DNA from: Pseudovibrio sp. Ad37
GTDB lineage: Bacteria > Pseudomonadota > Alphaproteobacteria > Rhizobiales > Stappiaceae
Length of the DNA: 64,000 nt
Assembly (NCBI RefSeq): GCF_001623075.1
Contig: NZ_LMCF01000223.1
Span: 124,001-188,000, forward strand
Direction: 5' to 3'
Below the pieces are notes generated by a model that was not told the origin of the DNA, did not search any database, and saw nothing but the letters and a program-made list of their open reading frames with translations. The translations under genes and the position numbers were made by a program. Below are positions 1 through 64,000 of this stretch, piece by piece. The first letter of the stretch is position 1. The number at the start of each line of letters is the position of its first letter.

Positions 1-1031
1 CATACCGCCTGACCGAGAGCCTTGGTATCCTTGAGCGTCAGGAAATTTCAGATGACATCCGTCAGCTCGACCAGCAGATGCGCGGCTCACTCCGCAAGCT
101 CGGTGTTCGCTTTGGCGCCTATCACATCTATGTCCCTGCTCTTCTGAAACCAGCACCAAGCCAGCTGCTCGCACAGCTCTGGGCGCTGAAAGAAGGCAAA
201 GGCGAGATCAAAGGCCTGACTGAACTTCCTCAGCTGTCCGCATCTGGCCGTACGTCCGTTCCAGTAGATCCGGAGATCGAAGGCGCACTGTATCGCGTCG
301 TAGGCTTCCGCGTTTGTGGTCCACGTGCTGTACGCGTCGATATTCTGGAGCGCCTGGCAGACATCATCCGTCCGCTGGTAGCCTGGAAACCTCTGGAAGA
401 GGGTGTGGAACCCCCAGAAGGTGCACTGACAGAAGGCGGCGCATTCACCGTCACTGTTTCCATGACCTCCCTGCTCGGCTGTGCAGGCGAAGACTTCACA
501 AACATCCTGAAGTCTCTCGGTTACCGTCTGGAAACACGCGAAGAACAGCGCCCTGTCGCCAAAAAGCCTGAAGCTCCAGTTGAAACACCTGAAGGTGCGG
601 AAGCGGAACAGGTTGAAGGCGAAACTGCAGCACCGGTAGCAGAAGAACCTGCAACCGAAGAGACCCCAGCTGAACCAGTAGAAGAAACAGCACCTGCTGA
701 AGCTTCTGAAGAAGAAGCTGCCGAGCCAGAGATGGAAACAGTTACTGTTGAAATCTGGCGCCCGGGTCGTTTCGGTGGACGTCGCAACAACAACGAACGT
801 CAGCGCAATACACGCAGTGGCAACGAACGTCGTGGCGGTCCTCGCAGCAACAACGCTCAGCAGCGTCGCAATCCTGGTAAGCCTGGCGGTAAAGGCCGTG
901 GCTTTAGCAAAGACCAGAACCGCGGCCAGCAAGGCAAGCCTGCTCCTCGCAAAGACAAGCCGTTGGATCCGGATTCTCCGTTTGCAGCACTGATGTCCTT
1001 GAAACAGAACTTGGAAAAGGGCGACAAATAG
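1..1031 (+). CDS. SUV3-like DEAD/DEAH-box helicase, C-terminal part (5' truncated by window edge)
   Basis: The reading frame is open from base 3, so the gene starts outside the window; the first ATG in frame, at 78, is internal. The segment LRKLGVRFGAYHIYVPAL and the following 100 residues match the C-terminal region of alphaproteobacterial SUV3/MgpS-type RNA helicases. The ATPase motifs lie upstream and cannot be seen. After about residue 165 (counted from base 78) the protein becomes an acidic Glu/Ala/Pro-rich linker, then a Gly/Arg/Asn/Gln-rich basic tail, typical of disordered RNA-binding extensions. It is followed after 22 bases by an S4-domain gene on the same strand, so the two may be co-transcribed. 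The family call is moderately sure; the exact RNA substrate is unknown. Confidence 0.75.
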   Translation, partial: YRLTESLGILERQEISDDIRQLDQQMRGSLRKLGVRFGAYHIYVPALLKPAPSQLLAQLWALKEGKGEIKGLTELPQLSASGRTSVPVDPEIEGALYRVVGFRVCGPRAVRVDILERLADIIRPLVAWKPLEEGVEPPEGALTEGGAFTVTVSMTSLLGCAGEDFTNILKSLGYRLETREEQRPVAKKPEAPVETPEGAEAEQVEGETAAPVAEEPATEETPAEPVEETAPAEASEEEAAEPEMETVTVEIWRPGRFGGRRNNNERQRNTRSGNERRGGPRSNNAQQRRNPGKPGGKGRGFSKDQNRGQQGKPAPRKDKPLDPDSPFAALMSLKQNLEKGDK

Positions 1032-1053
1032 TCGCCCCATCGGGCTAACTGAT

Positions 1054-1455
1054 ATGGCAACACCAGAAGCACAAGAGTCTCTTCGCATCGACAAATGGCT
1101 CTGGTATGCCCGCATAACAAAATCTCGGACACTGGCACAAAAGCTGGCAGTGTCCGGGCATGTTAGATTGAACAAAGATAAGATTGCGGCAGCCAAAATA
1201 GCTGTAAAGCCCGGTGATGTACTGACGATCACAATGCCGCGACGTCTTTTGATCCTTAAAGTGTTAAAACTAGGCGCCCGGCGAGGTCCTGCCCCTGAAG
1301 CACAGTTGCTTTATGAGGACATGTCCCCTCCTCCACCGCCCAAGGAAACACAGGTCCAGGTTGCCAAGCGCGAGGCCGGTGCAGGACGCCCAACGAAACG
1401 AGATCGACGCCAAATCGCCCGGATTCGGGGCTTCAACGAAATTGATCCTTTTTAG
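1054..1455 (+). CDS. RNA-binding S4 domain protein (Hsp15/HslR-like)
   Basis: This 133-residue protein has an S4 RNA-binding fold near its N-terminus, beginning LRIDKWLWYARITKSRTLA, and continues with the V-x-LNKD and KPGD elements of that family. The length equals that of E. coli Hsp15, which binds 50S subunits carrying a stalled nascent chain. The C-terminus is Pro-rich and then basic. It lies 22 bases after the helicase gene, an arrangement common in alphaproteobacteria, suggesting a shared RNA or ribosome-related role (inference). The ATG at 1054 is chosen because the S4 motif begins about 10 residues later; no strong ribosome binding site is visible. Confidence 0.85.
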   Translation: MATPEAQESLRIDKWLWYARITKSRTLAQKLAVSGHVRLNKDKIAAAKIAVKPGDVLTITMPRRLLILKVLKLGARRGPAPEAQLLYEDMSPPPPPKETQVQVAKREAGAGRPTKRDRRQIARIRGFNEIDPF

Positions 1456-1641
1456 CGACCACTTTAGGCAAATTTTGCCCCAATATTGCAATCTCTTCGC
1501 CTATGACAGCGCTTGCACTACCCACTGAAAACCGGTAGCAAAGAGCACAAGTTTAAAGGACGAGAAAATCGTCAGGGCCACGAGAGCCCGTGCCGTTTGT
1601 CTTCAGACAAATTTGCAGCGCCAGAGACTAAGAGGATTGCG

Positions 1642-1980
1642 ATGACATACGTCGTCACAGACAATTGCATCAAATGCAAATACACCGACTGTGTTGAAGT
1701 TTGCCCGGTCGATTGCTTTTACGAAGGCGAGAATATGCTCGTCATTCATCCAGACGAATGTATCGATTGCGGTGTGTGTGAACCGGAATGTCCAGCAGAT
1801 GCAATTCTCCCAGATACTGAGCCTGGCTTGGAAAAGTGGGTTGAGCTTAATGCTGAGTACGCAGAAAAGTGGCCGAATCTGACCGTTAAGAAAGATCAGC
1901 TTCCAGAAGCTGCTGAGTTTGATGGTGTTGCAGAAAAACTCGAAAAGTATTTCTCCGATAAGCCAGGCACTGGCGACTAG
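1642..1980 (+). CDS. fdxA: 7Fe ferredoxin FdxA
   Basis: A 112-residue soluble ferredoxin of the FdxA family, carrying one 3Fe-4S and one 4Fe-4S cluster for cytoplasmic electron transfer. Cysteines are at 9, 12, 17, 21, 25 and then 40, 43, 46 and 50, with the second motif [12 protein letters not shown] intact. The start at 1642 is preferred over an upstream ATG at 1513: the family begins [14 protein letters not shown], and an AAGAGG ribosome binding site lies about 6 bases before it. The TAG stop is also the first three bases of a dispersed repeat. An S4 gene precedes it and carD follows, the usual alphaproteobacterial order. Confidence 0.96.
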
Positions 1981-2081
1981 AGCGCATTCCGTTTGATTGG
2001 CTGCAATCAAACGACAAGAATTCGTTCAACGAAAGATGCTAGAGTACGAGGTGTGAATGTAAATGAGCGCAGCGTGTTCTA
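1978..2081 (+). repeat. 104-bp dispersed palindromic repeat, copy 1
   Basis: This 104-bp segment matches 17122-17226 along its whole length. It opens with TAGAGCGC and closes with TTCTA. Near the start is a hairpin, CGTTTGATTG-gctg-CAATCAAACG, followed by GAATTCG, and near the end GTGAATGTAAATGAGCGC. The first TAG is the fdxA stop codon. It resembles palindromic intergenic repeats known from Rhizobiales (RIME/Bru-RS type), but membership was not tested. Confidence 0.85.
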
Positions 2082-2100
2082 GAGTCCCAAAAGCTTAGAG

Positions 2101-2254
2101 CTACCAAATATTTATTATTTGCCAGACAGTATCCGCGGATGTCTTAATTCCTCTCTTGCTTGAGAGAGGTTGGAAATCCGTGGATAATGTGCTATACAGT
2201 TTTTTAAAGTCATTTGGCAGTCTGGTTGCACCCTCCCCACTCGGAGGTTTTTTT
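2101..2254 (+). ncRNA. Candidate structured RNA between fdxA and carD, ending in a terminator
   Basis: No convincing ORF covers this stretch. It holds three nested stems: GCCAGAC (2121-2127) with GTCTGG (2220-2225); ATCCGCGGAT (2131-2140) with ATCCGTGGAT (2176-2185, one G-U pair); and CCTCTCT (2150-2156) with AGAGAGG (2163-2169). A short stem with a seven-T run follows at 2232-2254. It could be a 3'-UTR-derived small RNA of fdxA, an independent sRNA or only a structured trailer. No clear promoter was identified. Confidence 0.4.
2232..2254 (+). terminator. Rho-independent terminator
   Basis: CCTCC-ccactc-GGAGG followed by seven T residues. It would end transcription from fdxA or from the candidate RNA before carD. 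The remaining 240 bases up to carD are AT-rich and presumably hold the carD promoter. Confidence 0.65.
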
Positions 2255-2494
2255 ATGGTCGCAGTTCCATTGAAGTGCGCACAATAATTTACTCCAGCAT
2301 TCGCCGAAGTAGCCACAACATAGAATTCGACTGATCACATTTGAACGCGGAACCAATTGATGCGAGAAGTAGCTTTCCGCATACATTGGACTTTTCACGT
2401 TTTTCCAAAGAGAAAGATGCGGCGAACGCGCTGCATCTAGGTTGGTTGCGTCTCCCAGACAGCAAACAACCACTGCGCAGGAGAAGTATAGCGT

Positions 2495-3079
2495 ATGGCC
2501 ACACCCGCAAAAAAGACCGCGCAGCGTCAGGGGTTTAAAACAGGTGAGCACATCATTTATCCATCTCACGGCGTTGGATTGATTACTGCAATTGAAGAGC
2601 AGACCGTAGCTGGATACTCTCTTGAACTCCTCGTAATTGACTTCGAACAGGATAAGATGACGCTCCGTGTTCCAGTTGCAAAAATTGCTTCTGTTGGAAT
2701 GCGTAAACTGTCTGACGCATCTACCGTAAAGAAATCTCTTGAGACCATCGCAGGTAAACCTCGCGTGAAGCGTACCATGTGGAGTCGCCGCGCACAGGAA
2801 TACGAAGCAAAGATCAACTCTGGCGATCTTATTTCAACCGCTGAAGTTGTTCGTGACCTTTATCGCTCTGATTCTCAGCCTGAACAGTCTTACTCCGAAC
2901 GTCAGCTTTACGAAGCCGCATTAGACCGTATGGCACGTGAAATCGCAGCTGTTCAAAAACAGACTGACACAGAAGCAATCAGACAGATCGAAGGCGTTCT
3001 TTCCACGTCTCCAGGTCGTGCTGCCAAAGTTGCTCCAGCAACTGATAGCGAAGGCGGAGGTCAGGAAGAGGCAGCTTAA
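2495..3079 (+). CDS. carD: CarD family transcriptional regulator
   Basis: A 194-residue cytoplasmic regulator that binds the RNA polymerase beta subunit and stabilises open promoter complexes. The RNA-polymerase interaction domain covers about residues 12-75 (GEHIIYPSHGVGLI, then a beta-rich segment ending in MRKLSD). A helical DNA-binding region follows to about residue 165, including RVKRTMWSRRAQEYEAKI. The last 40 residues are a low-complexity tail. It sits alone between the structured fdxA-carD intergenic region and a strong terminator, so it is probably monocistronic. The ATG at 2495 places the RID domain at the usual distance from the start. Confidence 0.95.
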   Translation: MATPAKKTAQRQGFKTGEHIIYPSHGVGLITAIEEQTVAGYSLELLVIDFEQDKMTLRVPVAKIASVGMRKLSDASTVKKSLETIAGKPRVKRTMWSRRAQEYEAKINSGDLISTAEVVRDLYRSDSQPEQSYSERQLYEAALDRMAREIAAVQKQTDTEAIRQIEGVLSTSPGRAAKVAPATDSEGGGQEEAA

Positions 3080-3107
3080 TCAGCCTCTCCTAATCTAACT
3101 GATTAAA

Positions 3108-3142
3108 AGAAAGCCCTGCTCCAAGCGGGGCTTTCTTTTTTT
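3108..3142 (+). terminator. Rho-independent terminator after carD
   Basis: AAAGCCCTGCT-ccaa-GCGGGGCTTTC with a following run of T residues, about 30 bases after the carD stop. Confidence 0.9.
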
Positions 3143-3200
3143 GTCAAAAGATCCAAATGAACTTCAGCGTCGTATCTCTATTTAATTGAGGGAGGCGTAA

Positions 3201-4070
3201 ATGGCTCATTATGAAAGAGACCAAAGTCTCGGGCCTCTTGCCCGTCTGGCAAGAAAAGCCCCATATCTGTCAAAAGAAGAAGAATATAAGCTCTTGGAAG
3301 GCTGGATTGTCAGAGGCGATCACAGATCACTCGATAAGCTTTCCTTGTCTCACTCCCGCTTGGTCATCGCTCAAGCACTTCGGTTCAAGTCCTACGGCGT
3401 CCCGCTCTCTGATTTAATTCAGGAGGGCCATATTGGCCTTATGGAAGCAGCCAACAGGTTCCAGCTCTCCAAAGACGTCCGGTTCGCCACCTATGCATCA
3501 TGGTGGATCAAATCATTCATTCAGGACTATGTGCTCCGCAACCAGTCAATTGTTCGCGGAGGAACTTCATCTCGCCAGAAAATGTTGTTTTTCGGCTTCA
3601 AGCGTATGCGAGCAGAACTTTCAAGCAAACAGCCTGATTTGAATGAGGAACAGCTGCATCAGCAAATCTCAGAAAAGACGGGAGCAAAACTGAGGGATAT
3701 AAGAATGATGTCTTCCAGATTAGGCCGGAAAGATACATCCCTCAATGCGAGCCTGAAAGGTAGCGAAACAAACCTGCAGATTCAGGACACCCTCGCGGCT
3801 GAAGAACCTCTGCCAGACGAACTCGTCGAAGTGCACTTAGACCAGGAACGCGCAAAACGCCGTCTTTTTAATGCAATCAAAACACTGCCACCACGCGAGC
3901 AGCGCGTCATTAAAGACCGCAAGCTAAAAGACGAAAGCGTTACACTGGAAGCCCTTGGCAAGAAACTGGGTGTTTCAAAGGAGCGTGTCCGGCAAATTGA
4001 GTCGCGAGCAATGCAAAAGTTAAAAGACGCTCTCACGCGTTCGGATGGCTATGAAGCCAGCGGCTCATAA
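3201..4070 (+). CDS. rpoH: RNA polymerase sigma-32 factor (RpoH-type)
   Basis: A 289-residue sigma-70-family factor of the heat-shock group. Region 2 contains LIQEGHIGLMEAANRF and the -10 recognition helix FATYASWWIKSFIQDYVL. The RpoH box is recognisable as QKMLFFGFKRMR. Region 4 ends with the helix-turn-helix TLEALGKKLGVSKERVRQIE. Alphaproteobacteria usually carry two or more RpoH paralogues; the divergence of this RpoH box suggests an RpoH2-type protein serving oxidative or general stress (inference). A GGGAGG ribosome binding site precedes the ATG. It follows the carD terminator and so has its own promoter. Confidence 0.93.
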   Translation: MAHYERDQSLGPLARLARKAPYLSKEEEYKLLEGWIVRGDHRSLDKLSLSHSRLVIAQALRFKSYGVPLSDLIQEGHIGLMEAANRFQLSKDVRFATYASWWIKSFIQDYVLRNQSIVRGGTSSRQKMLFFGFKRMRAELSSKQPDLNEEQLHQQISEKTGAKLRDIRMMSSRLGRKDTSLNASLKGSETNLQIQDTLAAEEPLPDELVEVHLDQERAKRRLFNAIKTLPPREQRVIKDRKLKDESVTLEALGKKLGVSKERVRQIESRAMQKLKDALTRSDGYEASGS

Positions 4071-4093
4071 CACTGCCTGAAAAACAAGCTTCT

Positions 4094-5563
4094 CTAGTCG
4101 GTAATGACCTTCAGGAGCTCACCTGGCTTGAAGCGTTGGTTCGCCCTAACCTGGTTGAGGATTGTGAACAGCTCCAACCGACGTGATGGCTCAATACCGC
4201 TCATGCCAACAGCAAGCTTACGAGCCGTCTCTCCACCCTTAGCTTGAATAATCTTAACTCGAAGCGGGTTAAGGCGGGCTTGTTCCGTCGGGCTTAGCTG
4301 TCGGAAGCTACCAAGAGATTTCTCAAAATCTCGAGTAAATACAGCAGTTGGCGAACGATTTGCAAAGATAAATCGATATCCGGTTAAGCCAATACGAACA
4401 ACACCGATGCGGAAAGACCAACCATCTGTAATTGCAGAGCCAATAACAGCAGGCAGACCATTGATCGTGGTCGGTCGCACACTGTTATCAATCAGGCCGT
4501 TAATCCAGCCAGATAACATGTAATCGGTTAAGCTGGCATATCCCGTCAGATCAGCACCATCAAAACGCATGGCAGTGCCGGAGTTATTACTCGCCAACAC
4601 AGCCTCAGCAGAGTTTTCAAGCACAAAACCCTTTGGCACACTGAAGGAGATGCCAAGGCCTTTGTGAAGGAACTGCCGCGCACGGACATACCCTTCCAGC
4701 GGATCATCACCAAACAACATGCCATCCAAGCTGGTCAGATAGTCTTCACGACCATTTAGACCAATCCCCGGCGCACCAATCTGCCGTGCACTACGCACAG
4801 CGCGTTGAATACGGTCGGGCGTGTTTGGATGAGAAGAAAGAAAGTCTGGCGCTGAACTGCTTTGCCCACCAAGCTGCTGATAGCGTGCAAATTGCCCCAT
4901 CGTGTTCAGGAAGCGCGCTGCAGCGTAAGGGTCAAACCCAGCGCCTGCAAGTGTTCTCACACCCACATCATCAGCTTCAAGCTCTTGCTCCTGAGAAAAG
5001 CGCGCGAACTGCACCTGCTTTTCTTTGACTGTGGCATCAATGGTCTGCTGATCTTTGCCGATATTAGTCATCACTTTAGTAACGAACTCAGCCTCTTCAG
5101 CCTGACGTTGGCGCTTGATCGCATGACGTGCTGTCACATGTGCCATTTCGTGAGCAAGCACAGCAGCAAGCTCTGACGTATCATTGGCAAGCGCCAACAA
5201 ACCGCGCGTTACATAAAGATAACCACCAGGAAGAGCAAAGGCATTGACTGCAGGACTATTGAGCAAAGTTATGCGGTAGTGCGCTTCAGGGTCTTCTGAA
5301 GCTGCAACAAGACCACCAACAACACGCGCAATAGCTGCTTCAGCCTTTCCATCCTTGTAGACACCGCCATAAGTCGCGACGACACGCGGATGCTCTCTCG
5401 CCCCAACGTCGCTCCCAAGTCCGGTTCGCAAGCTACCAGGTTTTTGAGCACCTTGATTGGCAGAGCCGATCAGCTGACACGCAACAAGAGCTGCGGTCAT
5501 TGCAGATATCACTAGAATTCTCAGGCTTGTCTGAAATCCAGACAATGCACTACTCAAAGTCAT
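4094..5563 (-). CDS. M48 family zinc metalloprotease, probable lipoprotein
   Basis: A 489-residue periplasmic protease. The N-terminus is a lipoprotein signal: a hydrophobic segment ending in LVAC, with Cys29 as the lipidation site. The zinc motif HEMAH is at residues 138-142, and the third ligand is in EQELEADDVG near residue 195. The C-terminal 200 residues are an extension with beta-rich segments ending in PGELLKVITD, which resembles a LysM-like end. The family includes BepA/YfgC-type proteins in outer-membrane protein quality control; that role here is inferred. It runs convergently with rpoH and shares its strand with the next gene, 21 bases upstream. Confidence 0.9.
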   Translation of the reverse strand: MTLSSALSGFQTSLRILVISAMTAALVACQLIGSANQGAQKPGSLRTGLGSDVGAREHPRVVATYGGVYKDGKAEAAIARVVGGLVAASEDPEAHYRITLLNSPAVNAFALPGGYLYVTRGLLALANDTSELAAVLAHEMAHVTARHAIKRQRQAEEAEFVTKVMTNIGKDQQTIDATVKEKQVQFARFSQEQELEADDVGVRTLAGAGFDPYAAARFLNTMGQFARYQQLGGQSSSAPDFLSSHPNTPDRIQRAVRSARQIGAPGIGLNGREDYLTSLDGMLFGDDPLEGYVRARQFLHKGLGISFSVPKGFVLENSAEAVLASNNSGTAMRFDGADLTGYASLTDYMLSGWINGLIDNSVRPTTINGLPAVIGSAITDGWSFRIGVVRIGLTGYRFIFANRSPTAVFTRDFEKSLGSFRQLSPTEQARLNPLRVKIIQAKGGETARKLAVGMSGIEPSRRLELFTILNQVRANQRFKPGELLKVITD

Positions 5564-5584
5564 TCGCGTTTCCGGCTCTTTGCC

Positions 5585-6337
5585 TTAGTCCAGAAGCTCC
5601 AACTGCGCTGGGTGCTTTAGCTCTATTAATGGTCCTTGGTTCAGTTGCATAACGCCCCTGAGGCGAACTCGCTTACCTTTCATCACTGAAAGATCATGCC
5701 CGAACTCCGAAAAATCCGCCAGCGTTCCCCTTTGAATAATCCCGGTTAAATCCTCTGTCCAGCGCTCACCAAAATTCAAGTATGTTTTGGATCGTGTTTG
5801 CCCAACAGAAATCAGCTTGGCTTCCACAATTCCATAAAGGCCGATTTGCTCGTAGCTAATTGACTTATAATCATTAATTACATTTTTAATGACCCATAAT
5901 CCAACATTTTTCTCGCGAGCCACACTCTCCAAATTAATAAGGAATTTCAAGCAATTGAAAGCTCTTAATTGTGGCCTAACAATGGCCATTCCAGCTTTGG
6001 CCAACCTCACCGACAAATCACCCAATTCAGGATCAACCAGAATCGCAGGTCGGCGTCCCCACCGATCCCTTTGCTCAATCAACGCCTTTACCCTGACTTC
6101 CCGTTCCTCAAAAAAGTCATCAGCAAGCAACAAATCCCGCTCTGGCATTGTCAAATCTGCGAGATAATAAAACTCACCGTCACTCGCGGTAAATTTCAAT
6201 GGATTTGCGAGCACCTCCTCCATCATGATGGTCGGCAAGTTCTCATCAAGAACCGAACGCTCATCACACGGCGTCGCCAACACGGTTCCTATACAGCTCA
6301 ACAAAAAGCAGAAAAAAGCAACAAATCTCCGCAACAC
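5585..6337 (-). CDS. Thermonuclease (SNase)-like secreted protein
   Basis: A 250-residue protein with a cleavable signal peptide (about residues 1-22). Residues 55-150 have the layout of the staphylococcal nuclease fold, including DRWGRRPAILVD and the ending VAREKNVGLW that is typical of the family. The catalytic Arg/Glu set is not clearly complete, so nuclease activity is uncertain. A C-terminal beta-rich part (residues 165-250) resembles an OB-like domain. It lies 21 bases upstream of the M48 protease gene on the same strand, so they probably form an operon acting in the envelope. Confidence 0.65.
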   Translation of the reverse strand: MLRRFVAFFCFLLSCIGTVLATPCDERSVLDENLPTIMMEEVLANPLKFTASDGEFYYLADLTMPERDLLLADDFFEEREVRVKALIEQRDRWGRRPAILVDPELGDLSVRLAKAGMAIVRPQLRAFNCLKFLINLESVAREKNVGLWVIKNVINDYKSISYEQIGLYGIVEAKLISVGQTRSKTYLNFGERWTEDLTGIIQRGTLADFSEFGHDLSVMKGKRVRLRGVMQLNQGPLIELKHPAQLELLD

Positions 6338-6598
6338 AACAACCCACCAACAAAATCCTATTTGGGAATTATATCAGGTCGATGCAGTCAGAACGCCCCC
6401 GAGAACTCCCTGAGAGCAAACCTCAAAGACACCGGTTGAGCAAATTCTCTTGCATGAACTGATACCTAGCTTGTTCACAGAGAAGCAATCTATCTCGCCT
6501 ACAGCCAAATTTCATGATATTTGAAAACGCGCTGCATCCTCAACGGATGATAACATCTTAAGCGGATTGATCCGGTCACGGATCAAGACACGCCTAAA

Positions 6599-6675
6599 GG
6601 CCCCGTAGCTCAGCTGGATAGAGCGGCCGCCTCCTAAGCGGCAGGTCAGTGGTTCGAATCCACTCGGGGTCACCA
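6599..6675 (+). tRNA. tRNA-Arg (anticodon CCT)
   Basis: A 77-nt cloverleaf: acceptor GGCCCCG pairs with CGGGGTC, the anticodon stem GCCGC/GCGGC encloses loop CTCCTAA (anticodon CCT), and the T arm is AGTGG-TTCGAAT-CCACT. CCA is encoded. The last 15 bases are the attachment site of the integrated element that follows, and integration leaves the tRNA intact. Confidence 0.97.
6661..6675 (+). repeat. attL core (3' end of tRNA-Arg)
   Basis: CACTCGGGGTCACCA, identical to 15159-15173. It comprises the end of the T arm, the acceptor stem and CCA of the tRNA, a standard integration target for tyrosine recombinases. Confidence 0.9.
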
Positions 6676-6790
6676 ATACTACTTTTCCTTAGTTCTCATT
6701 ACATCTTGCAAAGTTCAGGCAAATCAGGGCCTTATAGTGCAATAGAGCCTCATTAGCTTGTACAAGATTATGCGCCATTGCGAGAATTTT

Positions 6791-6823
6791 GTGGGGTAGA
6801 TTGTGGGGTAGCGTTGAGGGGTA
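6791..6823 (+). promoter_or_regulatory. Left arm-type integrase-binding repeats (predicted)
   Basis: Three GGGGTA hexamers start at 6793, 6805 and 6818, 12-13 bases apart and just upstream of the integrase start. The first two, with flanks, form a 20-base block (6791-6810) that recurs at 15078-15097 with one mismatch. Their position by the att site and in front of int suggests integrase arm binding and perhaps int autoregulation. Confidence 0.6.
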
Positions 6824-6829
6824 CTTATC

Positions 6830-8059
6830 ATGCCAAGCCTATTTCGCCTGAAACCAGCACAATTGCGGAGCAAGACACCCGGCAAGTTAAGTGATGGCGG
6901 AGGCCTGTATTTCATTACAAGTGGATCAGGCAGAAAGAGCTGGGCATATATCTACACCTCCCCAATTACGGGAAAGCGCCGAGAAATGGGCCTTGGCTCC
7001 TATCCCGCAGTTCCCATCCAACAGGCCCGTGAGATGGCTGCTAAATGGCGAGCCGTAAAGGAAGAAGGCAAAGATCCCGTAGCCCAGCGCAACCGAGAGC
7101 AGCTAGAGGCGCAAGAGCACAGCTTGACACTCAAATACGTCCTAGAACAGGCATTCGAGGCTCGGAAGTCTGGCTTGAAGGGCGAAGGTGTCAATGGGCG
7201 GTGGTGGTCAGCATTAAACACCCATGTCCTTCCCAAGATTGGTAGCAAACCAATAGAAGAGGTTTCTCCAGCTGATCTAATTAAGGTTCTGAAACCGATC
7301 TGGCACTCCAAGCAAGAGGTCGCAAAGAAGGCAATGCAACGGCTGAAGATTGGCTTTGCTCATGCCGTGGACATGGGCCTTGACGTACGACTAGACACAA
7401 CAGAGCGAGCAAAGCGACTTTTAGGAAAGCAAATCAGCCAAGCAGAACCATTCCCGTCGATGCCACTCTCGGACGTTCCAGCTTATTATCAGAAGCTCGA
7501 TGAGCTGGGAACTGTCCAAGCACGAGCACTACAGCTAGTTATTCTTACTTCAAGACGGTCAGGAGAAATCAGGCGAATGAGGCTATCCGACATTGTAGAC
7601 GATGTTTGGAATGTCCCCCCTGAGGATATGAAAGGAAGGGTTGGGCAGCATCAGAAACCGCAACGCATCCCCCTGACCGAAGAGGCTCTCAGAATAATTG
7701 AGCTTTCGAAGCCGCATGTAAGGAACGGCTACCTATTCCCCCGCCAAGCGAAGCACTCACGAGCAAGAGATCTCTTTCTGCATGAGAACGCCATGTCTGA
7801 TCTGATGAAGGCACATGAAACCGGTTATGTACCTCATGGTTTCCGTGCAACCTTTCGCACATGGGCAGCGGAAATGAACCTTCCCTACGATGCCGCTGAA
7901 ATCCAGCAAGGCCACGAGGTGAGAAAGAAGGTTGAGCGCTCCTACAATCAGGCCGACCTGTTAGAGCAAAGGCGCGTGATCATGCAAAATTGGGCAGATG
8001 TCGTAACCGGGCAAACTAAAAAGAACGTACTTCAACTACGCCCTTTGATTGCTCACTAA
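6830..8059 (+). CDS. Tyrosine-type site-specific integrase (P4-like)
   Basis: A 409-residue integrase. The N-terminal arm-binding domain (about residues 1-90, DUF4102-like) contains GKLSDGGGLYFITSGSGRKS and GLGSYPAVPIQQAR. A core-binding SAM-like domain lies around residues 100-200. The catalytic domain shows the first Arg in TSRRSGEIRR, the HGFRATFRTWAAE box, the GHEV segment and the tyrosine in VERSYNQAD, followed by the usual QRRVIMQNWADVV end. It starts 155 bases after the tRNA it uses as target and points away from it. All catalytic residues appear present, so it is probably functional. Confidence 0.95.
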   Translation: MPSLFRLKPAQLRSKTPGKLSDGGGLYFITSGSGRKSWAYIYTSPITGKRREMGLGSYPAVPIQQAREMAAKWRAVKEEGKDPVAQRNREQLEAQEHSLTLKYVLEQAFEARKSGLKGEGVNGRWWSALNTHVLPKIGSKPIEEVSPADLIKVLKPIWHSKQEVAKKAMQRLKIGFAHAVDMGLDVRLDTTERAKRLLGKQISQAEPFPSMPLSDVPAYYQKLDELGTVQARALQLVILTSRRSGEIRRMRLSDIVDDVWNVPPEDMKGRVGQHQKPQRIPLTEEALRIIELSKPHVRNGYLFPRQAKHSRARDLFLHENAMSDLMKAHETGYVPHGFRATFRTWAAEMNLPYDAAEIQQGHEVRKKVERSYNQADLLEQRRVIMQNWADVVTGQTKKNVLQLRPLIAH

Positions 8060-8291
8060 AAAAATACAACTACCAGAGATGAAGTTAATGAAATCATTAC
8101 AAAAGCTTACCCTGAATCATTAGAGATAAGAATGAATTCATTCCAAATTGCTATTATTCACTTTAGGGTAGCTTAGAGTATACGAGATCCTACTGGGGAG
8201 TGTTGCGTGTTCTGCGCATTGTAACCCCCGAACATAGAACGCCTTTACAATCAACGGGCTTATTCCGCCTTCTAATGGACTAAGCTTTTTG

Positions 8292-8318
8292 CCGCCTCAA
8301 TCTGTAGGCGGTTTTTTT
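8292..8318 (+). terminator. Rho-independent terminator 1 upstream of alpA
   Basis: CCGCCT-caatctgt-AGGCGG followed by TTTTTTT. Confidence 0.85.
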
Positions 8319-8321
8319 ATG

Positions 8322-8349
8322 CCCGCGTCATCACGATGCGGGTTTTTTT
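8322..8349 (+). terminator. Rho-independent terminator 2 upstream of alpA
   Basis: CCCGCGTCATCACGATGCGGG (stem CCCGC with GCGGG, extended inward by G-T and T-A pairs) followed by TTTTTTT. It begins three bases after the first terminator ends. Confidence 0.8.
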
Positions 8350-8377
8350 GTGCCCAAATTTTGAAAGGAATAGAGAA

Positions 8378-8632
8378 ATGAAGACCGTAGACACTGAAAA
8401 AAACGAACTGCCAAAGCTGATCACAGCCACAGAGCTATCTGAGATCCTTGGCTTGTCGCTCAACCGTCTGTGGGCGCTTCGCAAAGACCCTTCCTGCAAC
8501 ATTCCTACCCCAATCAACATTAGCAAGGGAGCAAGAGGGCAACGCTGGCGGCTCAATGAAATCGAACGCTGGCTTGATAGCAAGCAAGCTGCCAACGACG
8601 ATACACAAATTGCAGAAGGCAAAGCGGCATGA
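8378..8632 (+). CDS. AlpA/excisionase-like small helix-turn-helix regulator
   Basis: An 84-residue protein with a MerR/AlpA-type winged helix: LITATELSEILGLSLNRLWALRKD is the recognition region and the wing includes QRWRLNEIERWL. AlpA-like proteins activate excision or expression in P4-type elements. The start at 8378 has a GAAAGGAA ribosome binding site 9 bases upstream; an upstream ATG at 8336 would begin inside a terminator hairpin and is rejected. The stop overlaps the next start as ATGA, so the two are translationally coupled. Confidence 0.8.
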   Translation: MKTVDTEKNELPKLITATELSEILGLSLNRLWALRKDPSCNIPTPINISKGARGQRWRLNEIERWLDSKQAANDDTQIAEGKAA

Positions 8633-9075
8633 CTGAACTGCGAGCTGTTGCGGCAAACAGCAGCGTCTACCCTGAGCAGGAAGAAACCCTGTTCACACGC
8701 ACCAGAAAGGCCGCTGAGCCATCACCGGATTACATCTGCCTAAGCAGGGACTTCCTGCAATGGGAATGGGCTACAGACGCAGCCGTATGTCGTCTCTATC
8801 TGCACCTGCTGCTAGCTTGTCAGAAAAGCTCAAGGCATTGGGCGGGAAAGCCGCTCCCAGACTGGACAATTGCCACCAGCGTCGAGTCCTTGCGATGGGA
8901 AACAGGACTAAGGGTCAACCCTCTAAACCGCGCCCTTAAAGTCCTACACAAACACAGCTGGATCAAGCGACAAGTGAAGCACAATCGCAGCTTTATCACC
9001 CTCTTGCGGCCTGAGAGCTTCCTAGTTGAGGCTCGTACGATCCGAGAAACCCCTTGCCCCTCCCAAGCACTTTGA
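8629..9075 (+). CDS. Putative winged-helix protein, phage-replication type (hypothetical)
   Basis: A 148-residue basic protein of unknown function. Residues 40-115 fit a winged-helix layout seen in phage replication or O-like N-terminal proteins: WATDAAVCRLYLHLLLAC, then WTIATSVESLRWETGL, then LNRALKVLHKHSWIKR. This is a structural impression only. The start overlaps the AlpA gene stop by four bases, which places it in the alpA operon. A replication or regulatory role in the element is inferred from the neighbours. Confidence 0.6.
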   Translation: MTELRAVAANSSVYPEQEETLFTRTRKAAEPSPDYICLSRDFLQWEWATDAAVCRLYLHLLLACQKSSRHWAGKPLPDWTIATSVESLRWETGLRVNPLNRALKVLHKHSWIKRQVKHNRSFITLLRPESFLVEARTIRETPCPSQAL

Positions 9076-9086
9076 AAGGCAATTAG

Positions 9087-9452
9087 ATGAACATGGAAAA
9101 GCAATTATTATCACGCATTGAATATCCGGAACTTACTGACGACGAGTTTGTAATCTGTCTTGAGAACACCCCAAATACAAGCGCCCTTGATCTCGCCGCA
9201 CAAGCTCAGGAATGGCTCATAGAAGCACTTGGCAACGGCAATAACCATCCAGCAAGCTGGGTGACTGGGCAGATGGAACAAGTCCAGAAACTTCAGAAAG
9301 ACTGCTGGAGAGCCCAAACTGAACTTGTTTCCCATCTGCGCCTGCTATTTCCGGCTCTATTCGACCCTGCGGAGGAAGGGGAGACAGTAGAGTTCGACTC
9401 TGAGTTGGTGAAGGAAATCCTGCTGAATCGCAAAACCAGAAAAGCAGCCTAA
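9087..9452 (+). CDS. Hypothetical element protein (121 aa)
   Basis: An acidic 121-residue protein with no recognised domain, signal peptide or membrane segment. It is predicted to be mostly helical, for example LDLAAQAQEWLIEALG and MEQVQKLQKDCWRAQTEL. An AAGG ribosome binding site lies 7 bases before the ATG at 9087, and the gene follows the preceding one after 11 bases, so it is likely part of the alpA operon. Confidence 0.6.
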   Translation: MNMEKQLLSRIEYPELTDDEFVICLENTPNTSALDLAAQAQEWLIEALGNGNNHPASWVTGQMEQVQKLQKDCWRAQTELVSHLRLLFPALFDPAEEGETVEFDSELVKEILLNRKTRKAA

Positions 9453-9516
9453 CAAAAGGGTCGCGCAAGCGGCCTTTCCCCTTCAATTGGATCGGATTGA
9501 GAGCGAGGTGCAATGC

Positions 9517-10233
9517 ATGAGCGGACGGCGCAAAGAGCACGGAAGCAGAAGCCACGGGGTTAGAGAGCGGCGACATGTGAGACAAGATAGTCATTTTAGA
9601 GTCTACCAGAAGTGGGTAACCCAAGCGATCTGGATAAGGATCTCTCCGGCAGCCACAACCCTCATCACAGAGATGTTTCTCGATTGCGAGAACGACAACC
9701 ACGAGCCGGTGCAAATCTCTCTCAGGGAGGCTGCTGAAAAGGCCCGAGTAAGCGAACCTACAGCACACGCGGCATTGAAAGAACTGGTTGAGTACAACTG
9801 GCTCCAGAAAGAACAGGGTGGAGCCTTGGAGGGCCCATTAGCGCACAGGGCCGCGCAATACCGGATTACACCGCCAGAGCATGAGAAAGGCTGGCCACAC
9901 TTCAGGCTTTACCGTAAATGGCGGAACATCCCAGCATGGATTTACCTCTCGAACGAGGGCCGCAAGCTGCACATCACCCTCAAGGCCAGCCACAAGTACC
10001 GCTCGAAGAACAAGTTCCCAATCGATATTTATGGGGTGAAAGCGCTCCTGAACTGCAAAGATCGAAAGGCCAGAGAAGCGATTGCAGAGCTGGTCGAAAA
10101 GGGTTTCCTGCATCGTGAGGGTGTAGGCCAGCGAGCCACCTACAGCTTTACAGACATGCTTAGATGCGGTGAACAGAAGGCAACAGAGTGCTTTAGGCAT
10201 TGGCGTCCTGAGGAGCCTAGAAAAGCGGCGTGA
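9517..10233 (+). CDS. Tandem winged-helix protein, candidate replication initiator
   Basis: A 238-residue basic protein made of two similar halves. The first opens HFRVYQKWVTQAIWIRIS and ends EAAEKARVSEPTAHAALKEL; the second opens HFRLYRKWRNIPAWIYLS and ends KARKAREAIAELVEKGFL-like (read here as DRKAREAIAELVEKGFLH). Each half has a helix-turn-helix followed by a wing. Two winged helices are the architecture of iteron-binding plasmid initiators, and exact 22-bp iterons begin 12 bases after the stop. The initiator role is inferred; a two-domain transcription factor is possible. The ATG at 9517 is preferred over one at 9487 because GAGG-like purines precede it. Confidence 0.6.
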   Translation: MSGRRKEHGSRSHGVRERRHVRQDSHFRVYQKWVTQAIWIRISPAATTLITEMFLDCENDNHEPVQISLREAAEKARVSEPTAHAALKELVEYNWLQKEQGGALEGPLAHRAAQYRITPPEHEKGWPHFRLYRKWRNIPAWIYLSNEGRKLHITLKASHKYRSKNKFPIDIYGVKALLNCKDRKAREAIAELVEKGFLHREGVGQRATYSFTDMLRCGEQKATECFRHWRPEEPRKAA

Positions 10234-10244
10234 AACAGATCCAG

Positions 10245-10310
10245 ACGGTAAAAATAACAGCACGCAACGGTAAAAAAACCGACTGCCGACGGTAAAAAAA
10301 ACGACACGTA
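10245..10310 (+). repeat. Three 22-bp iterons, candidate replication origin
   Basis: Direct repeats start at 10245, 10267 and 10289, each beginning ACGGTAAAAA and exactly 22 bases apart. The 3' parts of copies 1 and 3 also agree (AGCACGCA and GACACGTA). No fourth copy is seen on either side. Their A-tracts and two-helical-turn spacing are typical of iteron origins. An AT-rich stretch (around 10410) follows, but no clear DnaA box was seen. Confidence 0.7.
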
Positions 10311-10600
10311 AGCAGATACAAAATCGGGGTGAGGGACGGGTCACAAACCGCAGAAAATAGCGGCTTAAACGCCCTTCACCAAAGTACCCAACAAAGTGGC
10401 TTCGTCGGATCTATATATACAGTTTCCATCGTGCCACTCTCTCAGCCCAGCGGAATAATCAGCCCTACCAGTCCAAAAAAGACAGCAAAAAGGGGTGATT
10501 TTCATTTCGGTCGATTTGACAGCACACAGACTGGTGAGAGGACGCGCCTCCGGCGCTTGCTCCCTGCCTCAATCCCACACCTGAAACCACGGAGAGACCG
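10311..10600. other. Non-coding region downstream of the iterons
   Basis: About 290 bases without a supported gene. An open frame at 10329-10643 has no ribosome binding site and an unconvincing composition. The stretch contains the AT-rich TCTATATATACAG around 10410, which could serve as a promoter or duplex-unwinding region for the origin. Confidence 0.4.
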
Positions 10601-10729
10601 ATGCAAGAACAGCCTACCAAGCTCACAGCAGAACAAAAGATGACCGTGATTGAGTGGACCTTGAAGGCGCTTACAGCGTCGTCGATTGTCTGGGCTATCG
10701 CATGGGGCCAGGCACAAATCTACGGATAG
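10601..10729 (+). CDS. 42-aa small protein with one predicted membrane helix
   Basis: A short ORF with a GGAGAG ribosome binding site 5-8 bases before the ATG. The N-terminal half is polar (MQEQPTKLTAEQKMTVIEW) and the C-terminal half is hydrophobic (LKALTASSIVWAIAWGQA), consistent with one weak membrane segment. No function is recognised. Small membrane proteins in satellites and plasmids can be toxins, holin-like proteins or anchors, but nothing here decides between these. Confidence 0.45.
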   Translation: MQEQPTKLTAEQKMTVIEWTLKALTASSIVWAIAWGQAQIYG

Positions 10730-10763
10730 GCCGCCTTAATCTTACAGCAGGGAGCAACAGCAC

Positions 10764-11180
10764 ATGGGTTCAAACCATTTTCCGAGTGACAGCATACCAA
10801 CTGACCTGACCAAAGAAGAATACATCCGTTCCGTCGAAGAACAGTTCGGGGATTGTCTGTCTGTTATTGTTGATGCTCTTACGGGAAGGTTGATAAGTAA
10901 GGTCGAGAACCTTCGTGAAGCACCTGAAAGCCAAGAGTGCACACAAAAGGCTCTTGACGATATGGGCAGATTGAATGAGGCCGTAATCAAGGTCGAAGAG
11001 GCAAAGCGCCAAGCTATCGCAACCATTCGGGAGATCGATGTTTGGGGTGATGTGTTGGCAGTTATTGAGCCTGACACTTACCGAAAGATTTCCATACGAC
11101 GCGCACAAGAGCGGCTCAGGCTCCTACGGATAGCAGCTACAGCAGAGCACGAGACCAGATTACGTGAACCTAACATTTGA
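10764..11180 (+). CDS. Hypothetical element protein (138 aa), helical
   Basis: A 138-residue charged protein with no signal peptide or membrane segment. Residues 40-90 look like a coiled coil or long helix (SKVENLREAPES, then MGRLNEAVIKVEEAKRQAIA). The C-terminus is Arg-rich (SIRRAQERLRLLR). A GGGAG ribosome binding site lies 12 bases upstream. No family was recognised. It is the last intact plus-strand gene before a long non-coding stretch. Confidence 0.55.
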   Translation: MGSNHFPSDSIPTDLTKEEYIRSVEEQFGDCLSVIVDALTGRLISKVENLREAPESQECTQKALDDMGRLNEAVIKVEEAKRQAIATIREIDVWGDVLAVIEPDTYRKISIRRAQERLRLLRIAATAEHETRLREPNI

Positions 11181-12225
11181 TAAGGCCAGCGGGAGCAGGG
11201 TGTGGCCACCGGTAACAAATTCCAGTTAGAGCGGATGGACAATGCCGAGTGGTCCTTGTGCCTCACTCGGTCGGCACTGGACAGAGATCCGCCTCAGGAT
11301 CGCGGGGCAGATAACCGTAACAGATGTTGAGCGCAAAGCGCCCTCACTCAGTGCCACCGACTAAGATGCCGTGAAAGACTACCCAGCCAGCCTGACGGCC
11401 ACCCAACTACCCCCCCCGGTTTAGGGACCGTGTTTCGGTATTTTCAGTCCGCTACGGTGGCGGAGCCCACATAATGGCCCGTTACAGCTGAAAAAACAGC
11501 GGGGTTACATGTCAGGTTCAGGCGCAAAAAGTTAAACAAATCAAAGCACCAACCCTGAAAACATGTAAAGTCACCCTCTTTTGACGAACTCACTCAGTTT
11601 CGCATTTTGGCTGCATTTGGCCGATCTCCCCTTTGTCCGCTTGGCGTTGCTTTCCAACTGCTCTAAAAAGCGAGTGAGAAGCAAACAACAACTCCCTCAC
11701 CCAAACAGGTGCAATGGATTGATTTCATATCCTTTTTCTGCTTCTAAGGGCCTTTAAAAGGGGAAGGTAAGCAAGGCCTCTAAAGCTGAAAAACGGCAGA
11801 GTTCGACCCTACCACAGCATCTGCTCCATTTTGCCCCTCAAGAGCACTCGAGCAAAGAGGAAAGCTGGACTACACACCCTGAGGCTTAGAAAGCGCGTAT
11901 AGAGCAGGAAACACTCTCAAACGCCACACAACCATAGGCAGAAGCTCAAATCGAACTGCAGCACGCTTTAAAACGCCCAGCGTAGCACTGCAACGCCCCT
12001 CCCCCATCAAAGCACAGCAAACGCGCTAGAAGCCATGATGAGACAGTTTCAAGGCAAATGAGCAGAATTATATCAAAGCGAGGATGAGAAAGCGCCCAGA
12101 ACAGGCTTAATACGGCTCTCTGGTACTCTTGGTACTCTGAAGCTCTGTTCAATTCATTACCACAGCAGCAGTGAAGCGCAAACCAGTTTCTCGATCAGAT
12201 AGGAGCGACCACCTTTCAAGGCGAG
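11181..12225. other. 1-kb stretch without a supported gene inside the element
   Basis: No ORF here has a convincing ribosome binding site and composition. A possible stem pairs CCGAGTG (11245-11251) with CACTCGG (11264-11270). A run of nine C residues is at about 11411-11419. The stretch may hold cis-acting sites such as packaging or origin sequences, or decayed genes. The minus-strand frame at 11946-12152 was considered and not accepted. Confidence 0.5.
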
Positions 12226-12604
12226 GTGCGCTTTCTGAAAACGAGTAAGCGGCTAAAGCTGCGTGGTTACAGTGAGTTGTATAATTTTAAGCCAGCCTGC
12301 GACAAACCAGACCGCAAACCAATCAGCAAGCGGAATAGCAAACACCCTCTAACAATGTGCAGTCGCGAGCTTGCTGAGTATACAGGCAAGCAGCACAAAC
12401 ACGCCTTTCGTGACATTGGAAAGATGCTGAATGACCTGTCAGAGGATAGGTCCAAATATGGGCACATCTCAAAAGACAGCTATGGGCGAGCCCAAAAGGG
12501 CTACAAATTGCCCAAAGACCTGACCTTCACATTGATTGCTGGCTACAATGTTAAACTACGCAAGGCTAGTAGACCGGCGACAGGAGCTTGAAGAGCTTGC
12601 ATAA
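12226..12604 (+). pseudogene. Rha/phage antirepressor-family fragment with frameshift
   Basis: Residues 44-105 of this frame are a good match to the N-terminal domain of Rha-type phage regulators: MCSRELAEYTGKQHKHAFRD, then GYKLPKDLTFTLIAGYNVKL. At about base 12558 the match changes frame: the next frame continues ARLVDRRQELEELA and stops at 12602-12604, which is how the domain usually continues. The annotated frame instead ends in RKASRPATGA. The N-terminal 40 residues do not look like the family. It is most likely a decayed antirepressor gene. Confidence 0.65.
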
Positions 12605-13185
12605 ACGTCAATTAATTCAATGTTCTATTTTGTTGAAGGGTGATTTTGGGGATACGAAAATAATTCGGCACCCCGGTTCTTGCTGAAGGTTGAAGAGGAA
12701 CGAGGGGATGACTGCTGTTACCCCAGTGGGGGAAGAGCGAAGCAGAGCAGATAGCAACCGGCAAAGCAACCAGGTATGAGCAAATGAAATCAATATCTAA
12801 GCCGCGCTCTTGCCACCGGGGCAACCAGCAGATCAACCAAGCTTAGGTAGCCGGTAGCCGTGCCTCACAGCGGGAAGCTCGACAACTATTTGTAATTACA
12901 CTCGATATCAGAACACAAACAGACACGCCTCTGTATCTGGGGAATGAGCCAGCCAAGGAGTTGGCAAAGCTCTTGCCCTTGCAGGCGCGACAGGCACCCA
13001 CCGGATATCGCAACGCGAGAGAACTGGGAATATCCCTTCAGATTCAGGAACTAAGAAGCTCTAATTCCAGAGAAGCGCGACAGTGGCACGACAGCTGCTC
13101 GGCCAAACGCTGTTAGTGTCAGGCATAGTGGGCAGGCAATAAGCACGTAGAGCCCACCACTTAGACAGGCTCCAACATCACTGAT
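12605..13185. other. Gene-poor stretch with a start-less open frame
   Basis: The plus strand is open from 12847 to 13116 (89 codons) but lacks ATG, GTG or TTG in a sensible place, so it may be the remnant of a gene. The minus-strand frame at 12612-12836 is not convincing. No RNA gene or repeat was recognised. Confidence 0.4.
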
Positions 13186-13386
13186 CTACTCATAGCTGTC
13201 TGGATCTTCCAGCTCATCAACCATCGCACCAAAGAGCGCTAGCCGGTTCATCTCATCTTGGGTGAGGATCACATGCAGATGGATCTCTTCCCCAACAGAG
13301 TTGACCTCACAGCGCTGCGCGACGAAGTCCACTGCCACTTGGAGCAAGCTGTTTGTCTGGTCTGAGAAATTGCTTGAAGTATGCAT
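13186..13386 (-). CDS. Hypothetical small acidic protein (66 aa)
   Basis: A 66-residue protein beginning MHTSSNFSDQTNSLLQVAVD and ending in an acidic ELEDPDSYE. The start at 13386 is chosen because AAGGAA lies about 8 bases upstream on the minus strand; a longer frame from 13449 lacks a site. No domain is recognised. It points against the main element operon. Confidence 0.45.
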   Translation of the reverse strand: MHTSSNFSDQTNSLLQVAVDFVAQRCEVNSVGEEIHLHVILTQDEMNRLALFGAMVDELEDPDSYE

Positions 13387-13778
13387 AATCGGGTTCCTTG
13401 CATTGAACAAACCCAACTGCAGAGAGGCCAATCTCTGGCGGTCGGGCAAAACAAGATTGGCCTTACCGCTACAAGGAAGCGGCGCGCATACGCGCTCTCA
13501 TTCGCCCGACCATAGAAAACCACGCTCACAGGGATGCGTGGCGTGGTGGAAACGCCTTGTAACTATCAGGGAGGCCAATCCCCGCGCACCTCTGTTTGAT
13601 GCACTCACCAGCCTTCGGCCAGCTGCGAAATACCATGGTGTGATTTGTTGTAGCTGTCAACAGCCACGGCAATACGTGCTGAAACCCTGCCAGAGCGTGC
13701 TAGTTTTCGACCCGCGGAGTTGCTTTATTTATTTCAGGTGCCATGATCCGCAAACCAATATTCTAATGGGAATTTTTT
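13387..13778. other. Intergenic stretch within the element
   Basis: About 390 bases without a supported gene. It lies upstream of both a minus-strand small gene and a plus-strand secreted protein gene, so it probably contains divergent promoters, none identified with confidence. Confidence 0.35.
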
Positions 13779-14150
13779 ATGTTTCACAAATCTACTTTGC
13801 TAGCCTCAGCAGCGTTTTGCTTAACCCTATCCATTTGCAGCGGAGCCTCTGCCGCTACTGTGAAATGCATGTTCATGTCCGAGACAACCATCAGCAAGTC
13901 AGGTGAATGGGTGAAGACTGAAACTGACTTCATGAAATTGATGGAGATGTTTGGCGATGGGTTGGAGTTGCCACTCAAAAACTCTGTTCTCGGGAACCTT
14001 GACACGAAGCAGCCATTTCTAGCGGGTGAGGTTAACCGTGGCAAAGTTTACCTCATGGGCGGAGACATGGGCGTTGAGGGGAAACTGATAAGCGTAAGCG
14101 GTGAGGAGATCACAATTTACGATGGGATGTGCAACGTTGGTTTTGGTTAA
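13779..14150 (+). CDS. Secreted hypothetical protein (cargo gene of the element)
   Basis: A 123-residue protein with a typical Sec signal peptide: hydrophobic segment LLASAAFCLTLSICSGASA, with cleavage predicted after Ala26. The mature part is about 97 residues, predicted beta-rich, and has two cysteines (CMFMS near its start, MCNVGFG at the end) that could form a disulphide in the periplasm. No family was recognised. It is followed by a minus-strand gene and has no operon partner. Confidence 0.6.
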   Translation: MFHKSTLLASAAFCLTLSICSGASAATVKCMFMSETTISKSGEWVKTETDFMKLMEMFGDGLELPLKNSVLGNLDTKQPFLAGEVNRGKVYLMGGDMGVEGKLISVSGEEITIYDGMCNVGFG

Positions 14151-14337
14151 GAACTAAACAGAACACCACCCAGACAGGCTTTTCGCCCCTGTTGCTGTAT
14201 CGCGGTAGGGGCGTGGCTATACCAGCGCTATCGCGGCAGCCAAGGGGCAAGGACCATGAACACTGGAAGTTTAGGCACCATCTAAAGGATTAAGCTACCC
14301 TTCCGCTGGGCCTACGAAGGGTCTTCCCCCGGTACAG

Positions 14338-14829
14338 TTAAGCCGCTTCCAGCAGCCCCTCAGGCGCGTACAGCAGGCTTTTGGCTTCCATCTCAGGCAA
14401 CAGTAAGACTTCCAAGTAGGCAGCAAAGATTACACGGCGCTTTGGGGCTGCGCCATCAATGCCAGGTGCATTCCTGCACATATCGTAAAGCTCACCAATC
14501 TTGACCTTGTCCAAAGCATCGCAAAATTCGCCCAAGTGTTCACCCCAGCTCGGGTACTGAAGAAGCAGATCAACCAGAGCACTGACAACAGCCGATTGCA
14601 GCTGTTTGCTGTCGTAGGTGGTATTCAGCAAGGCATAGAGAGCCTTCCATACAACATCCTCTCCATGACGCTCTATGAGGCGCTGAAGACGCGCGGAGCC
14701 GCATATTTGAGGTGGTGCATCTACTCCGGTACGGAAGCGAACATTGTAGGGCAGAATCTCAATTCCAAAGGAACTGCATAGGGCTTCAGCTGCTAAATGA
14801 TCGAGGGCTTTTACTGCAGGCATGGGCAC
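14338..14829 (-). CDS. Hypothetical element protein (163 aa)
   Basis: A 163-residue soluble protein of unknown function, predicted almost wholly helical. Recognisable segments are ALDHLAAEALCSSFGIEILP, RLQRLIERHGEDVVWKALYA and YPSWGEHLGEFCDALDKV. No catalytic or DNA-binding motif was found. It is the last gene before the right end of the element and is transcribed inward. Confidence 0.55.
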   Translation of the reverse strand: MPMPAVKALDHLAAEALCSSFGIEILPYNVRFRTGVDAPPQICGSARLQRLIERHGEDVVWKALYALLNTTYDSKQLQSAVVSALVDLLLQYPSWGEHLGEFCDALDKVKIGELYDMCRNAPGIDGAAPKRRVIFAAYLEVLLLPEMEAKSLLYAPEGLLEAA

Positions 14830-15007
14830 TACTCCGGCTATGAATGAGTAGCAGAATCATAACCGCCCCAAGCGCGCAACACGATGGCCTTTGAGCATGA
14901 CCAAGTGACGAAGAAAGCTATCAGTTGCATACTTTGGCAAAGGAAAGGCCGCAGATCGCTACCCAAAGCCAGAAATTACTTGAGAGCCCCAGCACCTTCA
15001 AAAGGTA

Positions 15008-15097
15008 TACCCTGAGGCATACCCCAACAAAAAAGCCCTCGAAGACTAACCTCCAGTGCGCCGTGAAAACTCAGTTTGTGGGGTAGATTATGGGGTA
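15008..15097. promoter_or_regulatory. Right arm-type integrase-binding repeats (predicted)
   Basis: GGGGTA hexamers start at 15080 and 15092, 12 bases apart, in a 20-base block (15078-15097) that matches the left-arm block with one mismatch. An inverted pair, TACCCT (15008) and TACCCC (15020), also has 12-base spacing. The block is 61 bases from the attR core, consistent with integrase arm sites. Confidence 0.55.
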
Positions 15098-15158
15098 CAA
15101 AAACAGGTAACACCAGCAAACCATTGAACTGTATAATAAATTAAAAAACTCAAGGTGA

Positions 15159-15173
15159 CACTCGGGGTCACCA
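15159..15173 (+). repeat. attR core of the integrative element
   Basis: Second copy of CACTCGGGGTCACCA, marking the right end of the element. It sits inside a short inverted repeat, GGTGAC-actcggg-GTCACC (15154-15172). Confidence 0.9.
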
Positions 15174-15969
15174 TCCAAACTTAAATCTTGAAGCAGTTCT
15201 TTCATTTGCATTTAGCTAATTGAGCCCACCATTGAGGCAGCCAAAACTGCACATGGAGGGTAAGCCATGAACTATATATCCAATGTGCTTAAACGGTGCG
15301 GAGATAACCTTCGGAACTGGTTTTACAATTGGATGGCCTGGATCAGCCGGCAGAAGAAATAAGAGCACAAAGCCTCTCTGATCCTCCCATACATATACTA
15401 AGAATGGGAAGCTGCACCTCCGCTTCCCACCGTATCAGCTGTGCAAAATCAGAAGAACTCATCGCCCGGATTGCTCAACGAGACGGCAAGGCCAGCACTC
15501 ACTGCCAACGCCCCTCTTTTATAGCATCGCCTCGCTCATCTACATTCGCTCTTACATGAAATTTCAGGTCCCCACCCCACAAACACACATCGACAAGCTA
15601 CGTAATTTCACTCACTAAATCTATTTTTTAGGCATCAGCAAAGTAAGCTTATGTCGCTTTTTTGAGATATATTTCAGTTACATATCACAAACAGCACCCA
15701 GGCAAGATGAAGTCTCAACCAGACACTCGCTAAACGTTTATGCAAACAAACAAAACAAGCAAATTCAGATAGTTATTTGACCGTTACGCTTTAGTCAGTA
15801 CCGTCAATTCAAAGATATTTCAGAGTACTTACGGCATTCATAGATGAATGCGAATAACGCTTTTCCCAATACTGGTAGACTGAAGTCGTATACATGTAAT
15901 GTTGACATATCACCGATACGTGCAATCCCTCTATACATAAAAACTAATGTTTCGGGGGGAGGCCCGTAC
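15174..15969. other. Intergenic region between attR and lldD
   Basis: About 800 bases, AT-rich in its second half. Apart from a 31-codon ORF with a good ribosome binding site (15267-15362) nothing is supported. The frame at 15329-15559 lacks a ribosome binding site. The region upstream of 15970 must contain the lldD promoter. Confidence 0.4.
15267..15362 (+). CDS. Possible 31-aa small protein, Trp/Arg-rich
   Basis: ATG is preceded by GGAGGG at 6 bases. The product begins MNYISNVLKRCGDNLRNWFY and is basic and aromatic, with three Trp. No similarity is recognised and so short an ORF could be chance; the strong ribosome binding site is the main argument. It lies 94 bases outside the element. 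Confidence 0.3.
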   Translation: MNYISNVLKRCGDNLRNWFYNWMAWISRQKK

Positions 15970-17124
15970 ATGGCACCAATACTAGAAATCAGTGACCTCA
16001 AAGAGCGCGCTCGCAGACGCGTTCCAAAGATGTTCTTCGATTACGCGGACTCAGGTTCCTGGACTGAGAGCACCTATCAGGCCAACGAGAGCGACTTCGC
16101 GAAGATCAAGCTGCGTCAGCGCATCGCGGTCGACATGACAGATCGCACGCTTGCTACCAAGATGGTAGGACAGGATGTCTCCATGCCTGTCGCGCTGGCA
16201 CCAACCGGCCTGACCGGGATGCAGCACGCCAATGGTGAAATTCTCGCAGCGCAGGCAGCTGAAGAGTTCGGCGTACCTTTCACACTTTCAACCATGAGCA
16301 TCTGCTCTATTGAAGCTGTTGCGGCGAAGACCACGAAACCATTCTGGTTCCAGCTTTACGTGATGAAGGATCGGGACTTCATCAACGCCCTGATCGATCG
16401 CGCAAAGAACGCAGGCTGCTCTGCACTGGTTCTCACATTCGACCTGCAGATCCTGGGCCAACGCCACAAAGATTTGCGCAACGGCTTGTCTGCCCCGCCA
16501 AAGTTTACGCCAAAACATATCTGGCAGATGGCAACACGCCCAATGTGGTGCATGAAAATGCTCACAACGCCGAACCGCACCTTCGGCAACATTGTCGGCC
16601 ATGCAAAAGGTGTTGGCGATCTCTCCTCCCTGTCCTCATGGACGGCAGAGCAGTTTGACCCGCGCCTGAGTTGGGATGACATTGAGTGGATCAAAAAACG
16701 GTGGGGTGGCCCGCTGATCCTCAAAGGCATTCTGGACAAGGAAGACGCCCGTCTCGCTGCTGAATCTGGCTGTGACGCGATCATCGTCTCCAACCACGGC
16801 GGGCGTCAGCTCGACGGCGCACCATCCTCCATCGAGATCCTGCCGGAAATCGTGGATGCGGTCGGTGATAAGGTGGAGATCCACATCGATGGTGGCATTC
16901 GCTCAGGTCAGGATGTGCTGAAAGCCATCTGTCTCGGCGCAAAAGGCACCTACATCGGCAGACCATTCCTGTACGGTTTGGGCGCAGGCGGCAAGCAGGG
17001 TGTGACACAGTCACTGGAGACCATCCAGAAGGAATTGGATACCACCATGGCACTGTGTGGCCGTCGCGATCTCAACACGCTCAATCGCGACAACCTGTAT
17101 TCCATCAGAGGCGAAAAAGTCTAG
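15970..17124 (+). CDS. lldD: FMN-dependent L-lactate dehydrogenase / alpha-hydroxy-acid oxidase
   Basis: A 384-residue member of the flavocytochrome b2/glycolate oxidase family, which oxidises L-lactate or a related 2-hydroxy acid to the 2-oxo acid with FMN. The FMN barrel is evident, with the active-site stretch SNHGGRQLDGAPSS (catalytic His), the substrate Arg after it, and IHIDGGIRSGQDVLKA near the end. The start at 15970 follows GGGGGGAGG by 6 bases and gives the family N-terminus; the longer frame from 15844 adds 42 unrelated residues. The TAG stop is part of a dispersed repeat. LldD against another hydroxy-acid oxidase cannot be decided here. Confidence 0.88.
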   Translation: MAPILEISDLKERARRRVPKMFFDYADSGSWTESTYQANESDFAKIKLRQRIAVDMTDRTLATKMVGQDVSMPVALAPTGLTGMQHANGEILAAQAAEEFGVPFTLSTMSICSIEAVAAKTTKPFWFQLYVMKDRDFINALIDRAKNAGCSALVLTFDLQILGQRHKDLRNGLSAPPKFTPKHIWQMATRPMWCMKMLTTPNRTFGNIVGHAKGVGDLSSLSSWTAEQFDPRLSWDDIEWIKKRWGGPLILKGILDKEDARLAAESGCDAIIVSNHGGRQLDGAPSSIEILPEIVDAVGDKVEIHIDGGIRSGQDVLKAICLGAKGTYIGRPFLYGLGAGGKQGVTQSLETIQKELDTTMALCGRRDLNTLNRDNLYSIRGEKV

Positions 17125-17226
17125 AGCGCGTGTCGTTTGATTGTGTTCAATCAAACGACACGAATTCGCTCAAAATAAAGAAGTTAGGGCATGAGGCGTG
17201 AATGCAAATGAGCGCAACATGCTCTA
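17122..17226 (+). repeat. 105-bp dispersed palindromic repeat, copy 2
   Basis: This copy matches 1978-2081 end to end in the same orientation relative to the upstream gene. It begins TAGAGCGC and ends GCTCTA. The hairpin TGTCGTTTGATTG-tgtt-CAATCAAACGACA has 13 perfect pairs. As in copy 1, the first TAG is the stop codon of the gene before it, here lldD. Confidence 0.88.
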
Positions 17227-17241
17227 ACACCAGCAAGACAT

Positions 17242-18246
17242 TCAGTCGGGAGACCCAACGGTCTCCCAGCTGTCATTGCGTTCAGAACGAACAATCGCAT
17301 CGATGATTTCCATGTTCTGGATCGCGTCAGCAACGCCATAAGGCAGCTCTTCTTCACCTTTGACCACACGAGAGAACAGCTCTCCCTGCAGCGTATACTG
17401 ATCACAGGCAGCCACGCGCTCCACTTCAATCGCACCATCCCCCGGCAAACTGCCAGAATCGAGACGCAAGATAGTCTCTTCACCAGCGGGTGCATTGAAC
17501 GGGATGAGGATTTCCAGACGCTTGGCTGTCCCCACCAGATTGATCCGCTGATACGGAGCAGACTGGGTTGAGACCGTAAACTGAGCCTGACGCCCCTCAC
17601 CAAAGTCCATCATCACCGATGTCAGACGGTCCGTACCAAAGTTCTTGTCACGATCAACAAGGCTCACAACACGCTCTGGTTCAGCATCAAAGAAGTAGCG
17701 CGACGCCACAATCGGGTAGCAGCCAATATCCATCAGCCCACCACCGCCAAGCTCTGCTTTATTGCGAATGTTCTGCGGATCCTGATTGCTGTAACCAAAG
17801 AACGCCTGAATGCTCTGCAGCTTGCCCAGTTCACCGGATTCAACAATCTCAAGCGCCCGCTGCCATTGCGGATGCGCGCGCACCATAAAGGCTTCCATAA
17901 CAAAGCGGTTGTCCGGCATTTCCAGTAGAAGACGCGCTTCATCTGCATCAAGCGCAATCGGCTTTTCGCAAAGCACGTGCTTTCCAGCCTTCACAGCCTC
18001 AATCGTCATTGGCACATGCATGTGGTTTGGCAGCGGATTGTAGATCACATCAATATCAGGATCGGCCAGTAAAGCCTCATAAGAGCCGTAGGCTTTCTCA
18101 ATACCTAATTCAGTAGCAACCTTCTTCGCATTCTCCTCATTACGAGAAGCAATCGCAACAACCTCGACGCCCTTGGCTTTTTGAAGTGCAGGAATAACCT
18201 TGTCGCGGCCAATCCGTGCAGTCGAGAGCACACCCCATTTAACCAT
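17242..18246 (-). CDS. Gfo/Idh/MocA family NAD(P)-dependent oxidoreductase
   Basis: A 334-residue sugar or polyol dehydrogenase-like protein. The N-terminal Rossmann fold begins KWGVLSTARIGRDKVIPAL, with VVAIASRNEENAKKVA next. The family signature with the catalytic lysine is GKHVLCEKPIALDADEARLL near residue 95, and GGGGLMDIGCYPI is in the C-terminal alpha/beta domain. A GGGAGA ribosome binding site precedes the ATG. It lies 32 bases downstream of an AGE-family epimerase gene on the same strand, which suggests a joint role in sugar conversion. The substrate is unknown. Confidence 0.9.
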   Translation of the reverse strand: MVKWGVLSTARIGRDKVIPALQKAKGVEVVAIASRNEENAKKVATELGIEKAYGSYEALLADPDIDVIYNPLPNHMHVPMTIEAVKAGKHVLCEKPIALDADEARLLLEMPDNRFVMEAFMVRAHPQWQRALEIVESGELGKLQSIQAFFGYSNQDPQNIRNKAELGGGGLMDIGCYPIVASRYFFDAEPERVVSLVDRDKNFGTDRLTSVMMDFGEGRQAQFTVSTQSAPYQRINLVGTAKRLEILIPFNAPAGEETILRLDSGSLPGDGAIEVERVAACDQYTLQGELFSRVVKGEEELPYGVADAIQNMEIIDAIVRSERNDSWETVGSPD

Positions 18247-18278
18247 TATAATTCTCCCAATCTATACTGCAGGAACCG

Positions 18279-19478
18279 CTATTTAGTGCTCTCACAAGAA
18301 ACCACTTTCTGCCCAACCTCAGTTTTTGAAAAACGGTCGAGTTCAGAAATAGCCGAGATGATGTGATAGAGTGAGCTGGCCGGCGCCGCTTCCTTCACAA
18401 AGCTACCATCCGGCAAAAACTTGTCTTTCCAGAGACCTGCTGGCACATCCTCAAAGAACAGCTCCAACGCCTTCAGCGCATCCTGCATGGATTGGCGATA
18501 CCGAGGCCACTCACTCTCAGGAGTACTCTCCAGCATGGCGATAGAGCCTTTAAGCCACTCAGCCTGAGACCACAGACGCGCCAGTGGATCACGCATGGAG
18601 AAGTCATCATTGATGCCCATCACCGCAACACCGCGCTCACGGTCCACACCGTAGACCTCCGCAATCTCAAAGAGACGTGCAGCAGCAGCTTTGGCACGCT
18701 CATCACCACGCAGCTTGTTCCATCGGCTCAGCAACCAAGCCCACTCAAAGTGGTGCCCCGGCTCAAGCGCCCTGCCCTCATCACCCGGCATCGGAGACCA
18801 GTCCAGCGCAAAGAACTCCCGCAAACCGCCCGTTTTCTCGCAGATGAAGTGTTTGAGGCAAAGCTCGCCGAGCTCATCTGCCAACCCAGACCAGACGGCT
18901 TTCTGCTCAGTGTTCAGATTCTCAGAACGTTCCCACTCAAGACACATTTCAAACAGATGCATATGCGGGTTGGCACCCAGTGGCGCACGTGCAGGCTCAC
19001 TTTCCTGAAAGCCAGCAACAGGATGCTTGAAGCGGTTCTTCAACACATCAAGCAAAGCCCCAGCTTTCGCACAGGCTTCCTCACGCTGTTCACTGTTCAC
19101 ATCAGCAATGCTGGAAAGAGCCAGTAGCGCAAAGGCTTGATTGTAAAGATCAAACGAAGTGTCGAGCAGCTTACCATCTGGTGTAGCAAGTGCACCGATA
19201 TATCCATCAGCAGTGCCGTACACCCGCTCCACATAGGCTTGCGTGCGCAGAGCAACATTCATCCAGGGGCCATCCCAGCCCAGACGTCCGGCTTCACAAT
19301 ACACAAACACCATACGAGGATTGACGCGACCACGTCTGTTATCCGCACTGCCTTCACAATCCAGCGTGATGGTCTCAGCAAAACCACCATTTGCAGCGTC
19401 TTCGCCAGCTTTCAACCAAAGCGGCAATGCATCTTCAAACAACCACGCGCGCAACTTATTCAGGTGATCGACAATCAC
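18279..19478 (-). CDS. AGE family epimerase/isomerase (N-acylglucosamine 2-epimerase-like)
   Basis: A 399-residue protein with the alpha/alpha barrel typical of N-acylglucosamine 2-epimerases and mannose isomerases. Family landmarks include GGFAETITLDCEG, RRGRVNPRMVFVYCEAGRLG, NPHMHLFEMCLEWE and the catalytic-type EPGHHFEWAWLLSRW, with its two histidines. The start is a GTG at 19478 with GGAG upstream on the minus strand. It leads a two-gene operon with the Gfo/Idh/MocA oxidoreductase, so a sugar is probably isomerised and then oxidised or reduced (inference). Confidence 0.88.
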   Translation of the reverse strand: MIVDHLNKLRAWLFEDALPLWLKAGEDAANGGFAETITLDCEGSADNRRGRVNPRMVFVYCEAGRLGWDGPWMNVALRTQAYVERVYGTADGYIGALATPDGKLLDTSFDLYNQAFALLALSSIADVNSEQREEACAKAGALLDVLKNRFKHPVAGFQESEPARAPLGANPHMHLFEMCLEWERSENLNTEQKAVWSGLADELGELCLKHFICEKTGGLREFFALDWSPMPGDEGRALEPGHHFEWAWLLSRWNKLRGDERAKAAAARLFEIAEVYGVDRERGVAVMGINDDFSMRDPLARLWSQAEWLKGSIAMLESTPESEWPRYRQSMQDALKALELFFEDVPAGLWKDKFLPDGSFVKEAAPASSLYHIISAISELDRFSKTEVGQKVVSCESTK

Positions 19479-19671
19479 TTCCGATACTCCACACCATCAT
19501 CAGCCCGCTCCCACGAAACCTCGATGGCCTCCATATGTGCAAATGAAATCAATGCGCTTAAAGGTTCGACTAAAGGACCAAAAAACACAAATCCGAACCT
19601 ACGACGAGTAGGCGACAAGACAAAGCCAAATGAGCAAGTTTTTGGGGGATTATAAAGTATCAGAGAGTTAG

Positions 19672-19747
19672 TGGTGCCGCTGAAAGGACTCGAACCTTCG
19701 ACCCCATCATTACGAATGACGTGCTCTACCATCTGAGCTACAGCGGC
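19672..19747 (-). tRNA. tRNA-Thr (anticodon CGT)
   Basis: A 76-nt cloverleaf on the minus strand: acceptor GCCGCTG pairs with CAGCGGC, the anticodon stem CGTCA/TGATG encloses TTCGTAA (anticodon CGT), and the T loop is TTCGAGT. CCA is encoded. No integrated element is seen next to it. Confidence 0.96.
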
Positions 19748-19908
19748 GTTCCAACTGGCACAAGGGGTGTGCCGGAAAGTGGAAGTTTGATACCCAAGCT
19801 CCCAATAAGATGCAAGTATGATTTTGCAATGGCAGAGAATGCATCCACCATCAATCTACAAAGGCAGGAGACGCAGCAAAGAGCACGCGTCCTGCCTGTG
19901 CATTTTTC

Positions 19909-21717
19909 TTAGCGGAAGAACCTAAAACTCTGATCTTTTGGCGTTTTAGGATCTTCATCGTCTGGTTCAGGCCCTGGGTCATCAGGAAGTTGAGAAAGCG
20001 GGAACTCCACCAGCTTCTCATCTTTCTTCTCAGGCTTTTCATCCGGTGAGCTCGCGCCTTCCTCCTCAGTCTTGGAAGGCCCCTCTACCTTTTCCTCAGC
20101 CTTTTCATTGGCTTTGGTCGGCGCCCAGCTAGAAGATTCCACAGGTACGACAGTGGCACGAGGCTCTTCAGCCTTGGCTTTCTCATCCGGCTTTTTCTCA
20201 GCAGATGTCTCTTTCGCCGTTTCTGTCACAACAACAGGCTCTGCGGCGTCAGGCATTGCCGCTGGGGTTGCCACAGGCTCGTCCTTCACTGCAGCAGGTT
20301 TTTCTGCCTCCTGTGGTTTAGGCACAACGATATCCGCCTCCACCGGTTCCTTCAGTACCTGTACAGGGGCAGCCAGTTCAGGCGGCTCAAACAACTTGTC
20401 ATCGATAACCTCGATTAACTGATCCTGATCCACGGCACCTTCCGGTGCTGCCCACTCATAGGCATCCACACGGCCTGTCTTTGGAGAAACAGGAGCCCAG
20501 TTGGCGGAAACAACACCGTCAGCAGTCCAGACCTTGTCGCTTGGCGCACGCACAGCGCGGGACAACCACTCACGAATGCGGCCCTGATCATCATGCTCAC
20601 GCTCTTCAAGATCAGCCATCAGCAAGAACGCACGTTGCGTTGGCTCAGAGCGCAGAACCCGCTTGAGCTGATCACGCGCTTCATCAAACTTCTTGGCTTC
20701 AATCGCAGCAACAGCAATCGCAATCGCCCCCTCAGAAGAGTAAGCTCGCATGCTTGCCAGTGTTCTGACGCGGCTCAGTCGATCAGTGACGGAATCACCA
20801 GGACGAACATGGGCGTAAGCGTCAGCAAGGTCTGGGTGCGGGCTCAACTTCCACGTCGCCTCAAGGATCTTACTTGCTTTACGCACTTCACCTGAGCGTG
20901 TCCGCAAACGGGCTGCAACAATCGCAGCAGGTACCAGCGAAGGAGCAAGGCCATGCGCTTCAACAGCAAGCGTGCGTGCACGATCCGGGTTCTCATTCTC
21001 CAGCTCAAGAGCACGCGCAGTCAGCAGAACAGCTTTCTGGCGGCGAAGAGTTTTCTTGTCCAGCATGCGAGCAGCATAGTTGCGCTCAAGCGTTGCAATA
21101 GCTTCTTCCCAATCACCGGAAACGGCCTGATACCCAAGTACCGCATTGCCTGCCCAACGCAGACCCGGAACCAGATTAAAGGCTTCCTCAGCAAAGTGGC
21201 GCGCTGCTGCAGGCTCACTTTCCCGTTCCGCTTCAATGTAAAGGCCGTGCAAGCCCACAGCCATGGAGCGATCATCTTCCAACATCGCCTCAAACCGGCG
21301 ACGGCTTTCGGCATGATCACCATCCAGTTGTGAAGTCTGTGCCAAGAGAAGACGTGCTGCAGGCTCGTTACCGTCCAGCAGTTTGTCTGCCTTCAGGCCA
21401 AACTTGCGCGCGTGTAGCGTGTCGCCAGAGCCAAGAGCCAGCAGCCCCTGAGACAGAGCATCATAGCCTTTGTCTTTGCGGCGGCTCTGCATGAAATGGG
21501 AGACCAGCGTCGGTGATTTCCAGATCAACCGGAAGAAACCCCAAGCCACAATCGACGCCACAATGGAAGCACCAAACGCAACAACAGCTGTCAGCAAGCT
21601 TGCCTGAACAACATACCCTTGCCATTCAAGCGTAACGACACCCGGACGATCTGCCATCCAGGCTCCGCCAAGAGCCAGTAAAAATACAAACGCGAAAAAG
21701 ATGAGAACGCGGACCAT
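19909..21717 (-). CDS. hemY: HemY-type haem biosynthesis-associated TPR membrane protein
   Basis: A 602-residue inner-membrane protein. Two membrane segments lie near the N-terminus (about residues 3-20 and 38-65), followed by a helical TPR-like region to about residue 400 with the segment GKNVLGYQ-like motif seen as WAGNAVLGYQAVSGDWEEAI. The last 180 residues are an acidic Pro/Lys/Glu-rich tail, probably disordered. This is the COG3898 HemY family, not protoporphyrinogen oxidase. It is 21 bases downstream of the mitofilin-like gene and in the same cluster as hemD and hemC, as is common in alphaproteobacteria. Confidence 0.9.
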   Translation of the reverse strand: MVRVLIFFAFVFLLALGGAWMADRPGVVTLEWQGYVVQASLLTAVVAFGASIVASIVAWGFFRLIWKSPTLVSHFMQSRRKDKGYDALSQGLLALGSGDTLHARKFGLKADKLLDGNEPAARLLLAQTSQLDGDHAESRRRFEAMLEDDRSMAVGLHGLYIEAERESEPAAARHFAEEAFNLVPGLRWAGNAVLGYQAVSGDWEEAIATLERNYAARMLDKKTLRRQKAVLLTARALELENENPDRARTLAVEAHGLAPSLVPAAIVAARLRTRSGEVRKASKILEATWKLSPHPDLADAYAHVRPGDSVTDRLSRVRTLASMRAYSSEGAIAIAVAAIEAKKFDEARDQLKRVLRSEPTQRAFLLMADLEEREHDDQGRIREWLSRAVRAPSDKVWTADGVVSANWAPVSPKTGRVDAYEWAAPEGAVDQDQLIEVIDDKLFEPPELAAPVQVLKEPVEADIVVPKPQEAEKPAAVKDEPVATPAAMPDAAEPVVVTETAKETSAEKKPDEKAKAEEPRATVVPVESSSWAPTKANEKAEEKVEGPSKTEEEGASSPDEKPEKKDEKLVEFPLSQLPDDPGPEPDDEDPKTPKDQSFRFFR

Positions 21718-21738
21718 GTCCTTCGCTCCTTTCCGATA

Positions 21739-23652
21739 CTACTTGTTTTCAGAAACAAGCGACTTCAAAACTTGAGCGGTGATTTTTTTCACCAATTCAT
21801 CTGCTGCCAAACGGGCCTTCACCTGCTCAGCCCACGCTGCACCAACCTGTTGCATCGGTTCTGGCAAAGCATCATAGGCTTTAATCGCTCCGCCAAGATC
21901 ACCCGCAGAAACCCGGGACTCCATCGTGCCAAGCAGCTCGCTGGAACTCGTCCCATCACTGTCAGTCGGCGTACGGACAGAAACGAGAGACTTGGCGCTT
22001 GAGAACAGACGATCAACCACATCATCATTCTCACTCGTCAACGACACAGCACTCATATCACGCGCGACCTTACCAAATCCGGCAATCAACGCCGCAGAGG
22101 AAGGAATACCACTCGCAGCGCTCGCCTTAAGCGGCGCCAGCTCAGCAGCATCCCCTGGCAGCACAGCTTCAACAGCAGCCAGTTCTGCTTCATAGGTCTC
22201 ACCAGAGTCCACAGCATTGCGCAAAGAGGCAATCGCGATTGCACGCGCCGCCCGCTCCTGTGCACTTGCAGTGCCCAGAGCCTTCTCCAACCGGTCAACA
22301 CGTGCAGTAATCTGCTGTGTTGTCTCGGCATTCGCCTGCGTCAGCGCTTCAATCTTGCCTTCAAGAACTTTTTGCTCAGCCGTCAACTTGCCAATCTGTG
22401 CTAGCGCTTCATCCACCTTGGAACCAGTCACAGCCAACTGTGAACCGAGATCCTTCAGCTGTGTCGGCGCTTCTTTCAATGCTTGAAACTGTTTCTGCAA
22501 ATCCGTCAGACTGCCTTGCATGCCCTTAAGAACCTGCTCGGCATTTTTTCGGGACGCTGCGGTCAGATCAGCAACCTGCTTAGTCAGCTGATCCTGTGTC
22601 TTCTTCATGCTGGCAACAGCAGCACCATCACCGGCAGCACCGTTGGAAATCAGCTCGTTCAGCTCTTTAATCTCAGCACCAAGCGTCGAAACCTGCTCTT
22701 GCACCTTCGCGGTCACACCTGCAGTCGCATCACTCAATTTACTGCTGGTTTCTTTCTGAATCGCATCCAGCTGATCAGTCAGGTTCTGAATGGTTTCCTT
22801 AGCCGCAAAACTACCCGCCGCATGATCTTTCAGCGCCGTAATTTCCTGACTCAGCTGCGAATAACGGTTCTTTGAGCTTTCCAGAAGAGCCTGAACCTCG
22901 GTCGCATTCTGACCAGAGCCGGCGCCAATCATCTGAAGCATGCCAACCTGATGCAGACCAACGCCAGCACCGGCAACAATCAGCGCACCAATAACGCCAG
23001 CAGCAAGCATTGCGCCAAACCCAGCGCCTTGCTTGGGCGGATGCGGAGGCTTATCAGCAGGCCCGCCGGGACCTTTGCCAGAAGGAGGCGGTGGTGGAGG
23101 CGTATCCTTGCCACCCGAACCAGCCTTATCATCCTTGCCCTTCACAGGCTCTTTCGCAGCAGAAGCGGTGGAGGTTTTGCTCGCGGCAGCAGTTTTGCTA
23201 GCGCCTGTCGTCTTCGTAGCTGAAGGCTTCGCTGTGCTAGATGCAGCAGCATCCTTCTTCTCATCAACTGCGGCCTTTGCGCTTGCAGCAGCAGTCGGCT
23301 TGGCTGTTGTTGAGGCAGAAGATGCACCCACAGCTGGTTTAGCGCCCGCTGCAGGCTTCGCAGCAGCAGCTTTCGTTGCTTCAGTATTTTCAGTCTTCGC
23401 GGATGATTGTGATTGTTGTTTGTCAGTTGGCGGCACAGAGCCCGCCTTGGTAGAAGTCGCCTTGCTCGCAGCAGGCTTGGCCTCAGGACCAGCGCTCGCG
23501 GCAGGCTTATCAGTCTTGGAAACGTCTTTCGCAGGCAGGTCAATCGTGACAGGCTTTCGGGATCCACTGGAGAGCGGAGATTTCCGTGATGATATTCCAC
23601 CACCCGAGCCTGCCCCGGTGGACGCCCCACCCTTTTTGTCATCAGCAGCCAT
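21739..23652 (-). CDS. Mitofilin/Mic60-like inner-membrane protein
   Basis: A 637-residue protein with three parts. Residues 1-210 are a low-complexity Ala/Lys/Ser/Pro-rich cytoplasmic region with Gly/Pro stretches. One membrane helix follows (AMLAAGVIGALIVAGAGVGL). Next come a long coiled coil (about 255-470) and a C-terminal mitofilin domain including VARDMSAVSLTSENDDVVDR and the end EQVKARLAADELV. Alphaproteobacterial Mic60 shapes intracytoplasmic membranes and is known to neighbour haem genes, as here. The ATG at 23652, behind GGAGG, is preferred to a TTG one codon earlier. Confidence 0.85.
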   Translation of the reverse strand: MAADDKKGGASTGAGSGGGISSRKSPLSSGSRKPVTIDLPAKDVSKTDKPAASAGPEAKPAASKATSTKAGSVPPTDKQQSQSSAKTENTEATKAAAAKPAAGAKPAVGASSASTTAKPTAAASAKAAVDEKKDAAASSTAKPSATKTTGASKTAAASKTSTASAAKEPVKGKDDKAGSGGKDTPPPPPPSGKGPGGPADKPPHPPKQGAGFGAMLAAGVIGALIVAGAGVGLHQVGMLQMIGAGSGQNATEVQALLESSKNRYSQLSQEITALKDHAAGSFAAKETIQNLTDQLDAIQKETSSKLSDATAGVTAKVQEQVSTLGAEIKELNELISNGAAGDGAAVASMKKTQDQLTKQVADLTAASRKNAEQVLKGMQGSLTDLQKQFQALKEAPTQLKDLGSQLAVTGSKVDEALAQIGKLTAEQKVLEGKIEALTQANAETTQQITARVDRLEKALGTASAQERAARAIAIASLRNAVDSGETYEAELAAVEAVLPGDAAELAPLKASAASGIPSSAALIAGFGKVARDMSAVSLTSENDDVVDRLFSSAKSLVSVRTPTDSDGTSSSELLGTMESRVSAGDLGGAIKAYDALPEPMQQVGAAWAEQVKARLAADELVKKITAQVLKSLVSENK

Positions 23653-23854
23653 CAAAACCTCCTAGAATGGCGCGTTTCAAGCAGTTTCCAGCCGCGCCAA
23701 TTTTCATAGTCACGCAATCTTAACAAGGCCTCTTAAGAGGCCTCTTTCTTAACATAAGCATCCCTTTAGCAAACTGCTATCAGGGAGAATTAGCACCTTG
23801 CCAAACAAACTGCGACTTCTCCATAGGGCTCAGAGAAGTGCAAATCACTTCCTC

Positions 23855-24565
23855 TCAACTTATCGAACCATTGAGAAGTTCAAACAAGCTATCCTCACGC
23901 GGCGTTTTCGCAGTAAAAACCTCGCCAAACACTCCAGCCTGCTCTGCAACCCGCTTAGAAACACATAATGCTTTCATAGAGTTAAGAAACACTATGGTTT
24001 TTTCAAGATTTGAAAGGCTGAGAAAAATTTGAATTGTTCGCGGAGAATAAAACAACGCACAATCCAGCATCCCTGCCTCAATCAGTTCACGGGTTTTCTC
24101 AGAAAAGCCAGTCGCAGCAGCCATTTGGTAGACCTCCACCATACGGCAGGCAATGCCGTACTGCTCAAGTTGTCCGACCAGGTCACCGCTGCGGTCAATC
24201 GCTGCAGGGTAAAAGACAGGCCCCGCCTGTTTGCTGTCCGCAATCAGTCCGCCAAGGGAATCAACATCCCCATCCGCACATATGATCTCTTGGAAACCGG
24301 AAGCCTCTGCAGCTTTGGCTGTCGCCTCACCCACAGAATAGAGAGGAAGGTGCTGTAGCTGTGAAACAAGACCATTGAAGACAAGGGCTTCAATGGCATT
24401 CGCGCTCGTCACAGCAATCGCTTTGGCGTCCCCAGCCACATCACCGTCAACGGTCAGCGGCTGGAAACTCAGCATCGGCTCAACAATCACCTCGTGTCCC
24501 ATAGCAATCAGCTTCTGTGCAGTTTTATCCGCTTGAGGCTGAGGACGGGTCACGAGTATTTTCAT
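23855..24565 (-). CDS. hemD: Uroporphyrinogen-III synthase HemD
   Basis: A 236-residue cytoplasmic enzyme that cyclises hydroxymethylbilane to uroporphyrinogen III. The two-lobed HemD fold is recognisable from [19 protein letters not shown] at the N-terminus, AIAVTSANAIEALV around residue 50, and LFYSPRTIQIFLSL in the second lobe. Its ATG overlaps the hemC stop by one base (TAATG), indicating translational coupling. The 200-base gap before the Mic60-like gene may hold a separate promoter. Confidence 0.92.
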   Translation of the reverse strand: MKILVTRPQPQADKTAQKLIAMGHEVIVEPMLSFQPLTVDGDVAGDAKAIAVTSANAIEALVFNGLVSQLQHLPLYSVGEATAKAAEASGFQEIICADGDVDSLGGLIADSKQAGPVFYPAAIDRSGDLVGQLEQYGIACRMVEVYQMAAATGFSEKTRELIEAGMLDCALFYSPRTIQIFLSLSNLEKTIVFLNSMKALCVSKRVAEQAGVFGEVFTAKTPREDSLFELLNGSIS

Positions 24566-25488
24566 TAGAGCTCCAGAAAGTTTGGACCAGACTTCGCCTT
24601 CAGCTCTTTGCCAAGTTCGCGGCCAATCTCTTCAGCATCGCTTAACGGGCCTTCGCCTTCAACTGTGTGCGTCTGGCTGCCATCCGGTTTGATCACCTCA
24701 CCGCGGAAACGGATACGATCCCCTTCCACATGGGAGAGACCAGCAATCGGCGTACGGCAAGAACCATCCATCTCAGCCAGATAAGCACGCTCCAGCAAAA
24801 GGCGGCTCTCGGTCTCAGCGTGATGGATCGGCGCAAGAATGCGCGCAGTCTCTTCATCACCAAGACGCGCCTCAATACCAATCGCGCCCTGCCCGACAGC
24901 AGGAAGGAAGTGCTCCACATCCATCAAAGACGTTACCAGATCACCTTGTCCCAGACGTCGCAGACCAGCGTAAGCAAGGAAGGTTGCGTCAACCACACCT
25001 TCACCGAGCTTGCGCAAACGGGTCTGTAGGTTACCGCGATACATCACCACATCAAGATCAGGCCGCAGACGCTTAATCTGTGCCTGACGACGCAAACTGG
25101 AAGACCCGACCACAGCACCCTGTGGAAGATCTGTCAGTTTTTCAACCTTTGGAGAAATGAAAGCATCGCGCACATCTTCACGTGGAAGGTAAGCGGTCAT
25201 GCCCAGACCATCCGGCAGCACTGTCGGCATATCCTTGGAAGAATGAACTGCCAGATCAATGGACTTATCCAGCAAAGCTTCCTCAATTTCCTTAGTGAAC
25301 AAGCCTTTGCCGCCTGCTTCGGAAAGAGGCCTATCTTGAATTTGGTCTCCCGTTGTTTTTATAACAACAATCTCAAAGTCATCATCGGTTAACCCGTGTG
25401 CCTTCGCGAGACGAGCGCGTGTTTCATACGCCTGGGCCAGTGCCAGGGCGCTTCCACGTGTACCAATTCTTATAGGTTTTGTTTGCAA
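24565..25488 (-). CDS. hemC: Hydroxymethylbilane synthase HemC (porphobilinogen deaminase)
   Basis: A 307-residue cytoplasmic enzyme that joins four porphobilinogen units. It has the family N-terminus [14 protein letters not shown], the segment [15 protein letters not shown], the Arg-rich [17 protein letters not shown] and the cofactor-attachment Cys in [11 protein letters not shown]. The start is a TTG at 25488, which fits the family N-terminus. The gene leads the hemC-hemD unit and is divergent from tsaD; their promoters must lie in the 25489-25612 gap. Confidence 0.95.
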
Positions 25489-25612
25489 GGATCACATTCC
25501 CAATGCTAGGGGCTCATGTTAGATGAGCGACATAAAATCATCGGCCCGCGAAATCAACCATGCTTTGCGCATGAGAGAACGACAAAAACCAAGCGGCCAA
25601 AGGAGACCAAAC

Positions 25613-26728
25613 GTGCTGACCATCCTCGGCATAGAAACGAGTTGTGACGAAACTGCCGCTGCTGTCCTTGAGATTAATCAAGATGGCAAATGCGTAATTT
25701 TGTCCAACGTGGTGCATTCTCAAATCGATGAGCACACACCGTTCGGCGGAGTTGTACCAGAGATTGCGGCGCGCGCCCACATTCAGTTGCTGGATGGTAT
25801 CGTAGATCAGGCGATGAAAACAGCAAATGTGAAGTACTCTAATCTATCCGCAGTTGCTGCAACCGCTGGCCCCGGCCTCATTGGCGGCGTCATCGTGGGC
25901 TTGATGACAGCAAAATCTATCGCCATGGCAATCGATAAGCCATTGATTGCAGTGAATCATTTGGAAGGGCACGCCCTCACCGCACGCATGACGGATCAGG
26001 TTGAATTCCCATTCCTGCTGCTCCTCGTCTCCGGCGGACACACCCAGTATCTCCTCGTAAAAGCTCTTGGGGAATACGAAAGATTGGGCACAACCATTGA
26101 TGATGCGATTGGTGAAGCGTTTGACAAAACAGCCAAACTGCTCGGCCTGCCATATCCCGGTGGTCCGGCTGTAGAAAAAGCTGCAAAACTTGGGGATCCA
26201 ACCGTCTACAAACTGCCACGCCCACTTTTGGACCGCCCCGGCCTCGACATGTCTTTTGCCGGGTTGAAGACAGCAGTGCGCACCGCCGCCTTAAAAGAAG
26301 AGCCTGTCAGCGAGCAAGCCGTCAACAATCTGTGCGCCTCCTTCCAGGAAGCTGTCGCGGATGTTCTCGGAAAACGCAGTGCAAGAGCCTTCGAATTATT
26401 TAAAGATCGCTATCCGGATACGCCTGTCAAAATGGTTATTGCGGGCGGTGTTGCAGCAAACGAAGCAATTAGGATTCGTCTAAACGAAGTTGCCGCGGAA
26501 CATAGTGCAGAATTAATCGCACCACCGCACAAACTGTGCACAGACAACGCCGCAATGATTGCATGGGCGGGAGCAGAGCGTCTGAGAAAACTCGTTGCCG
26601 AAGACCCTTCCATTCTGGAGCAAAACGGCAAAGGTGACGACATGAACGAAGCCCCACGCCCACGCTGGCCGCTAGACAAAATCTCCGAAAGCGTCGTTGG
26701 TTTTGGTCGCAAAGGCGCGAAGGTTTAA
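25613..26728 (+). CDS. tsaD: tRNA N6-adenosine threonylcarbamoyltransferase TsaD
   Basis: A 371-residue ASKHA-fold enzyme that transfers the threonylcarbamoyl group to A37 of ANN-decoding tRNAs. It shows the family start [15 protein letters not shown], the metal-binding [10 protein letters not shown], the nucleotide loop [10 protein letters not shown] and the segment [11 protein letters not shown] place the start at the GTG at 25613, because AAAGGAGA lies 7 bases upstream and the product then begins [10 protein letters not shown] as in the family. An upstream ATG at 25523 would add 30 polar residues. It is divergent from hemC, as in many alphaproteobacteria. Confidence 0.94.
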
Positions 26729-26766
26729 TCAACCGACGAAAGCAATCAGCATGCATACCTCTCAGG

Positions 26767-26792
26767 ATCTCGCAGTAACTGCGGGATTTTTT
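26767..26792 (+). terminator. Rho-independent terminator after tsaD
   Basis: TCTCGCAG-taa-CTGCGGGA (one G-U pair) followed by a run of six T residues. Confidence 0.85.
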
Positions 26793-26807
26793 GGGATTGG
26801 AACACTG

Positions 26808-27245
26808 AAAACTTATCCCCCTGCCCTCAACCGCGCTTATTCTCAGTGTTGTGCTCACGTATTCGGGCAGCTGGTGGACCGTCCATCAGTGTGGCGTGGG
26901 CTGGGCGGGGCTACCGGGTGAAGTAACGCATCACCCGGCGGGTTCGTTGAAACACCCCTTGAAAGTCTTTAGTGCAGGGACCAAGCGGAAGCTGGTCACC
27001 CGATGGGCGTCTACACTGGCAGGCGTTGAACTGTTTCCGACAATCGCATTTGCCTCTGGCAAGTCTGTGCGTTGCTGACAGTGCCTGCTCCCAATGCCTT
27101 TCGGAGGAGATCTTGTTTCATACAAAAACGCCCGGGCAAGGCGAGCAGCCAATGCCGAAGAAACTAATTTACTCACAATGCGCAGGCACTGCCTGCTCGC
27201 CTTGCTCACACCCGAACTTTCGGGGCATTCAGTTCCACGCTGCAG
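26808..27245 (+). repeat. Long dispersed intergenic element, copy A
   Basis: About 440 bases between tsaD and the NUDIX gene that match, in inverse orientation, 37444-37927. The best conserved parts are the ends: 26808-26935, beginning AAAACTTATCCCCC, and 27121-27245, with CCCGGGCAAGGCG, AGCCAATG and GCAGGCACTGCCTGC. Within the second block a perfect 13-bp inverted repeat pairs GCAAGGCGAGCAG (27136-27148) with CTGCTCGCCTTGC (27193-27205). No ORF in it has a convincing start, so it is treated as non-coding. Confidence 0.75.
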
Positions 27246-27374
27246 GCAAAGCCATGCGGCGCTGAAGCGCGTGTCATGCTGCTATTTATGTGCAAACTGC
27301 TATAACGCCTTGCTTGCAACAAACTCCTGCAAATAACATCTGCCAAATTCAAACAACATCGATTTGATTGATTC

Positions 27375-27857
27375 ATGGTGGAAACGACATTGCAGCCTCG
27401 GCACAAAGCCTACGTCTATATGACCTGCGGCACACATCTTCTCGTTTTTGACGAACCGGAAACTGACATCGCAGGCACATTGCAAGTGCCAGGTGGAACA
27501 CTGGACCCGGGTGAAAGCTATCTGCAAGCTGCCAAACGCGAGTTTGAAGAAGAAACAGGCCTCAGTGTTTCCGGCGCACTTGAGCAATTCACTGGCCATG
27601 ACTTCCTGTATGACGATGCCCTCACTTCAGGTCCGGAGCTACACCGTCGCAAATTTTTCCATCTCAAAATTCAGGAAAAAGCAAAGCAGACTTGGGATCA
27701 TTACGAAATGAGCCCAAATGACGGTGGAGATCCTATCCTCTTTCGCTTCTTCTGGGTTGATTTGGCAGACAACGAAACTAAGTCCAAGCTAACAATGCAC
27801 GGAGGGTTCGATATCCCTCTTGAGCAACTGTGTGAACGACTGAACATCATCCAATAA
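27375..27857 (+). CDS. NUDIX hydrolase
   Basis: A 160-residue NUDIX enzyme. The Nudix box is GTLDPGESYLQAAKREFEEE followed by TGL, so the metal-binding REFEEE core is complete. Family members hydrolyse nucleoside diphosphates linked to another moiety; the substrate here is not identifiable. No clear ribosome binding site precedes the ATG at 27375. It ends 10 bases before gpsA and is probably co-transcribed with it. It sits between tsaD and gpsA, beside the long dispersed repeat. Confidence 0.88.
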   Translation: MVETTLQPRHKAYVYMTCGTHLLVFDEPETDIAGTLQVPGGTLDPGESYLQAAKREFEEETGLSVSGALEQFTGHDFLYDDALTSGPELHRRKFFHLKIQEKAKQTWDHYEMSPNDGGDPILFRFFWVDLADNETKSKLTMHGGFDIPLEQLCERLNIIQ

Positions 27858-27867
27858 GGAAAACAAC

Positions 27868-28878
27868 ATGACCACTGCTCTAAACAAGATCGCTGTAATT
27901 GGCGGAGGATCTTGGGGAACTGCGCTCGCCTTGGCAGCCGCAAGAGCAGGTCGGGAAGTCTCCTTATGGGCCCGCGATACGGAAACCATCACCGCAATAA
28001 ACGCCAGCAAACAGAACCCGAAATACCTGCCCGGCATCGAGTGGACAGAGCAAATCACCGCAACCGGCATCCTCAAGCATGCTGTCAGCGGTGCTGACGC
28101 GCTCCTACTCGTCACCCCGGCGCAAACAACACGGGCGATGACAGAAGCGATCAAGCCGTTCTTAAAGCCAGCAACACCAATCGTTCTCTGCGCAAAAGGC
28201 ATCGAGCAATCAACTGGCCAGCTCCTGTCTGAGGTGATCAAGTCCGTGGCGCCTGATGCCATCCCGGCAGCGCTGTCCGGCCCAAGCTTCGCACATGACG
28301 TGGCAAAGGGCTTGCCAACAGCCGTCACAATCGCGGCTGAAGACGGTGTAATTGCAGACCAACTTTCCGCAGCACTCGCCTCAAACAGCTTCCGCCCCTA
28401 CGCAACTGATGATCTCATCGGCGTGCAAATTGGTGGAGCCCTCAAAAACGTGCTCGCAATCGCATGCGGCGCAGCGGTCGGCTATGGCCTCGGCGCCAGC
28501 GCACAGGCGGCTTTGACGGCCCGTGGCTTCGCAGAACTGACCCGCCTCGGCATGGCACTGAATGCCAGAAGCGAAACACTCACAGGCTTGTCTGGTCTTG
28601 GTGACCTGGTCCTCACATGCTCCTCAACCCAATCACGCAATTTTGCCTTCGGGTTAAAGATTGGACAGGGTAGAACACCGCAGGAATTGGTTGCACCGGG
28701 ACAAAAGCTTGCAGAAGGCGCTCACTCCGCTAATATCGCGGTCGCCTTGGCAGCCGAACATGGTGTCGACATGCCAATTGCAAACACCGTGTCACAAATC
28801 GTAGCTGGGAAAATCGACGTCGCACAGGCTTTGAGCGACTTAATGACGCGCCCCCTCAAACGAGAGACACACCCCTAG
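27868..28878 (+). CDS. gpsA: NAD(P)-dependent glycerol-3-phosphate dehydrogenase GpsA
   Basis: A 336-residue cytoplasmic enzyme that reduces dihydroxyacetone phosphate to sn-glycerol-3-phosphate for phospholipid synthesis. It has the Rossmann motif IAVIGGGSWGTALALAAA, the conserved LCAKGIE and ALSGPSFAHDVAKGLPTAV segments, the catalytic-lysine region GGALKNVLAIACG, and TGLSGLGDLVLTCSS. AAGGAAAAC precedes the ATG. It is the second gene after tsaD, the order commonly found in alphaproteobacteria. Confidence 0.95.
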   Translation: MTTALNKIAVIGGGSWGTALALAAARAGREVSLWARDTETITAINASKQNPKYLPGIEWTEQITATGILKHAVSGADALLLVTPAQTTRAMTEAIKPFLKPATPIVLCAKGIEQSTGQLLSEVIKSVAPDAIPAALSGPSFAHDVAKGLPTAVTIAAEDGVIADQLSAALASNSFRPYATDDLIGVQIGGALKNVLAIACGAAVGYGLGASAQAALTARGFAELTRLGMALNARSETLTGLSGLGDLVLTCSSTQSRNFAFGLKIGQGRTPQELVAPGQKLAEGAHSANIAVALAAEHGVDMPIANTVSQIVAGKIDVAQALSDLMTRPLKRETHP

Positions 28879-28963
28879 TAGAATCCTTTTAAGCTAGGAA
28901 TTGCCTGGTTGTATATCAGGGATCAAATGGTTAGGTTGAAAACCTGCTACTGGAGTATCCAAT

Positions 28964-29254
28964 ATGCTGTACGCTCTCATCTGCACTGATAAGGCGCATT
29001 CTGAAGACCTTCGCCAAAAAACACGTCAAGACCATCTCGACTTTCTAAAAGGTCTTGGTGATCGCTTGAAGGCAGCTGGTCCTTTTATGTGTGATGACCT
29101 CGTATCTCCGACGGGTTCGCTGGTCTTGGTAGAAGCTGCGAACAGGGACGAAGCATTGGCAGTAGCTAATGAAGATCCTTATTCACTCGCAGGCCTCTTT
29201 GAATCTGTTGAGATCCGTCCTTGGAACTGGGTAATTAAGAACCCGGAAGCCTAA
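28964..29254 (+). CDS. YciI-like protein
   Basis: A 96-residue protein of the YciI family (ferredoxin-like fold). It begins MLYALICTDKAHSEDLRQKT, has DHLDFLKGLGDRLKAAGPF with the conserved His-Asp region, and ends SVEIRPWNWVIK. The catalytic role of the family is not firmly established; some members are Cl-adding or dechlorinating enzymes. It follows gpsA by 85 bases and is closed by its own terminator, and with the EVE gene after it belongs to a conserved alphaproteobacterial set. Confidence 0.85.
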   Translation: MLYALICTDKAHSEDLRQKTRQDHLDFLKGLGDRLKAAGPFMCDDLVSPTGSLVLVEAANRDEALAVANEDPYSLAGLFESVEIRPWNWVIKNPEA

Positions 29255-29287
29255 TTTTGTTGTAAGTATTACAACACGTCAATTCTG

Positions 29288-29325
29288 GAGCACCAGTCTC
29301 TCATTGTAGACAGGTGCTCTTTTTT
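29288..29325 (+). terminator. Rho-independent terminator after the YciI-like gene
   Basis: GAGCACC (29288-29294) pairs with GGTGCTC (29313-29319), with an inner stem GTCT/AGAC, followed by six T residues. The terminator ends two bases before an in-frame ATG of the next gene. Confidence 0.9.
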
Positions 29326-29338
29326 AATGGAGGCAAAG

Positions 29339-29767
29339 TTGCAATACTGGCTGTTCAAATCCGAACCTAACAAATGGTCTTGGGATCATCAAAAAGCCAA
29401 GGGCGAAGAAGGCGAAGAGTGGGACGGCGTACGCAACTATCAGGCCCGCAACTTCATGCGCGACATGAAGATCGGAGACCGGGGCTTCTTCTACCATTCC
29501 AACATCGGCAAAGAAGTTGTCGGCATCGTAGAGGTCTGCGCGCTCGCACACCCGGATTCCACAACCGATGACCCACGCTGGGAATGCGTAGACATCAAAG
29601 CCGTCAAAGACCTCCCGCAGACAGTAACACTGGCGCAAGTGAAGGCCGAAGAACGCCTTTCCGATATGGCCCTCGTGACTTCCATGCGCCTTTCTGTTCA
29701 GCCGGTAAAGCCGGAAGAATGGGCCGTGGTTCTGGAAATGGCAAGAATGGACCCATCTGAGGTCTGA
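29339..29767 (+). CDS. EVE domain-containing protein
   Basis: A 142-residue single-domain EVE (PUA-like) protein, a fold that reads modified bases in RNA or DNA. It opens QYWLFKSEPNKWSWDHQ and contains VRNYQARNFMRDMKIGDRGF and FYHSN, all family hallmarks. I prefer the TTG at 29339: GGAGG lies 5 bases upstream and the family normally begins just before YWLFKSEP. The in-frame ATG at 29327 lies against the T run of the preceding terminator and has no ribosome binding site. The methyltransferase gene follows after 7 bases, so the two are probably co-transcribed. Confidence 0.9.
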   Translation: MQYWLFKSEPNKWSWDHQKAKGEEGEEWDGVRNYQARNFMRDMKIGDRGFFYHSNIGKEVVGIVEVCALAHPDSTTDDPRWECVDIKAVKDLPQTVTLAQVKAEERLSDMALVTSMRLSVQPVKPEEWAVVLEMARMDPSEV

Positions 29768-29774
29768 TCTCACG

Positions 29775-30428
29775 ATGAAAATTACGGACCGGCGCGCTTT
29801 TATTTTGGAACAGACACGGCAACACCCTGTTCCTCATGCGCCGTCCATATTCCTTCACCTGGCAGACGAAAGCGTCGATCTCTGGCGCATGGGTGAAGAA
29901 GAGCTGGAAGAACTCGGTGTCTCCTCCCCGTTCTGGGCATTTGCATGGGCAGGCGGACAAGCACTAGCACGCTACATTCTCGACAATCCCGAGGCTGTTA
30001 AAGGCAAACACGTCCTCGACTTCGCCAGCGGCTCAGGCCTTGTCGCCATCGCTGCAATGAAAGCCGGAGCAGCCTCAGCTGTCGCAGCAGACATTGATCC
30101 GTTCGCCTCCGATGCTGCACTTATCAACGCAGAGCTGAACCAGGTTACAATCAAAGTCAGCACTAAAGATCTTTTAAAAAGCTCTCTTGGCAATTACGAC
30201 CTGATCTGCTGCGGCGATGTCTTTTATGATCCGGATATGACCACACGGGTTCTCAGTTGGTTGGACTCCAGTCCTAAGGAAAAGCTAATTCCGGTTTTGG
30301 TCGGAGACCCTCGACGCTCCTATTTCCCAACCTCACGCCTCACCCACCTGCAAACCTATGAAATTCCAGTACAACGAGAGCTGGAAGACAACGAGACAAA
30401 AAAGACATCCGTCTACGCGTTTTCTTGA
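29775..30428 (+). CDS. Class I SAM-dependent methyltransferase (Nnt1/ETFB-methyltransferase-like)
   Basis: A 217-residue cytoplasmic methyltransferase. The SAM-binding motif is VLDFASGSGLVAIAAMKAG, then VAADIDPFASDAALINAEL, then DLICCGDVFYDPDMTTRVL. The N-terminal SPFWAFAWAGGQALARYIL is typical of the group related to eukaryotic electron-transfer-flavoprotein beta lysine methyltransferase and Nnt1. The substrate is unknown, probably a protein lysine. It follows the EVE gene by 7 bases. Confidence 0.85.
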   Translation: MKITDRRAFILEQTRQHPVPHAPSIFLHLADESVDLWRMGEEELEELGVSSPFWAFAWAGGQALARYILDNPEAVKGKHVLDFASGSGLVAIAAMKAGAASAVAADIDPFASDAALINAELNQVTIKVSTKDLLKSSLGNYDLICCGDVFYDPDMTTRVLSWLDSSPKEKLIPVLVGDPRRSYFPTSRLTHLQTYEIPVQRELEDNETKKTSVYAFS

Positions 30429-30443
30429 CTCTCTGAGTATCAA

Positions 30444-30809
30444 TTACCGGCTAGGCCGGCTCATTTCCTCAAAGAACCGAGCAAGCGATTCCACATTCGC
30501 ATCGGTTTTATAGGGGGATGTCAAAGCACACTCGACAATCACATTCCGCTTATCAATCTGAAGCGAGAAGTCACTGGTCAGCGGCCACATGCTCCAACTG
30601 TCACGCAAGGAGTTGTAGCGCAAAGAGGTTCCAAACAGACCACCATTTACGAGAAGATTGATAGAGACATTGCGTCGAAAATCAAAAAGACCAGTTTCAA
30701 ACTCGGCTTTGGCAGGTAAAAGGCTGGTGTATCGATTGGCTTTGTTGAGAAACATCCATTGCTGTTTCTCCTCTGTGACATTCCGAAAAACACTCCGATA
30801 GATCGCCAT
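30444..30809 (-). CDS. Hypothetical protein (121 aa)
   Basis: A 121-residue protein with no recognised family. It has no signal peptide. The middle is beta-rich (NVSINLLVNGGLFGTSLRYN, SDFSLQIDKRNVIVECAL) and the end is helical (VESLARFFEEM). It is convergent with the methyltransferase gene, and the two stops are 15 bases apart. The ATG at 30809 has no strong ribosome binding site; coding status rests on length and composition. Confidence 0.5.
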   Translation of the reverse strand: MAIYRSVFRNVTEEKQQWMFLNKANRYTSLLPAKAEFETGLFDFRRNVSINLLVNGGLFGTSLRYNSLRDSWSMWPLTSDFSLQIDKRNVIVECALTSPYKTDANVESLARFFEEMSRPSR

Positions 30810-31048
30810 ACTGCCTCACCGCTGTTGAAGTTGAACAAACTGCAATATGTGACCTGACGTCAGCAATAACTTAGCGTGATTAAGCTGTCCTTGGGTTAGT
30901 TAAGGAGGCGCATTGGCAGTTCATTTAATTTTACTCAACTGACCCTTTTGCGATTGATTTGCTCTTGCAATATTTCACTGCACTGGGCCAAAGTGAGGTT
31001 CATTTTCTAATCTCAATAAGAATCCGAAGTATTTGAGGGAGCACTCCG

Positions 31049-32221
31049 ATGCCAACCATTAATCGTCTTGCAGAAATGCACGATGAAATCACCGCTTGGC
31101 GCCGTGATTTTCATGAACATCCTGAAGTTCTTTATGAGACACACCGCACATCAGCAAAAGTAGCCGAAATCTTGAAAGAGATCGGCGTTGATGAAGTCAC
31201 CACAGGTGTTGGCCGCACAGGCGTAGTTGGTGTTATCAAAGGCCGCAACGGCGGCGCTGGCAAATCCATCGCACTTCGCGCTGACATGGATGCCCTTCCA
31301 ATGGCCGAAGAAACCGGCAAGGAATACGCATCCAAAAACGAAGGCGCAATGCACGCGTGTGGTCACGATGGCCACACCGCAATGCTACTGGGTACAGCGA
31401 AATATCTTGCCGAGACCCGCAACTTCGACGGCACAGTTATTCTCGTGTTCCAACCAGCTGAAGAAGGCGGAGCTGGCGCAAAAGCAATGATGGACGACGG
31501 CTTATTTACCCGTTGGAACGTTGACGAGATCTACGGCCTGCATAACCAGCCTGGCACTCCGATTGACCACTTCGCAACCCGCTCTGGTCCACTGATGGCA
31601 TCCACCGATGAGTTCACCATCACAGTCAAAGGCATAGGTGGTCACGCTGCATACCCACACAACACAATCGACCCTGTGGTGGTTGGCTCTCAGATCGTAT
31701 CTGCCCTGCAGTCCATCGCATCCCGTAATGTTGGACCACTGCAGTCTATCGTAATCTCTGTAACCTTCTTCCAAGCCGGCACTGCATACAATATCATTCC
31801 AGACACAGCGAAACTGGGTGGTACCATCCGCACATTGGATCAGGATGTCCGCAAGCAAGCTGCTCAACGCGTGAAGCAGGTTGTTGAGGGCGTTTGTGCT
31901 GCAAACGGTGCTGGTGTGGACTACGATTTCGCAGATGGTTACCCATCCACATCAAACCATCCGGATCAGACCAAGTTCGCAACCCAGATTGCTGCTGAAA
32001 TTGCAGGCAGCGCAGACAAAGTTGATGAAAACATCGACCCAACCATGGGCGGTGAAGACTTTGCTTACTACTTAGAAGAAAAGCCCGGTGCTTTCATCTT
32101 CCTCGGAAACGGAGAGTCTGCAGGACTGCACCATCCGAAATATGACTTCAACGACGAAGCTATTCCATATGGCTGTTCCTATTTCATTAAACTGATTGAA
32201 ACTGCGATGCCTGCAACCTAA
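31049..32221 (+). CDS. M20 family amidohydrolase/aminoacylase (hippurate hydrolase-like)
   Basis: A 390-residue zinc hydrolase of the M20D group, which cleaves N-acyl amino acids or related amides. It begins EMHDEITAWRRDFHEHPEVL. Metal-binding and catalytic motifs are HACGHDGHTAMLLG near residue 105, FQPAEEGGAGAKAM, and PTMGGEDFAYYLEEKPGAF towards the end. The dimerisation domain lies around residues 185-295. A GAGGGAGC ribosome binding site precedes the ATG. A hairpin follows the stop, then a threonine-dehydratase-like gene. Confidence 0.92.
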   Translation: MPTINRLAEMHDEITAWRRDFHEHPEVLYETHRTSAKVAEILKEIGVDEVTTGVGRTGVVGVIKGRNGGAGKSIALRADMDALPMAEETGKEYASKNEGAMHACGHDGHTAMLLGTAKYLAETRNFDGTVILVFQPAEEGGAGAKAMMDDGLFTRWNVDEIYGLHNQPGTPIDHFATRSGPLMASTDEFTITVKGIGGHAAYPHNTIDPVVVGSQIVSALQSIASRNVGPLQSIVISVTFFQAGTAYNIIPDTAKLGGTIRTLDQDVRKQAAQRVKQVVEGVCAANGAGVDYDFADGYPSTSNHPDQTKFATQIAAEIAGSADKVDENIDPTMGGEDFAYYLEEKPGAFIFLGNGESAGLHHPKYDFNDEAIPYGCSYFIKLIETAMPAT

Positions 32222-32240
32222 AATACACATTGCAATTTTC

Positions 32241-32266
32241 GAAGCCTCGGATTTTTCCGGGGCTTC
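32241..32266 (+). terminator. Probable terminator after the M20 gene
   Basis: GAAGCCTCGG-attttt-CCGGGGCTTC, a 10-bp stem with one G-T pair, followed only by a weak T-rich stretch. It argues against an upstream start for the next gene at 32230. Confidence 0.6.
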
Positions 32267-32295
32267 TCTATATTAAAAATATTCAGGCCATTACC

Positions 32296-33246
32296 GTGCA
32301 AATATCTAAGCAAGTTATTGAAGTCGCTCATAAACGAATTCAGAAATACATTCGCAAGACACCATCTATTGTGAGCGGTAACGGCACTTTTGGCCTGAAG
32401 TACTCCATTTCTTTGAAACTGGAACACCTGCAGCATTCAGGTTCCTTCAAAGCCCGTGGAGCATTCAACTCATTACTAAACAACTCAATTCCTGAAGCTG
32501 ACATAGCAGCAGCCTCAGGTGGCAATCACGGCGCTGCCGTTGCCTGTGCAGCTCATGCACTTGGCAAGAAAGCCAAGATCTTCGTCCCTGAGATCTCCAA
32601 TCCAGCGAAGATCGATAAGATCCGCAGCTTCGGCGCAGACGTCCATGTCGAAGGTGCCGCCTATGCGGATGCTGCAGCACTCTGCACCCACTACCAGCAG
32701 CAAACCGGCGCAATTGATATTCATCCATTCGATGCCATAGATACAATCAACGGTCAGGGCACCGTAGCATTAGAATGGTCTGAGCAAAGCCCCGATCTGG
32801 ATACCATCCTTGTAGCTGTCGGTGGCGGGGGCCTCGCAGCTGGTGTCGCAAGTTACTATGCAAACAGCCCCACCAAAGTCATTGCCATAGAGCCATTTGG
32901 TTCCTGCTCCATGAATGCAGCGCTTAAAGCCGGCGAGCCAGTTGATGTCGAACTAGACAGCATCGCGGCCAACGCACTTGGTGCAAAGCGATGCGGCACC
33001 TTCCCGTTTGAGGTCGCAAGAAACCATATCGCAGAATCCATCCTTGTTGAGGATGACGCCATTCTCGCCGCGCAACGCCGTCTCTGGAGGGAGATGCAGC
33101 TCGTCGTCGAACCAGGCGGCGCTACTGCACTGGCAGCTCTGATCTCCGGTGTATACAAGCCAGAAGAAGGCGAGCGCATCGGCGTCCTATTGTGTGGTGG
33201 TAACGCTGAACTCATTCAGGTCAACAACACCCTGCCCGGTCGATAA
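32296..33246 (+). CDS. Threonine/serine dehydratase-like PLP enzyme
   Basis: A 316-residue fold-type II PLP enzyme. The PLP lysine is in GSFKARGAFNSLL. The asparagine loop is AAASGGNHGAAVACAAHAL, and the glycine-rich phosphate loop is VAVGGGGLAAGVASYY. The family deaminates threonine or serine to 2-oxo acids; a diaminopropionate- or racemase-type activity cannot be excluded. The GTG at 32296 is chosen because the longer frame from 32230 starts inside the previous terminator. There is no ACT regulatory domain, so it is of the catabolic size. Confidence 0.85.
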   Translation: MQISKQVIEVAHKRIQKYIRKTPSIVSGNGTFGLKYSISLKLEHLQHSGSFKARGAFNSLLNNSIPEADIAAASGGNHGAAVACAAHALGKKAKIFVPEISNPAKIDKIRSFGADVHVEGAAYADAAALCTHYQQQTGAIDIHPFDAIDTINGQGTVALEWSEQSPDLDTILVAVGGGGLAAGVASYYANSPTKVIAIEPFGSCSMNAALKAGEPVDVELDSIAANALGAKRCGTFPFEVARNHIAESILVEDDAILAAQRRLWREMQLVVEPGGATALAALISGVYKPEEGERIGVLLCGGNAELIQVNNTLPGR

Positions 33247-33252
33247 AAGAAA

Positions 33253-33280
33253 AGCGGTACATCCATAAGAAGGTACCGCT
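33253..33280. terminator. Bidirectional terminator between convergent genes
   Basis: AGCGGTAC (33253-33260) pairs with GTACCGCT (33273-33280), A-rich on one flank and T-rich on the minus strand. It separates the dehydratase gene from the ABC transporter operon. Confidence 0.65.
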
Positions 33281-33291
33281 CTCGAAACTCT

Positions 33292-34023
33292 CTAAAGAAC
33301 TTTCCGCAAGAAACTGCGCGTTCTTGGATCATCTGGGCTCGTGAAGATCTTCTCAGGTGGGCCTTGCTCAACAATGCGCCCGCCTTCCATAAACAGAACA
33401 CGATCCGCAATCTCTTTTGCAAATGCCATCTCATGGGTCACGATCAACATCGTCTGATGAGCCTGCGCAACGCGGGTAAGCAGCTGCAGAACTTCATCAA
33501 CCCACTCAGGATCAAGCGCAGAGGTAGGCTCGTCAACCAGCATCAGCTCTGAGTTACTCGCCATCGCACGGCCAATACCAACTCGCTGTTGCTGCCCACC
33601 AGAAAGAGATGCAGGATACGCATCTGTCTTATCTGCCAGACCAATATCCCGAAGAATCTCATCAGCCCGTTCAAACGCAGTCTCTTTGGCTTCACCACGA
33701 ACGGTGATCAAGCCTTCAGCAATATTCTCACGCGCTGTCTTGTTGGCAAACAAGGCGTAGTTCTGGAACACAAACGCAGTTCTCAGACGCATCTCTTTAA
33801 TCTGCGCAGCATTTGCTTTTCGAACATCGATACTCTTGCCATCAAGAACATACTCGCCCTCTTCTGGCGTCTCAAGAAAGTTGAGACAACGCAGCAAGGT
33901 GGATTTACCGGTCCCGGACGGACCAATAATGGCGATACGTTCGCCTTTTTTGATATCCAGGTCGATCCCGTTCAACACAGGGACACCATTATAGATTTTT
34001 GTGAGCCCGCGGATCTGGATCAT
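33292..34023 (-). CDS. Amino-acid ABC transporter ATP-binding protein
   Basis: A 243-residue polar amino-acid (PAAT family) ATPase. It has Walker A GPSGTGKST, the Q loop FVFQNYALF, the signature LSGGQQQRVGIGRA and Walker B LMLVDEPTSALDPE. It overlaps the permease gene start by four bases, so the transporter genes are co-translated. Similarity to cystine-type (TcyN-like) transporters is suggested by the binding-protein partner but not decisive. Confidence 0.94.
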   Translation of the reverse strand: MIQIRGLTKIYNGVPVLNGIDLDIKKGERIAIIGPSGTGKSTLLRCLNFLETPEEGEYVLDGKSIDVRKANAAQIKEMRLRTAFVFQNYALFANKTARENIAEGLITVRGEAKETAFERADEILRDIGLADKTDAYPASLSGGQQQRVGIGRAMASNSELMLVDEPTSALDPEWVDEVLQLLTRVAQAHQTMLIVTHEMAFAKEIADRVLFMEGGRIVEQGPPEKIFTSPDDPRTRSFLRKVL

Positions 34024-34694
34024 CTGGAAACAGCCTTTGAAAGTCGGTTTTCAATTTGAGTCTGAACGAAAGCAAGGCTCTCAACCACAGCCCAATAAAT
34101 AACGGCAACGACAATAAACGTCTCGAAGTACAGGAAGCTTCCTGCAGCTTCTTTCTGCGCAGCACCCATCAATTCAGTCACACCAAGCGTAAAGGCCAGA
34201 CTGGTGCTTTTGATCAGATCGATGAAATAGTTAATCAGCGTTGGCGCAGCAACACGCGCTGCTTGCGGCAGAATAATCCGGCGCATCATCTGACCAGTAG
34301 ACATACCAATCGACTTTGCTGCTTCCCATTGGCTACGGTCAACACCCAGGATCGCCGCACGAATACTCTCTGCCATATAAGCGGAAAAATGCAGAGTCAG
34401 ACCGATAATCGCAGCAGAAACCCCATCAATCGCTGTGAGGAACGAAAAGAGCTGCGGCAAACCGTAGTAGAACAAAAAAAGCTGCACCAGCAGCGGCGTC
34501 CCACGAAAGAAGCTGATAAAGAGCCGCGTGATTGCATCCAAGACAGGAAAGCGCACCACGCGGATAATTGCAAACAGCGATGCAAGTATAAGCGCCAAAA
34601 TCATGGACACACTTGCCATACCCAAGGTTAGGGGTAAGTACTTTAAAAGGATCGGCAAAAGGCCGAGCATGTAGTCCAGATCTAAGGCGCGCAT
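34020..34694 (-). CDS. Amino-acid ABC transporter permease
   Basis: A 224-residue inner-membrane permease of the His/Glu/Gln/Arg type, with about five membrane segments and the coupling-loop region EAAKSIGMSTGQMMRRIILPQA. FRGTPLLVQLFLFYYGLP is the classic family segment. Only one permease gene is present, so it probably forms a homodimer. It ends overlapping the ATPase gene and is separated from the binding-protein gene by 128 bases containing a hairpin. Confidence 0.94.
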   Translation of the reverse strand: MRALDLDYMLGLLPILLKYLPLTLGMASVSMILALILASLFAIIRVVRFPVLDAITRLFISFFRGTPLLVQLFLFYYGLPQLFSFLTAIDGVSAAIIGLTLHFSAYMAESIRAAILGVDRSQWEAAKSIGMSTGQMMRRIILPQAARVAAPTLINYFIDLIKSTSLAFTLGVTELMGAAQKEAAGSFLYFETFIVVAVIYWAVVESLAFVQTQIENRLSKAVSR

Positions 34695-34715
34695 AATCAG
34701 TTCTTATTATTAGAG

Positions 34716-34754
34716 CATGCCCTCGAACGACGGGAGTAAATTCCCGAAGGCATG
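34716..34754 (-). promoter_or_regulatory. Intercistronic hairpin between binding-protein and permease genes
   Basis: CATGCC (34716-34721) pairs with GGCATG (34749-34754) and an inner stem pairs CGGGA (34731-34735) with TCCCG (34742-34746). Hairpins at this place often protect the upstream binding-protein mRNA or attenuate transport genes, which would raise binding-protein levels (inference). Confidence 0.5.
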
Positions 34755-34822
34755 AAAAAGGAAAAGCAGTTCCACCAAAGATTCTTAGATGCGAACTGCT
34801 TTACTAATTCTGAACGGACAGC

Positions 34823-35569
34823 TTAGTCAGCTTTGGTGATGTCCGCTCCAAACCACTTGTCGGAGATCTCAGCCAGCTTGCCTGAAGCCTTCAGTTCGTC
34901 GATTGCAACATCTACCTTAGCAGCCAAAGCTTTACCATCTTCATCAGTACGGAACGGCATTGCGTTGCGAATTTCAGAGAATGGAGCACCAGCCAGCGCC
35001 AGCGGCAGCGGAGTTTCTTTGATCACCTGTGTTGCACTGATGCGGTCATGAATAAACGCATCAACACGACCAAGAGCAGTATCCTGAGCCAGGTTGCTTT
35101 CGTAGGTGCGGATGTCGATTTCATCAGCAAATGGCAAACCGCGCAGAAGCTCTTCAAAATTGGAACCGAGGTTTACAGCAACGCTTTTGCCTTTAAGGTC
35201 TTCAACGCCGCCGATTTCTTCGTTGCCAGCTTTCACAACAACCTGCGCACCGTCATAAACGTATGGCTGGGAGAAGGTGAACTTGGCTTCACGCTCAGGC
35301 GTAATGGTGATCTGGTTCGCAATAGTGTCAATGCGGCCAGCTTCCAGAGCGCCAATCAGGCCGGAGAAGCTCATGGTAACGAATTCAACTTCATCACCAG
35401 TCTGCTTAGCAATCGCACGAGCAACGTCAACTTCAAAGCCCTGCAGAACGTCCTGCTTGACAAATGTGAATGGGAAATACCCACCAGACATGCCCACACG
35501 GATTGTTTCAGCCTGAGCAGGAACAGCCACGAGAAGGGCAAGTGCAGCAACAGTAGAACGAGAGAACAT
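34823..35569 (-). CDS. Amino-acid ABC transporter periplasmic substrate-binding protein
   Basis: A 248-residue periplasmic protein with a signal peptide (cleavage predicted after AQA, near residue 20). The family 3 binding signature is GFEVDVARAIAKQTGDEVEF, followed by LIGALEAGRIDTIANQITIT and TFSQPYVYDGAQVV. It leads the transporter operon. Similarity in layout is to cystine/polar amino-acid binders such as TcyJ; the ligand is unknown. Confidence 0.93.
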   Translation of the reverse strand: MFSRSTVAALALLVAVPAQAETIRVGMSGGYFPFTFVKQDVLQGFEVDVARAIAKQTGDEVEFVTMSFSGLIGALEAGRIDTIANQITITPEREAKFTFSQPYVYDGAQVVVKAGNEEIGGVEDLKGKSVAVNLGSNFEELLRGLPFADEIDIRTYESNLAQDTALGRVDAFIHDRISATQVIKETPLPLALAGAPFSEIRNAMPFRTDEDGKALAAKVDVAIDELKASGKLAEISDKWFGADITKAD

Positions 35570-35940
35570 AATCTATTCCTGATTACTATTATTTTGTTGA
35601 GCTCGTTCTATCAGAATGAGGAAAATTTTCTACAATTAGCGAAGCTGTGAGCTTATTTAAATCAAATAAACTACCAATACTGGAATTTATTAGAACCAGT
35701 TACCACAAAACCTCACATGCATAAAAAATACTTCCCATAAGGTGTTCAGAGACAAAATCTCATTTGAGAACATCTTGTCATTTCCTGCAATTTACCAGCA
35801 ATATCACGGAGATGTTACAGGTAAAACGTGCAGTTACCCCTAGTTTTTAGCCAATACGTATAACTAGGGACCGACCTCATTGAAAAAAAATGCTCCCTGC
35901 AAAACAGAGAGCATTTCTGGTTCAGATATGAAGCCTTTTG
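35570..35940. other. Intergenic region upstream of the ABC operon
   Basis: About 370 AT-rich bases. It contains the tenA terminator at its right end and must contain the promoter of the binding-protein gene. No operator or ORF was recognised. Confidence 0.45.
35883..35916 (-). terminator. Rho-independent terminator of the TenA gene
   Basis: On the minus strand AAATGCTC and GAGCATTT arms (35909-35916 and 35888-35895) enclose a short loop and are followed by a run of eight T residues. Confidence 0.85.
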
Positions 35941-36633
35941 TCAGCTCACCATGTCGAAGAACTCGGCTTCAAGCTCACACATATGAGTAAAGCTCTCTGA
36001 GATCTCGCTTTGGCGCTTCACACGTTCTTCTTCGCCAATCGAGTTCACTTCCCGCTTAATCCACTCAATGAACTCTCCAAACTCATCGGTCGCCAGAAAC
36101 TCAACCCACTCAGCAAGGTATAACCGCTCAGGCCGTGGCTTGGCTGCTTCCCGATGGCCCCATTCGCGATAGATCCACTCCGAAGCCAGCAATGTTGCCA
36201 TGCCATCAACGTAGTGACCTTTGCCAGCTGTCGACAACAGCGTTGCGCCAATTGCCCGGGTAATCGTATTGGGCTTTGCAGCCTCATAAACATCAGGCGC
36301 GATGCCCAGTTCTTTAAAGGTGCGCTGAAAATACCCCAGTTCGTTGGAAGTCAGTTGCTGCGCAAAACCAGACAACCGTGCTTTAGCAGCCATTGTCGGC
36401 GCCTTGGCAATCAGGAATCCAAGCGCAGATGCCAAGTCCTGAATGTAGTGGTAATCCTCCAACAAGTAACGGGTGAACACCTCGGCACTCACTGTGTCAT
36501 TGCCAACAGCACTGGTAAACGGGTGATTGATCGCCTTATTCCAAGCAGGTCCTGCAGATTTCACAAGCCAATCCGTAAAGGTCTCATCCGTATGAGTGAT
36601 CTTGTAGTTGGCATAACTTGCAGTGTTCAGCAT
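35941..36633 (-). CDS. tenA: TenA family protein (thiaminase II-like)
   Basis: A 230-residue helical TenA/PqqC-fold protein. Family segments are FTDWLVKSAGPAWNKAINHP at the N-terminus, YLLEDYHYIQDLASALGFLI in the middle, and LLASEWIYREWG. TenA enzymes salvage the thiamine pyrimidine moiety; no other thiamine gene is next to it, so the role is inferred. The start at 36633 follows GGGAGG on the minus strand; the longer frame to 36717 adds 28 residues without a ribosome binding site. It is monocistronic with a strong terminator. Confidence 0.85.
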   Translation of the reverse strand: MLNTASYANYKITHTDETFTDWLVKSAGPAWNKAINHPFTSAVGNDTVSAEVFTRYLLEDYHYIQDLASALGFLIAKAPTMAAKARLSGFAQQLTSNELGYFQRTFKELGIAPDVYEAAKPNTITRAIGATLLSTAGKGHYVDGMATLLASEWIYREWGHREAAKPRPERLYLAEWVEFLATDEFGEFIEWIKREVNSIGEEERVKRQSEISESFTHMCELEAEFFDMVS

Positions 36634-36908
36634 TCTCGTGTGCCTCCCAACACATTGTCCTGAAGCGCATCCTCCTAAAAGTGGTTCGGATATTCCCAAA
36701 AAGGATACGCATGGCAAAAACGCTAAGAGCAGGAAGCGTCAATCTTGAACAACGCAAAGTGCTCTGGCTTACATCTACTTCGAACAATGCCACTCAGAGT
36801 TACGCTGCACTAGACGGAAATCACCGTATATGCCCCCTGCAATTTTAGGGGTATCATCTCGCGCCCGTCTTCCTGCAACACACTGCACCCTCTACTTTGC
36901 CGGGAAAA

Positions 36909-37358
36909 CTAAGCCTTCCACTCATACAAAATATCTGGTGCACCTTCTTCATTCTCTGAACCGCTTGTCCGCTTCACTTCCTTAAACCCATGCACTTCGT
37001 AAAATGCTCTCGCATCCACATTCTCAACAAAGCACATAAGCTTCAGATTTCCGGAAGAGTGAGCTTTTGCTTGGTCTAAGAGCTTTGTACCAACGCCCTT
37101 CCGCAGGTGCCGCGGATCCAGATAAAGCTGTTCTACCCAGTCATCTTTGGTGGCCATCATACCTATGATTTGCTCATCTCCCATGACTATTGTCAGTTCA
37201 TTCTCTTTAAAAACAATATTCTGAAAGAACCAAAGATCTTCTTCTGGCGTGTGCAGTCTAGGTATAAATGAAAGGCATCGGTCTCGCGAATACCGGTACA
37301 TGCGAGCGACCTCAGGCAACTCATCATACCGCGCAGCTCTAATTTCAAGTGTCTGCAT
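36909..37358 (-). CDS. GNAT family N-acetyltransferase
   Basis: A 149-residue acetyltransferase. The acetyl-CoA loop is in DPRHLRKGVGTKLLDQAKAH, and ENVDARAFYEVHGFKEVKRT is the usual C-terminal part. The start at 37358 (MQTLEIRAARYDEL) follows GGGGGGA on the minus strand; a longer frame up to 37496 is rejected. The substrate is unknown. Its upstream side borders the long dispersed repeat copy B. Confidence 0.87.
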   Translation of the reverse strand: MQTLEIRAARYDELPEVARMYRYSRDRCLSFIPRLHTPEEDLWFFQNIVFKENELTIVMGDEQIIGMMATKDDWVEQLYLDPRHLRKGVGTKLLDQAKAHSSGNLKLMCFVENVDARAFYEVHGFKEVKRTSGSENEEGAPDILYEWKA

Positions 37359-37443
37359 ATTCCCCCCATAATTTGGGATAAACCTAGCATAACCTCTACG
37401 TAAAGTATTCCCGCAAACACCAATAGCACCACATGGCATCCCA

Positions 37444-37927
37444 TGCAGTGTTGAACCAGAAATCCCGGAAGTCGGGATGAGCAAGGCGGCAGGCAATGCC
37501 TGCGCTACTTGTTTAAAAATGTTTCTTCAGCATTGGCTACACGCCTTGCCCGGGCTTTTTATAATGAACAACGTCGCCTCTTTTGCCTATAAGGCACGAT
37601 AGCCGGTTTCCCGGAAAGAAAGTGGCTTATCCAGACACGTTTCCATGCCCAAACAGTTCCTCCGTCTTTGACAAACACATCTGCAAAAGCAGGTCTTACT
37701 GCCGGTACATCTGCACCTGTCACCGCGTGATACCCTATAGTCCTGGGCCCTTCCCCTCAAACCATGCGGTCACGTTTGAAGTTCGGTTCACCGGACCACT
37801 GAAAGGTGCGTTACGTCTCCCAACAGCCCAACCCAACCTACGACAAACTGACGGTCGCTCCGCCAGCAGCCCGCTACGTAGGCATAGACACAGAGTATCG
37901 AAGGAATTGAGGAGGGGGATAAGTTTT
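37444..37927 (-). repeat. Long dispersed intergenic element, copy B
   Basis: About 480 bases in inverse orientation to copy A (26808-27245). The conserved ends are 37800-37927 (reading AAAACTTATCCCCC on the minus strand) and 37444-37565 (CCCGGGCAAGGCG, AGCCAATG, GCAGGCATTGCCTGC). The inverted arms GCAAGGCG and CGCCTTGC are retained. The middle is more diverged. No plausible ORF lies in it. Confidence 0.75.
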
Positions 37928-37984
37928 GTGACCAGAGCATTCTCATTCTCTCCGAATGAAGCAGTAACCCTCTTTCACCTCTAA

Positions 37985-38011
37985 CAAAAAAGGGCACCCT
38001 AAAAGGTGCCC
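37985..38011 (-). terminator. Rho-independent terminator of asd
   Basis: GGGCACC (37992-37998) pairs with GGTGCCC (38005-38011); on the minus strand it is followed by six T residues. Confidence 0.88.
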
Positions 38012-38039
38012 TCCCTAATCTCATCAGTAGCTGAAAAGC

Positions 38040-39077
38040 TTATGCAGCAGCTTCTGCTTTTGGCTTAATCAGGCCGCGGTTCACCAGAACCTCAGCAATC
38101 TGAACTGTGTTCAGCGCAGCGCCTTTACGCAGGTTATCGGAAACAACCCACATGTTCAGGCCGTTCTCAACGGTCGCGTCTTCACGAATACGGGAAACGT
38201 AAGTCGCATCTTCGCCAGCACACTCGTAAGGAGTGACATAGCCGCCGTCTTCACGCTTATCGACAACCAGAATACCCGGCGCTTCGCGCAGCAGGTCCTG
38301 AGCTTCTTCAGGAGAAAGTGGGCTGTCCAGTTCCATGTTCACGGACTCGGCATGACCAACAAACACAGGCACGCGAACAGCAGTACAGGTTACCTTGATG
38401 GTTGGATCGAGCATCTTCTTGGTCTCAGCAAGAACCTTCCACTCTTCCTTAGTGTAACCATCTTCCATGAATTCATCGATATGCGGGATCACATTAAACG
38501 CAATGCGTTTGGTGAACTGCTGAGGCTCAATCGGGTCGTTTACGAAAACAGCGCGGGTCTGATTAAACAACTCGTCCATCGCATCTTTGCCACCACCGGA
38601 AACGGACTGGTAAGTGGAGACAACGAGGCGCTTGATACCAGCTTTTTCGTGAATTGGCTTAAGAGCAACAACCAACTGTGCAGTGGAGCAATTCGGGTTC
38701 GCGATGATGTTCTTCTTTTTGAAGTCAACAATATCATCAGCGTTCACTTCAGGCACGATCAGTGGAACATCCTGATCATAACGCCATGCAGAAGAGTTAT
38801 CGATGACAACACAGCCCTTGGCAGCAATCTTTGGTGCCCACTCTTTTGCAATAGAGCCACCGGCAGACATCAGGCAGATATCAACCTCGGAGAAATCAAA
38901 GTTCTCCATCGCTTTAACTTTCAGCGTCTTATCACCAAAGGAGATTTCTTTGCCCTGCGAACGGCGAGATGCCAATGCAATCACTTCATCAGCCGGGAAA
39001 CCGCGCTCTGCCAGAATATCCAGCATTTCCGCACCTACATTGCCGGTAGCACCTGCAATCGCAACCTTATAACCCAT
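38040..39077 (-). CDS. asd: Aspartate-semialdehyde dehydrogenase Asd
   Basis: A 345-residue cytoplasmic enzyme that makes aspartate semialdehyde, the branch point to Lys/diaminopimelate, Thr, Met and Ile. It has the NADP loop VAIAGATGNVGAEMLDIL, the catalytic-Cys segment NPNCSTAQLVVALKP, and the substrate-binding stretch SVSGGGKDAMDEL. The start at 39077 (MGYKVAIAG) fits the family and follows AGAGGA; the longer frame to 39182 would add 35 Arg/Pro-rich residues. Directly upstream on the same strand is a 44-codon Thr/Lys-rich ORF that looks like a leader peptide, so attenuation by aspartate-family amino acids is proposed. Confidence 0.95.
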   Translation of the reverse strand: MGYKVAIAGATGNVGAEMLDILAERGFPADEVIALASRRSQGKEISFGDKTLKVKAMENFDFSEVDICLMSAGGSIAKEWAPKIAAKGCVVIDNSSAWRYDQDVPLIVPEVNADDIVDFKKKNIIANPNCSTAQLVVALKPIHEKAGIKRLVVSTYQSVSGGGKDAMDELFNQTRAVFVNDPIEPQQFTKRIAFNVIPHIDEFMEDGYTKEEWKVLAETKKMLDPTIKVTCTAVRVPVFVGHAESVNMELDSPLSPEEAQDLLREAPGILVVDKREDGGYVTPYECAGEDATYVSRIREDATVENGLNMWVVSDNLRKGAALNTVQIAEVLVNRGLIKPKAEAAA

Positions 39078-39183
39078 TGGTTTTGTCCTCTTCGTCTCCC
39101 CCGCTGGCTTCCGGAGGCTGACTGCGCCCGGTGAGCCCTCTGGCGCCCTCCGTCCCGGGGAGAGCGCGGGAAAGAGAGGCACC
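39078..39183 (-). promoter_or_regulatory. GC-rich structured leader between the Thr-rich ORF and asd
   Basis: Competing stems are visible on the minus strand. GCGCTCTCC can pair with GGAGGGCGC (one G-U). The same TCTCCCC can instead pair with GGGGGAGA, just before the AGAGGA ribosome binding site of asd. GCGCC and GGGCGC could form a further stem. No classic T run follows, so control may be at translation start rather than at termination. Confidence 0.4.
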
Positions 39184-39318
39184 TTAGACGGTGGTTTTTG
39201 TCGTTTTCGTGGTGATTGTCTTGGTAGTAGTCGCGGTCACTTTTGCAGCCGACATCATGCCCGCGGTTTTCGCCGCAGTGCGCATGAATTTTGTTGTGTC
39301 GGTCTTGCGAAGGAACAT
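39184..39318 (-). CDS. 44-aa Thr/Lys-rich putative leader peptide of asd
   Basis: This short ORF ends 106 bases before the asd start. Of its last 17 codons 11 are Thr, 3 Lys and 1 Ile (TATTTKTITTKTTKTTV, then TAA), and earlier Thr and Lys codons also occur. Thr, Lys and Ile are all end products of the pathway that asd feeds. The layout matches the thrL type of leader peptide, where ribosome stalling on scarce charged tRNA changes downstream RNA folding. The ribosome binding site is weak (GCGGA directly before ATG). A lysine-rich chance ORF is the alternative. Confidence 0.6.
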   Translation of the reverse strand: MFLRKTDTTKFMRTAAKTAGMMSAAKVTATTTKTITTKTTKTTV

Positions 39319-39354
39319 TCCGCGTAACTCTTTCCCAATAAATAGATCGCGGGT

Positions 39355-39383
39355 TTCATGCCTTCACAGGAAAGATTTGTCAA
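39355..39383 (-). promoter_or_regulatory. Possible promoter for the asd leader
   Basis: On the minus strand TTGACA (39383-39378), then 17 bases, then CATGAA (39360-39355). The -35 is consensus and the -10 is weak. It would start a transcript about 30 bases before the leader ORF. Confidence 0.35.
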
Positions 39384-39478
39384 CAGTCTTTGCTATGGCA
39401 GAGCTTCAACATCACTCAAGCGTGACACGCACGCACCAGCAAAACCGCCGAAATACTGGGATTTACCGATGAGAACCT

Positions 39479-40246
39479 TCATTCAGGCAAAATAAACCCT
39501 GATGTAAGCTCAACTTTTGAACCGCCATGATCTACATGCGAAACGTCTAGGAAGGCATTCGCGGCCTTTCCACCAAGTTCAATTTGCCGCAGTTCAGGCA
39601 CGCAGTATTCCGAATCCAGGTCAGCTGCCCACTCCACATCAACTGTGTAACCACGGTGTGTCAGTTCCTGCCCACTCACGCAGCCTTTTAGCGCACCGAG
39701 TAAATCATCAGCACACGAAAGATAACCCGCCCGAGCAATCGAGGCTTCTGGCGACATCGCGCAGTCCAGCACATGTGCAAGTGCACCGCAGGCCAGTTGA
39801 TCCTCAAACGCAGGCCGCAAACTGCCATCCGGCCACTTCTCCCCTGCAGCAACCAGTAAGACTTTACCGGAAACCTCTTTCAAACAAGCCGCCACCGCTG
39901 CTGCATTCCGAAGTGCAGCAGCGAACACCCGCCCTTCTCTTGGCAAAGCAGAAAGCGTCGCACCGTTGGGGCTGGGCAGGACCAACACATCGCTAGCAGA
40001 GAGCCCCATGAGCGTTGGTGGAGACAGCGAGTAACCATCCTCTCGGCGCTTCCCGGCACAAACTCCGCCAATCTCAACAGCCAGCGCTTTCCCCTCATCG
40101 CGACCAGCAACAGGCACCACCTTTGCCCCTCTGCCACACGCAACAGAAGTCGCTGTCGAGAAACTCAGGCAATCAACAATCACAGTCGCAGCAAAGCCAT
40201 CACTGCTTGCGTTCCGCCCCCACTCCAAATGCACAAAGTCAGCCAT
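39479..40246 (-). CDS. 2-phosphosulfolactate phosphatase-like protein (ComB family)
   Basis: A 255-residue cytoplasmic protein with the ComB fold. Recognisable parts are ATVIVDCLSFSTATSVACGRG (the family's DVLRFTTT region), VLVLPSPNGATLSAL, and KVLLVAAGEKWPDGSLRPAF with the conserved Asp/Gly. ComB proteins hydrolyse 2-phosphosulfolactate in coenzyme M synthesis in archaea; in bacteria their role is less clear. The ATG at 40246 follows GAGG by 7 bases. The first ten codons and the ribosome binding site are duplicated 906 bases to the right. Confidence 0.75.
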   Translation of the reverse strand: MADFVHLEWGRNASSDGFAATVIVDCLSFSTATSVACGRGAKVVPVAGRDEGKALAVEIGGVCAGKRREDGYSLSPPTLMGLSASDVLVLPSPNGATLSALPREGRVFAAALRNAAAVAACLKEVSGKVLLVAAGEKWPDGSLRPAFEDQLACGALAHVLDCAMSPEASIARAGYLSCADDLLGALKGCVSGQELTHRGYTVDVEWAADLDSEYCVPELRQIELGGKAANAFLDVSHVDHGGSKVELTSGFILPE

Positions 40247-40256
40247 AAACAACCTC
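40217..40256 (-). repeat. 40-bp direct repeat, left copy (start of the ComB-like gene)
   Basis: This copy contains the ribosome binding site and first ten codons (MADFVHLEWG) of the ComB-like gene and matches 41123-41162 at 38 of 40 positions. Together they flank the L,D-transpeptidase gene. Confidence 0.85.
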
Positions 40257-40310
40257 TAGGTGATAATAATTTTGCGTTTCTCTATAAGTTTCTTTTTAAA
40301 AGATTTCTCT

Positions 40311-41072
40311 ATGCGTTTCGTTAAATACCTGATCGCTATCAGTATGGTTGCCACCGTCACTCTACCATCAATCATAATCGCAACTAGATACGATTCCTCA
40401 CAGCCCTATTTCTCGTCAGAATCCTATTGGTTTGCTAAATCAGCGAACATCAAAGACGTAAGAAAGACTCTCACCCCATATCTTGTAGCAGAACTGAGAG
40501 AGAAGAATTTGAGTCTCAAGCAGCCTGTTTTTCTGCGTATTTTCAAAGAAGAAGCTCAGTTAGAAGTTTGGAAGCAAAAAAACGGCGATTATGAACTCTT
40601 CAAAACCTACGATATTTGCTCGTTTTCTGGAGGATTAGGACCCAAACTAAAAGAAGGTGATAGGCAAGCGCCTGAAGGATTTTATCAAGTAACAACACGT
40701 CAGCTAAATCCTAAAAGCGTAAATCACCTTGCATTCAATCTTGGTTTCCCAAACGCCTTTGACAAATCCAATAAACGAACCGGATCATTCCTGATGGTTC
40801 ACGGCAACTGCTTATCAGCAGGCTGTTATGCAATGACTGACAAAGGAATGGAAGAAATTTACTTACTGGTCGAAAATGCCCTGCTAAGTGGTCAAGCTTC
40901 CGTGCACGTTCACATCTTCCCATTCCATATGACAGAGACCAACATGGCTATCCATGCCAACAGCCGTTGGTTACCCTTCTGGAGAAACTTGCGAGAAGGG
41001 TATGCTCATTTCAATGATAGAGGCGTCCCGCCGAGAGTTTCAGTTGCGGCAAAGTCTTACGCCTTTCAATGA
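40311..41072 (+). CDS. Murein L,D-transpeptidase (YafK-type YkuD domain)
   Basis: A 253-residue protein with an N-terminal membrane anchor or signal (about residues 3-22). The L,D-transpeptidase domain contains FSGGLGPKLKEGDRQAPEGF and the catalytic motif MVHGNCLSAGCYAMTD, with His, Ser and Cys of the HGxxxSxGC type. Such enzymes cross-link or release peptidoglycan peptides in the periplasm. The ATG at 40311 is favoured over a GTG at 40260 because the hydrophobic segment then begins the protein. The gene is flanked by a 40-bp direct repeat, so it may have been inserted here. Confidence 0.88.
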   Translation: MRFVKYLIAISMVATVTLPSIIIATRYDSSQPYFSSESYWFAKSANIKDVRKTLTPYLVAELREKNLSLKQPVFLRIFKEEAQLEVWKQKNGDYELFKTYDICSFSGGLGPKLKEGDRQAPEGFYQVTTRQLNPKSVNHLAFNLGFPNAFDKSNKRTGSFLMVHGNCLSAGCYAMTDKGMEEIYLLVENALLSGQASVHVHIFPFHMTETNMAIHANSRWLPFWRNLREGYAHFNDRGVPPRVSVAAKSYAFQ

Positions 41073-41122
41073 ATATTACTAACGCCTTCAGTCGCTGCAT
41101 AACCATCACCGCAGGCGTTTCA

Positions 41123-41162
41123 CCCCCATTCCAAATGCACAAAGTCAGGCATAAACAACCTC
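41123..41162 (-). repeat. 40-bp direct repeat, right copy (vestigial gene start)
   Basis: Second copy of the ComB-like gene start. On the minus strand it still has GAGG-gttgttt-ATG and encodes MPDFVHLEWG before a TGA stop, so it is a relic ten codons long. Confidence 0.85.
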
Positions 41163-41268
41163 AGAATAATAAAACCGTGGGCACCGGAATAAGTGCGCCA
41201 ATCAATCCTTGCATGGCATCGCGTCTGCACTCAGTTTGAACAGAGCGATCAAAAGTCACAACGGAATA

Positions 41269-41769
41269 ATGATGGACCTCCTTTCTCAATTGCAAGCACT
41301 TGCTGTCGATCTCGAACGCTCTCAGCTGCCAGAGGTCTTCAAGTATGCATGGTGGGTCTATCCGGCAATCAACACAGGCCACATCGTCGGGCTAGCAATG
41401 CTATTCGGCTCCCTTGTCCCGCTTGACCTGCGCATGATGGGCATGTGGCGGTCCATACCATTGTACGACCTTGCACGTCCCCTCACCCGCATTGCCCTTC
41501 TGGGCGGCCTGATCGCGATCACGACTGGCATCTTCCTGCTTTCAGTCAAAGCGCAAGTATACGTCAACGCACCCATATTCTGGGCTAAGTCAGGCTTCTT
41601 TACACTCGCCCTGCTCAATGCATTGTTCCTGCGCTTCAACAAACCATGGCGCTATCTGGCACAAGTCGACTCCCGCGGAACCATCCCCCGCTTCAAATCC
41701 GCTGGCTTCATCTCGCTGTTCAGCTGGCTCGGCGTCCTGATCTGCGGGAGAATGTTCGGGTATCTCTAG
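41269..41769 (+). CDS. Predicted membrane protein (about four helices), unknown function
   Basis: A 166-residue integral membrane protein. Hydrophobic segments are near residues 25-50 (WWVYPAINTGHIVGLAMLFG), 70-95 (LLGGLIAITTGIFLLSV), 100-120 and 145-165. The conserved His in TGHIVGLA and the Arg/Asp in PLDLRMMGM resemble a family of small DUF2214/DUF6644-like proteins, but I cannot assign a function. The start at 41269 is preferred over a TTG at 41209, which would add 20 polar residues. Confidence 0.65.
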   Translation: MMDLLSQLQALAVDLERSQLPEVFKYAWWVYPAINTGHIVGLAMLFGSLVPLDLRMMGMWRSIPLYDLARPLTRIALLGGLIAITTGIFLLSVKAQVYVNAPIFWAKSGFFTLALLNALFLRFNKPWRYLAQVDSRGTIPRFKSAGFISLFSWLGVLICGRMFGYL

Positions 41770-41839
41770 TCCGATAAGTCAGTGAGCTTTCTTATTCTTC
41801 GTGGCACAAAAGCTAAGCTAAACAGAACGGACAAAACCG

Positions 41840-42349
41840 ATGATCATCCGCACAGAGCTGCCATCTGACGTCGAAGCAATCCGCAATCTCGTTTATGCAG
41901 CATTCGAAAACCACCCACACCATGAACCCGGCGCAAAGCCAACTGAGCGCCTGATCATCGACCAGCTGCGTGCTAATGGTGAACTGACATTGTCACTCAT
42001 CGGAGGGCAAGCAGGCGGCATGATAGGTCATATCGCGTTTTCTCCTATAACAATCGATGGTGAGGACAAAGGTTGGTATGGCCTTGGCCCAGTGGCCGTT
42101 GCTCCAAAACATCAGGGCAAGGGCTTTGGCTCAACCCTGATCATGGAGGGAATGCAGCAAATCAAGCAGCTTGGTGCCAAAGGTGTCGTTTTGCTTGGGG
42201 AGCCGGAATATTACAGCTGCTTCGGCTTTCAGCAGACAAATGGCCTCATCTTCCCCGGCGTGCCAGCACAGTACTTTATGCAGCACACCTTTGAAGGAGA
42301 GACACCAACAGGTACCGTCGCTTATTCCGCGGCCTTCGCAGCAAGCTAA
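41840..42349 (+). CDS. GNAT family N-acetyltransferase (YhbS-like)
   Basis: A 169-residue acetyltransferase. The N-terminus MIIRTELPSDVEAIRNLVYA and the acetyl-CoA site LGPVAVAPKHQGKGFGSTLI are typical. LLGEPEYYSCFGFQ is the YhbS-type C-terminal motif. The substrate is unknown. It stands alone, 70 bases after the membrane-protein gene. Confidence 0.9.
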   Translation: MIIRTELPSDVEAIRNLVYAAFENHPHHEPGAKPTERLIIDQLRANGELTLSLIGGQAGGMIGHIAFSPITIDGEDKGWYGLGPVAVAPKHQGKGFGSTLIMEGMQQIKQLGAKGVVLLGEPEYYSCFGFQQTNGLIFPGVPAQYFMQHTFEGETPTGTVAYSAAFAAS

Positions 42350-42367
42350 CGTGATGAAGAATTACGG

Positions 42368-42862
42368 CTACTCATCACATTTGTCGGGCAGGGCCTGGCT
42401 CAATGGCTTATCCGTTGGCTTCAACTCAGCCTTGTTAATCGCAATGGGTGAGTAAGGCGGATCGGTAATCGTGCCCGGCACCACCATATGTAAAACATAA
42501 CAGCCCGCATAAACCTGTGAAGTCCCGTCAGAAAGGTGCGTTTCAATAACTACCGGGAGCGGCCAATAGAGCTGGCTCATGCCTGCATCTGGCTGGGTTG
42601 ACCCATAGCGCAGCTGCACAGACTCCGTTGTTCGAAATCCGTCCTTCCATTCCTCAAAGTTCTTAGGTGGGGTATTGAAGTAGCTATACGCCTGCACATA
42701 TTCTTTGCGGTTGATTGCATTATAATAGCTTTCGATCACCGCTTGGGGGGTGCTGCGATCATCCATATAAGGAATGCCATCAAACACCAGGGCATTAGCG
42801 CTCGATACACCACAAACCGCCAGTATTGCGCAGGCTCCGGCGAGCCTGTTTCGATTGAACAT
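42368..42862 (-). CDS. Secreted hypothetical protein with NTF2-like features
   Basis: A 164-residue protein with a signal peptide (cleavage predicted after ANA, near residue 24). The segment TPQAVIESYYNAINRKEYVQ followed by AYSYF resembles the start of an NTF2-like fold, and two cysteines near the C-terminus (GCYVLH, PDKCDE) may pair. No function is assigned. It is convergent with the GNAT gene (18 bases between stops). Confidence 0.6.
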   Translation of the reverse strand: MFNRNRLAGACAILAVCGVSSANALVFDGIPYMDDRSTPQAVIESYYNAINRKEYVQAYSYFNTPPKNFEEWKDGFRTTESVQLRYGSTQPDAGMSQLYWPLPVVIETHLSDGTSQVYAGCYVLHMVVPGTITDPPYSPIAINKAELKPTDKPLSQALPDKCDE

Positions 42863-42935
42863 GGTTGTGTCCTGTTACGTTTTTAAATCACACAACCAAG
42901 TTCAACAAAGACAAGCTAATGCAGGTTTAAACCAC

Positions 42936-43352
42936 TCACTGTGCTCTCATATAGACGGCTTCGTTGGTAAACGAACCAGCATCCAACAGGTGTACAGTTT
43001 GATAAACCGTGAGCTGAGAACCGTCTTCATTCAGCTCACGCTTGGCAACCATAATGCTTAGGCCGCCGCGCTTTGCTTCAGAAACCAGATCACCATCCGT
43101 GTTTAAAGAGAGAGAAAGCGTATCCGCAAACGGGTTTTGCGGCATAGGTCGATCTTCCCCATCAGGAATGCCTGAGAAGTTGGCCTCAACGGTCTCGCCT
43201 TCGCCTTCAACGGTTTTCATGAAGAAACCGATCTCGCCATTCTTCTCGACAATTTTCAAACTGCCACCCCAAGGCATAGAACCCTGCTCATAGTTTGAGG
43301 CATCAGGATCCAGAATCCAGGTTCCGAGGAAAGGTCTTAAACGTTCATCCAT
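42936..43352 (-). CDS. Hypothetical protein, lipocalin-like beta barrel
   Basis: A 138-residue soluble protein without a signal peptide, beginning MDERLRPFLGTWILDPDAS. FLGTW near the N-terminus followed by alternating beta strands (SLKIVEKNGEIGFFMKTVEG, LSLSLNTDGDLVSEA, LTVYQTVHLLDA) suggests a small ligand-binding barrel. The start at 43352 gives the FLGTW motif near residue 8; an in-frame start at 43379 is possible. The function is unknown. Confidence 0.55.
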   Translation of the reverse strand: MDERLRPFLGTWILDPDASNYEQGSMPWGGSLKIVEKNGEIGFFMKTVEGEGETVEANFSGIPDGEDRPMPQNPFADTLSLSLNTDGDLVSEAKRGGLSIMVAKRELNEDGSQLTVYQTVHLLDAGSFTNEAVYMRAQ

Positions 43353-43569
43353 GCTCTGTCTTTCAGCAATGCTTCTCAAAATTTATCTTGGCTCAGGCTT
43401 ATGCCGCACAGGAGTTTTTCGCGCAACCAAATCACACGGCTAACTCCCGTGATTAACATCCAGTGGCCAAACTGCCAAAAAACCAATCTTAAAGCAGCAG
43501 GCACATCTAACGGAACCTTTGCGCTCTTCGCTGACAATCACAAGCAAAAGAACTCACTCCGGAGGTCTC

Positions 43570-44694
43570 ATGCTCAAGCGCTTTGCCAGCAAACCAATTG
43601 CCTTGTTCAAGATCAGCTTAGCTCTGCTCGGTTTTGTTCTTCAGCCAATAGCCGCAAATGCCTGCACCAGCTTCGTCCTGTCCACCGTCGACAACATCAA
43701 AATGTATGGCCGCACGATGGAGTTCGGCAAGCAGATCCCCACTAAAATTGGGCTCATCCCACGCGGTTACAAGTTCCAATCTCAAATCAATGATGAAGCG
43801 GGCCACAGCTGGACCGGCAAAATTGCTGTGATTGGCGCCAGCATCTTCGACAGCCCCGCCTTGGTTGATGGCATGAACGAATACGGTCTGTCCGGCGGCG
43901 CCCTCTACTTCCCCGGCTCTGCTGCCTACAAAAACCCGTCAGATGATAAAGCGCAACGCACCAAGGAAATCAATCAGGTAGACTTCCTCGTCTGGATGCT
44001 TTCAACCTTCAAAACAGTCGAAGAAATTAAAGTCAATCTGGATCAGGTCTCATTAGTCGGGACCTTCTACGAGAGCATGGATGAAATCCCGCCGCTTCAC
44101 TACACTCTACATGATGCAGCTGGCTTTTCTATTGTCATAGAGCCCATAAACGGCGAATTGAAAGTCTATGACAATCCTTACACCGTGCTCACCAACTCGC
44201 CAGACTTCGAGTGGCATGTCCAGAACATCCGCAACTACCTGTTCCTCTCTCCATTCAACATCGGCTCTACTGAGATCATGGGACAGGAACTAACCCCCTT
44301 CGGTCAGGGTTCTGGCTTGCTTGGAATCCCAGGTGATCCAACTCCACCTTCCCGGTTTATCCGTGCGCTGGGTTTAATCTCCACTATTGACGCCGCTGAA
44401 CTAAACAAGAACCGGCTTGTGACCATGGAGCACGTGCTCAACAACTTCGACATTCCAAAAGGGTTTGTAAGGCCTGCCATTTTGCCAGTCGAGCAGGAAC
44501 AGGAAGCCAACGACTACACCCAGTGGTCGACCATTGCTGACATTGAAAACAGAAAGTATTTCATCAAAACCTACGAGAACCCAACGCTGCATGGCGTAAG
44601 TTTTGAAGACTTCGATGCCTCAGGATCGCAGATACAATACGTGAACTTGCCAAGTCCTAAACCCACTCAGCCACTACTTCCACCCATGCAATAA
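43570..44694 (+). CDS. Secreted linear amide C-N hydrolase (choloylglycine hydrolase family)
   Basis: A 374-residue Ntn-hydrolase. The signal peptide ends ANA and is followed directly by CTSFVLS, so cleavage would expose the catalytic N-terminal cysteine. Family motifs include KMYGRTMEFG and the Asp/Asn region of LVDGMNEYGLSGGALYF. Members cleave bile-salt amides, penicillin V or acyl-homoserine lactones; which of these cannot be told. The start at 43570 has GGAGG 5 bases upstream. It is convergent with leuB, sharing a terminator. Confidence 0.88.
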   Translation: MLKRFASKPIALFKISLALLGFVLQPIAANACTSFVLSTVDNIKMYGRTMEFGKQIPTKIGLIPRGYKFQSQINDEAGHSWTGKIAVIGASIFDSPALVDGMNEYGLSGGALYFPGSAAYKNPSDDKAQRTKEINQVDFLVWMLSTFKTVEEIKVNLDQVSLVGTFYESMDEIPPLHYTLHDAAGFSIVIEPINGELKVYDNPYTVLTNSPDFEWHVQNIRNYLFLSPFNIGSTEIMGQELTPFGQGSGLLGIPGDPTPPSRFIRALGLISTIDAAELNKNRLVTMEHVLNNFDIPKGFVRPAILPVEQEQEANDYTQWSTIADIENRKYFIKTYENPTLHGVSFEDFDASGSQIQYVNLPSPKPTQPLLPPMQ

Positions 44695-44696
44695 AA

Positions 44697-44729
44697 AACA
44701 GGGCTCCCGAACCAACGGAAGCCCTGTTT
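44697..44729. terminator. Bidirectional terminator
   Basis: AAACAGGGCT and AGCCCTGTTT arms with an A-rich 5' flank, between the hydrolase gene and leuB stops. Confidence 0.8.
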
Positions 44730-44756
44730 CAAATTTCTAGACTCTGAACTGCCAGC

Positions 44757-45878
44757 TTATGCTGAAACACCTGCAAGAGCGGTCAGCTCGGCGACAATAG
44801 CATCACCCATCTGTGCGGTGGTGATGGTGGCTTCACCATCCTTCGCGATGTCTTTTGTGCGCAGACCTTTGTCCAGTGCGTTGGAGATTGCTTTTTCAAC
44901 CATGTCGGCCTCTGCAATCTTCTGGAAAGAGTAGCGCAGCGCCATTGCAAAACTTGCGATCATTGCAATTGGATTAGCAGCACCTGTACCGGAAATATCA
45001 GGAGCAGAACCGTGCACTGGCTCATAAAGGGCTTTGCGCTTACCGGTTGCGTCATCAGGCGCACCAAGAGAAGCAGACGGCAGCATACCCAGAGAACCAG
45101 TCAGCATCGCCGCAACATCAGACAGCATGTCACCAAACAGGTTGTCGGTTACAATAACGTCAAACTGCTTTGGCCAACGCACCAGCTGCATGCCGCCAGC
45201 GTCTGCCAGCATGTGGTCCAGCTCAACATCCGCGTAGTTTGCTTTGTGCGTTGCGGTCACAACTTCGTTCCAAAGCACGCCGGACTTCATCACATTGCGC
45301 TTTTCCATGGAACAAACTTTGTTGTCACGGGTGCGCGCAAGATCAAATGCAACGCCAGCAATACGCTCAATTTCATAGCTGTCGTAAACCTGCGTGTCGA
45401 TACCGCGCTTCTGGCCGTTGTCCAGATCGATGATCTCTTTCGGCTCACCGAAGTAAACACCACCGGTCAGTTCGCGAACGATCAGAATGTCCAATCCTTC
45501 AATGACGTCCGGCTTCAAAGAAGACGCGTCAGCCAGCGCCGGATAGCAAATCGCAGGGCGAAGGTTTGCAAACAGGCCAAGGTCTTTACGCAGACGTAGC
45601 AGGCCAGCTTCCGGGCGAACCTCATAAGGCACCTCGTCCCATTTAGGACCGCCAACAGCACCGAAAATAACAGCATCAGCTGCCTGTGCTTTCGCCATAT
45701 CTTCTTCAGAGATGGAAACGCCGTGTGCATCGTAGGCACTGCCGCCAACAAGGCCTTCGTCATACTCGTAAGTATCTTCGCCCTGCTCGTTGAGCCAGGC
45801 GATAACCTTTTTCACCTCCTCCATGATTTCAGGACCAATTCCATCACCAGGAAGAAGCAGGAGCTTGTTGGATGCCAT
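44757..45878 (-). CDS. leuB: 3-isopropylmalate dehydrogenase LeuB
   Basis: A 373-residue cytoplasmic enzyme of leucine biosynthesis that oxidatively decarboxylates 3-isopropylmalate with NAD. It begins [19 protein letters not shown], has [11 protein letters not shown], the catalytic [10 protein letters not shown] region and the metal-binding [20 protein letters not shown], and the NAD loop [20 protein letters not shown]. In related genomes leuB and asd lie near each other; here 5.7 kb of other genes separate them. Confidence 0.96.
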
Positions 45879-46067
45879 GGGTCAATATCCCCGTTTTCTG
45901 CAAATTGAAGTTGACCATTTGTGCCGCCTCGCCTCAGTCATTGCAAGGTTCAATATTTCAACGAAAATGGATGGGTGCTCAACTATTGCGATGCAGACAG
46001 GTTTCTTTAATCCCACCATGTTAGTTTTCTAAAACTGAGAGTGGACAGTTCTAAGGCACTGCAAAAT

Positions 46068-46991
46068 ATGCATAACTTGTTAGTTATAGGTGGATCGGGC
46101 TTTGTGGGTGCATCTCTCATCCCGGCCCTACTTTCGAAGGGATATAATGTAACCCTGCTCAACAGAGGCACACGCCCGGTTCCGGGAACCAAGCAGTTGG
46201 TTGCAGACAGAAACGATCCTTTTGCCATGCAGCAGATCACCGACAAATTCGAAGCGGTAATCGATACAAGCGCTTATACGCGAGAGCAGTCGAGGATTGC
46301 ATTCAACACCTTCGGTATCCATGCCAAAAAGTGGATTCATCTCTCCAGCGCAGCGGTTTACAAAGAAACTAAAGGACACTTACCGAGCGAAAAAGACCCG
46401 ATCGGTGGAGCGTCCGTGTGGGGTGTTTATGGCAGAGATAAATCTGGAGCAGATCACTTCCTGCTGAATCAGGAACACACACCAGCCGTCGCCATCCGCC
46501 CGCCTTATCTGTATGGCCCCAACAATGATATCGACCGAGAGCAATTTGTCTGGGCGCGAGCTTTAACAGAACGCCCGATCATCCTGCCCGGTGATGGCCA
46601 GACCAAACTGCAGTTTTTGCACGAAGAAGATCTCGCCAGCTTCATCCTCTATCTGCTTGCTATGCATGCCATGCCGACTGAGGCCGTCAACCTGGCGGAC
46701 CCGCATATCCTCACCATCGAAAAATGGGTGAAGATGCTCTGCGATATTGCAGAGGTCGAACCAGAAGTTCTCTACGGCAATGACATGGCGCCCAGCATCC
46801 CAGCCCGTGAGTATTTCCCCTTCCGCGATTACGATTGCGCACTCGATGTGACCAGATACCTGGAAAACTTCGATTGGCAACCGCATTACAAACTACGTGA
46901 TGGCTTCACCCACACCTTCAAAAGCCACAGCAAAGAGGAGCTCGCCAAAAGCTCCCCTCCGACTTTCGCTGAAAAGGCGATTGAGTCCTAA
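46068..46991 (+). CDS. NAD-dependent epimerase/dehydratase family protein
   Basis: A 307-residue extended SDR protein. The nucleotide motif is LLVIGGSGFVGASLIPAL. The family YxxxK region appears as WGVYGRDKSGADHF, and IRPPYLYGPNNDIDREQF follows. It resembles plastid-type mRNA-binding/epimerase SDRs (CSP41-like atypical group) more than classic UDP-glucose epimerases. The start at 46068 gives the usual short N-terminus; a GTG at 46041 is the alternative. The substrate is unknown. Confidence 0.83.
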   Translation: MHNLLVIGGSGFVGASLIPALLSKGYNVTLLNRGTRPVPGTKQLVADRNDPFAMQQITDKFEAVIDTSAYTREQSRIAFNTFGIHAKKWIHLSSAAVYKETKGHLPSEKDPIGGASVWGVYGRDKSGADHFLLNQEHTPAVAIRPPYLYGPNNDIDREQFVWARALTERPIILPGDGQTKLQFLHEEDLASFILYLLAMHAMPTEAVNLADPHILTIEKWVKMLCDIAEVEPEVLYGNDMAPSIPAREYFPFRDYDCALDVTRYLENFDWQPHYKLRDGFTHTFKSHSKEELAKSSPPTFAEKAIES

Positions 46992-47003
46992 GCAAAAGAG
47001 CGG

Positions 47004-47399
47004 CTACTGGTATCGCCCGTGCCGCTCCAACATCTCGATTCGATATCCATCGGGATCAGTCACAAAGAAGAACCGTGCCAGCAACTTGCCTTCCACGAAG
47101 AACTCTTTGATGTCCTCCGGAGCAAGCCCTTCCTCCTGAAAACGCTTATGTTCTGCAGCCAGCCCATCCACACAGAACGCGATGTGCCCGTATCCGTCAC
47201 CTAATGAGTATGGCTCGCTGCGGTCTTTGTTGATTGTAAGCTCAACCTCAAAGTCATTCTCCGCATTGCGCAGATAAACCAGCGTAAAGCTGTCAAAATC
47301 CAGCCGCTCGGCAACTTCCAGACCAAACGCCCTACGATAAAACGCAAGCGAACGCTCTTCATCCAAAACCCGGATCATCATGTGAATTGCTTTTGCCAT
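47004..47399 (-). CDS. VOC family protein (lactoylglutathione lyase-like)
   Basis: A 131-residue glyoxalase-fold protein. MIRVLDEERSLAFYRRAFGL is the family N-terminus; GYGHIAFCVDGLAAEHKRF and FVTDPDGYRIEMLERH carry the second-half metal ligands His and Glu. It may act on methylglyoxal-glutathione adducts or a related substrate. The start at 47399 follows GAGAGG on the minus strand. It is convergent with the epimerase-like gene. Confidence 0.87.
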   Translation of the reverse strand: MAKAIHMMIRVLDEERSLAFYRRAFGLEVAERLDFDSFTLVYLRNAENDFEVELTINKDRSEPYSLGDGYGHIAFCVDGLAAEHKRFQEEGLAPEDIKEFFVEGKLLARFFFVTDPDGYRIEMLERHGRYQ

Positions 47400-47704
47400 G
47401 GAAGGACCTCTCAGCAGAATTAACTGCAAGAGGAGTAGGTCGCGCAAGCTACCCTCGTCAACCGCAACACGACACAAATTCAAACTGCCATATACCAGTT
47501 CACAAATCTTGCTCAATTGAGCGCATCCACTTGCAGTAAAAATGCACTCCACCTATGATCGCGGTGTGGTTCGGACACCCGCCGCTCGCAAGCATACCGC
47601 TCTGGTGAAGCTCCATATTTTCTGCATCAAACCGCATAATTTCAGCGGTTTACTGGCAACGCGAGCTCCAGCATTTTCCCGCTTCTGAACTGAAAGCAGT
47701 TTTG

Positions 47705-49084
47705 ATGTCTGACGTTTTTTCTTCCAAACCGGACAATATTTTTCTGTCCGGCTCCATACCTATTCTCTTTGCAAAAACCGCAATCCCCCTCAGCCTTGTC
47801 ATGATGGTCAACGGCTTGCACACGGTCGTCGACGCCTATTTTCTGGGAACCTATGTGGGTACACAGGCCCTGACTGGCGTCACACTCATGTTCCCTCTCT
47901 TCATGATCTTGGTTTCCCTGTTCACGCTCGTGTCCAACGGTTTCGCCAGCATCTACGCAAGGGCCTTTGGCGCTAACAACCACCGCATCGCAAAGAAGAT
48001 CATCGACAGCGCAATCGCCCTCGCATTGATCGTCTGCGGCAGCCTTATCGTGAGTTTTCTGGTCGCAGGATTTCAGTTAGCTCTGTTCCTGACCAACGGC
48101 TCTGACGAACTAGCCCGTATTGGCTATCAATACATGGCGATCCTCATTCTAGGTTCACCGTTGGGGTTCGTCCTATCCATCAACATCGACAGGCTCCGTT
48201 GTGAGGGATTACTGCCTCTCATTACAGTCATCACCCTGAGTTCTGCATTCCTGAATATCTTCTTTGATTGGCTCTATGTGGTTCAATTCGGCTGGGGCGT
48301 GGCCGGCTCTGCTTATGGAACATTGACTGCACAGTTGATTTCATTAGTTGCACTAGTAGTCTACTACACATCCAAACGCGGGGAACTTTCCTTCCTGAAC
48401 TGGCGACCAGTGAGCTTCCAATGGAAGTCCCTCATCGCTCTTGGTGTCCCCCAAAGCCTTGGCTATACGGGTGTTTCTCTGGCTGCAGCCGTCACGCTGT
48501 TTGCAATTCAGCTTTGGGCCGGAAGCAACTATGAAGTCACCGCTGGAGCCTATGGCATCATCACCAGAATGATGACCTTCACGTTCCTGCCTCTGCTGGG
48601 TCTCAGCATGGCGCTGCAATCCATTTCAGGAAACAACTACGGCGCCCAAAAGCACGACAGAACTGCACAAACCCTGAAAATCGCGATCATAATCTCGCTC
48701 ATCTATTGCGGTGGAGTTCAGGCAATCTACTTCCTGTTCAGCTCCCAACTGGGCGCGATCTTTGTCGATGATGCAGCCACAATTGCAGACGTCGAACGCA
48801 TCATCCCAATCGTGTCTATGATGTTCTTCCTGTCTGGTCCGTTGATGATGGTAGGCACATTCTTTCAGGCAATCGGTGACGCTGCCCGCGCAGGCATTCT
48901 GATGCTGGCCAAAACCTACCTGTTCGCAGTCCCGCTTACTCTCATCCTGCCTTATGCAATGGGAGAAGCCGGTATTTGGTACGCCAGTGTGTTCTCCGAG
49001 GTTCTGCTACTGGGGCTCACCTTTGTCATCGTGTTTGCCCACAAACGAGCCGCCGCTCCGGCTACAGTTCTCGCGAATACATAA
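47705..49084 (+). CDS. MATE family efflux transporter
   Basis: A 459-residue inner-membrane antiporter with twelve predicted helices. The duplicated MATE halves are visible: IPLSLVMMVNGLHTVVDAYFLG in the first (written here in part as LVMMVNGLHTVVDAYFLG) and LGVPQSLGYTGVSLAAAV in the second. FANAYARAFG-type and PLLGLSMALQSISGNNYGA segments are typical. It exports drugs or other cationic compounds using Na+ or H+. The ATG at 47705 is chosen over a TTG one codon earlier. Confidence 0.9.
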   Translation: MSDVFSSKPDNIFLSGSIPILFAKTAIPLSLVMMVNGLHTVVDAYFLGTYVGTQALTGVTLMFPLFMILVSLFTLVSNGFASIYARAFGANNHRIAKKIIDSAIALALIVCGSLIVSFLVAGFQLALFLTNGSDELARIGYQYMAILILGSPLGFVLSINIDRLRCEGLLPLITVITLSSAFLNIFFDWLYVVQFGWGVAGSAYGTLTAQLISLVALVVYYTSKRGELSFLNWRPVSFQWKSLIALGVPQSLGYTGVSLAAAVTLFAIQLWAGSNYEVTAGAYGIITRMMTFTFLPLLGLSMALQSISGNNYGAQKHDRTAQTLKIAIIISLIYCGGVQAIYFLFSSQLGAIFVDDAATIADVERIIPIVSMMFFLSGPLMMVGTFFQAIGDAARAGILMLAKTYLFAVPLTLILPYAMGEAGIWYASVFSEVLLLGLTFVIVFAHKRAAAPATVLANT

Positions 49085-49092
49085 CCAACCAG

Positions 49093-49122
49093 CCCTCGCA
49101 TACGCATCAAAGTATGCGAGGG
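49093..49122 (+). terminator. Hairpin after the MATE gene (probable terminator)
   Basis: CCCTCGCATAC (49093-49103) pairs perfectly with GTATGCGAGGG (49112-49122). No T run follows, so termination would depend on the stem alone. Confidence 0.55.
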
Positions 49123-49195
49123 GCACAAGTTTGTCGGCAACCTGTACCAAACAAGACAGCAGTCTCTCCTCACCCTCGCTAAACCTAGCCTTACA

Positions 49196-49246
49196 GATGC
49201 TGTTCCTTGCAGCAGACAAACCGTCTTCACTGCAAGGAACAGCATC
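49196..49246. repeat. Perfect 17-bp inverted repeat upstream of the secretion chaperone gene
   Basis: GATGCTGTTCCTTGCAG (49196-49212) and CTGCAAGGAACAGCATC (49230-49246) are perfect reverse complements with a 17-base spacer. The repeat ends 39 bases before the chaperone ATG. It could be a regulator-binding site or an mRNA leader hairpin. Confidence 0.85.
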
Positions 49247-49285
49247 AACGACATACAAGTCCTATGGTGAGGCGCGCGAGACTGC

Positions 49286-49765
49286 ATGACTGATTTGGTA
49301 AACGCACTGCTGATCGAACTCGGCAACAGAATTGGCTTTGACAACTTCTCTTTGAACGAAGATGGTCAGATTTTCCTTGGTCTTGATCAGGACCTCGCCA
49401 TGAGCATCGTCTGGCGAGGCGAAAGCCAAACCCTGCTTTTCAACACAGTTATCAGCAAACGCGATACCAACAGTCCGCAAGTCCTTGAAGCTCTGATGCA
49501 GGCCAATTGCGTGTTTGCCGACAGCCATGCCATGGCGTTCAACATCAGCCCAAAAGCAAGTTGCATAAATCTCTCCATGGTGGTGACAATCTCCGACAGA
49601 TCCTCCTTTGCCCTCCACAACAAGCTGGACATGTTCATCCGCACAGCTGCCTCCTGGCACGAGCGCCTCAAGAACCCGGAAGGCCTCAGCCCAAATTGGG
49701 ATAACCCAAACCACACCAACCCTTGTCAGGCCGATAATTTTGCAGATTTTGGAGCAAGAGTATGA
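49286..49765 (+). CDS. CesT-like type III secretion chaperone
   Basis: A 159-residue protein with the layout of class I type III secretion chaperones: helix (LVNALLIELGNRIGF), three beta strands around the dimerisation region (QIFLGLDQDLAMSIVW, LLFNTVISKR), a helix (QVLEALMQANCVF) and further strands (NLSMVVTIS). The C-terminal helix is LDMFIRTAASWHERL. Such chaperones bind the N-terminal region of a cognate effector. The ATGA overlap with the next, much larger gene fits a chaperone/effector pair. The family call rests on fold pattern and context; an unrelated small protein is possible. Confidence 0.7.
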   Translation: MTDLVNALLIELGNRIGFDNFSLNEDGQIFLGLDQDLAMSIVWRGESQTLLFNTVISKRDTNSPQVLEALMQANCVFADSHAMAFNISPKASCINLSMVVTISDRSSFALHNKLDMFIRTAASWHERLKNPEGLSPNWDNPNHTNPCQADNFADFGARV

Positions 49766-51582
49766 GCACCATTGAACTCTCCAGTTTTGTAACTGCAGCC
49801 CAATTCGACAACGGTCTGGACAAACTGCACACCACGCAAGAAGCCGTTACACAACGCACCTCTCATACATCGGTTGGCGGAAAAGTACTCTCCTGGGCCA
49901 AGCTCCATATCACTGGAGATGGCCAGAAATCTGCAGATCAGACCCGTTTTCAGGAAGCATTGAAAACAGAATTCGGCAAAGACGTCGGTGAAGCCGCTTA
50001 CAAGGCTTTCGCACCAGGTGATGGGAAAGCCCACAGCCTGACCAATGCACAAGTACTGAGCTCGGTTGAGTTGGCACTCACAACTCAGGAAAATAAAGCC
50101 GAAGAGCTCAATGTAACTACACAAGCGGCTATCCTCTCAAGCGTCGCCAAAACGCATGGTGCAGAGGTAGCAGCCAATGTCACCAAATTGCTGGAAGGCT
50201 CCAGTGAGTTTACAAAGGCTGGCGAAAATCCTGAGCAAATAAAAGCAATTGTCTCACAGATTGCAGAGGATGTTGCGAAGAATCTGGCAGCAGAAACCGA
50301 CGCAAACATTGCAACCCATATTGAAAAACTGGGTGATAGGGAGCATCTGAAAGCTGCTGCATCAACTGCGGACTTCCAAATCAACTGGGATAATGTCTCC
50401 TCCGAGCAGATCACAAAACTGCAGGAAAATGTGCAAGGCAAACTGGAAAACCAATCCAGACCAAGCAACTCCAACCAATCCATTCGCAGCAGTTTGAAGG
50501 ATGAACAGGTACAACAAGCAGTAGGCAATCAGCTACGAGCCATCGCAGCACTGCAATCAGCAAGCGCAGGAGATACTTTGCTTGAAAGCATCTTTTCAGA
50601 GTTGGGCCTGCCCGCAGAGAAGATAAGCGCAGGGGCATTCGGTGAAATCGCAACCGTATTGAACGGCGTCTTCAACACGGTTTCCGGTCCTGAAGGCACG
50701 AACGACATTACTGATCAGATCGAAGGTATTCTCCAAAAAAGCATCATCAACAGCGCTGTTCAGGACGTGTTGAAATCGACACTGAGAGAAGCAGCCCAAA
50801 CAGATGAGTTCAGCTCGCAAATTGCCCCGTTTGTGCCTGAAGGAACCCCAAAAGAAATAAGGGCCGCACAGAAATGGTTGCCTGATTTGGCTGCCAAGGA
50901 AATCGTGCGTTCTATAAAAGACGGCAATGACTTTCAGGAACAAGGCGGCATCGTCAACGCAGCAAAGGCTGAGCTTGGCAAGCAGATAGAAACAGCTCAA
51001 ACCGCCAATGAAATCATCAAAGGCTTTGTAGAACACCTGACCGCTGATGAAATCAATGCAGAGCTGCTGACCGAGTTCATAGCAAAGCACTCCAACAATG
51101 CGGATGGCTTGGGTGGTGACGACAACAAGTTCGCCGCAGAGCGTCACTTCACGAAGATTTTCAAAGAGCACCCGGAGATCCAGCAACAGCTGAACAACGC
51201 TTTCCGCTCCGAGAAGCTCAAGGAAAAATCGCAAGTTGTGAGTGAGGCTATCGAGCTCATTTCAACAAATGTCGAAGAACAGCTGGTCAATCGTCTTCAG
51301 CAGGCTGGGAAACATCCGACAGAAGCTTATGCAACCGCTTCAGTGATCTCATCCACACTGAAAGGCCCATTCGTTCAGTTGTTTGCACCCTTACTGGACT
51401 CGCTAGATTCCCCTGATGAAAACACAATCTCAGAAGGTGAATTCTTGGAACAAAAGCAGGCAGTAACAGATGTCTTTTTCTTCCCGAGTGATCCGTCGGA
51501 AAACGCAACTGGAATTGCAAACGGTCTCGTAAAGGGCTTCCATGATCTCTTTGCAAGACACGACTTGCAGCTCAGCTTCTAA
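49762..51582 (+). CDS. Candidate type III secreted effector (606 aa, cysteine-free)
   Basis: A 606-residue soluble, almost wholly helical protein of unknown function. The N-terminus is Ser/Thr-rich and lacks a Sec signal (MSTIELSSFVTAAQFDNGLD). No cysteine occurs and only three Trp. Residues 35-85 (GGKVLSWAKLHITGDGQKS followed by QTRFQEALKTEFG) may be the chaperone-binding part. Polar Gln/Asn/Ser/Glu-rich composition and helices continue to the end (GLVKGFHDLFARHDLQLSF). Overlap with the CesT-like gene by four bases supports an effector role. No enzymatic motif is recognised, and no secretion apparatus gene is in the window. Confidence 0.6.
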   Translation: MSTIELSSFVTAAQFDNGLDKLHTTQEAVTQRTSHTSVGGKVLSWAKLHITGDGQKSADQTRFQEALKTEFGKDVGEAAYKAFAPGDGKAHSLTNAQVLSSVELALTTQENKAEELNVTTQAAILSSVAKTHGAEVAANVTKLLEGSSEFTKAGENPEQIKAIVSQIAEDVAKNLAAETDANIATHIEKLGDREHLKAAASTADFQINWDNVSSEQITKLQENVQGKLENQSRPSNSNQSIRSSLKDEQVQQAVGNQLRAIAALQSASAGDTLLESIFSELGLPAEKISAGAFGEIATVLNGVFNTVSGPEGTNDITDQIEGILQKSIINSAVQDVLKSTLREAAQTDEFSSQIAPFVPEGTPKEIRAAQKWLPDLAAKEIVRSIKDGNDFQEQGGIVNAAKAELGKQIETAQTANEIIKGFVEHLTADEINAELLTEFIAKHSNNADGLGGDDNKFAAERHFTKIFKEHPEIQQQLNNAFRSEKLKEKSQVVSEAIELISTNVEEQLVNRLQQAGKHPTEAYATASVISSTLKGPFVQLFAPLLDSLDSPDENTISEGEFLEQKQAVTDVFFFPSDPSENATGIANGLVKGFHDLFARHDLQLSF

Positions 51583-51593
51583 TAAAGCAAAGC

Positions 51594-51621
51594 GTGCCAG
51601 CAGCAATTCGACTGCTGGCAC
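51594..51621. terminator. Hairpin between effector gene and EamA gene
   Basis: GTGCCAGCAG (51594-51603) pairs with CTGCTGGCAC (51612-51621), ten perfect pairs, between convergent genes. No strong T run. Confidence 0.65.
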
Positions 51622-51629
51622 CAACTCTC

Positions 51630-52535
51630 TTACAACAAAATCACAGCAGTTCCGCCAAGCGAGAGCAGTGCACCACCCCAAGCCAGCGGGCGGGGCATGT
51701 TTCCCGTTCGCATCCAGAGCAACGGCAGAATAAAGACAGGCGACAGCGAGCCAAGAATGCTGGCAACGGCTGCATCATAATGAGCATAGGCATAGAGCAG
51801 CAGCGAGACAGATATGCCATATCCAATGAAACCGGGCAGCACGACGCGGAACAACAGCATCCAGCTCATCTCTGTTGAAGCCTGAACCGCCGAGACAGGC
51901 ATCAATCCAACCAGGGCCACAATAAACGCAGCGCCGGTAACCCGCACCGCTGATGCTGCCAAAGGCTCGGTCCCTGCAACAAGCAACGGCTTAAGAACAA
52001 GCATTCCAATCCCTTGCGAAGCAGCTGCAACAAGCGCCAGCAACACAATCACAACCAACCCGCCACTGCGACGAGTAGCTTCAGTTTCTTGATCAGAACT
52101 TCCAAACAAAATTGCCAAGCAAATGCCGAACAGAGCGATTGAGATACCAACAATTTCGGTAAAGCTCAGCTCCTCACCAAGAAACGCGAAGGCAAGGACA
52201 GCAACGATTGGAGTTTTGAGCGAAAGCAGCAGCTCCGTTTGTCGCGGCCCGGCTCGGCGCAAACACGCCATCAAAGCTAGGTTTCCAATAATCACGCTGA
52301 CAACAACACTCACCACAAAGGCAGGCCACTGGCTCCAATCAACAGTATGCCAATACCCCAACACAGAGCAAAGCAAACACAGGATCGCCCCGGATGTAAG
52401 CAACTGAATGCGCGTAAACTCAAAAACCCCAACACGTTGTAGCGGTCGGTGGGCCAACATTGATCCACACGCCCACCCTAAGGAAGCCGCCAGGGCAGAC
52501 GACACCGCAAAAACAACCATAGCAAAACTCTCCAA
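51630..52535 (-). CDS. EamA/DMT family transporter
   Basis: A 301-residue inner-membrane protein with ten predicted helices in two EamA repeats. The first half ends near residue 145 (LGEELSFTEIVGISIALFGI) and the second near the C-terminus (PRPLAWGGALLSLGGTAVIL). Members export or import amino acids and metabolites; the substrate is unknown. It is divergent from an HxlR-type regulator with two inverted repeats in the 67-base gap, so the regulator probably controls it. Confidence 0.87.
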   Translation of the reverse strand: MESFAMVVFAVSSALAASLGWACGSMLAHRPLQRVGVFEFTRIQLLTSGAILCLLCSVLGYWHTVDWSQWPAFVVSVVVSVIIGNLALMACLRRAGPRQTELLLSLKTPIVAVLAFAFLGEELSFTEIVGISIALFGICLAILFGSSDQETEATRRSGGLVVIVLLALVAAASQGIGMLVLKPLLVAGTEPLAASAVRVTGAAFIVALVGLMPVSAVQASTEMSWMLLFRVVLPGFIGYGISVSLLLYAYAHYDAAVASILGSLSPVFILPLLWMRTGNMPRPLAWGGALLSLGGTAVILL

Positions 52536-52539
52536 ACGT

Positions 52540-52581
52540 GCTACAATAAAAGTAGCAAGACACCGCTACAACAATCATAGC
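52540..52581. promoter_or_regulatory. Two GCTAC-N7 inverted repeats, probable HxlR operator
   Basis: GCTAC-aataaaa-GTAGC (52540-52556, perfect) and GCTAC-aacaatc-ATAGC (52565-52581, GCTA/TAGC) are 25 bases apart. They fill the short gap between the EamA and HxlR genes and would overlap both promoters. Confidence 0.65.
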
Positions 52582-52602
52582 AAAAAGGAAAGCCCCATTT
52601 CT

Positions 52603-52944
52603 GTGAAAATACCTAAGGCAGGCAAACCGGTTCGTGGCTCAAAATCCGGCAAACCAATCATGGTTCTCTTTGATTTGCTGGGTAGACGATGGGCTCTTGG
52701 CATCATCTGGAACCTTTCAACCGGCCCGCAGACCTTCCGCACGCTCCAGTCCAATTGTGACTCTGTCTCACCCACTGTGCTCAATACGCGCTTGAAAGAA
52801 CTACGAGAATGCGGGATCGTCATGAATGGAGAATGCGGCTACGAACTGACAGCAGAAGGCGAAGACCTGTTCACCTACCTGCAACCCTTAGGCCACTGGT
52901 CTCAAACATGGTCCCATGCAGCCAAATTGAAAGATGACCAATGA
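52603..52944 (+). CDS. HxlR family winged-helix transcriptional regulator
   Basis: A 113-residue regulator. The family pattern is IMVLFDLLGRRWALGIIWNL, then TFRTLQSNCDSVSPTVLNTR, then LKELRECGIV, with the wing at YELTAEGEDL. I place the start at the GTG at 52603, with AAAGGAA 12 bases upstream; the frame upstream to 52408 runs over the divergent gene and is rejected. Its gene ends overlapping the next by four bases (ATGA). Confidence 0.85.
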   Translation: MKIPKAGKPVRGSKSGKPIMVLFDLLGRRWALGIIWNLSTGPQTFRTLQSNCDSVSPTVLNTRLKELRECGIVMNGECGYELTAEGEDLFTYLQPLGHWSQTWSHAAKLKDDQ

Positions 52945-53276
52945 AATTCAACCATATCGGCATTCCAACCAAGGGATACTTCGAGGAAGAGATTCCGCTG
53001 CCTCACCTGCACATGACCGTCAGCGACCACAAAAACAATCCCTTCGGCATTCAATGGCAGCGCTATGACGAAGGTGCGCCCTACCCTGAAATCGTGAAGA
53101 CAGTGGCACACGTGGCGTTTGAAGTTGACGATTTGGCAGAGGCGTTGAAAGACCAGAAGGTTATCATCAAACCCAACTCCCCTATCGAAGGACTCACTGT
53201 CGCCTTTATCGAGGTAAATGGAGCTCCGGTTGAGCTGATGGAAGTTGACCGTACTATCTGCAAAGAAGACATCTAG
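52941..53276 (+). CDS. VOC/glyoxalase-like protein
   Basis: A 111-residue protein with a single VOC-like module: FNHIGIPTKGYFEEEIPLPH, then VKTVAHVAFEVDDLAEALKD and AFIEVNGAPVELMEVD. The His and Glu ligand positions are present. It is translationally coupled to the HxlR regulator (ATGA overlap), so it may be the enzyme or ligand-binding protein of the stress that the regulator senses. The substrate is unknown. Confidence 0.8.
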   Translation: MKFNHIGIPTKGYFEEEIPLPHLHMTVSDHKNNPFGIQWQRYDEGAPYPEIVKTVAHVAFEVDDLAEALKDQKVIIKPNSPIEGLTVAFIEVNGAPVELMEVDRTICKEDI

Positions 53277-53395
53277 CCCAGCGCTCACACCTAACAGCAA
53301 CTTAATGCCACCAAGGCGCTTCCCACCTGCACTCTCAGTCTTTTTTCAGGCCCTCAATTTAAAGTTTAGAGCATCAAAGACTAAGCCGGTGGCCC

Positions 53396-54826
53396 ATGCA
53401 GCAGGAAAAACCGCCCAGCGCTGAACACAAAATCGCATTCATCCCCTTGGTGCTGATCACCACAGCGCTGTTCATGACCCTGCGCAACATGCCAATGATG
53501 GCAGAGACCGGCATGCAAATGGTCCTGCTCAACGCCATCACAGTGTTTGCTTTCCTCATTCCAACAGCATTAATTTCAGCAGAACTTGCAACAGGCTGGC
53601 CCCAAAACGGCGTATTCCATTGGGTCGAAGCAGCCTTTGGCACGCCCATCGGCTTCGTGGCTGTATTTCTGCAATGGATCCAGTCCATCTTCGGCGTCAC
53701 ATCAATCGTCGCCTATGCCACCGCAACACTCACGTATGCCTTTGATCCTGAGCTGGGCTCAAATCGCTACTACATTACGTTCTCGGTGCTCGCCCTCTAT
53801 TGGGCTGCAACACTGATCAATTTCAGAGGAACAGAAACCTCAGAGAAAATATCGGGTTATGCGGTCTCCGTCGGCGTCTTCTTTCCCTCTGCACTGCTGA
53901 TCCTCTTTGGCATCTATTACTTGATCTCTGGCGAACCAATCGCCCTCAACACATCCGCTACAGTCGCAAACTGGGTTCCTTCACTACCCGACACCACCAG
54001 CCTCGTCTTCTTCATGAGCTTCGTCTTTGGCTTTGTCGGCATCGAAGTTTCCGCATGCCATGCAAACGAAGTTGAAAACCCGCAAAAGAATTATCCGCGT
54101 GCCATCTTCACAGCAGCAATCGCAGGCTTCGTCATCACCCTTGCGGGTGGGCTTGCCGTCTCACTCATCCTCGAAAAAGGCAATATCTCCAACATCAACG
54201 GTGCCCTTCAGGCTTTCTCCGCTTATCTGAACGCCTATGGCCTTTCCATTCTCACGCCCTTCATTGCCCTGCTCGTTGCCGTGGGCGCTGCCGGTCAGGT
54301 CAGCACCTGGATAGTTGGTCCGGTAAAAGGGATGTGGGCCGCTGGCAGAAAAGGCCTGCTGCCTGCACGCTTTGCGAAAGCCAACAAAAACAACGTCCCT
54401 GCAGCACTTCTGATCCTGCAAGCATCTCTCATTTCATTCATTGCCCTGAGCTTCATCCTCTTCGAGAACGTCAATCTGGTGTTCCTCGTCCTCACCTCAA
54501 CAGCAGTACTGCTTTACTCACTGATGTACCTGCTGATGTTCGTAGCAGCCATTCGCCTGCGTTACACTCATCCGCATATCCCGCGCCCTTACAGAGTGCC
54601 CGGCGGCAATTGGGGCATCTGGCTGCTCGGTATCATCGGCATGTTGACAGCCATAAGCTGCTTTGCAATTGGTTTCATTCCCCCACCATCCCTGCCATTC
54701 TCAATAAAGAGCTTTGAAGGCCTCATGGTTGTGGCTGTTATTCTCGCCCTGCTGGTTCCACTCAGCATATGGTTCCTACGTCGCAAGAAAATCTCGAACG
54801 CCTCGAAAAGTAGAGGACAAGAGTGA
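53396..54826 (+). CDS. APC family amino-acid permease, tandem copy 1
   Basis: A 476-residue inner-membrane permease of the amino acid-polyamine-organocation superfamily with about twelve helices. ISAELATGWPQNGVFHWVEA in helix 1-2, GFVGIEVSACHANEVENPQK and VGAAGQVSTWIVGPVKGMWA are diagnostic of the glutamate/GABA-antiporter-like branch. The stop overlaps the start of the next gene by one base (TGATG), and the two proteins are clear paralogues. Confidence 0.9.
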   Translation: MQQEKPPSAEHKIAFIPLVLITTALFMTLRNMPMMAETGMQMVLLNAITVFAFLIPTALISAELATGWPQNGVFHWVEAAFGTPIGFVAVFLQWIQSIFGVTSIVAYATATLTYAFDPELGSNRYYITFSVLALYWAATLINFRGTETSEKISGYAVSVGVFFPSALLILFGIYYLISGEPIALNTSATVANWVPSLPDTTSLVFFMSFVFGFVGIEVSACHANEVENPQKNYPRAIFTAAIAGFVITLAGGLAVSLILEKGNISNINGALQAFSAYLNAYGLSILTPFIALLVAVGAAGQVSTWIVGPVKGMWAAGRKGLLPARFAKANKNNVPAALLILQASLISFIALSFILFENVNLVFLVLTSTAVLLYSLMYLLMFVAAIRLRYTHPHIPRPYRVPGGNWGIWLLGIIGMLTAISCFAIGFIPPPSLPFSIKSFEGLMVVAVILALLVPLSIWFLRRKKISNASKSRGQE

Positions 54827-56265
54827 TGGGCAAAACACCACGCAATCAGCCAAAGCACCACATAACCCTTTGGCACTTGGTGTTTATGACCACAGCTCTC
54901 TTCATGACGATGCTGAATATGCCACTCATGGCACAAACCGGCATGAAGATCCTGTTCTTCAACACAGCAGTGATCCTCTGCTACATCCTGCCTGTAGCCC
55001 TCATTTCAGCAGAATTGGCAACAGGTTGGCCCAAACATGGTGTTTACACTTGGGTGCAGGAAGCTTTCGGCGCTCCCTTCGGGTTCATGGCAGTCTTCCT
55101 ACAGTGGTTTCAGGCCATTTTCGCCATGGTCGCAACCGTTGCTTACACTACCGCAGCCCTCGCGTTTGTGTTTGATCGCCCTCTTGATGAAAACCCATGG
55201 CTTATGTTCACAGGTGTTATCATCATCTACTGGGGCGCAACCTTCGCAAATTTCAAAGGCACAAGAATTACAAAACGCATTGCCAGCGTCTGCCTGCTGG
55301 CAGGAACTATCTTCCCATCTCTCTCCATGATTATATTGGGCCTGCTCTACGTCTCTGGCCCTGCTCAACCCGCTATTGATGTCAGCCTCACCACCGCCAA
55401 TATCATCCCCTCCCTCTCTCAAACCTCAACCTTGTTCCTCTTCCTTAGCTTCCTCTTCGGCTTCATCGGTATGGAAGTTTCAGCGGGCCACGCGACAGAA
55501 GTTCAGAACGTTCGACGCACCTATCCAATCGCAATCCTCATCGCAGCACTGATTGGCTTTTCAATTTCTCTTCTGGGCGGTTTGACGATTGCCATGATCA
55601 TTCCGGTCACGGAGATCTCAAACACGCTTGGGGTCCTGCAAACCTTCACAATACTGCTGGATCACTATGGCGTGCCGAACATCTTACCCGTTGCAGCCAT
55701 GTTCATCGCTGTTGGCGCTGCCGGACAAGTTAGCACTTGGATTGCAGGACCAGTGAAAAGCCTCGCAGTCGCAGGCCGCGATGGCATGCTACCCAAATTC
55801 CTGCATGGCTCAAACACTCACGATATGCCAGTGCCACTCATGTTGGTGCAGGCCACCATCGCCACACTCATAGCAACCGCTTTCCTGCTTCACGTAAAGA
55901 CCAACGAGGTGTTCTTGTACCTCACCTCAACAGCGGTGCTGCTTTACTCCGTCATGTATTTACTTTTCTACAGCACCGCAATCCGGCTGCGCTACAAACA
56001 CCCCAATGTTCCGCGGACCTATAAGGTCCCGTTCGGCAACTGGGGCATCTGGGTGTTGGGCAGCATCGGCTTCAGTATCTCACTCATCGCATTCATCATC
56101 GGCTTCAGGCCTCCAGACGAACCCGACTTTCCGGCAACAACTTATCTGGCAATCATTATCCCCGGCGTGTTCCTCACACTCAGTATTCCGTTCATTCTCT
56201 GGAAGGTCCGCCGCCCCAATTGGAAAGCCCGCAAACAAGCAAAAAAGCCGCGCCCTACACCATAG
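54826..56265 (+). CDS. APC family amino-acid permease, tandem copy 2
   Basis: A 479-residue paralogue of the preceding permease, aligned along its whole length (ISAELATGWPKHGVYTWVQE, GFIGMEVSAGHATEVQNVRR, VGAAGQVSTWIAGPVKSLAV). The ATG at 54826 follows AGAGGACAAG; a GTG one codon earlier is unlikely. The pair probably arose by tandem duplication and may differ in substrate. The substrates are unknown. Confidence 0.9.
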   Translation: MGKTPRNQPKHHITLWHLVFMTTALFMTMLNMPLMAQTGMKILFFNTAVILCYILPVALISAELATGWPKHGVYTWVQEAFGAPFGFMAVFLQWFQAIFAMVATVAYTTAALAFVFDRPLDENPWLMFTGVIIIYWGATFANFKGTRITKRIASVCLLAGTIFPSLSMIILGLLYVSGPAQPAIDVSLTTANIIPSLSQTSTLFLFLSFLFGFIGMEVSAGHATEVQNVRRTYPIAILIAALIGFSISLLGGLTIAMIIPVTEISNTLGVLQTFTILLDHYGVPNILPVAAMFIAVGAAGQVSTWIAGPVKSLAVAGRDGMLPKFLHGSNTHDMPVPLMLVQATIATLIATAFLLHVKTNEVFLYLTSTAVLLYSVMYLLFYSTAIRLRYKHPNVPRTYKVPFGNWGIWVLGSIGFSISLIAFIIGFRPPDEPDFPATTYLAIIIPGVFLTLSIPFILWKVRRPNWKARKQAKKPRPTP

Positions 56266-56327
56266 AACGCGACTCTCCAAAACTCTATCGAACCAACACT
56301 TTGATTGGTTCTCTGCCCTACAGAGGC

Positions 56328-57005
56328 TTAATCCTCAGCTTCCTGCTCTTTCAACTGCGCACGCAAATCCTGCGCATCTTCAAAGATCTCAGTTTCTTTA
56401 CTCATAACCCGCAAAGCCCCGGAGCCGATATCAAACCATGCACCATGGATGTCCAGGTTTCCCTGTGTGACAAGCTTTTCAATAAACGGGAACGTCATAA
56501 GGTTCTTCAAGCTCTGGCGAATACCAGCATATTCCAGTGCAAGTTGCGGATCTTCGTGTTTATCAACGGGAGTACAAGCCAGCGTAATCGCAGCCGGTTC
56601 CAACATCTTGATCCACGGTCCAACAAACTGACCAGTCTTGCTGAGTTTGCCATTACTTTCGCGGAAAGCCTGAACACCACCACACTTGCAATGGCCCAAC
56701 ACAACAAGATGCTTCACCTTTAGGCCAGTCACCGCATACTCGAGCGCTGCACTGGTACCGTGCGTACCACCGCCCTGAATAAACGGAGGCACAAGGTTCG
56801 CCACGTTGCGAACCACAAACAGCTCACCCGGCTGCGCATGGAAGATACCTTCAGGAGTAACCCGGCTATCACAGCAGGAAATCACCATTACTTCAGGTTC
56901 TTGACCATAGATCGCGAGGTTTTGATATTCCTCTTCAAACTGGCGATAAATCCGCTCTTTATAAAGGCCGTATCCAGTCAGCAGTTCTTTCGGAAAATCA
57001 GTCAT
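56328..57005 (-). CDS. can: Beta-class carbonic anhydrase
   Basis: A 225-residue cytoplasmic enzyme that interconverts CO2 and bicarbonate. The zinc ligands are in VISCCDSRVTPEGIF (Cys, with the Asp-Arg dyad) and VVLGHCKCGGVQAFR (His and Cys). FVVRNVANLVPPF and GTSAALEYAVTGLKVKHLVV are family hallmarks. It is convergent with the permease pair and is followed upstream by a separate RidA gene, not obviously in one operon. Confidence 0.95.
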   Translation of the reverse strand: MTDFPKELLTGYGLYKERIYRQFEEEYQNLAIYGQEPEVMVISCCDSRVTPEGIFHAQPGELFVVRNVANLVPPFIQGGGTHGTSAALEYAVTGLKVKHLVVLGHCKCGGVQAFRESNGKLSKTGQFVGPWIKMLEPAAITLACTPVDKHEDPQLALEYAGIRQSLKNLMTFPFIEKLVTQGNLDIHGAWFDIGSGALRVMSKETEIFEDAQDLRAQLKEQEAED

Positions 57006-57154
57006 GCGTCGCCATCTCGTTAGTGTCGATATTGTCTGCGTATATAGCTAAGGCAAACGATCTTTCAACTGGCGAAAAGACCAGAAACTTAAAAGTCTCT
57101 TCACGTACATCTCCACAATGTACATTGTCAGTCTCACGAAAGCGAAAAGCCAGA

Positions 57155-57538
57155 TTAGCTTCTTCGAGCCATGACTTCTATTTCGACCTTCATTTCTTCT
57201 TTAATGAGAGCGCAAATAACCATCGTCGCGGCAGGACGGATCTCACCAAAATACTCACCAAGCACGGCAAAAACCGCCTCAACGTTACTCCGGTCAGTCA
57301 CATAATAGCGCGCACGAACCACATCCGTGAGCGAACATCCTGCTTCGCCAAGCGCGCCTTTGATCGTTTCCAGCGCATTAACGGCTTGTGCGCCCACATC
57401 CTCTGGCATTTGCATCGTCGAATAATCATATCCGGTCGTGCCAGAAACATGGACGAAGTCGCCATCTACAACTGCACGAGAATATCCAGCGGTCTTTTCA
57501 AAGGGTGATCCTGAAGAAATTAAAGTTCTCTCCGACAT
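57155..57538 (-). CDS. RidA family protein (enamine/imine deaminase-like)
   Basis: A 127-residue trimeric RidA/YjgF-type protein that hydrolyses reactive enamines or imines formed by PLP enzymes. It contains GSPFEKTAGYSRAVVDGDFV and VRARYYVTDRSNVEAVFAVL, with the catalytic Arg in VVRARYYV. The substrate-side Glu region near the C-terminus (MVICALIKEEMKVEIEV) is typical. The family member is of the AAEL or Rid2-7-like type; the subgroup is not decided. Confidence 0.88.
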   Translation of the reverse strand: MSERTLISSGSPFEKTAGYSRAVVDGDFVHVSGTTGYDYSTMQMPEDVGAQAVNALETIKGALGEAGCSLTDVVRARYYVTDRSNVEAVFAVLGEYFGEIRPAATMVICALIKEEMKVEIEVMARRS

Positions 57539-57647
57539 AACAACCTCCCTCGACTACAACTCAACATACTGCGGCAGAACCATCAGCAGCATTCACTATT
57601 TGCAGGATACAACCGGGACAGTTCAGATCAATTGAGAAATTGGCACC

Positions 57648-57839
57648 TTATTCCTGACGACTTGATGAGAAAAAGCAGCTCAGCCCAAGTGCAGTCCATA
57701 AAGCGATGCCAATCCAGTACATCAGTGGGTCTACAGTTCTGTAGATGACATCATAAAGAAGCGTGTATCCCGCATAGAGATCCCAAGCGACCCACGCCAG
57801 CAAAACAACACCTATAATCCGCCAGAAAAAGCTCATCAT
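57648..57839 (-). CDS. Small membrane protein (63 aa, two helices)
   Basis: The start at 57839 is chosen because AGGAGG lies about 8 bases upstream on the minus strand; the longer frame from 57863 would put this site inside the gene. Two hydrophobic segments are SFFWRIIGVVLLAWVAWDLY and PLMYWIGIALWTALGLSCFF. No family is recognised. Confidence 0.55.
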   Translation of the reverse strand: MMSFFWRIIGVVLLAWVAWDLYAGYTLLYDVIYRTVDPLMYWIGIALWTALGLSCFFSSSRQE

Positions 57840-58371
57840 GGGCGAAATCCTCCTACCACTCATAGTAACGCTTTGATCTTGAAGAAAAACCTACGGTTTT
57901 GGGGGGCCAAACAGTGAACAACTCAGCACAGTCACTCAAAGTGAATCAGGCGAGATTTGCTAACATTTTTACTGATTCGCTTGCATAATCCTACAATTTC
58001 AACGTCACGATGTAAGTTTAGCTAAAAACACGACACAATTACATAATCATAACCTACATTTAATTTGCTCATTTCTACTAATTCTGGGATATAAAGGATC
58101 TCAAATGGACAGAAAGCTTGCTTGTTTCTCTTGAGTATTTTTGTCGATCATCTGGAGCACGGATTACGGAAATCATCACGTCATCCGGCAACTTATTGAA
58201 TTTGTTTAATTAAACAAGTCAATTGGACAACTAAGGAAAATATAAAGGGATAAGAAAAAAGATCAAAAGCGACACATACTATGCAAAGTGTCAACTTTCT
58301 AAGGTATTGCTTGATAACTAAAAATACTTCTTATTCAATGCCTGCCGTGTTGTTGTTGGGGGACTACATAC
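57840..58371. other. Long AT-rich intergenic region upstream of the MaoC gene
   Basis: About 530 bases, no ORF. It contains the 16-bp palindrome at 58202-58217 and the presumed promoter of the MaoC-type gene. AAAACC-tac-GGTTTT (around 57889) is a small stem. Confidence 0.5.
58202..58217. promoter_or_regulatory. Perfect 16-bp palindrome, possible operator
   Basis: TTGTTTAATTAAACAA is its own reverse complement. It lies 154 bases before the MaoC-type start in an otherwise featureless region, the type of site bound by a dimeric TetR- or LacI-like regulator (inference). Confidence 0.45.
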
Positions 58372-59454
58372 ATGACGTTAACTGCGGTTAAGACAAAAAC
58401 GTCTTGCGGTAACTTTTTTGAAGATTTTCACGTGGGCCAGGTCATAAGACATGGCACACCAAAGACAATAAACGAGGGAGATACAGCTCTTTATACTGCA
58501 TTATACGGATCTCGATTTGCGGTACAGTCGGGAACTGCTTTTGCAGAAACCATTGGATACCCGTATTACCCGTTGGATGACCTGCTAGTCTTCCACGTGG
58601 TCTTCGGTAAAACAGCGGGAGATATCTCACTGAATGCCGTCGCGAATCTGGGGTATTCCGACTGCCGTTTCCTGATGCCTGTCTATGCCGGAGATACTGT
58701 CTCTGCCACGTCAAAAGTCATCGGGCTGAAAGAAAATTCAAACGGCAAAACCGGTGTTGTTTACGTGCGCTCTACTGGCTATCGCCACAAAGAGCCAGGG
58801 AATCCTGAAAAGGTTCTGGAATACACCCGCTGGGTCATGGTGAAAAAGCGCGATGAAGATGCGTCTGCACCAGAAACCGCCCTGCCGGATCTGCCAGACG
58901 GAATTTCCGAGGACTGCCTTGGGCAAGCCGTTCCAGAGCTTTCAATCGATAATTGGGACTTTGACCTTTCCGGTTCACCATTCCGCTTCGATGACTACGA
59001 AGTGGGTGAAAAGATCGCTCACGTCGACGGTATGACCGTGGAAGAAGCTGAACACCAGCTCGCAACACGTCTTTACCAGAACACAGCGAAAGTCCACTTC
59101 AATCATCACAGCGAGAAAAACAGTCGCTTTGGCAAACGCCTGATCTACGGTGGCCATGTCATCTCGCTTGCGCGTGCTTTGTCTTTCAACGGACTCGGCA
59201 ATGCTTTCCATATCACGGGCATCAATGCAGGACGACACGTTGCACCGCTCTTTGCGGGTGACACCGTTTACGCATGGTCTGAAGTTCTGGACAAAAAACG
59301 GATTGAAGAAAGAAGCGATATCGCAGCACTACGCCTGCGCCTCATCGCAACAAAAGATCTTACTTGCGGAGATTTCCCATACAAGAATGAAGACGGGAAA
59401 TACGAAGACGGCGTAATCCTTGATCTGGATTACTGGGTCGTCATCCCGGTTTGA
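58372..59454 (+). CDS. MaoC family double-hotdog dehydratase, mesaconyl-CoA hydratase-like
   Basis: A 360-residue cytoplasmic protein with two hotdog domains. The N-terminal part is FFEDFHVGQVIRHGTPKTIN; the second domain has FDDYEVGEKIAHVDGMTVEE and the hydratase-type stretch FNHHSEKNSRFGKRLIYGGH. Length and layout match the mesaconyl-CoA hydratase (beta-methylmalyl-CoA dehydratase) of the ethylmalonyl-CoA pathway, used for acetyl-CoA assimilation in alphaproteobacteria. The other pathway genes are not in the window. It is monocistronic with a strong terminator. Confidence 0.82.
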   Translation: MTLTAVKTKTSCGNFFEDFHVGQVIRHGTPKTINEGDTALYTALYGSRFAVQSGTAFAETIGYPYYPLDDLLVFHVVFGKTAGDISLNAVANLGYSDCRFLMPVYAGDTVSATSKVIGLKENSNGKTGVVYVRSTGYRHKEPGNPEKVLEYTRWVMVKKRDEDASAPETALPDLPDGISEDCLGQAVPELSIDNWDFDLSGSPFRFDDYEVGEKIAHVDGMTVEEAEHQLATRLYQNTAKVHFNHHSEKNSRFGKRLIYGGHVISLARALSFNGLGNAFHITGINAGRHVAPLFAGDTVYAWSEVLDKKRIEERSDIAALRLRLIATKDLTCGDFPYKNEDGKYEDGVILDLDYWVVIPV

Positions 59455-59529
59455 TCTTCAACGTATCCTTGAGGAGCCAAGGTCTCTAAAGGATGCGACA
59501 AAACGATAGAAATAAAACAACACGAAAAG

Positions 59530-59560
59530 AAAGCCCGGTGCACCATGTGCCCGGGCTTTT
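59530..59560 (+). terminator. Rho-independent terminator after the MaoC gene
   Basis: AAAGCCCGG (59530-59538) pairs with CCGGGCTTT (59551-59559), followed by T residues. It may serve both strands. Confidence 0.88.
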
Positions 59561-59590
59561 CTGATTTTCAATCAACTCGAAGAATACACC

Positions 59591-60970
59591 TCACCGCTTA
59601 GACAACAACTCGTCCAGATGGCGAAGTACCTCGACTGAAGCATCTTCCATGCGTTTGTAGGCAGCATCTGCGCCTGCATGATCTGCTATTCCAAAAAGGC
59701 GCGCACATTCCTTGCCTTGTTCGTGAACTTCAGCATGAACAGGCAACAGTTTCTTAAACGCCAGACTATCGCGAACACGAGCATCATCCACTTTGTCATA
59801 CCACTTACCAAGACGGCACTGATGATGATCTGAAAGCTCACTCACCTGCAAATGACTGAGGCCAACTGACATTTCGGCAAGGTGCTTCTTCCAGATTATG
59901 TGATCAGCCTTAGCACGATGCAGAATGAAGTTCGGCACGCCTCGCTTATCAAACTCAGTAAACTGCTCTTCCACGATGGATTCAGATTGAGCAACCGTCT
60001 CGATCACATGTTCAATCCGCTCATTCACATCGCGTGCATGCCCTGCAATTGCATGCACACCGCGATTGATTTCGCTGGTTGCCTCTTCCTGCTGCGTCAG
60101 CTGGCGTGCAATTTCACGCATCTGCGTACTCGCAACTCCTACATCGCGCATCACTTCGGAAATCAAACTCTCGGCATTCTGTGAATTATCAATACTCTTG
60201 CCAACCAGAGACTGTGCATCACTCACAGCTGAGTTCACATCGTTCACGTGAGCTTGCAAGGTCTCAATCCGGCACCGAATATCATCTGTTGCCTGCTGTG
60301 TTTGACCGGAGAGATCCTTCACCTCGGAAGCCACAACAGCAAAGCCCTTGCCCGCCTCGCCAGCACGCGCCGCTTCAATCGTCGCGTTCAGTGCCAGCAG
60401 ATTTGTTTGCTTGGCCAGGGCCTCAATCGTACCGACAAATGTGCCAATCTGAACAGCGGCAGCGGTCAACTCATTTGCAGCAGCAGTCATACTTTCAAAG
60501 AACCGACCAATATGCTGGCTGGCATCTGCAGATTCTCGAGTTGCTGTTTCTCCCTGCTGCATGGCTTCATTTGCAGATTCCACCGCATCCGCAGCTCCTT
60601 GAGCGCTAGAGGCAATTTCAGAGAAGGAAACGTTTAGCTCTTCAACACCGGTCGCAATTGTCTGCGCGCCTTCATCCGTTTTGCGAATATGCCATGTGAT
60701 TTGGGAGATCGCTGCCATCGATTCACTGGCTTGCAGGGAGTACTCTACCGTTTGGCCAAGGGTGCGCTCATCCTGATCATCAAGCTTCTGCTTTAGTGCT
60801 TCAAAGCGCTCGTAAAGATCTGCTGAAACACCTTCCACTTCGGGAAGTGGACGATCTTCCATCAAAGCCGACAGAAGTGCATCAATTCCTTCACGATTGA
60901 TGCCGCCCACATCTGTCTGATGTGATCCCTCAGCCTTAGGTGCGCTCTTCAACATTTCGGACCAGTTCAT
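59591..60970 (-). CDS. Soluble methyl-accepting chemotaxis protein with C-terminal CZB domain
   Basis: A 459-residue chemoreceptor without membrane segments. The signalling hairpin is in the middle (tip region near [20 protein letters not shown] and [18 protein letters not shown]). The C-terminal part is a chemoreceptor zinc-binding domain: [13 protein letters not shown], then [13 protein letters not shown] with the CxLGxW core, and [12 protein letters not shown] with the last two His. CZB proteins sense zinc or hypochlorite in the cytoplasm. No che genes are adjacent, so the cluster it signals to is unknown. Confidence 0.9.
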
Positions 60971-61318
60971 CTTGAATTACCTTCCAAACTGCACATTCAG
61001 TGCAGATAATTCCCTAACCGCCAATCTCTCACCACCACAACCCAGCCAAGTCAGTAGAGGAAAAATAAGTAAGATCAGCGTATTTACGTACCCCACAACA
61101 AGTCATTCAAGACAACAAGTGCAACTATCCCAACGTCAAACTTATGAGCTTGAAAGACTCATGCTTAAAACATACATAAATTATTACTAATAATAGCTTA
61201 CTAGCCTAATAAATATGGTTTTGGCTTTGAAATTCAGTATGTTCTCATAAGGGCCAGACAGAATAAAAGCCCCGACCTTTCGGACCGGGGCTTTGAGTAC
61301 ATCAATCTAACTAAGCTA
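60971..61318. other. Intergenic region between chemoreceptor and U32 genes
   Basis: About 350 AT-rich bases, holding the chemoreceptor promoter (on the minus strand) and the U32 gene terminator. No ORF is supported. Confidence 0.5.
61266..61294 (-). terminator. Rho-independent terminator of the U32 gene
   Basis: AAAGCCCCG (61266-61274) pairs with CGGGGCTTT (61286-61294); on the minus strand it is followed by TTTTATT. Confidence 0.85.
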
Positions 61319-62965
61319 TCAGCTCACTTCGTGCTTCAACGCATTCCGCGCCAGCATCACACCCTGCTTTTTAGTCTTCAGAATCTCGCGAGCCTTCTCA
61401 AACTTCGGATCTTCCCAGAAGATCATGCAACCGTTACAGCCACGACCACAACAACCTTCCAAGCCAAGACGAGGAGATTTTGGTTTACGATCCTGACTTC
61501 CCTCAACGATCGCATCAATCAATCGACCACGCTGCCTCTCATACTTGTTCTGCTGCGCATTCGTCGCTTCACCGCGCGCTTCAATACGCTCTGCAGTCCG
61601 ATCCAGCTTCAGGCGACTCCACTGCTCTGGTGTCAACGGACGCTCTTTACGCACCACAGTGTTTACCGGGAAGCGATCTTTAAAGTCCGCTGCATCGTCT
61701 TTATCAAACAGGGAGAACGGGATACGCACCAATGGCTGCTTGCCAGCGTGTACTTCCTGCGTAATCTCACCAGACTTCGCATTTTCAAACTCATAGATAC
61801 GCAGCAAGACGCTGTCGTCGGACAGAGGCTGCAGAAACTCCAGCACTTCCCCGGCAACAATCTTGTTCTTCACTTTCATGTAGAACGCTTCGTCAGTCAC
61901 CTTCTCAACAATACCAGCGAATTCCCACTCACCAATTGAATGTGTGTCTTCATAGTTATGGGCATAGTAGTTCAAACGGCCTTCATGGAACGCAGTGGTG
62001 TAGCCACGATTGGCAACACTATACATCTCATCCATGTACTTCTGCGGGTTCCAGTTCTCAGGGTCACAATAGTAATCATCAATCGCCATGCGGTAGGCAC
62101 GTGCAACAACCGCAACGTAGTACATGGACTTGCCACGCCCTTCGATCTTCAGAGAATCCACGCCAATACGCAGGAAGTCATTCAGCTTCGGCATCAGACA
62201 CAGGTCTTTGGAGTTCAGAATGTAAGAACCGCGACCATCTTCCAGAATTGGCATCAACTCGCCAGGGCGGCATCCCTCTTCCAGCAAGAACTCAAACATG
62301 TCCATGTTGTCTTCGTTCAGCTCAAGCTCGTTGATCGTGCCGTCTTTCATGCGCATGCGCACTTTGTAGTTCCAGCGACAGGAGTTTGCGCAGTTCCCTT
62401 GGTTCGCGCCACGCTCCGCCATAAAGTTGGAAAGCAGGCAGCGACCAGAATAGGTCATGCACATCGCACCATGAACAAATGCTTCCAGACGAATGTCCGG
62501 GCACTTCTCACGAATTTCAGAAAGCTCAGGAAAGGACACTTCACGCGCCAACACAACCAGGTCAGCGCCCTGCTCTTTCCAGAAATCAACCGAAAGCCAC
62601 GAGCAAACGTTCGCCTGCGTGGAAATATGCAGCGGCACATTTGGCAGCTCTTTACGCATAAACTGGAACACACCCGGATCAGCAATGATCAACCCATCCG
62701 GATTAATATCGCGAATAGTCTCGGCATATTCCTTCAGTTTAGGAACGTCTTTGTTATGAGAAAACAAGTTCAGCGTCAGATAAACACGCTTGCCATGCTT
62801 ATGCGCAAATTCAATCCCTTCAACAACCTGCTCAAGCGTAAACTCTGCCTTCGTACGCAGGGACATATCTGGCGTACCAAGGTAGATCGCATCTGCTCCA
62901 TAAAGCACAGCAATCTTTAGCTTCTGAAGGTTGCCCGCAGGCATCAGGAGTTCTGAAGTTCTCAT
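61319..62965 (-). CDS. U32 family protein (TrhP/YegQ-like) with Cys-rich C-terminus
   Basis: A 548-residue cytoplasmic protein. The N-terminal TIM-barrel part begins MRTSELLMPAGNLQKLKIAV, and the Fe-S-type Cys set lies in MCMTYSGRCLLSN and NQGNCANSCRWNY. U32 proteins of this branch hydroxylate tRNA uridine 34. The protein is about 95 residues longer than E. coli TrhP (453), with a C-terminal GLEGCCGRGCNGCMIFW cluster resembling an OXLD1-like motif. The start at 62965 gives the family N-terminus; an upstream in-frame start is at 62977. Function in tRNA modification is inferred. Confidence 0.85.
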   Translation of the reverse strand: MRTSELLMPAGNLQKLKIAVLYGADAIYLGTPDMSLRTKAEFTLEQVVEGIEFAHKHGKRVYLTLNLFSHNKDVPKLKEYAETIRDINPDGLIIADPGVFQFMRKELPNVPLHISTQANVCSWLSVDFWKEQGADLVVLAREVSFPELSEIREKCPDIRLEAFVHGAMCMTYSGRCLLSNFMAERGANQGNCANSCRWNYKVRMRMKDGTINELELNEDNMDMFEFLLEEGCRPGELMPILEDGRGSYILNSKDLCLMPKLNDFLRIGVDSLKIEGRGKSMYYVAVVARAYRMAIDDYYCDPENWNPQKYMDEMYSVANRGYTTAFHEGRLNYYAHNYEDTHSIGEWEFAGIVEKVTDEAFYMKVKNKIVAGEVLEFLQPLSDDSVLLRIYEFENAKSGEITQEVHAGKQPLVRIPFSLFDKDDAADFKDRFPVNTVVRKERPLTPEQWSRLKLDRTAERIEARGEATNAQQNKYERQRGRLIDAIVEGSQDRKPKSPRLGLEGCCGRGCNGCMIFWEDPKFEKAREILKTKKQGVMLARNALKHEVS

Positions 62966-62977
62966 AGTGGCGACCAA

Positions 62978-63296
62978 ATTCTCTGGTGTTTTCTAAAGCT
63001 CTGTTGTCAAGCTATTGACCAGCGCCTCGGCAGTGTCTTTGGGAAACAGCAAAAGGGCGCGTATTTAGGGGTGCTTCTAAGGGATTTCATCAAGGATGAA
63101 CAGAACAATTTTGTCTCACCCAGTTTGATGGGCTACAGCAATTCCATCGCTCAGCAGCACACCACTCCAATAAATCCGTATAACTATGCTTACAAAGAAA
63201 TGGGCGGATACCTAAGTACCCACCCAAATCATAAGAACACTCATGTAAGCTGACGGTTAATTGCCCCCGCCGTCAGCTACAAACAGCAACACTCGC
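62978..63296. other. Intergenic region between U32 and LysR genes
   Basis: About 320 bases. An open frame at 63071-63253 lacks a ribosome binding site and is not accepted. A perfect 9-bp inverted repeat, AGCTGACGG (63248-63256) with CCGTCAGCT (63270-63278), is close to the LysR gene stop and may end its transcript. Confidence 0.5.
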
Positions 63297-64000
63297 TTAA
63301 TCGACGAGCGCAGCCACTGGTTCATAAGCTTCTTCATCTACGAAATCGTAGCGCAACTGATTTTCAAACCAATCACGGAAGCTGCGAATTTTGGGCTCAG
63401 CTCCACGCTTCTCACGCCACATCAGCTTATGTTCACGACCATCCCGCTGATATTCAGGGAAGATCGGCACAAGGCGTCCGGCGGTTTCAGCTTCGGCACT
63501 CAGCAGATTGGACTCTAGAACAATGCCGAACCCCTTTTCGGCAGCGTCAAGAGAAAGAGCCGCATTCTCAAACACCATCATCTCGTTGACGATCGGGTTT
63601 GGAACACCAGCTTCAGACAGCCATGTCTCCCAGGAAACCGTGGCACCTTCACTGCGAATAATCGGCAGCTTCAGCAACTCATTCGGCTTTTTCGGGTAGC
63701 CAAGATTATCCAGCAGTTCAGGTGAAATCAGCGGACGAAACTTCTCGCGTCCTAAAGAGATCTCCTGAAACTCTTCTGGAGTATTGGACTGGCGCGTAAA
63801 GACAAGGTCATAAAGCCCGCCTTCAATATTCTGATCAGAGCCACTGCTGGAAACAGTCACCGTGATCTCTGAATTATGCGCAGTAAACGAACGAAGGCGG
63901 CGCAACAGCCAATTGCTGGCGAAGCTTGAAGAACAATGGATACTCAAGGTATCTCTGTTCCCGACGGCCTCAATAGTGCGCGTCGCAGTTGAGATTCTGT
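63297..64000 (-). CDS. LysR family transcriptional regulator, C-terminal part (runs off window)
   Basis: The frame is open to the right edge on the minus strand, so the DNA-binding helix-turn-helix is outside the window; the TTG at 63947 is internal. The visible 234 residues are the effector-binding domain: NRDTLSIHCSSSFASNWLLR, then YDLVFTRQSN and GFGIVLESNLLSAEAE. The pattern is that of GcvA-like LysR proteins. The target and effector are unknown. Confidence 0.85.
   Translation of the reverse strand, partial: RISTATRTIEAVGNRDTLSIHCSSSFASNWLLRRLRSFTAHNSEITVTVSSSGSDQNIEGGLYDLVFTRQSNTPEEFQEISLGREKFRPLISPELLDNLGYPKKPNELLKLPIIRSEGATVSWETWLSEAGVPNPIVNEMMVFENAALSLDAAEKGFGIVLESNLLSAEAETAGRLVPIFPEYQRDGREHKLMWREKRGAEPKIRSFRDWFENQLRYDFVDEEAYEPVAALVD

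What the first reader, a model, noticed from the sequence alone, without database searches (positions are those of the whole stretch)
39078..39383. Thr/Lys/Ile-codon leader ORF in front of asd: a candidate amino-acid attenuator
A 44-codon ORF on the asd strand (39184-39318) ends in a stretch in which 11 of 17 codons are Thr, 3 Lys and 1 Ile. It stops 106 bases before asd, whose product feeds Lys, Thr, Met and Ile synthesis. The intervening GC-rich RNA has mutually exclusive stems, one of which would cover sequence next to the asd ribosome binding site. The logic is that of E. coli thrL, but I know of no described leader for alphaproteobacterial asd. The lack of a T run suggests control of translation rather than termination.
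Basis: partly seen in the sequence, partly recalled or inferred. Interest (0 to 1): 0.82.

Follow-up and report, generated by a model that had tools for sequence, protein, structure and literature searches.

The report
Threonine/lysine-codon leader controlling asd
In front of the gene for a shared step of threonine and lysine synthesis lies a short reading frame packed with threonine and lysine codons, kept in many alphaproteobacteria, which probably acts as a starvation sensor that lets more of the enzyme be made when those amino acids run short.

Summary
In detail: ORF 39184-39318 (-) has 11 Thr and 3 Lys in its last 17 codons and stops 106 nt before asd. It is not chance: an ORF with at least 5 Thr in its last 15 codons lies upstream of asd in 16/16 genomes of the genus (Pseudovibrio), 65/129 others of the order and 5/68 others of the class (shuffles 0.2 each). 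Thr (4.7x) and Lys (3.5x) are enriched, Ile is not (0.6x). A TTGAC element lies upstream; terminator-like sites are no commoner than chance. Two helices compete for one strand after the leader stop. In Rhizobiaceae, folding with a ribosome footprint forms the anti-sequestor mainly when the ribosome waits at codons -12 to -3, which covers the Thr/Lys cluster, and loosens the ribosome-binding region. In Pseudovibrio the switch is weaker; other families show none beyond shuffles. Partly in print: S. meliloti SEP5 is translated and called 'possibly a leader peptide', 'conserved only in Sinorhizobium' (PMC10117765, passages). New here: breadth, Thr+Lys signature, switch model. Response to starvation is untested.

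The parts
39378..39383 (-). TTGACA, -35-like promoter element upstream of the leader ORF; GGCA at 39359-39362 is also fixed in the genus
   Evidence: conserved in all 16 genus genomes; TTGAC 60-230 nt before the leader stop in 63 of 74 leader loci (shuffled 8.8) and 70 of 70 named non-Pseudovibrio loci with upstream sequence (shuffled 6.9). A sequence match, not a mapped start; the sigma-70 consensus scan found no site
39184..39318 (-). leader ORF, 44 codons, ends ..TATTTKTITTKTTKTTV-stop
   Evidence: conserved Thr/Lys C-terminus in 16/16 genus genomes with synonymous variation at Thr codons; order and class counts
39180..39193 (-). hairpin 1:A, CACC (in the last Thr codons) with GGUG (just after the stop), stop codon in its loop
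   Evidence: MFE; 96.7% of cells paired in the genus
39142..39183 (-). A:C anti-sequestor: GGUGCCUCUCUUUCCCG (39167-39183) with CGGGACGGAGGGCGCC (39142-39157)
   Evidence: RNAalifold; 98.7% of cells paired, slid controls 47-61%; not beyond shuffles as a duplex energy (1 of 15 loci at p up to 0.05)
39143..39167 (-). B:C hairpin GCGCUCUCC / GGAGGGCGC, shares strand C with A:C and so excludes it
   Evidence: 94.1% of cells paired
39168..39179 (-). S, pyrimidine strand CCUCU-C-UUUCCC just after the leader stop that pairs with D
   Evidence: MFE; helix 3 100% and helix 2 90.7% of cells paired
39087..39102 (-). D, GGGGGA (39097-39102) and AGAGG (39087-39091, probable asd Shine-Dalgarno), sequestered by S
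38040..39077 (-). asd, aspartate-semialdehyde dehydrogenase, the controlled gene
   Evidence: Pfam PF01118 and PF02774; start aligned across relatives

Best explanation
This is the leader region of asd: a cis-acting, ribosome-mediated attenuator that reads threonine and lysine supply and, most likely, controls initiation of asd translation. RNA is made from a promoter upstream of the leader ORF. With Thr and Lys plentiful, ribosomes run through the Thr/Lys codons to the stop; they cover strand A, or the end of the leader folds back on A (hairpin 1:A), so B pairs with C and pyrimidine strand S pairs with the purine tract and Shine-Dalgarno region D: asd is translated little. When charged tRNA-Thr or tRNA-Lys runs short, the ribosome waits on the cluster, blocks the 1:A fold but leaves A free; A pairs with C, S is held away from D, and asd is translated. 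Shown by sequence: the conserved leader, its Thr and Lys (not Ile) enrichment, the upstream TTGAC element, no terminators beyond chance, conservation of the alternative helices in two clades. Shown by modelling only: the ribosome-dependent switch (clear in Rhizobiaceae; stall against stop only in Pseudovibrio). Inferred: response to starvation, its direction, and translational rather than transcriptional control.
For: Thr-rich ORF upstream of asd: 16/16 genus, 65/129 order, 5/68 class against 0.2 in shuffles and 0 antisense in each; in 23 of 46 sampled families of the order; and in 79 of 79 named loci with enough upstream sequence, at 4 or more Thr in the last 15 codons (the best 80 of 339 relatives, overlapping the unnamed genus genomes). 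Last 15 codons of 73 leaders: Thr 0.453 (4.7x), Lys 0.153 (3.5x), Ile 0.027 (0.6x), Asn 0, Gln 0.002, Glu 0.003, so Lys is not a by-product of A-rich codons; all 73 hold Lys. Synonymous variation at invariant Thr codons, e.g. codon -8 ACG 6, ACT 6, ACA 4, Thr in 16/16. Stop-to-asd distance median 109 nt. TTGAC upstream in 63/74 and 70/70 loci. Terminator-like sites 2 of 75 against 2.9 in shuffles. A:C pairs in 99.8% of cells in 55 distinct Rhizobiaceae rows and 98.7% in 15 distinct Pseudovibrio rows; slid controls 27-72%. The leader strand GGCC pairs with A more strongly than shuffled A in 53 of 60 Rhizobiaceae loci. Footprint folding of nascent RNA, 56 Rhizobiaceae rows: A:C beats B:C in 62-86% of rows for A-site codons -12 to -3, in 0-11% for -18 to -13 and in 0% for -2 to stop; mean P(A:C) 0.68 at Thr/Lys codons (n=496), 0.15 at others (n=1016); three other footprints move the edges by at most about one codon. 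Full-length S:D probability 0.75 (ribosome at stop) or 0.74 (free) falls to 0.34-0.37 (stalled). Pseudovibrio nascent RNA: A:C 0.90 with the ribosome 15 nt before the stop, 0.01 at stop. SEP5 of S. meliloti, six Thr and three Lys codons near its 3' end, seen by Ribo-seq and, as a tagged fusion from another promoter, by Western blot (PMC10117765, passages).
Against: In Pseudovibrio itself A:C also forms in free nascent RNA (0.87), only partly (0.40 against B:C 0.47) with the ribosome 9 nt before the stop, and is mixed at Thr codons -3 and -2; the full-length RNA favours S:D for stalls at all codons from -26 to -2 (0.38-0.48), and a ribosome at the stop lowers S:D to 0.14, the wrong direction for simple sequestration. 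Over 142 loci mean Shine-Dalgarno accessibility is 0.43 free, 0.43 stalled, 0.43 at stop; 14 loci rise and 13 fall by more than 0.1 on stalling. Leader loci are no less accessible there than loci without a leader (0.50 against 0.48, p = 0.47), and their AUG is more accessible (0.53 against 0.43, p = 0.0005). Duplex energies against composition-matched shuffles: A:C at p up to 0.05 in only 4 of 60 Rhizobiaceae, 1 of 15 Pseudovibrio and 4 of 58 other loci; S:D in 0-1 of 60, 4-6 of 15 and 5-6 of 58. A generic three-state test over 76 loci: 5 of 65 order loci at p up to 0.1, observed mean below the shuffled mean; its stall-against-stop part 12 of 65, mean 11.0 against 9.6; four loci that I take for Rhizobiaceae score 0.08-0.27 alone. 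Covariation is thin: one doubly changed pair in A:C per clade (reached by 6/500 and 155/500 shuffles), none in the Rhizobiaceae off state. Half of the sampled families show no leader at this threshold. The 56 Rhizobiaceae rows are close kin and count as few independent observations.
Confidence: 0.68

Rival explanations
1. Same sensor, other output: the leader controls transcription, for example by Rho acting on the C/U-rich stretch just after the leader stop when no ribosome shields it, or by a terminator without a U run.
For: The first 24 nt after the stop are 75% pyrimidine against 41% in the middle of the linker, which recalls a Rho-loading stretch (recalled, not tested); the trp leader of S. 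meliloti is described as a transcription attenuator (PMC10117765, passages).
Against: Terminator-like sites 2 of 75 against 2.9 by chance (none in the window stretch). A ribosome stalled far from the stop would expose, not shield, the stretch, so the sign would be odd. In Rhizobiaceae the structures reach the ribosome-binding region.
Confidence: 0.2
2. The ORF makes a small protein that acts in trans, as reported for peTrpL of S. meliloti, and its place before asd is secondary.
For: Tagged SEP5 is detected in the soluble fraction (PMC10117765, passages).
Against: The N-terminal part is not conserved even within Pseudovibrio (unrelated types) while Thr/Lys codons, place before asd and distance are conserved. 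No Pfam family.
Confidence: 0.07
3. The leader senses mainly threonine; the lysine codons are kept for RNA or ribosome reasons. (Not exclusive of the main explanation.)
For: Thr is far commoner than Lys (0.453 against 0.153); at 5 or more per 15 codons only Thr stands out.
Against: All 73 leaders hold Lys, and other A-rich codons (Asn, Gln, Glu) are nearly absent; Lys codons sit inside the predicted switching window (mean P(A:C) 0.77 at Lys, 0.62 at Thr).
Confidence: 0.35
4. Chance or compositional low-complexity ORF.
For: None found.
Against: Shuffled and antisense controls near zero; synonymous variation at Thr codons; translation reported in S. meliloti (PMC10117765, passages).
Confidence: 0.01

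Closest known systems
S. meliloti SEP5, sORF in the 5' UTR of an 'aspartate dehydrogenase' gene (Hadjeras et al. 2023, PMC10117765; passages seen)
   Same: Six Thr and three Lys codons near the 3' end match the leader found in S. meliloti L211..RKTTAKTTTKTV; proposed there as a leader peptide; translated. I infer that the gene meant is asd.
   Different: Said to be conserved only in Sinorhizobium; the passages seen give no structure, switch or wider distribution. Here such leaders are found in 23 of 46 sampled families of the order, in Pseudovibrio, and sporadically elsewhere in the class.
E. coli thrL / Rfam Thr_leader (thrABC attenuator; recalled)
   Same: Short ORF rich in codons of the end product, alternative RNA stems, pathway logic.
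   Different: There Thr+Ile codons, intrinsic terminator, thrABC operon; here Thr+Lys codons, no terminator beyond chance, asd, no Rfam match.
S. meliloti trp attenuator rnTrpL/peTrpL (PMC10117765, passages)
   Same: Ribosome-mediated leader in the same bacterial group.
   Different: Trp codons (recalled), transcription attenuation.
asd RNA motif of Lactobacillales (RF01732; table row in PMC2864571, passages)
   Same: Bears the name of asd.
   Different: Different bacteria; no match here.
uORFC-8-2 motif before cysS in Rhodobacterales (PMC8632094, passages)
   Same: Alphaproteobacterial uORF with codons of the matching amino acid, said to have the marks of ribosome-mediated attenuation.
   Different: Cys codons, a tRNA synthetase gene.

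Membership tests
ribosome-mediated amino-acid attenuator (general kind) | short ORF upstream enriched in codons of the regulated amino acid | tested here: met
ribosome-mediated amino-acid attenuator (general kind) | leader is transcribed with the gene, promoter upstream | tested here: inconclusive
   TTGAC conserved upstream; no mapped start seen; consensus scan negative
ribosome-mediated amino-acid attenuator (general kind) | mutually exclusive RNA structures downstream, chosen by ribosome position | tested here: inconclusive
   met in Rhizobiaceae models and for stall against stop in Pseudovibrio; not beyond shuffles elsewhere
ribosome-mediated amino-acid attenuator (general kind) | leader ORF is translated | not testable with these tools
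   reported for S. meliloti SEP5 (PMC10117765, passages)
ribosome-mediated amino-acid attenuator (general kind) | expression rises on starvation for the amino acid | not testable with these tools
   needs an experiment
Rfam Thr_leader (thr operon leader) | covariance-model match | tested here: not met
   window stretch at E up to 10: only two chance-level matches to other families; ten related loci: no match of any family at gathering score
Rfam Thr_leader (thr operon leader) | intrinsic terminator with U run before the first gene | tested here: not met
   none in the window stretch; 2 of 75 leader loci against 2.9 in shuffles
Rfam Thr_leader (thr operon leader) | Thr and Ile codons | tested here: not met
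   Thr yes, Ile depleted, Lys instead
asd RNA motif RF01732 | covariance-model match | tested here: not met
SEP5 leader of S. meliloti | Thr/Lys codon cluster at the 3' end of a short ORF in the asd 5' UTR | tested here: met
   identity of the gene in the paper is inferred

The most novel reading that the evidence does not exclude
An old alphaproteobacterial attenuator that reads threonine and lysine together and opens or closes the ribosome-binding site of a single branch-point gene, asd, instead of ending transcription: translational attenuation of an amino-acid biosynthesis gene by two end products at once, with a conserved codon signature but fast-changing peptide and RNA sequence, so that structure-based RNA surveys and peptide conservation searches can both miss it.
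Probability: 0.42. Interest if true: 0.75.

Novelty: new variant of a known kind. Interest (0 to 1): 0.6.

Why it matters
asd makes the intermediate from which lysine, diaminopimelate (cell wall), threonine, methionine and isoleucine all derive (established knowledge), so its control sets a main branch of metabolism in rhizobia and marine relatives. If right, a peptide-coding sensor said in print to be restricted to one genus is spread over half the sampled families of the order, reads two amino acids, and likely acts without a terminator. It would give a role to a translated S. meliloti small protein, and shows that codon composition at a fixed place finds leaders that sequence conservation does not.

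Tried and rejected
Equilibrium folding of full-length leaders with a ribosome footprint over 142 loci: no overall change of Shine-Dalgarno accessibility. Duplex-energy tests against dinucleotide shuffles: S:D at p up to 0.05 in 3-8 of 9 other Stappiaceae, 4-6 of 15 Pseudovibrio, 0-1 of 60 Rhizobiaceae, 5-6 of 58 others; A:C in 4 of 9, 1 of 15, 4 of 60, 4 of 58; 1:A in 0 of 9, 0 of 15, 53 of 60, 1 of 58. Generic three-state switch test over 76 loci: no excess over shuffles in the combined score. Covariation counts: mostly wobble-type changes, few double changes. A Thr/Lys leader at other pathway genes of this genome: none found upstream of hom, lysC, thrC or a second asd-like gene. The TTKTT DNA pattern occurs 11 times in the genome, 2 of them overlapping in this leader, against 64 for the reversed pattern, so the pattern alone is not informative; in the nine others the frame runs 10 codons or more from the pattern start to a stop, and they were not followed further. 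Rfam: chance-level matches only in the window stretch (suhB 16.5 bits against a gathering score of 41). Ile as a sensed amino acid: rejected.

Rows dropped: of 147 further order genomes with a match 129 were read, the 18 lowest-scoring rows left out; of 80 class genomes outside the order with a match 68 were read, 12 left out, mostly low-scoring. Loci L072, L087, L107, L137, L255, L282 and L305 begin a few codons inside the gene and were kept as they are; L041 has only 138 nt upstream and was misplaced, corrected. L193 has 31 nt upstream and was not counted. In one search every third Rhizobiaceae row was used (19 of 56) plus 16 Pseudovibrio rows; searches used all 56. One search kept 142 loci with distinct upstream sequence and a Thr count of at least 4 (named) or 5 (unnamed). 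The label Rhizobiaceae is mine: the 56 rows include several records titled 'Rhizobiales bacterium' and one MAG titled Arenimonas. The TTGAC null is a plain base shuffle.

Full report
What was checked. The host most likely belongs to Pseudovibrio: the closest named loci are Pseudovibrio. The 16 genus genomes, own included, were aligned.

Is it more than chance? Three samples were scanned for any ORF of 10 codons or more that stops 50-250 nt before asd and has at least 5 of one amino acid in its last 15 codons. Thr: 16 of 16 genus genomes, 65 of 129 other genomes of the order, 5 of 68 of the class outside the order; dinucleotide shuffles give 0.2 each, the antisense strand 0 each. In the order sample the next amino acids are Ala 11 (shuffled 3.8), Arg 8 (11.2) and Leu 7 (2.2). 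In the class sample 5 Thr ORFs is no more than the 5 of Ala (shuffled 3.0), but far above its own expectation. By family of the order, 23 of 46 sampled families hold at least one. Among the 80 best named loci of 339, all 79 with enough upstream sequence have one with 4-10 Thr in the last 15 codons: Pseudovibrio, Roseibium, Stappia, Breoghania, Rhizobium, Sinorhizobium/Ensifer, Agrobacterium, Shinella and others; some are the same genomes as.

What is conserved. In 73 leaders Thr makes up 45% of the last 15 codons (4.7 times its share in the upstream part of the same peptides), Lys 15% (3.5 times), Ile 2.7% (0.6 times); Asn, Gln and Glu are nearly absent. So the signature is Thr plus Lys. Peptide sequence otherwise is not conserved, not even in the genus, where unrelated N-terminal types occur, whereas invariant Thr positions use different Thr codons. 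The stop lies a median 109 nt before asd (middle half 104-120). A TTGAC element sits 60-230 nt before the leader stop in 63 of 74 leader loci (8.8 in shuffles) and in 70 of 70 named non-Pseudovibrio loci (6.9 in shuffles). The first 24 nt after the stop are 75% pyrimidine and the last 24 nt before the AUG 69% purine. Terminator-like sites between leader and asd are no commoner than in shuffles (2 of 75 against 2.9). In this genome, lysC, hom, thrC and a second asd-like gene show no such leader.

RNA structure. In Pseudovibrio the linker can form A:C (39167-39183 with 39142-39157) or B:C (39159-39167 with 39143-39151), which share strand C; with B:C the pyrimidine strand S (39168-39179) pairs with the purine tract and probable Shine-Dalgarno (39087-39102). 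Pairs are kept in 98.7% (A:C) and 95.3% (the other state) of cells in 15 distinct rows; sliding the partner gives 47-66%. In Rhizobiaceae the same plan is built from other sequence: A GUCUCUGG, B UCCCCGG, C CCGGGGAC, S GCUCUC, D GAGAGC; cells paired 99.8% and 99.2%, slid 27-72%, and a strand GGCC inside the leader pairs with A (97.6%; energy beyond shuffles in 53 of 60). Double changes are few: one pair in A:C in each clade, reached by 6 of 500 and 155 of 500 shuffles, none in the Rhizobiaceae off state, two in the Pseudovibrio off state, reached by 106 of 500. As bare duplex energies A:C and S:D do not stand out from composition-matched shuffles in Rhizobiaceae (4 of 60; 0-1 of 60). Conservation supports the pairs; covariation does not prove them.

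Does ribosome position switch it? RNA cut off before the asd start was folded with a ribosome footprint blocked. In 56 Rhizobiaceae rows the free RNA and the RNA with a ribosome at the stop form B:C (0.93, 0.98), while a ribosome whose A-site codon begins 9 or 15 nt before the stop gives A:C (0.72, 0.83); in the full RNA the S:D probability falls from 0.74-0.75 to 0.34-0.37. Moving the ribosome codon by codon, A:C beats B:C in 62-86% of rows for A-site codons -12 to -3, in 0-11% for -18 to -13 and in none for -2 to stop; other footprints move the edges by at most about one codon. The Thr/Lys cluster of this clade lies at -11 to -2 (19 rows). No parameter was fitted to get this match, although the clade is narrow and A:C and B:C were chosen from the same sequences. 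In Pseudovibrio the nascent RNA forms A:C without a ribosome (0.87) and for a ribosome at any codon up to -4 (0.70 or more), is mixed at -3 and -2, and forms B:C at the stop (0.73); the full RNA settles in S:D whatever the stalling codon (0.38-0.48 for -26 to -2), and a ribosome at the stop opens it (0.14). Over 142 loci Shine-Dalgarno accessibility does not change on average, loci with and without leader do not differ in it, and a generic test over 76 loci finds no three-state switch beyond shuffles. The mechanism is thus well supported by modelling in one family, partly in the window's own genus, and open elsewhere.

What is known. In the passages I read of PMC10117765, S. meliloti SEP5 is a short ORF with six Thr and three Lys codons near its 3' end in the 5' UTR of an 'aspartate dehydrogenase' gene, translated by Ribo-seq and Western blot, 'conserved only in Sinorhizobium', 'possibly a leader peptide'. 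The S. meliloti locus found here, with a leader ending ..RKTTAKTTTKTV before asd, fits; that the gene is asd is my inference. In the listings of nine searches of the held library and the passages opened I saw no other description of an asd leader in alphaproteobacteria; most subscription journals are not held, and Vitreschak et al. 2004 was seen only as a citation. Passages of PMC1273637, PMC2864571, PMC4117421 and PMC8632094 describe other motifs. Rfam 15 has no match beyond chance.

Verdict. A genuine, widely conserved Thr/Lys leader of asd, first flagged in one genus by others, here extended to half the sampled families of the order. It works like an amino-acid attenuator; it is not a member of the Rfam thr-operon leader family (terminator, Ile codons and model match all absent). 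Control of translation initiation is the likeliest output.

Noticed in passing
L019 (G012:C5:156567-156698) and L008: One Pseudovibrio genome carries, about 3.8 kb upstream of its asd, a relic copy: a Thr-rich leader of the other N-terminal type (read by eye) plus a cut-off asd start. It suggests an old tandem duplication of leader and asd.
   Followed up: partly
L001 against L004/L005, upstream of asd: Asd is 99% identical between the window genome and two others, and the leader end and linker are nearly identical, but promoter side and leader N-terminus are of unrelated types, as if exchanged by recombination inside the leader.
   Followed up: no
G000:C135:10029-11784 (L002, L321), outside the window: A second asd-like gene (41% identity) lies next to an aspartate-kinase-like gene in this genome; no Thr/Lys leader was found before it.
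   Followed up: no
39479-40252 (-): Upstream neighbour on the same strand is a 2-phosphosulfolactate phosphatase-like gene (Pfam PF04029).
   Followed up: no
35941-37370 (-): Further downstream of asd on the same strand lie a GNAT acetyltransferase-like and a TENA/THI-4-family gene.
   Followed up: no
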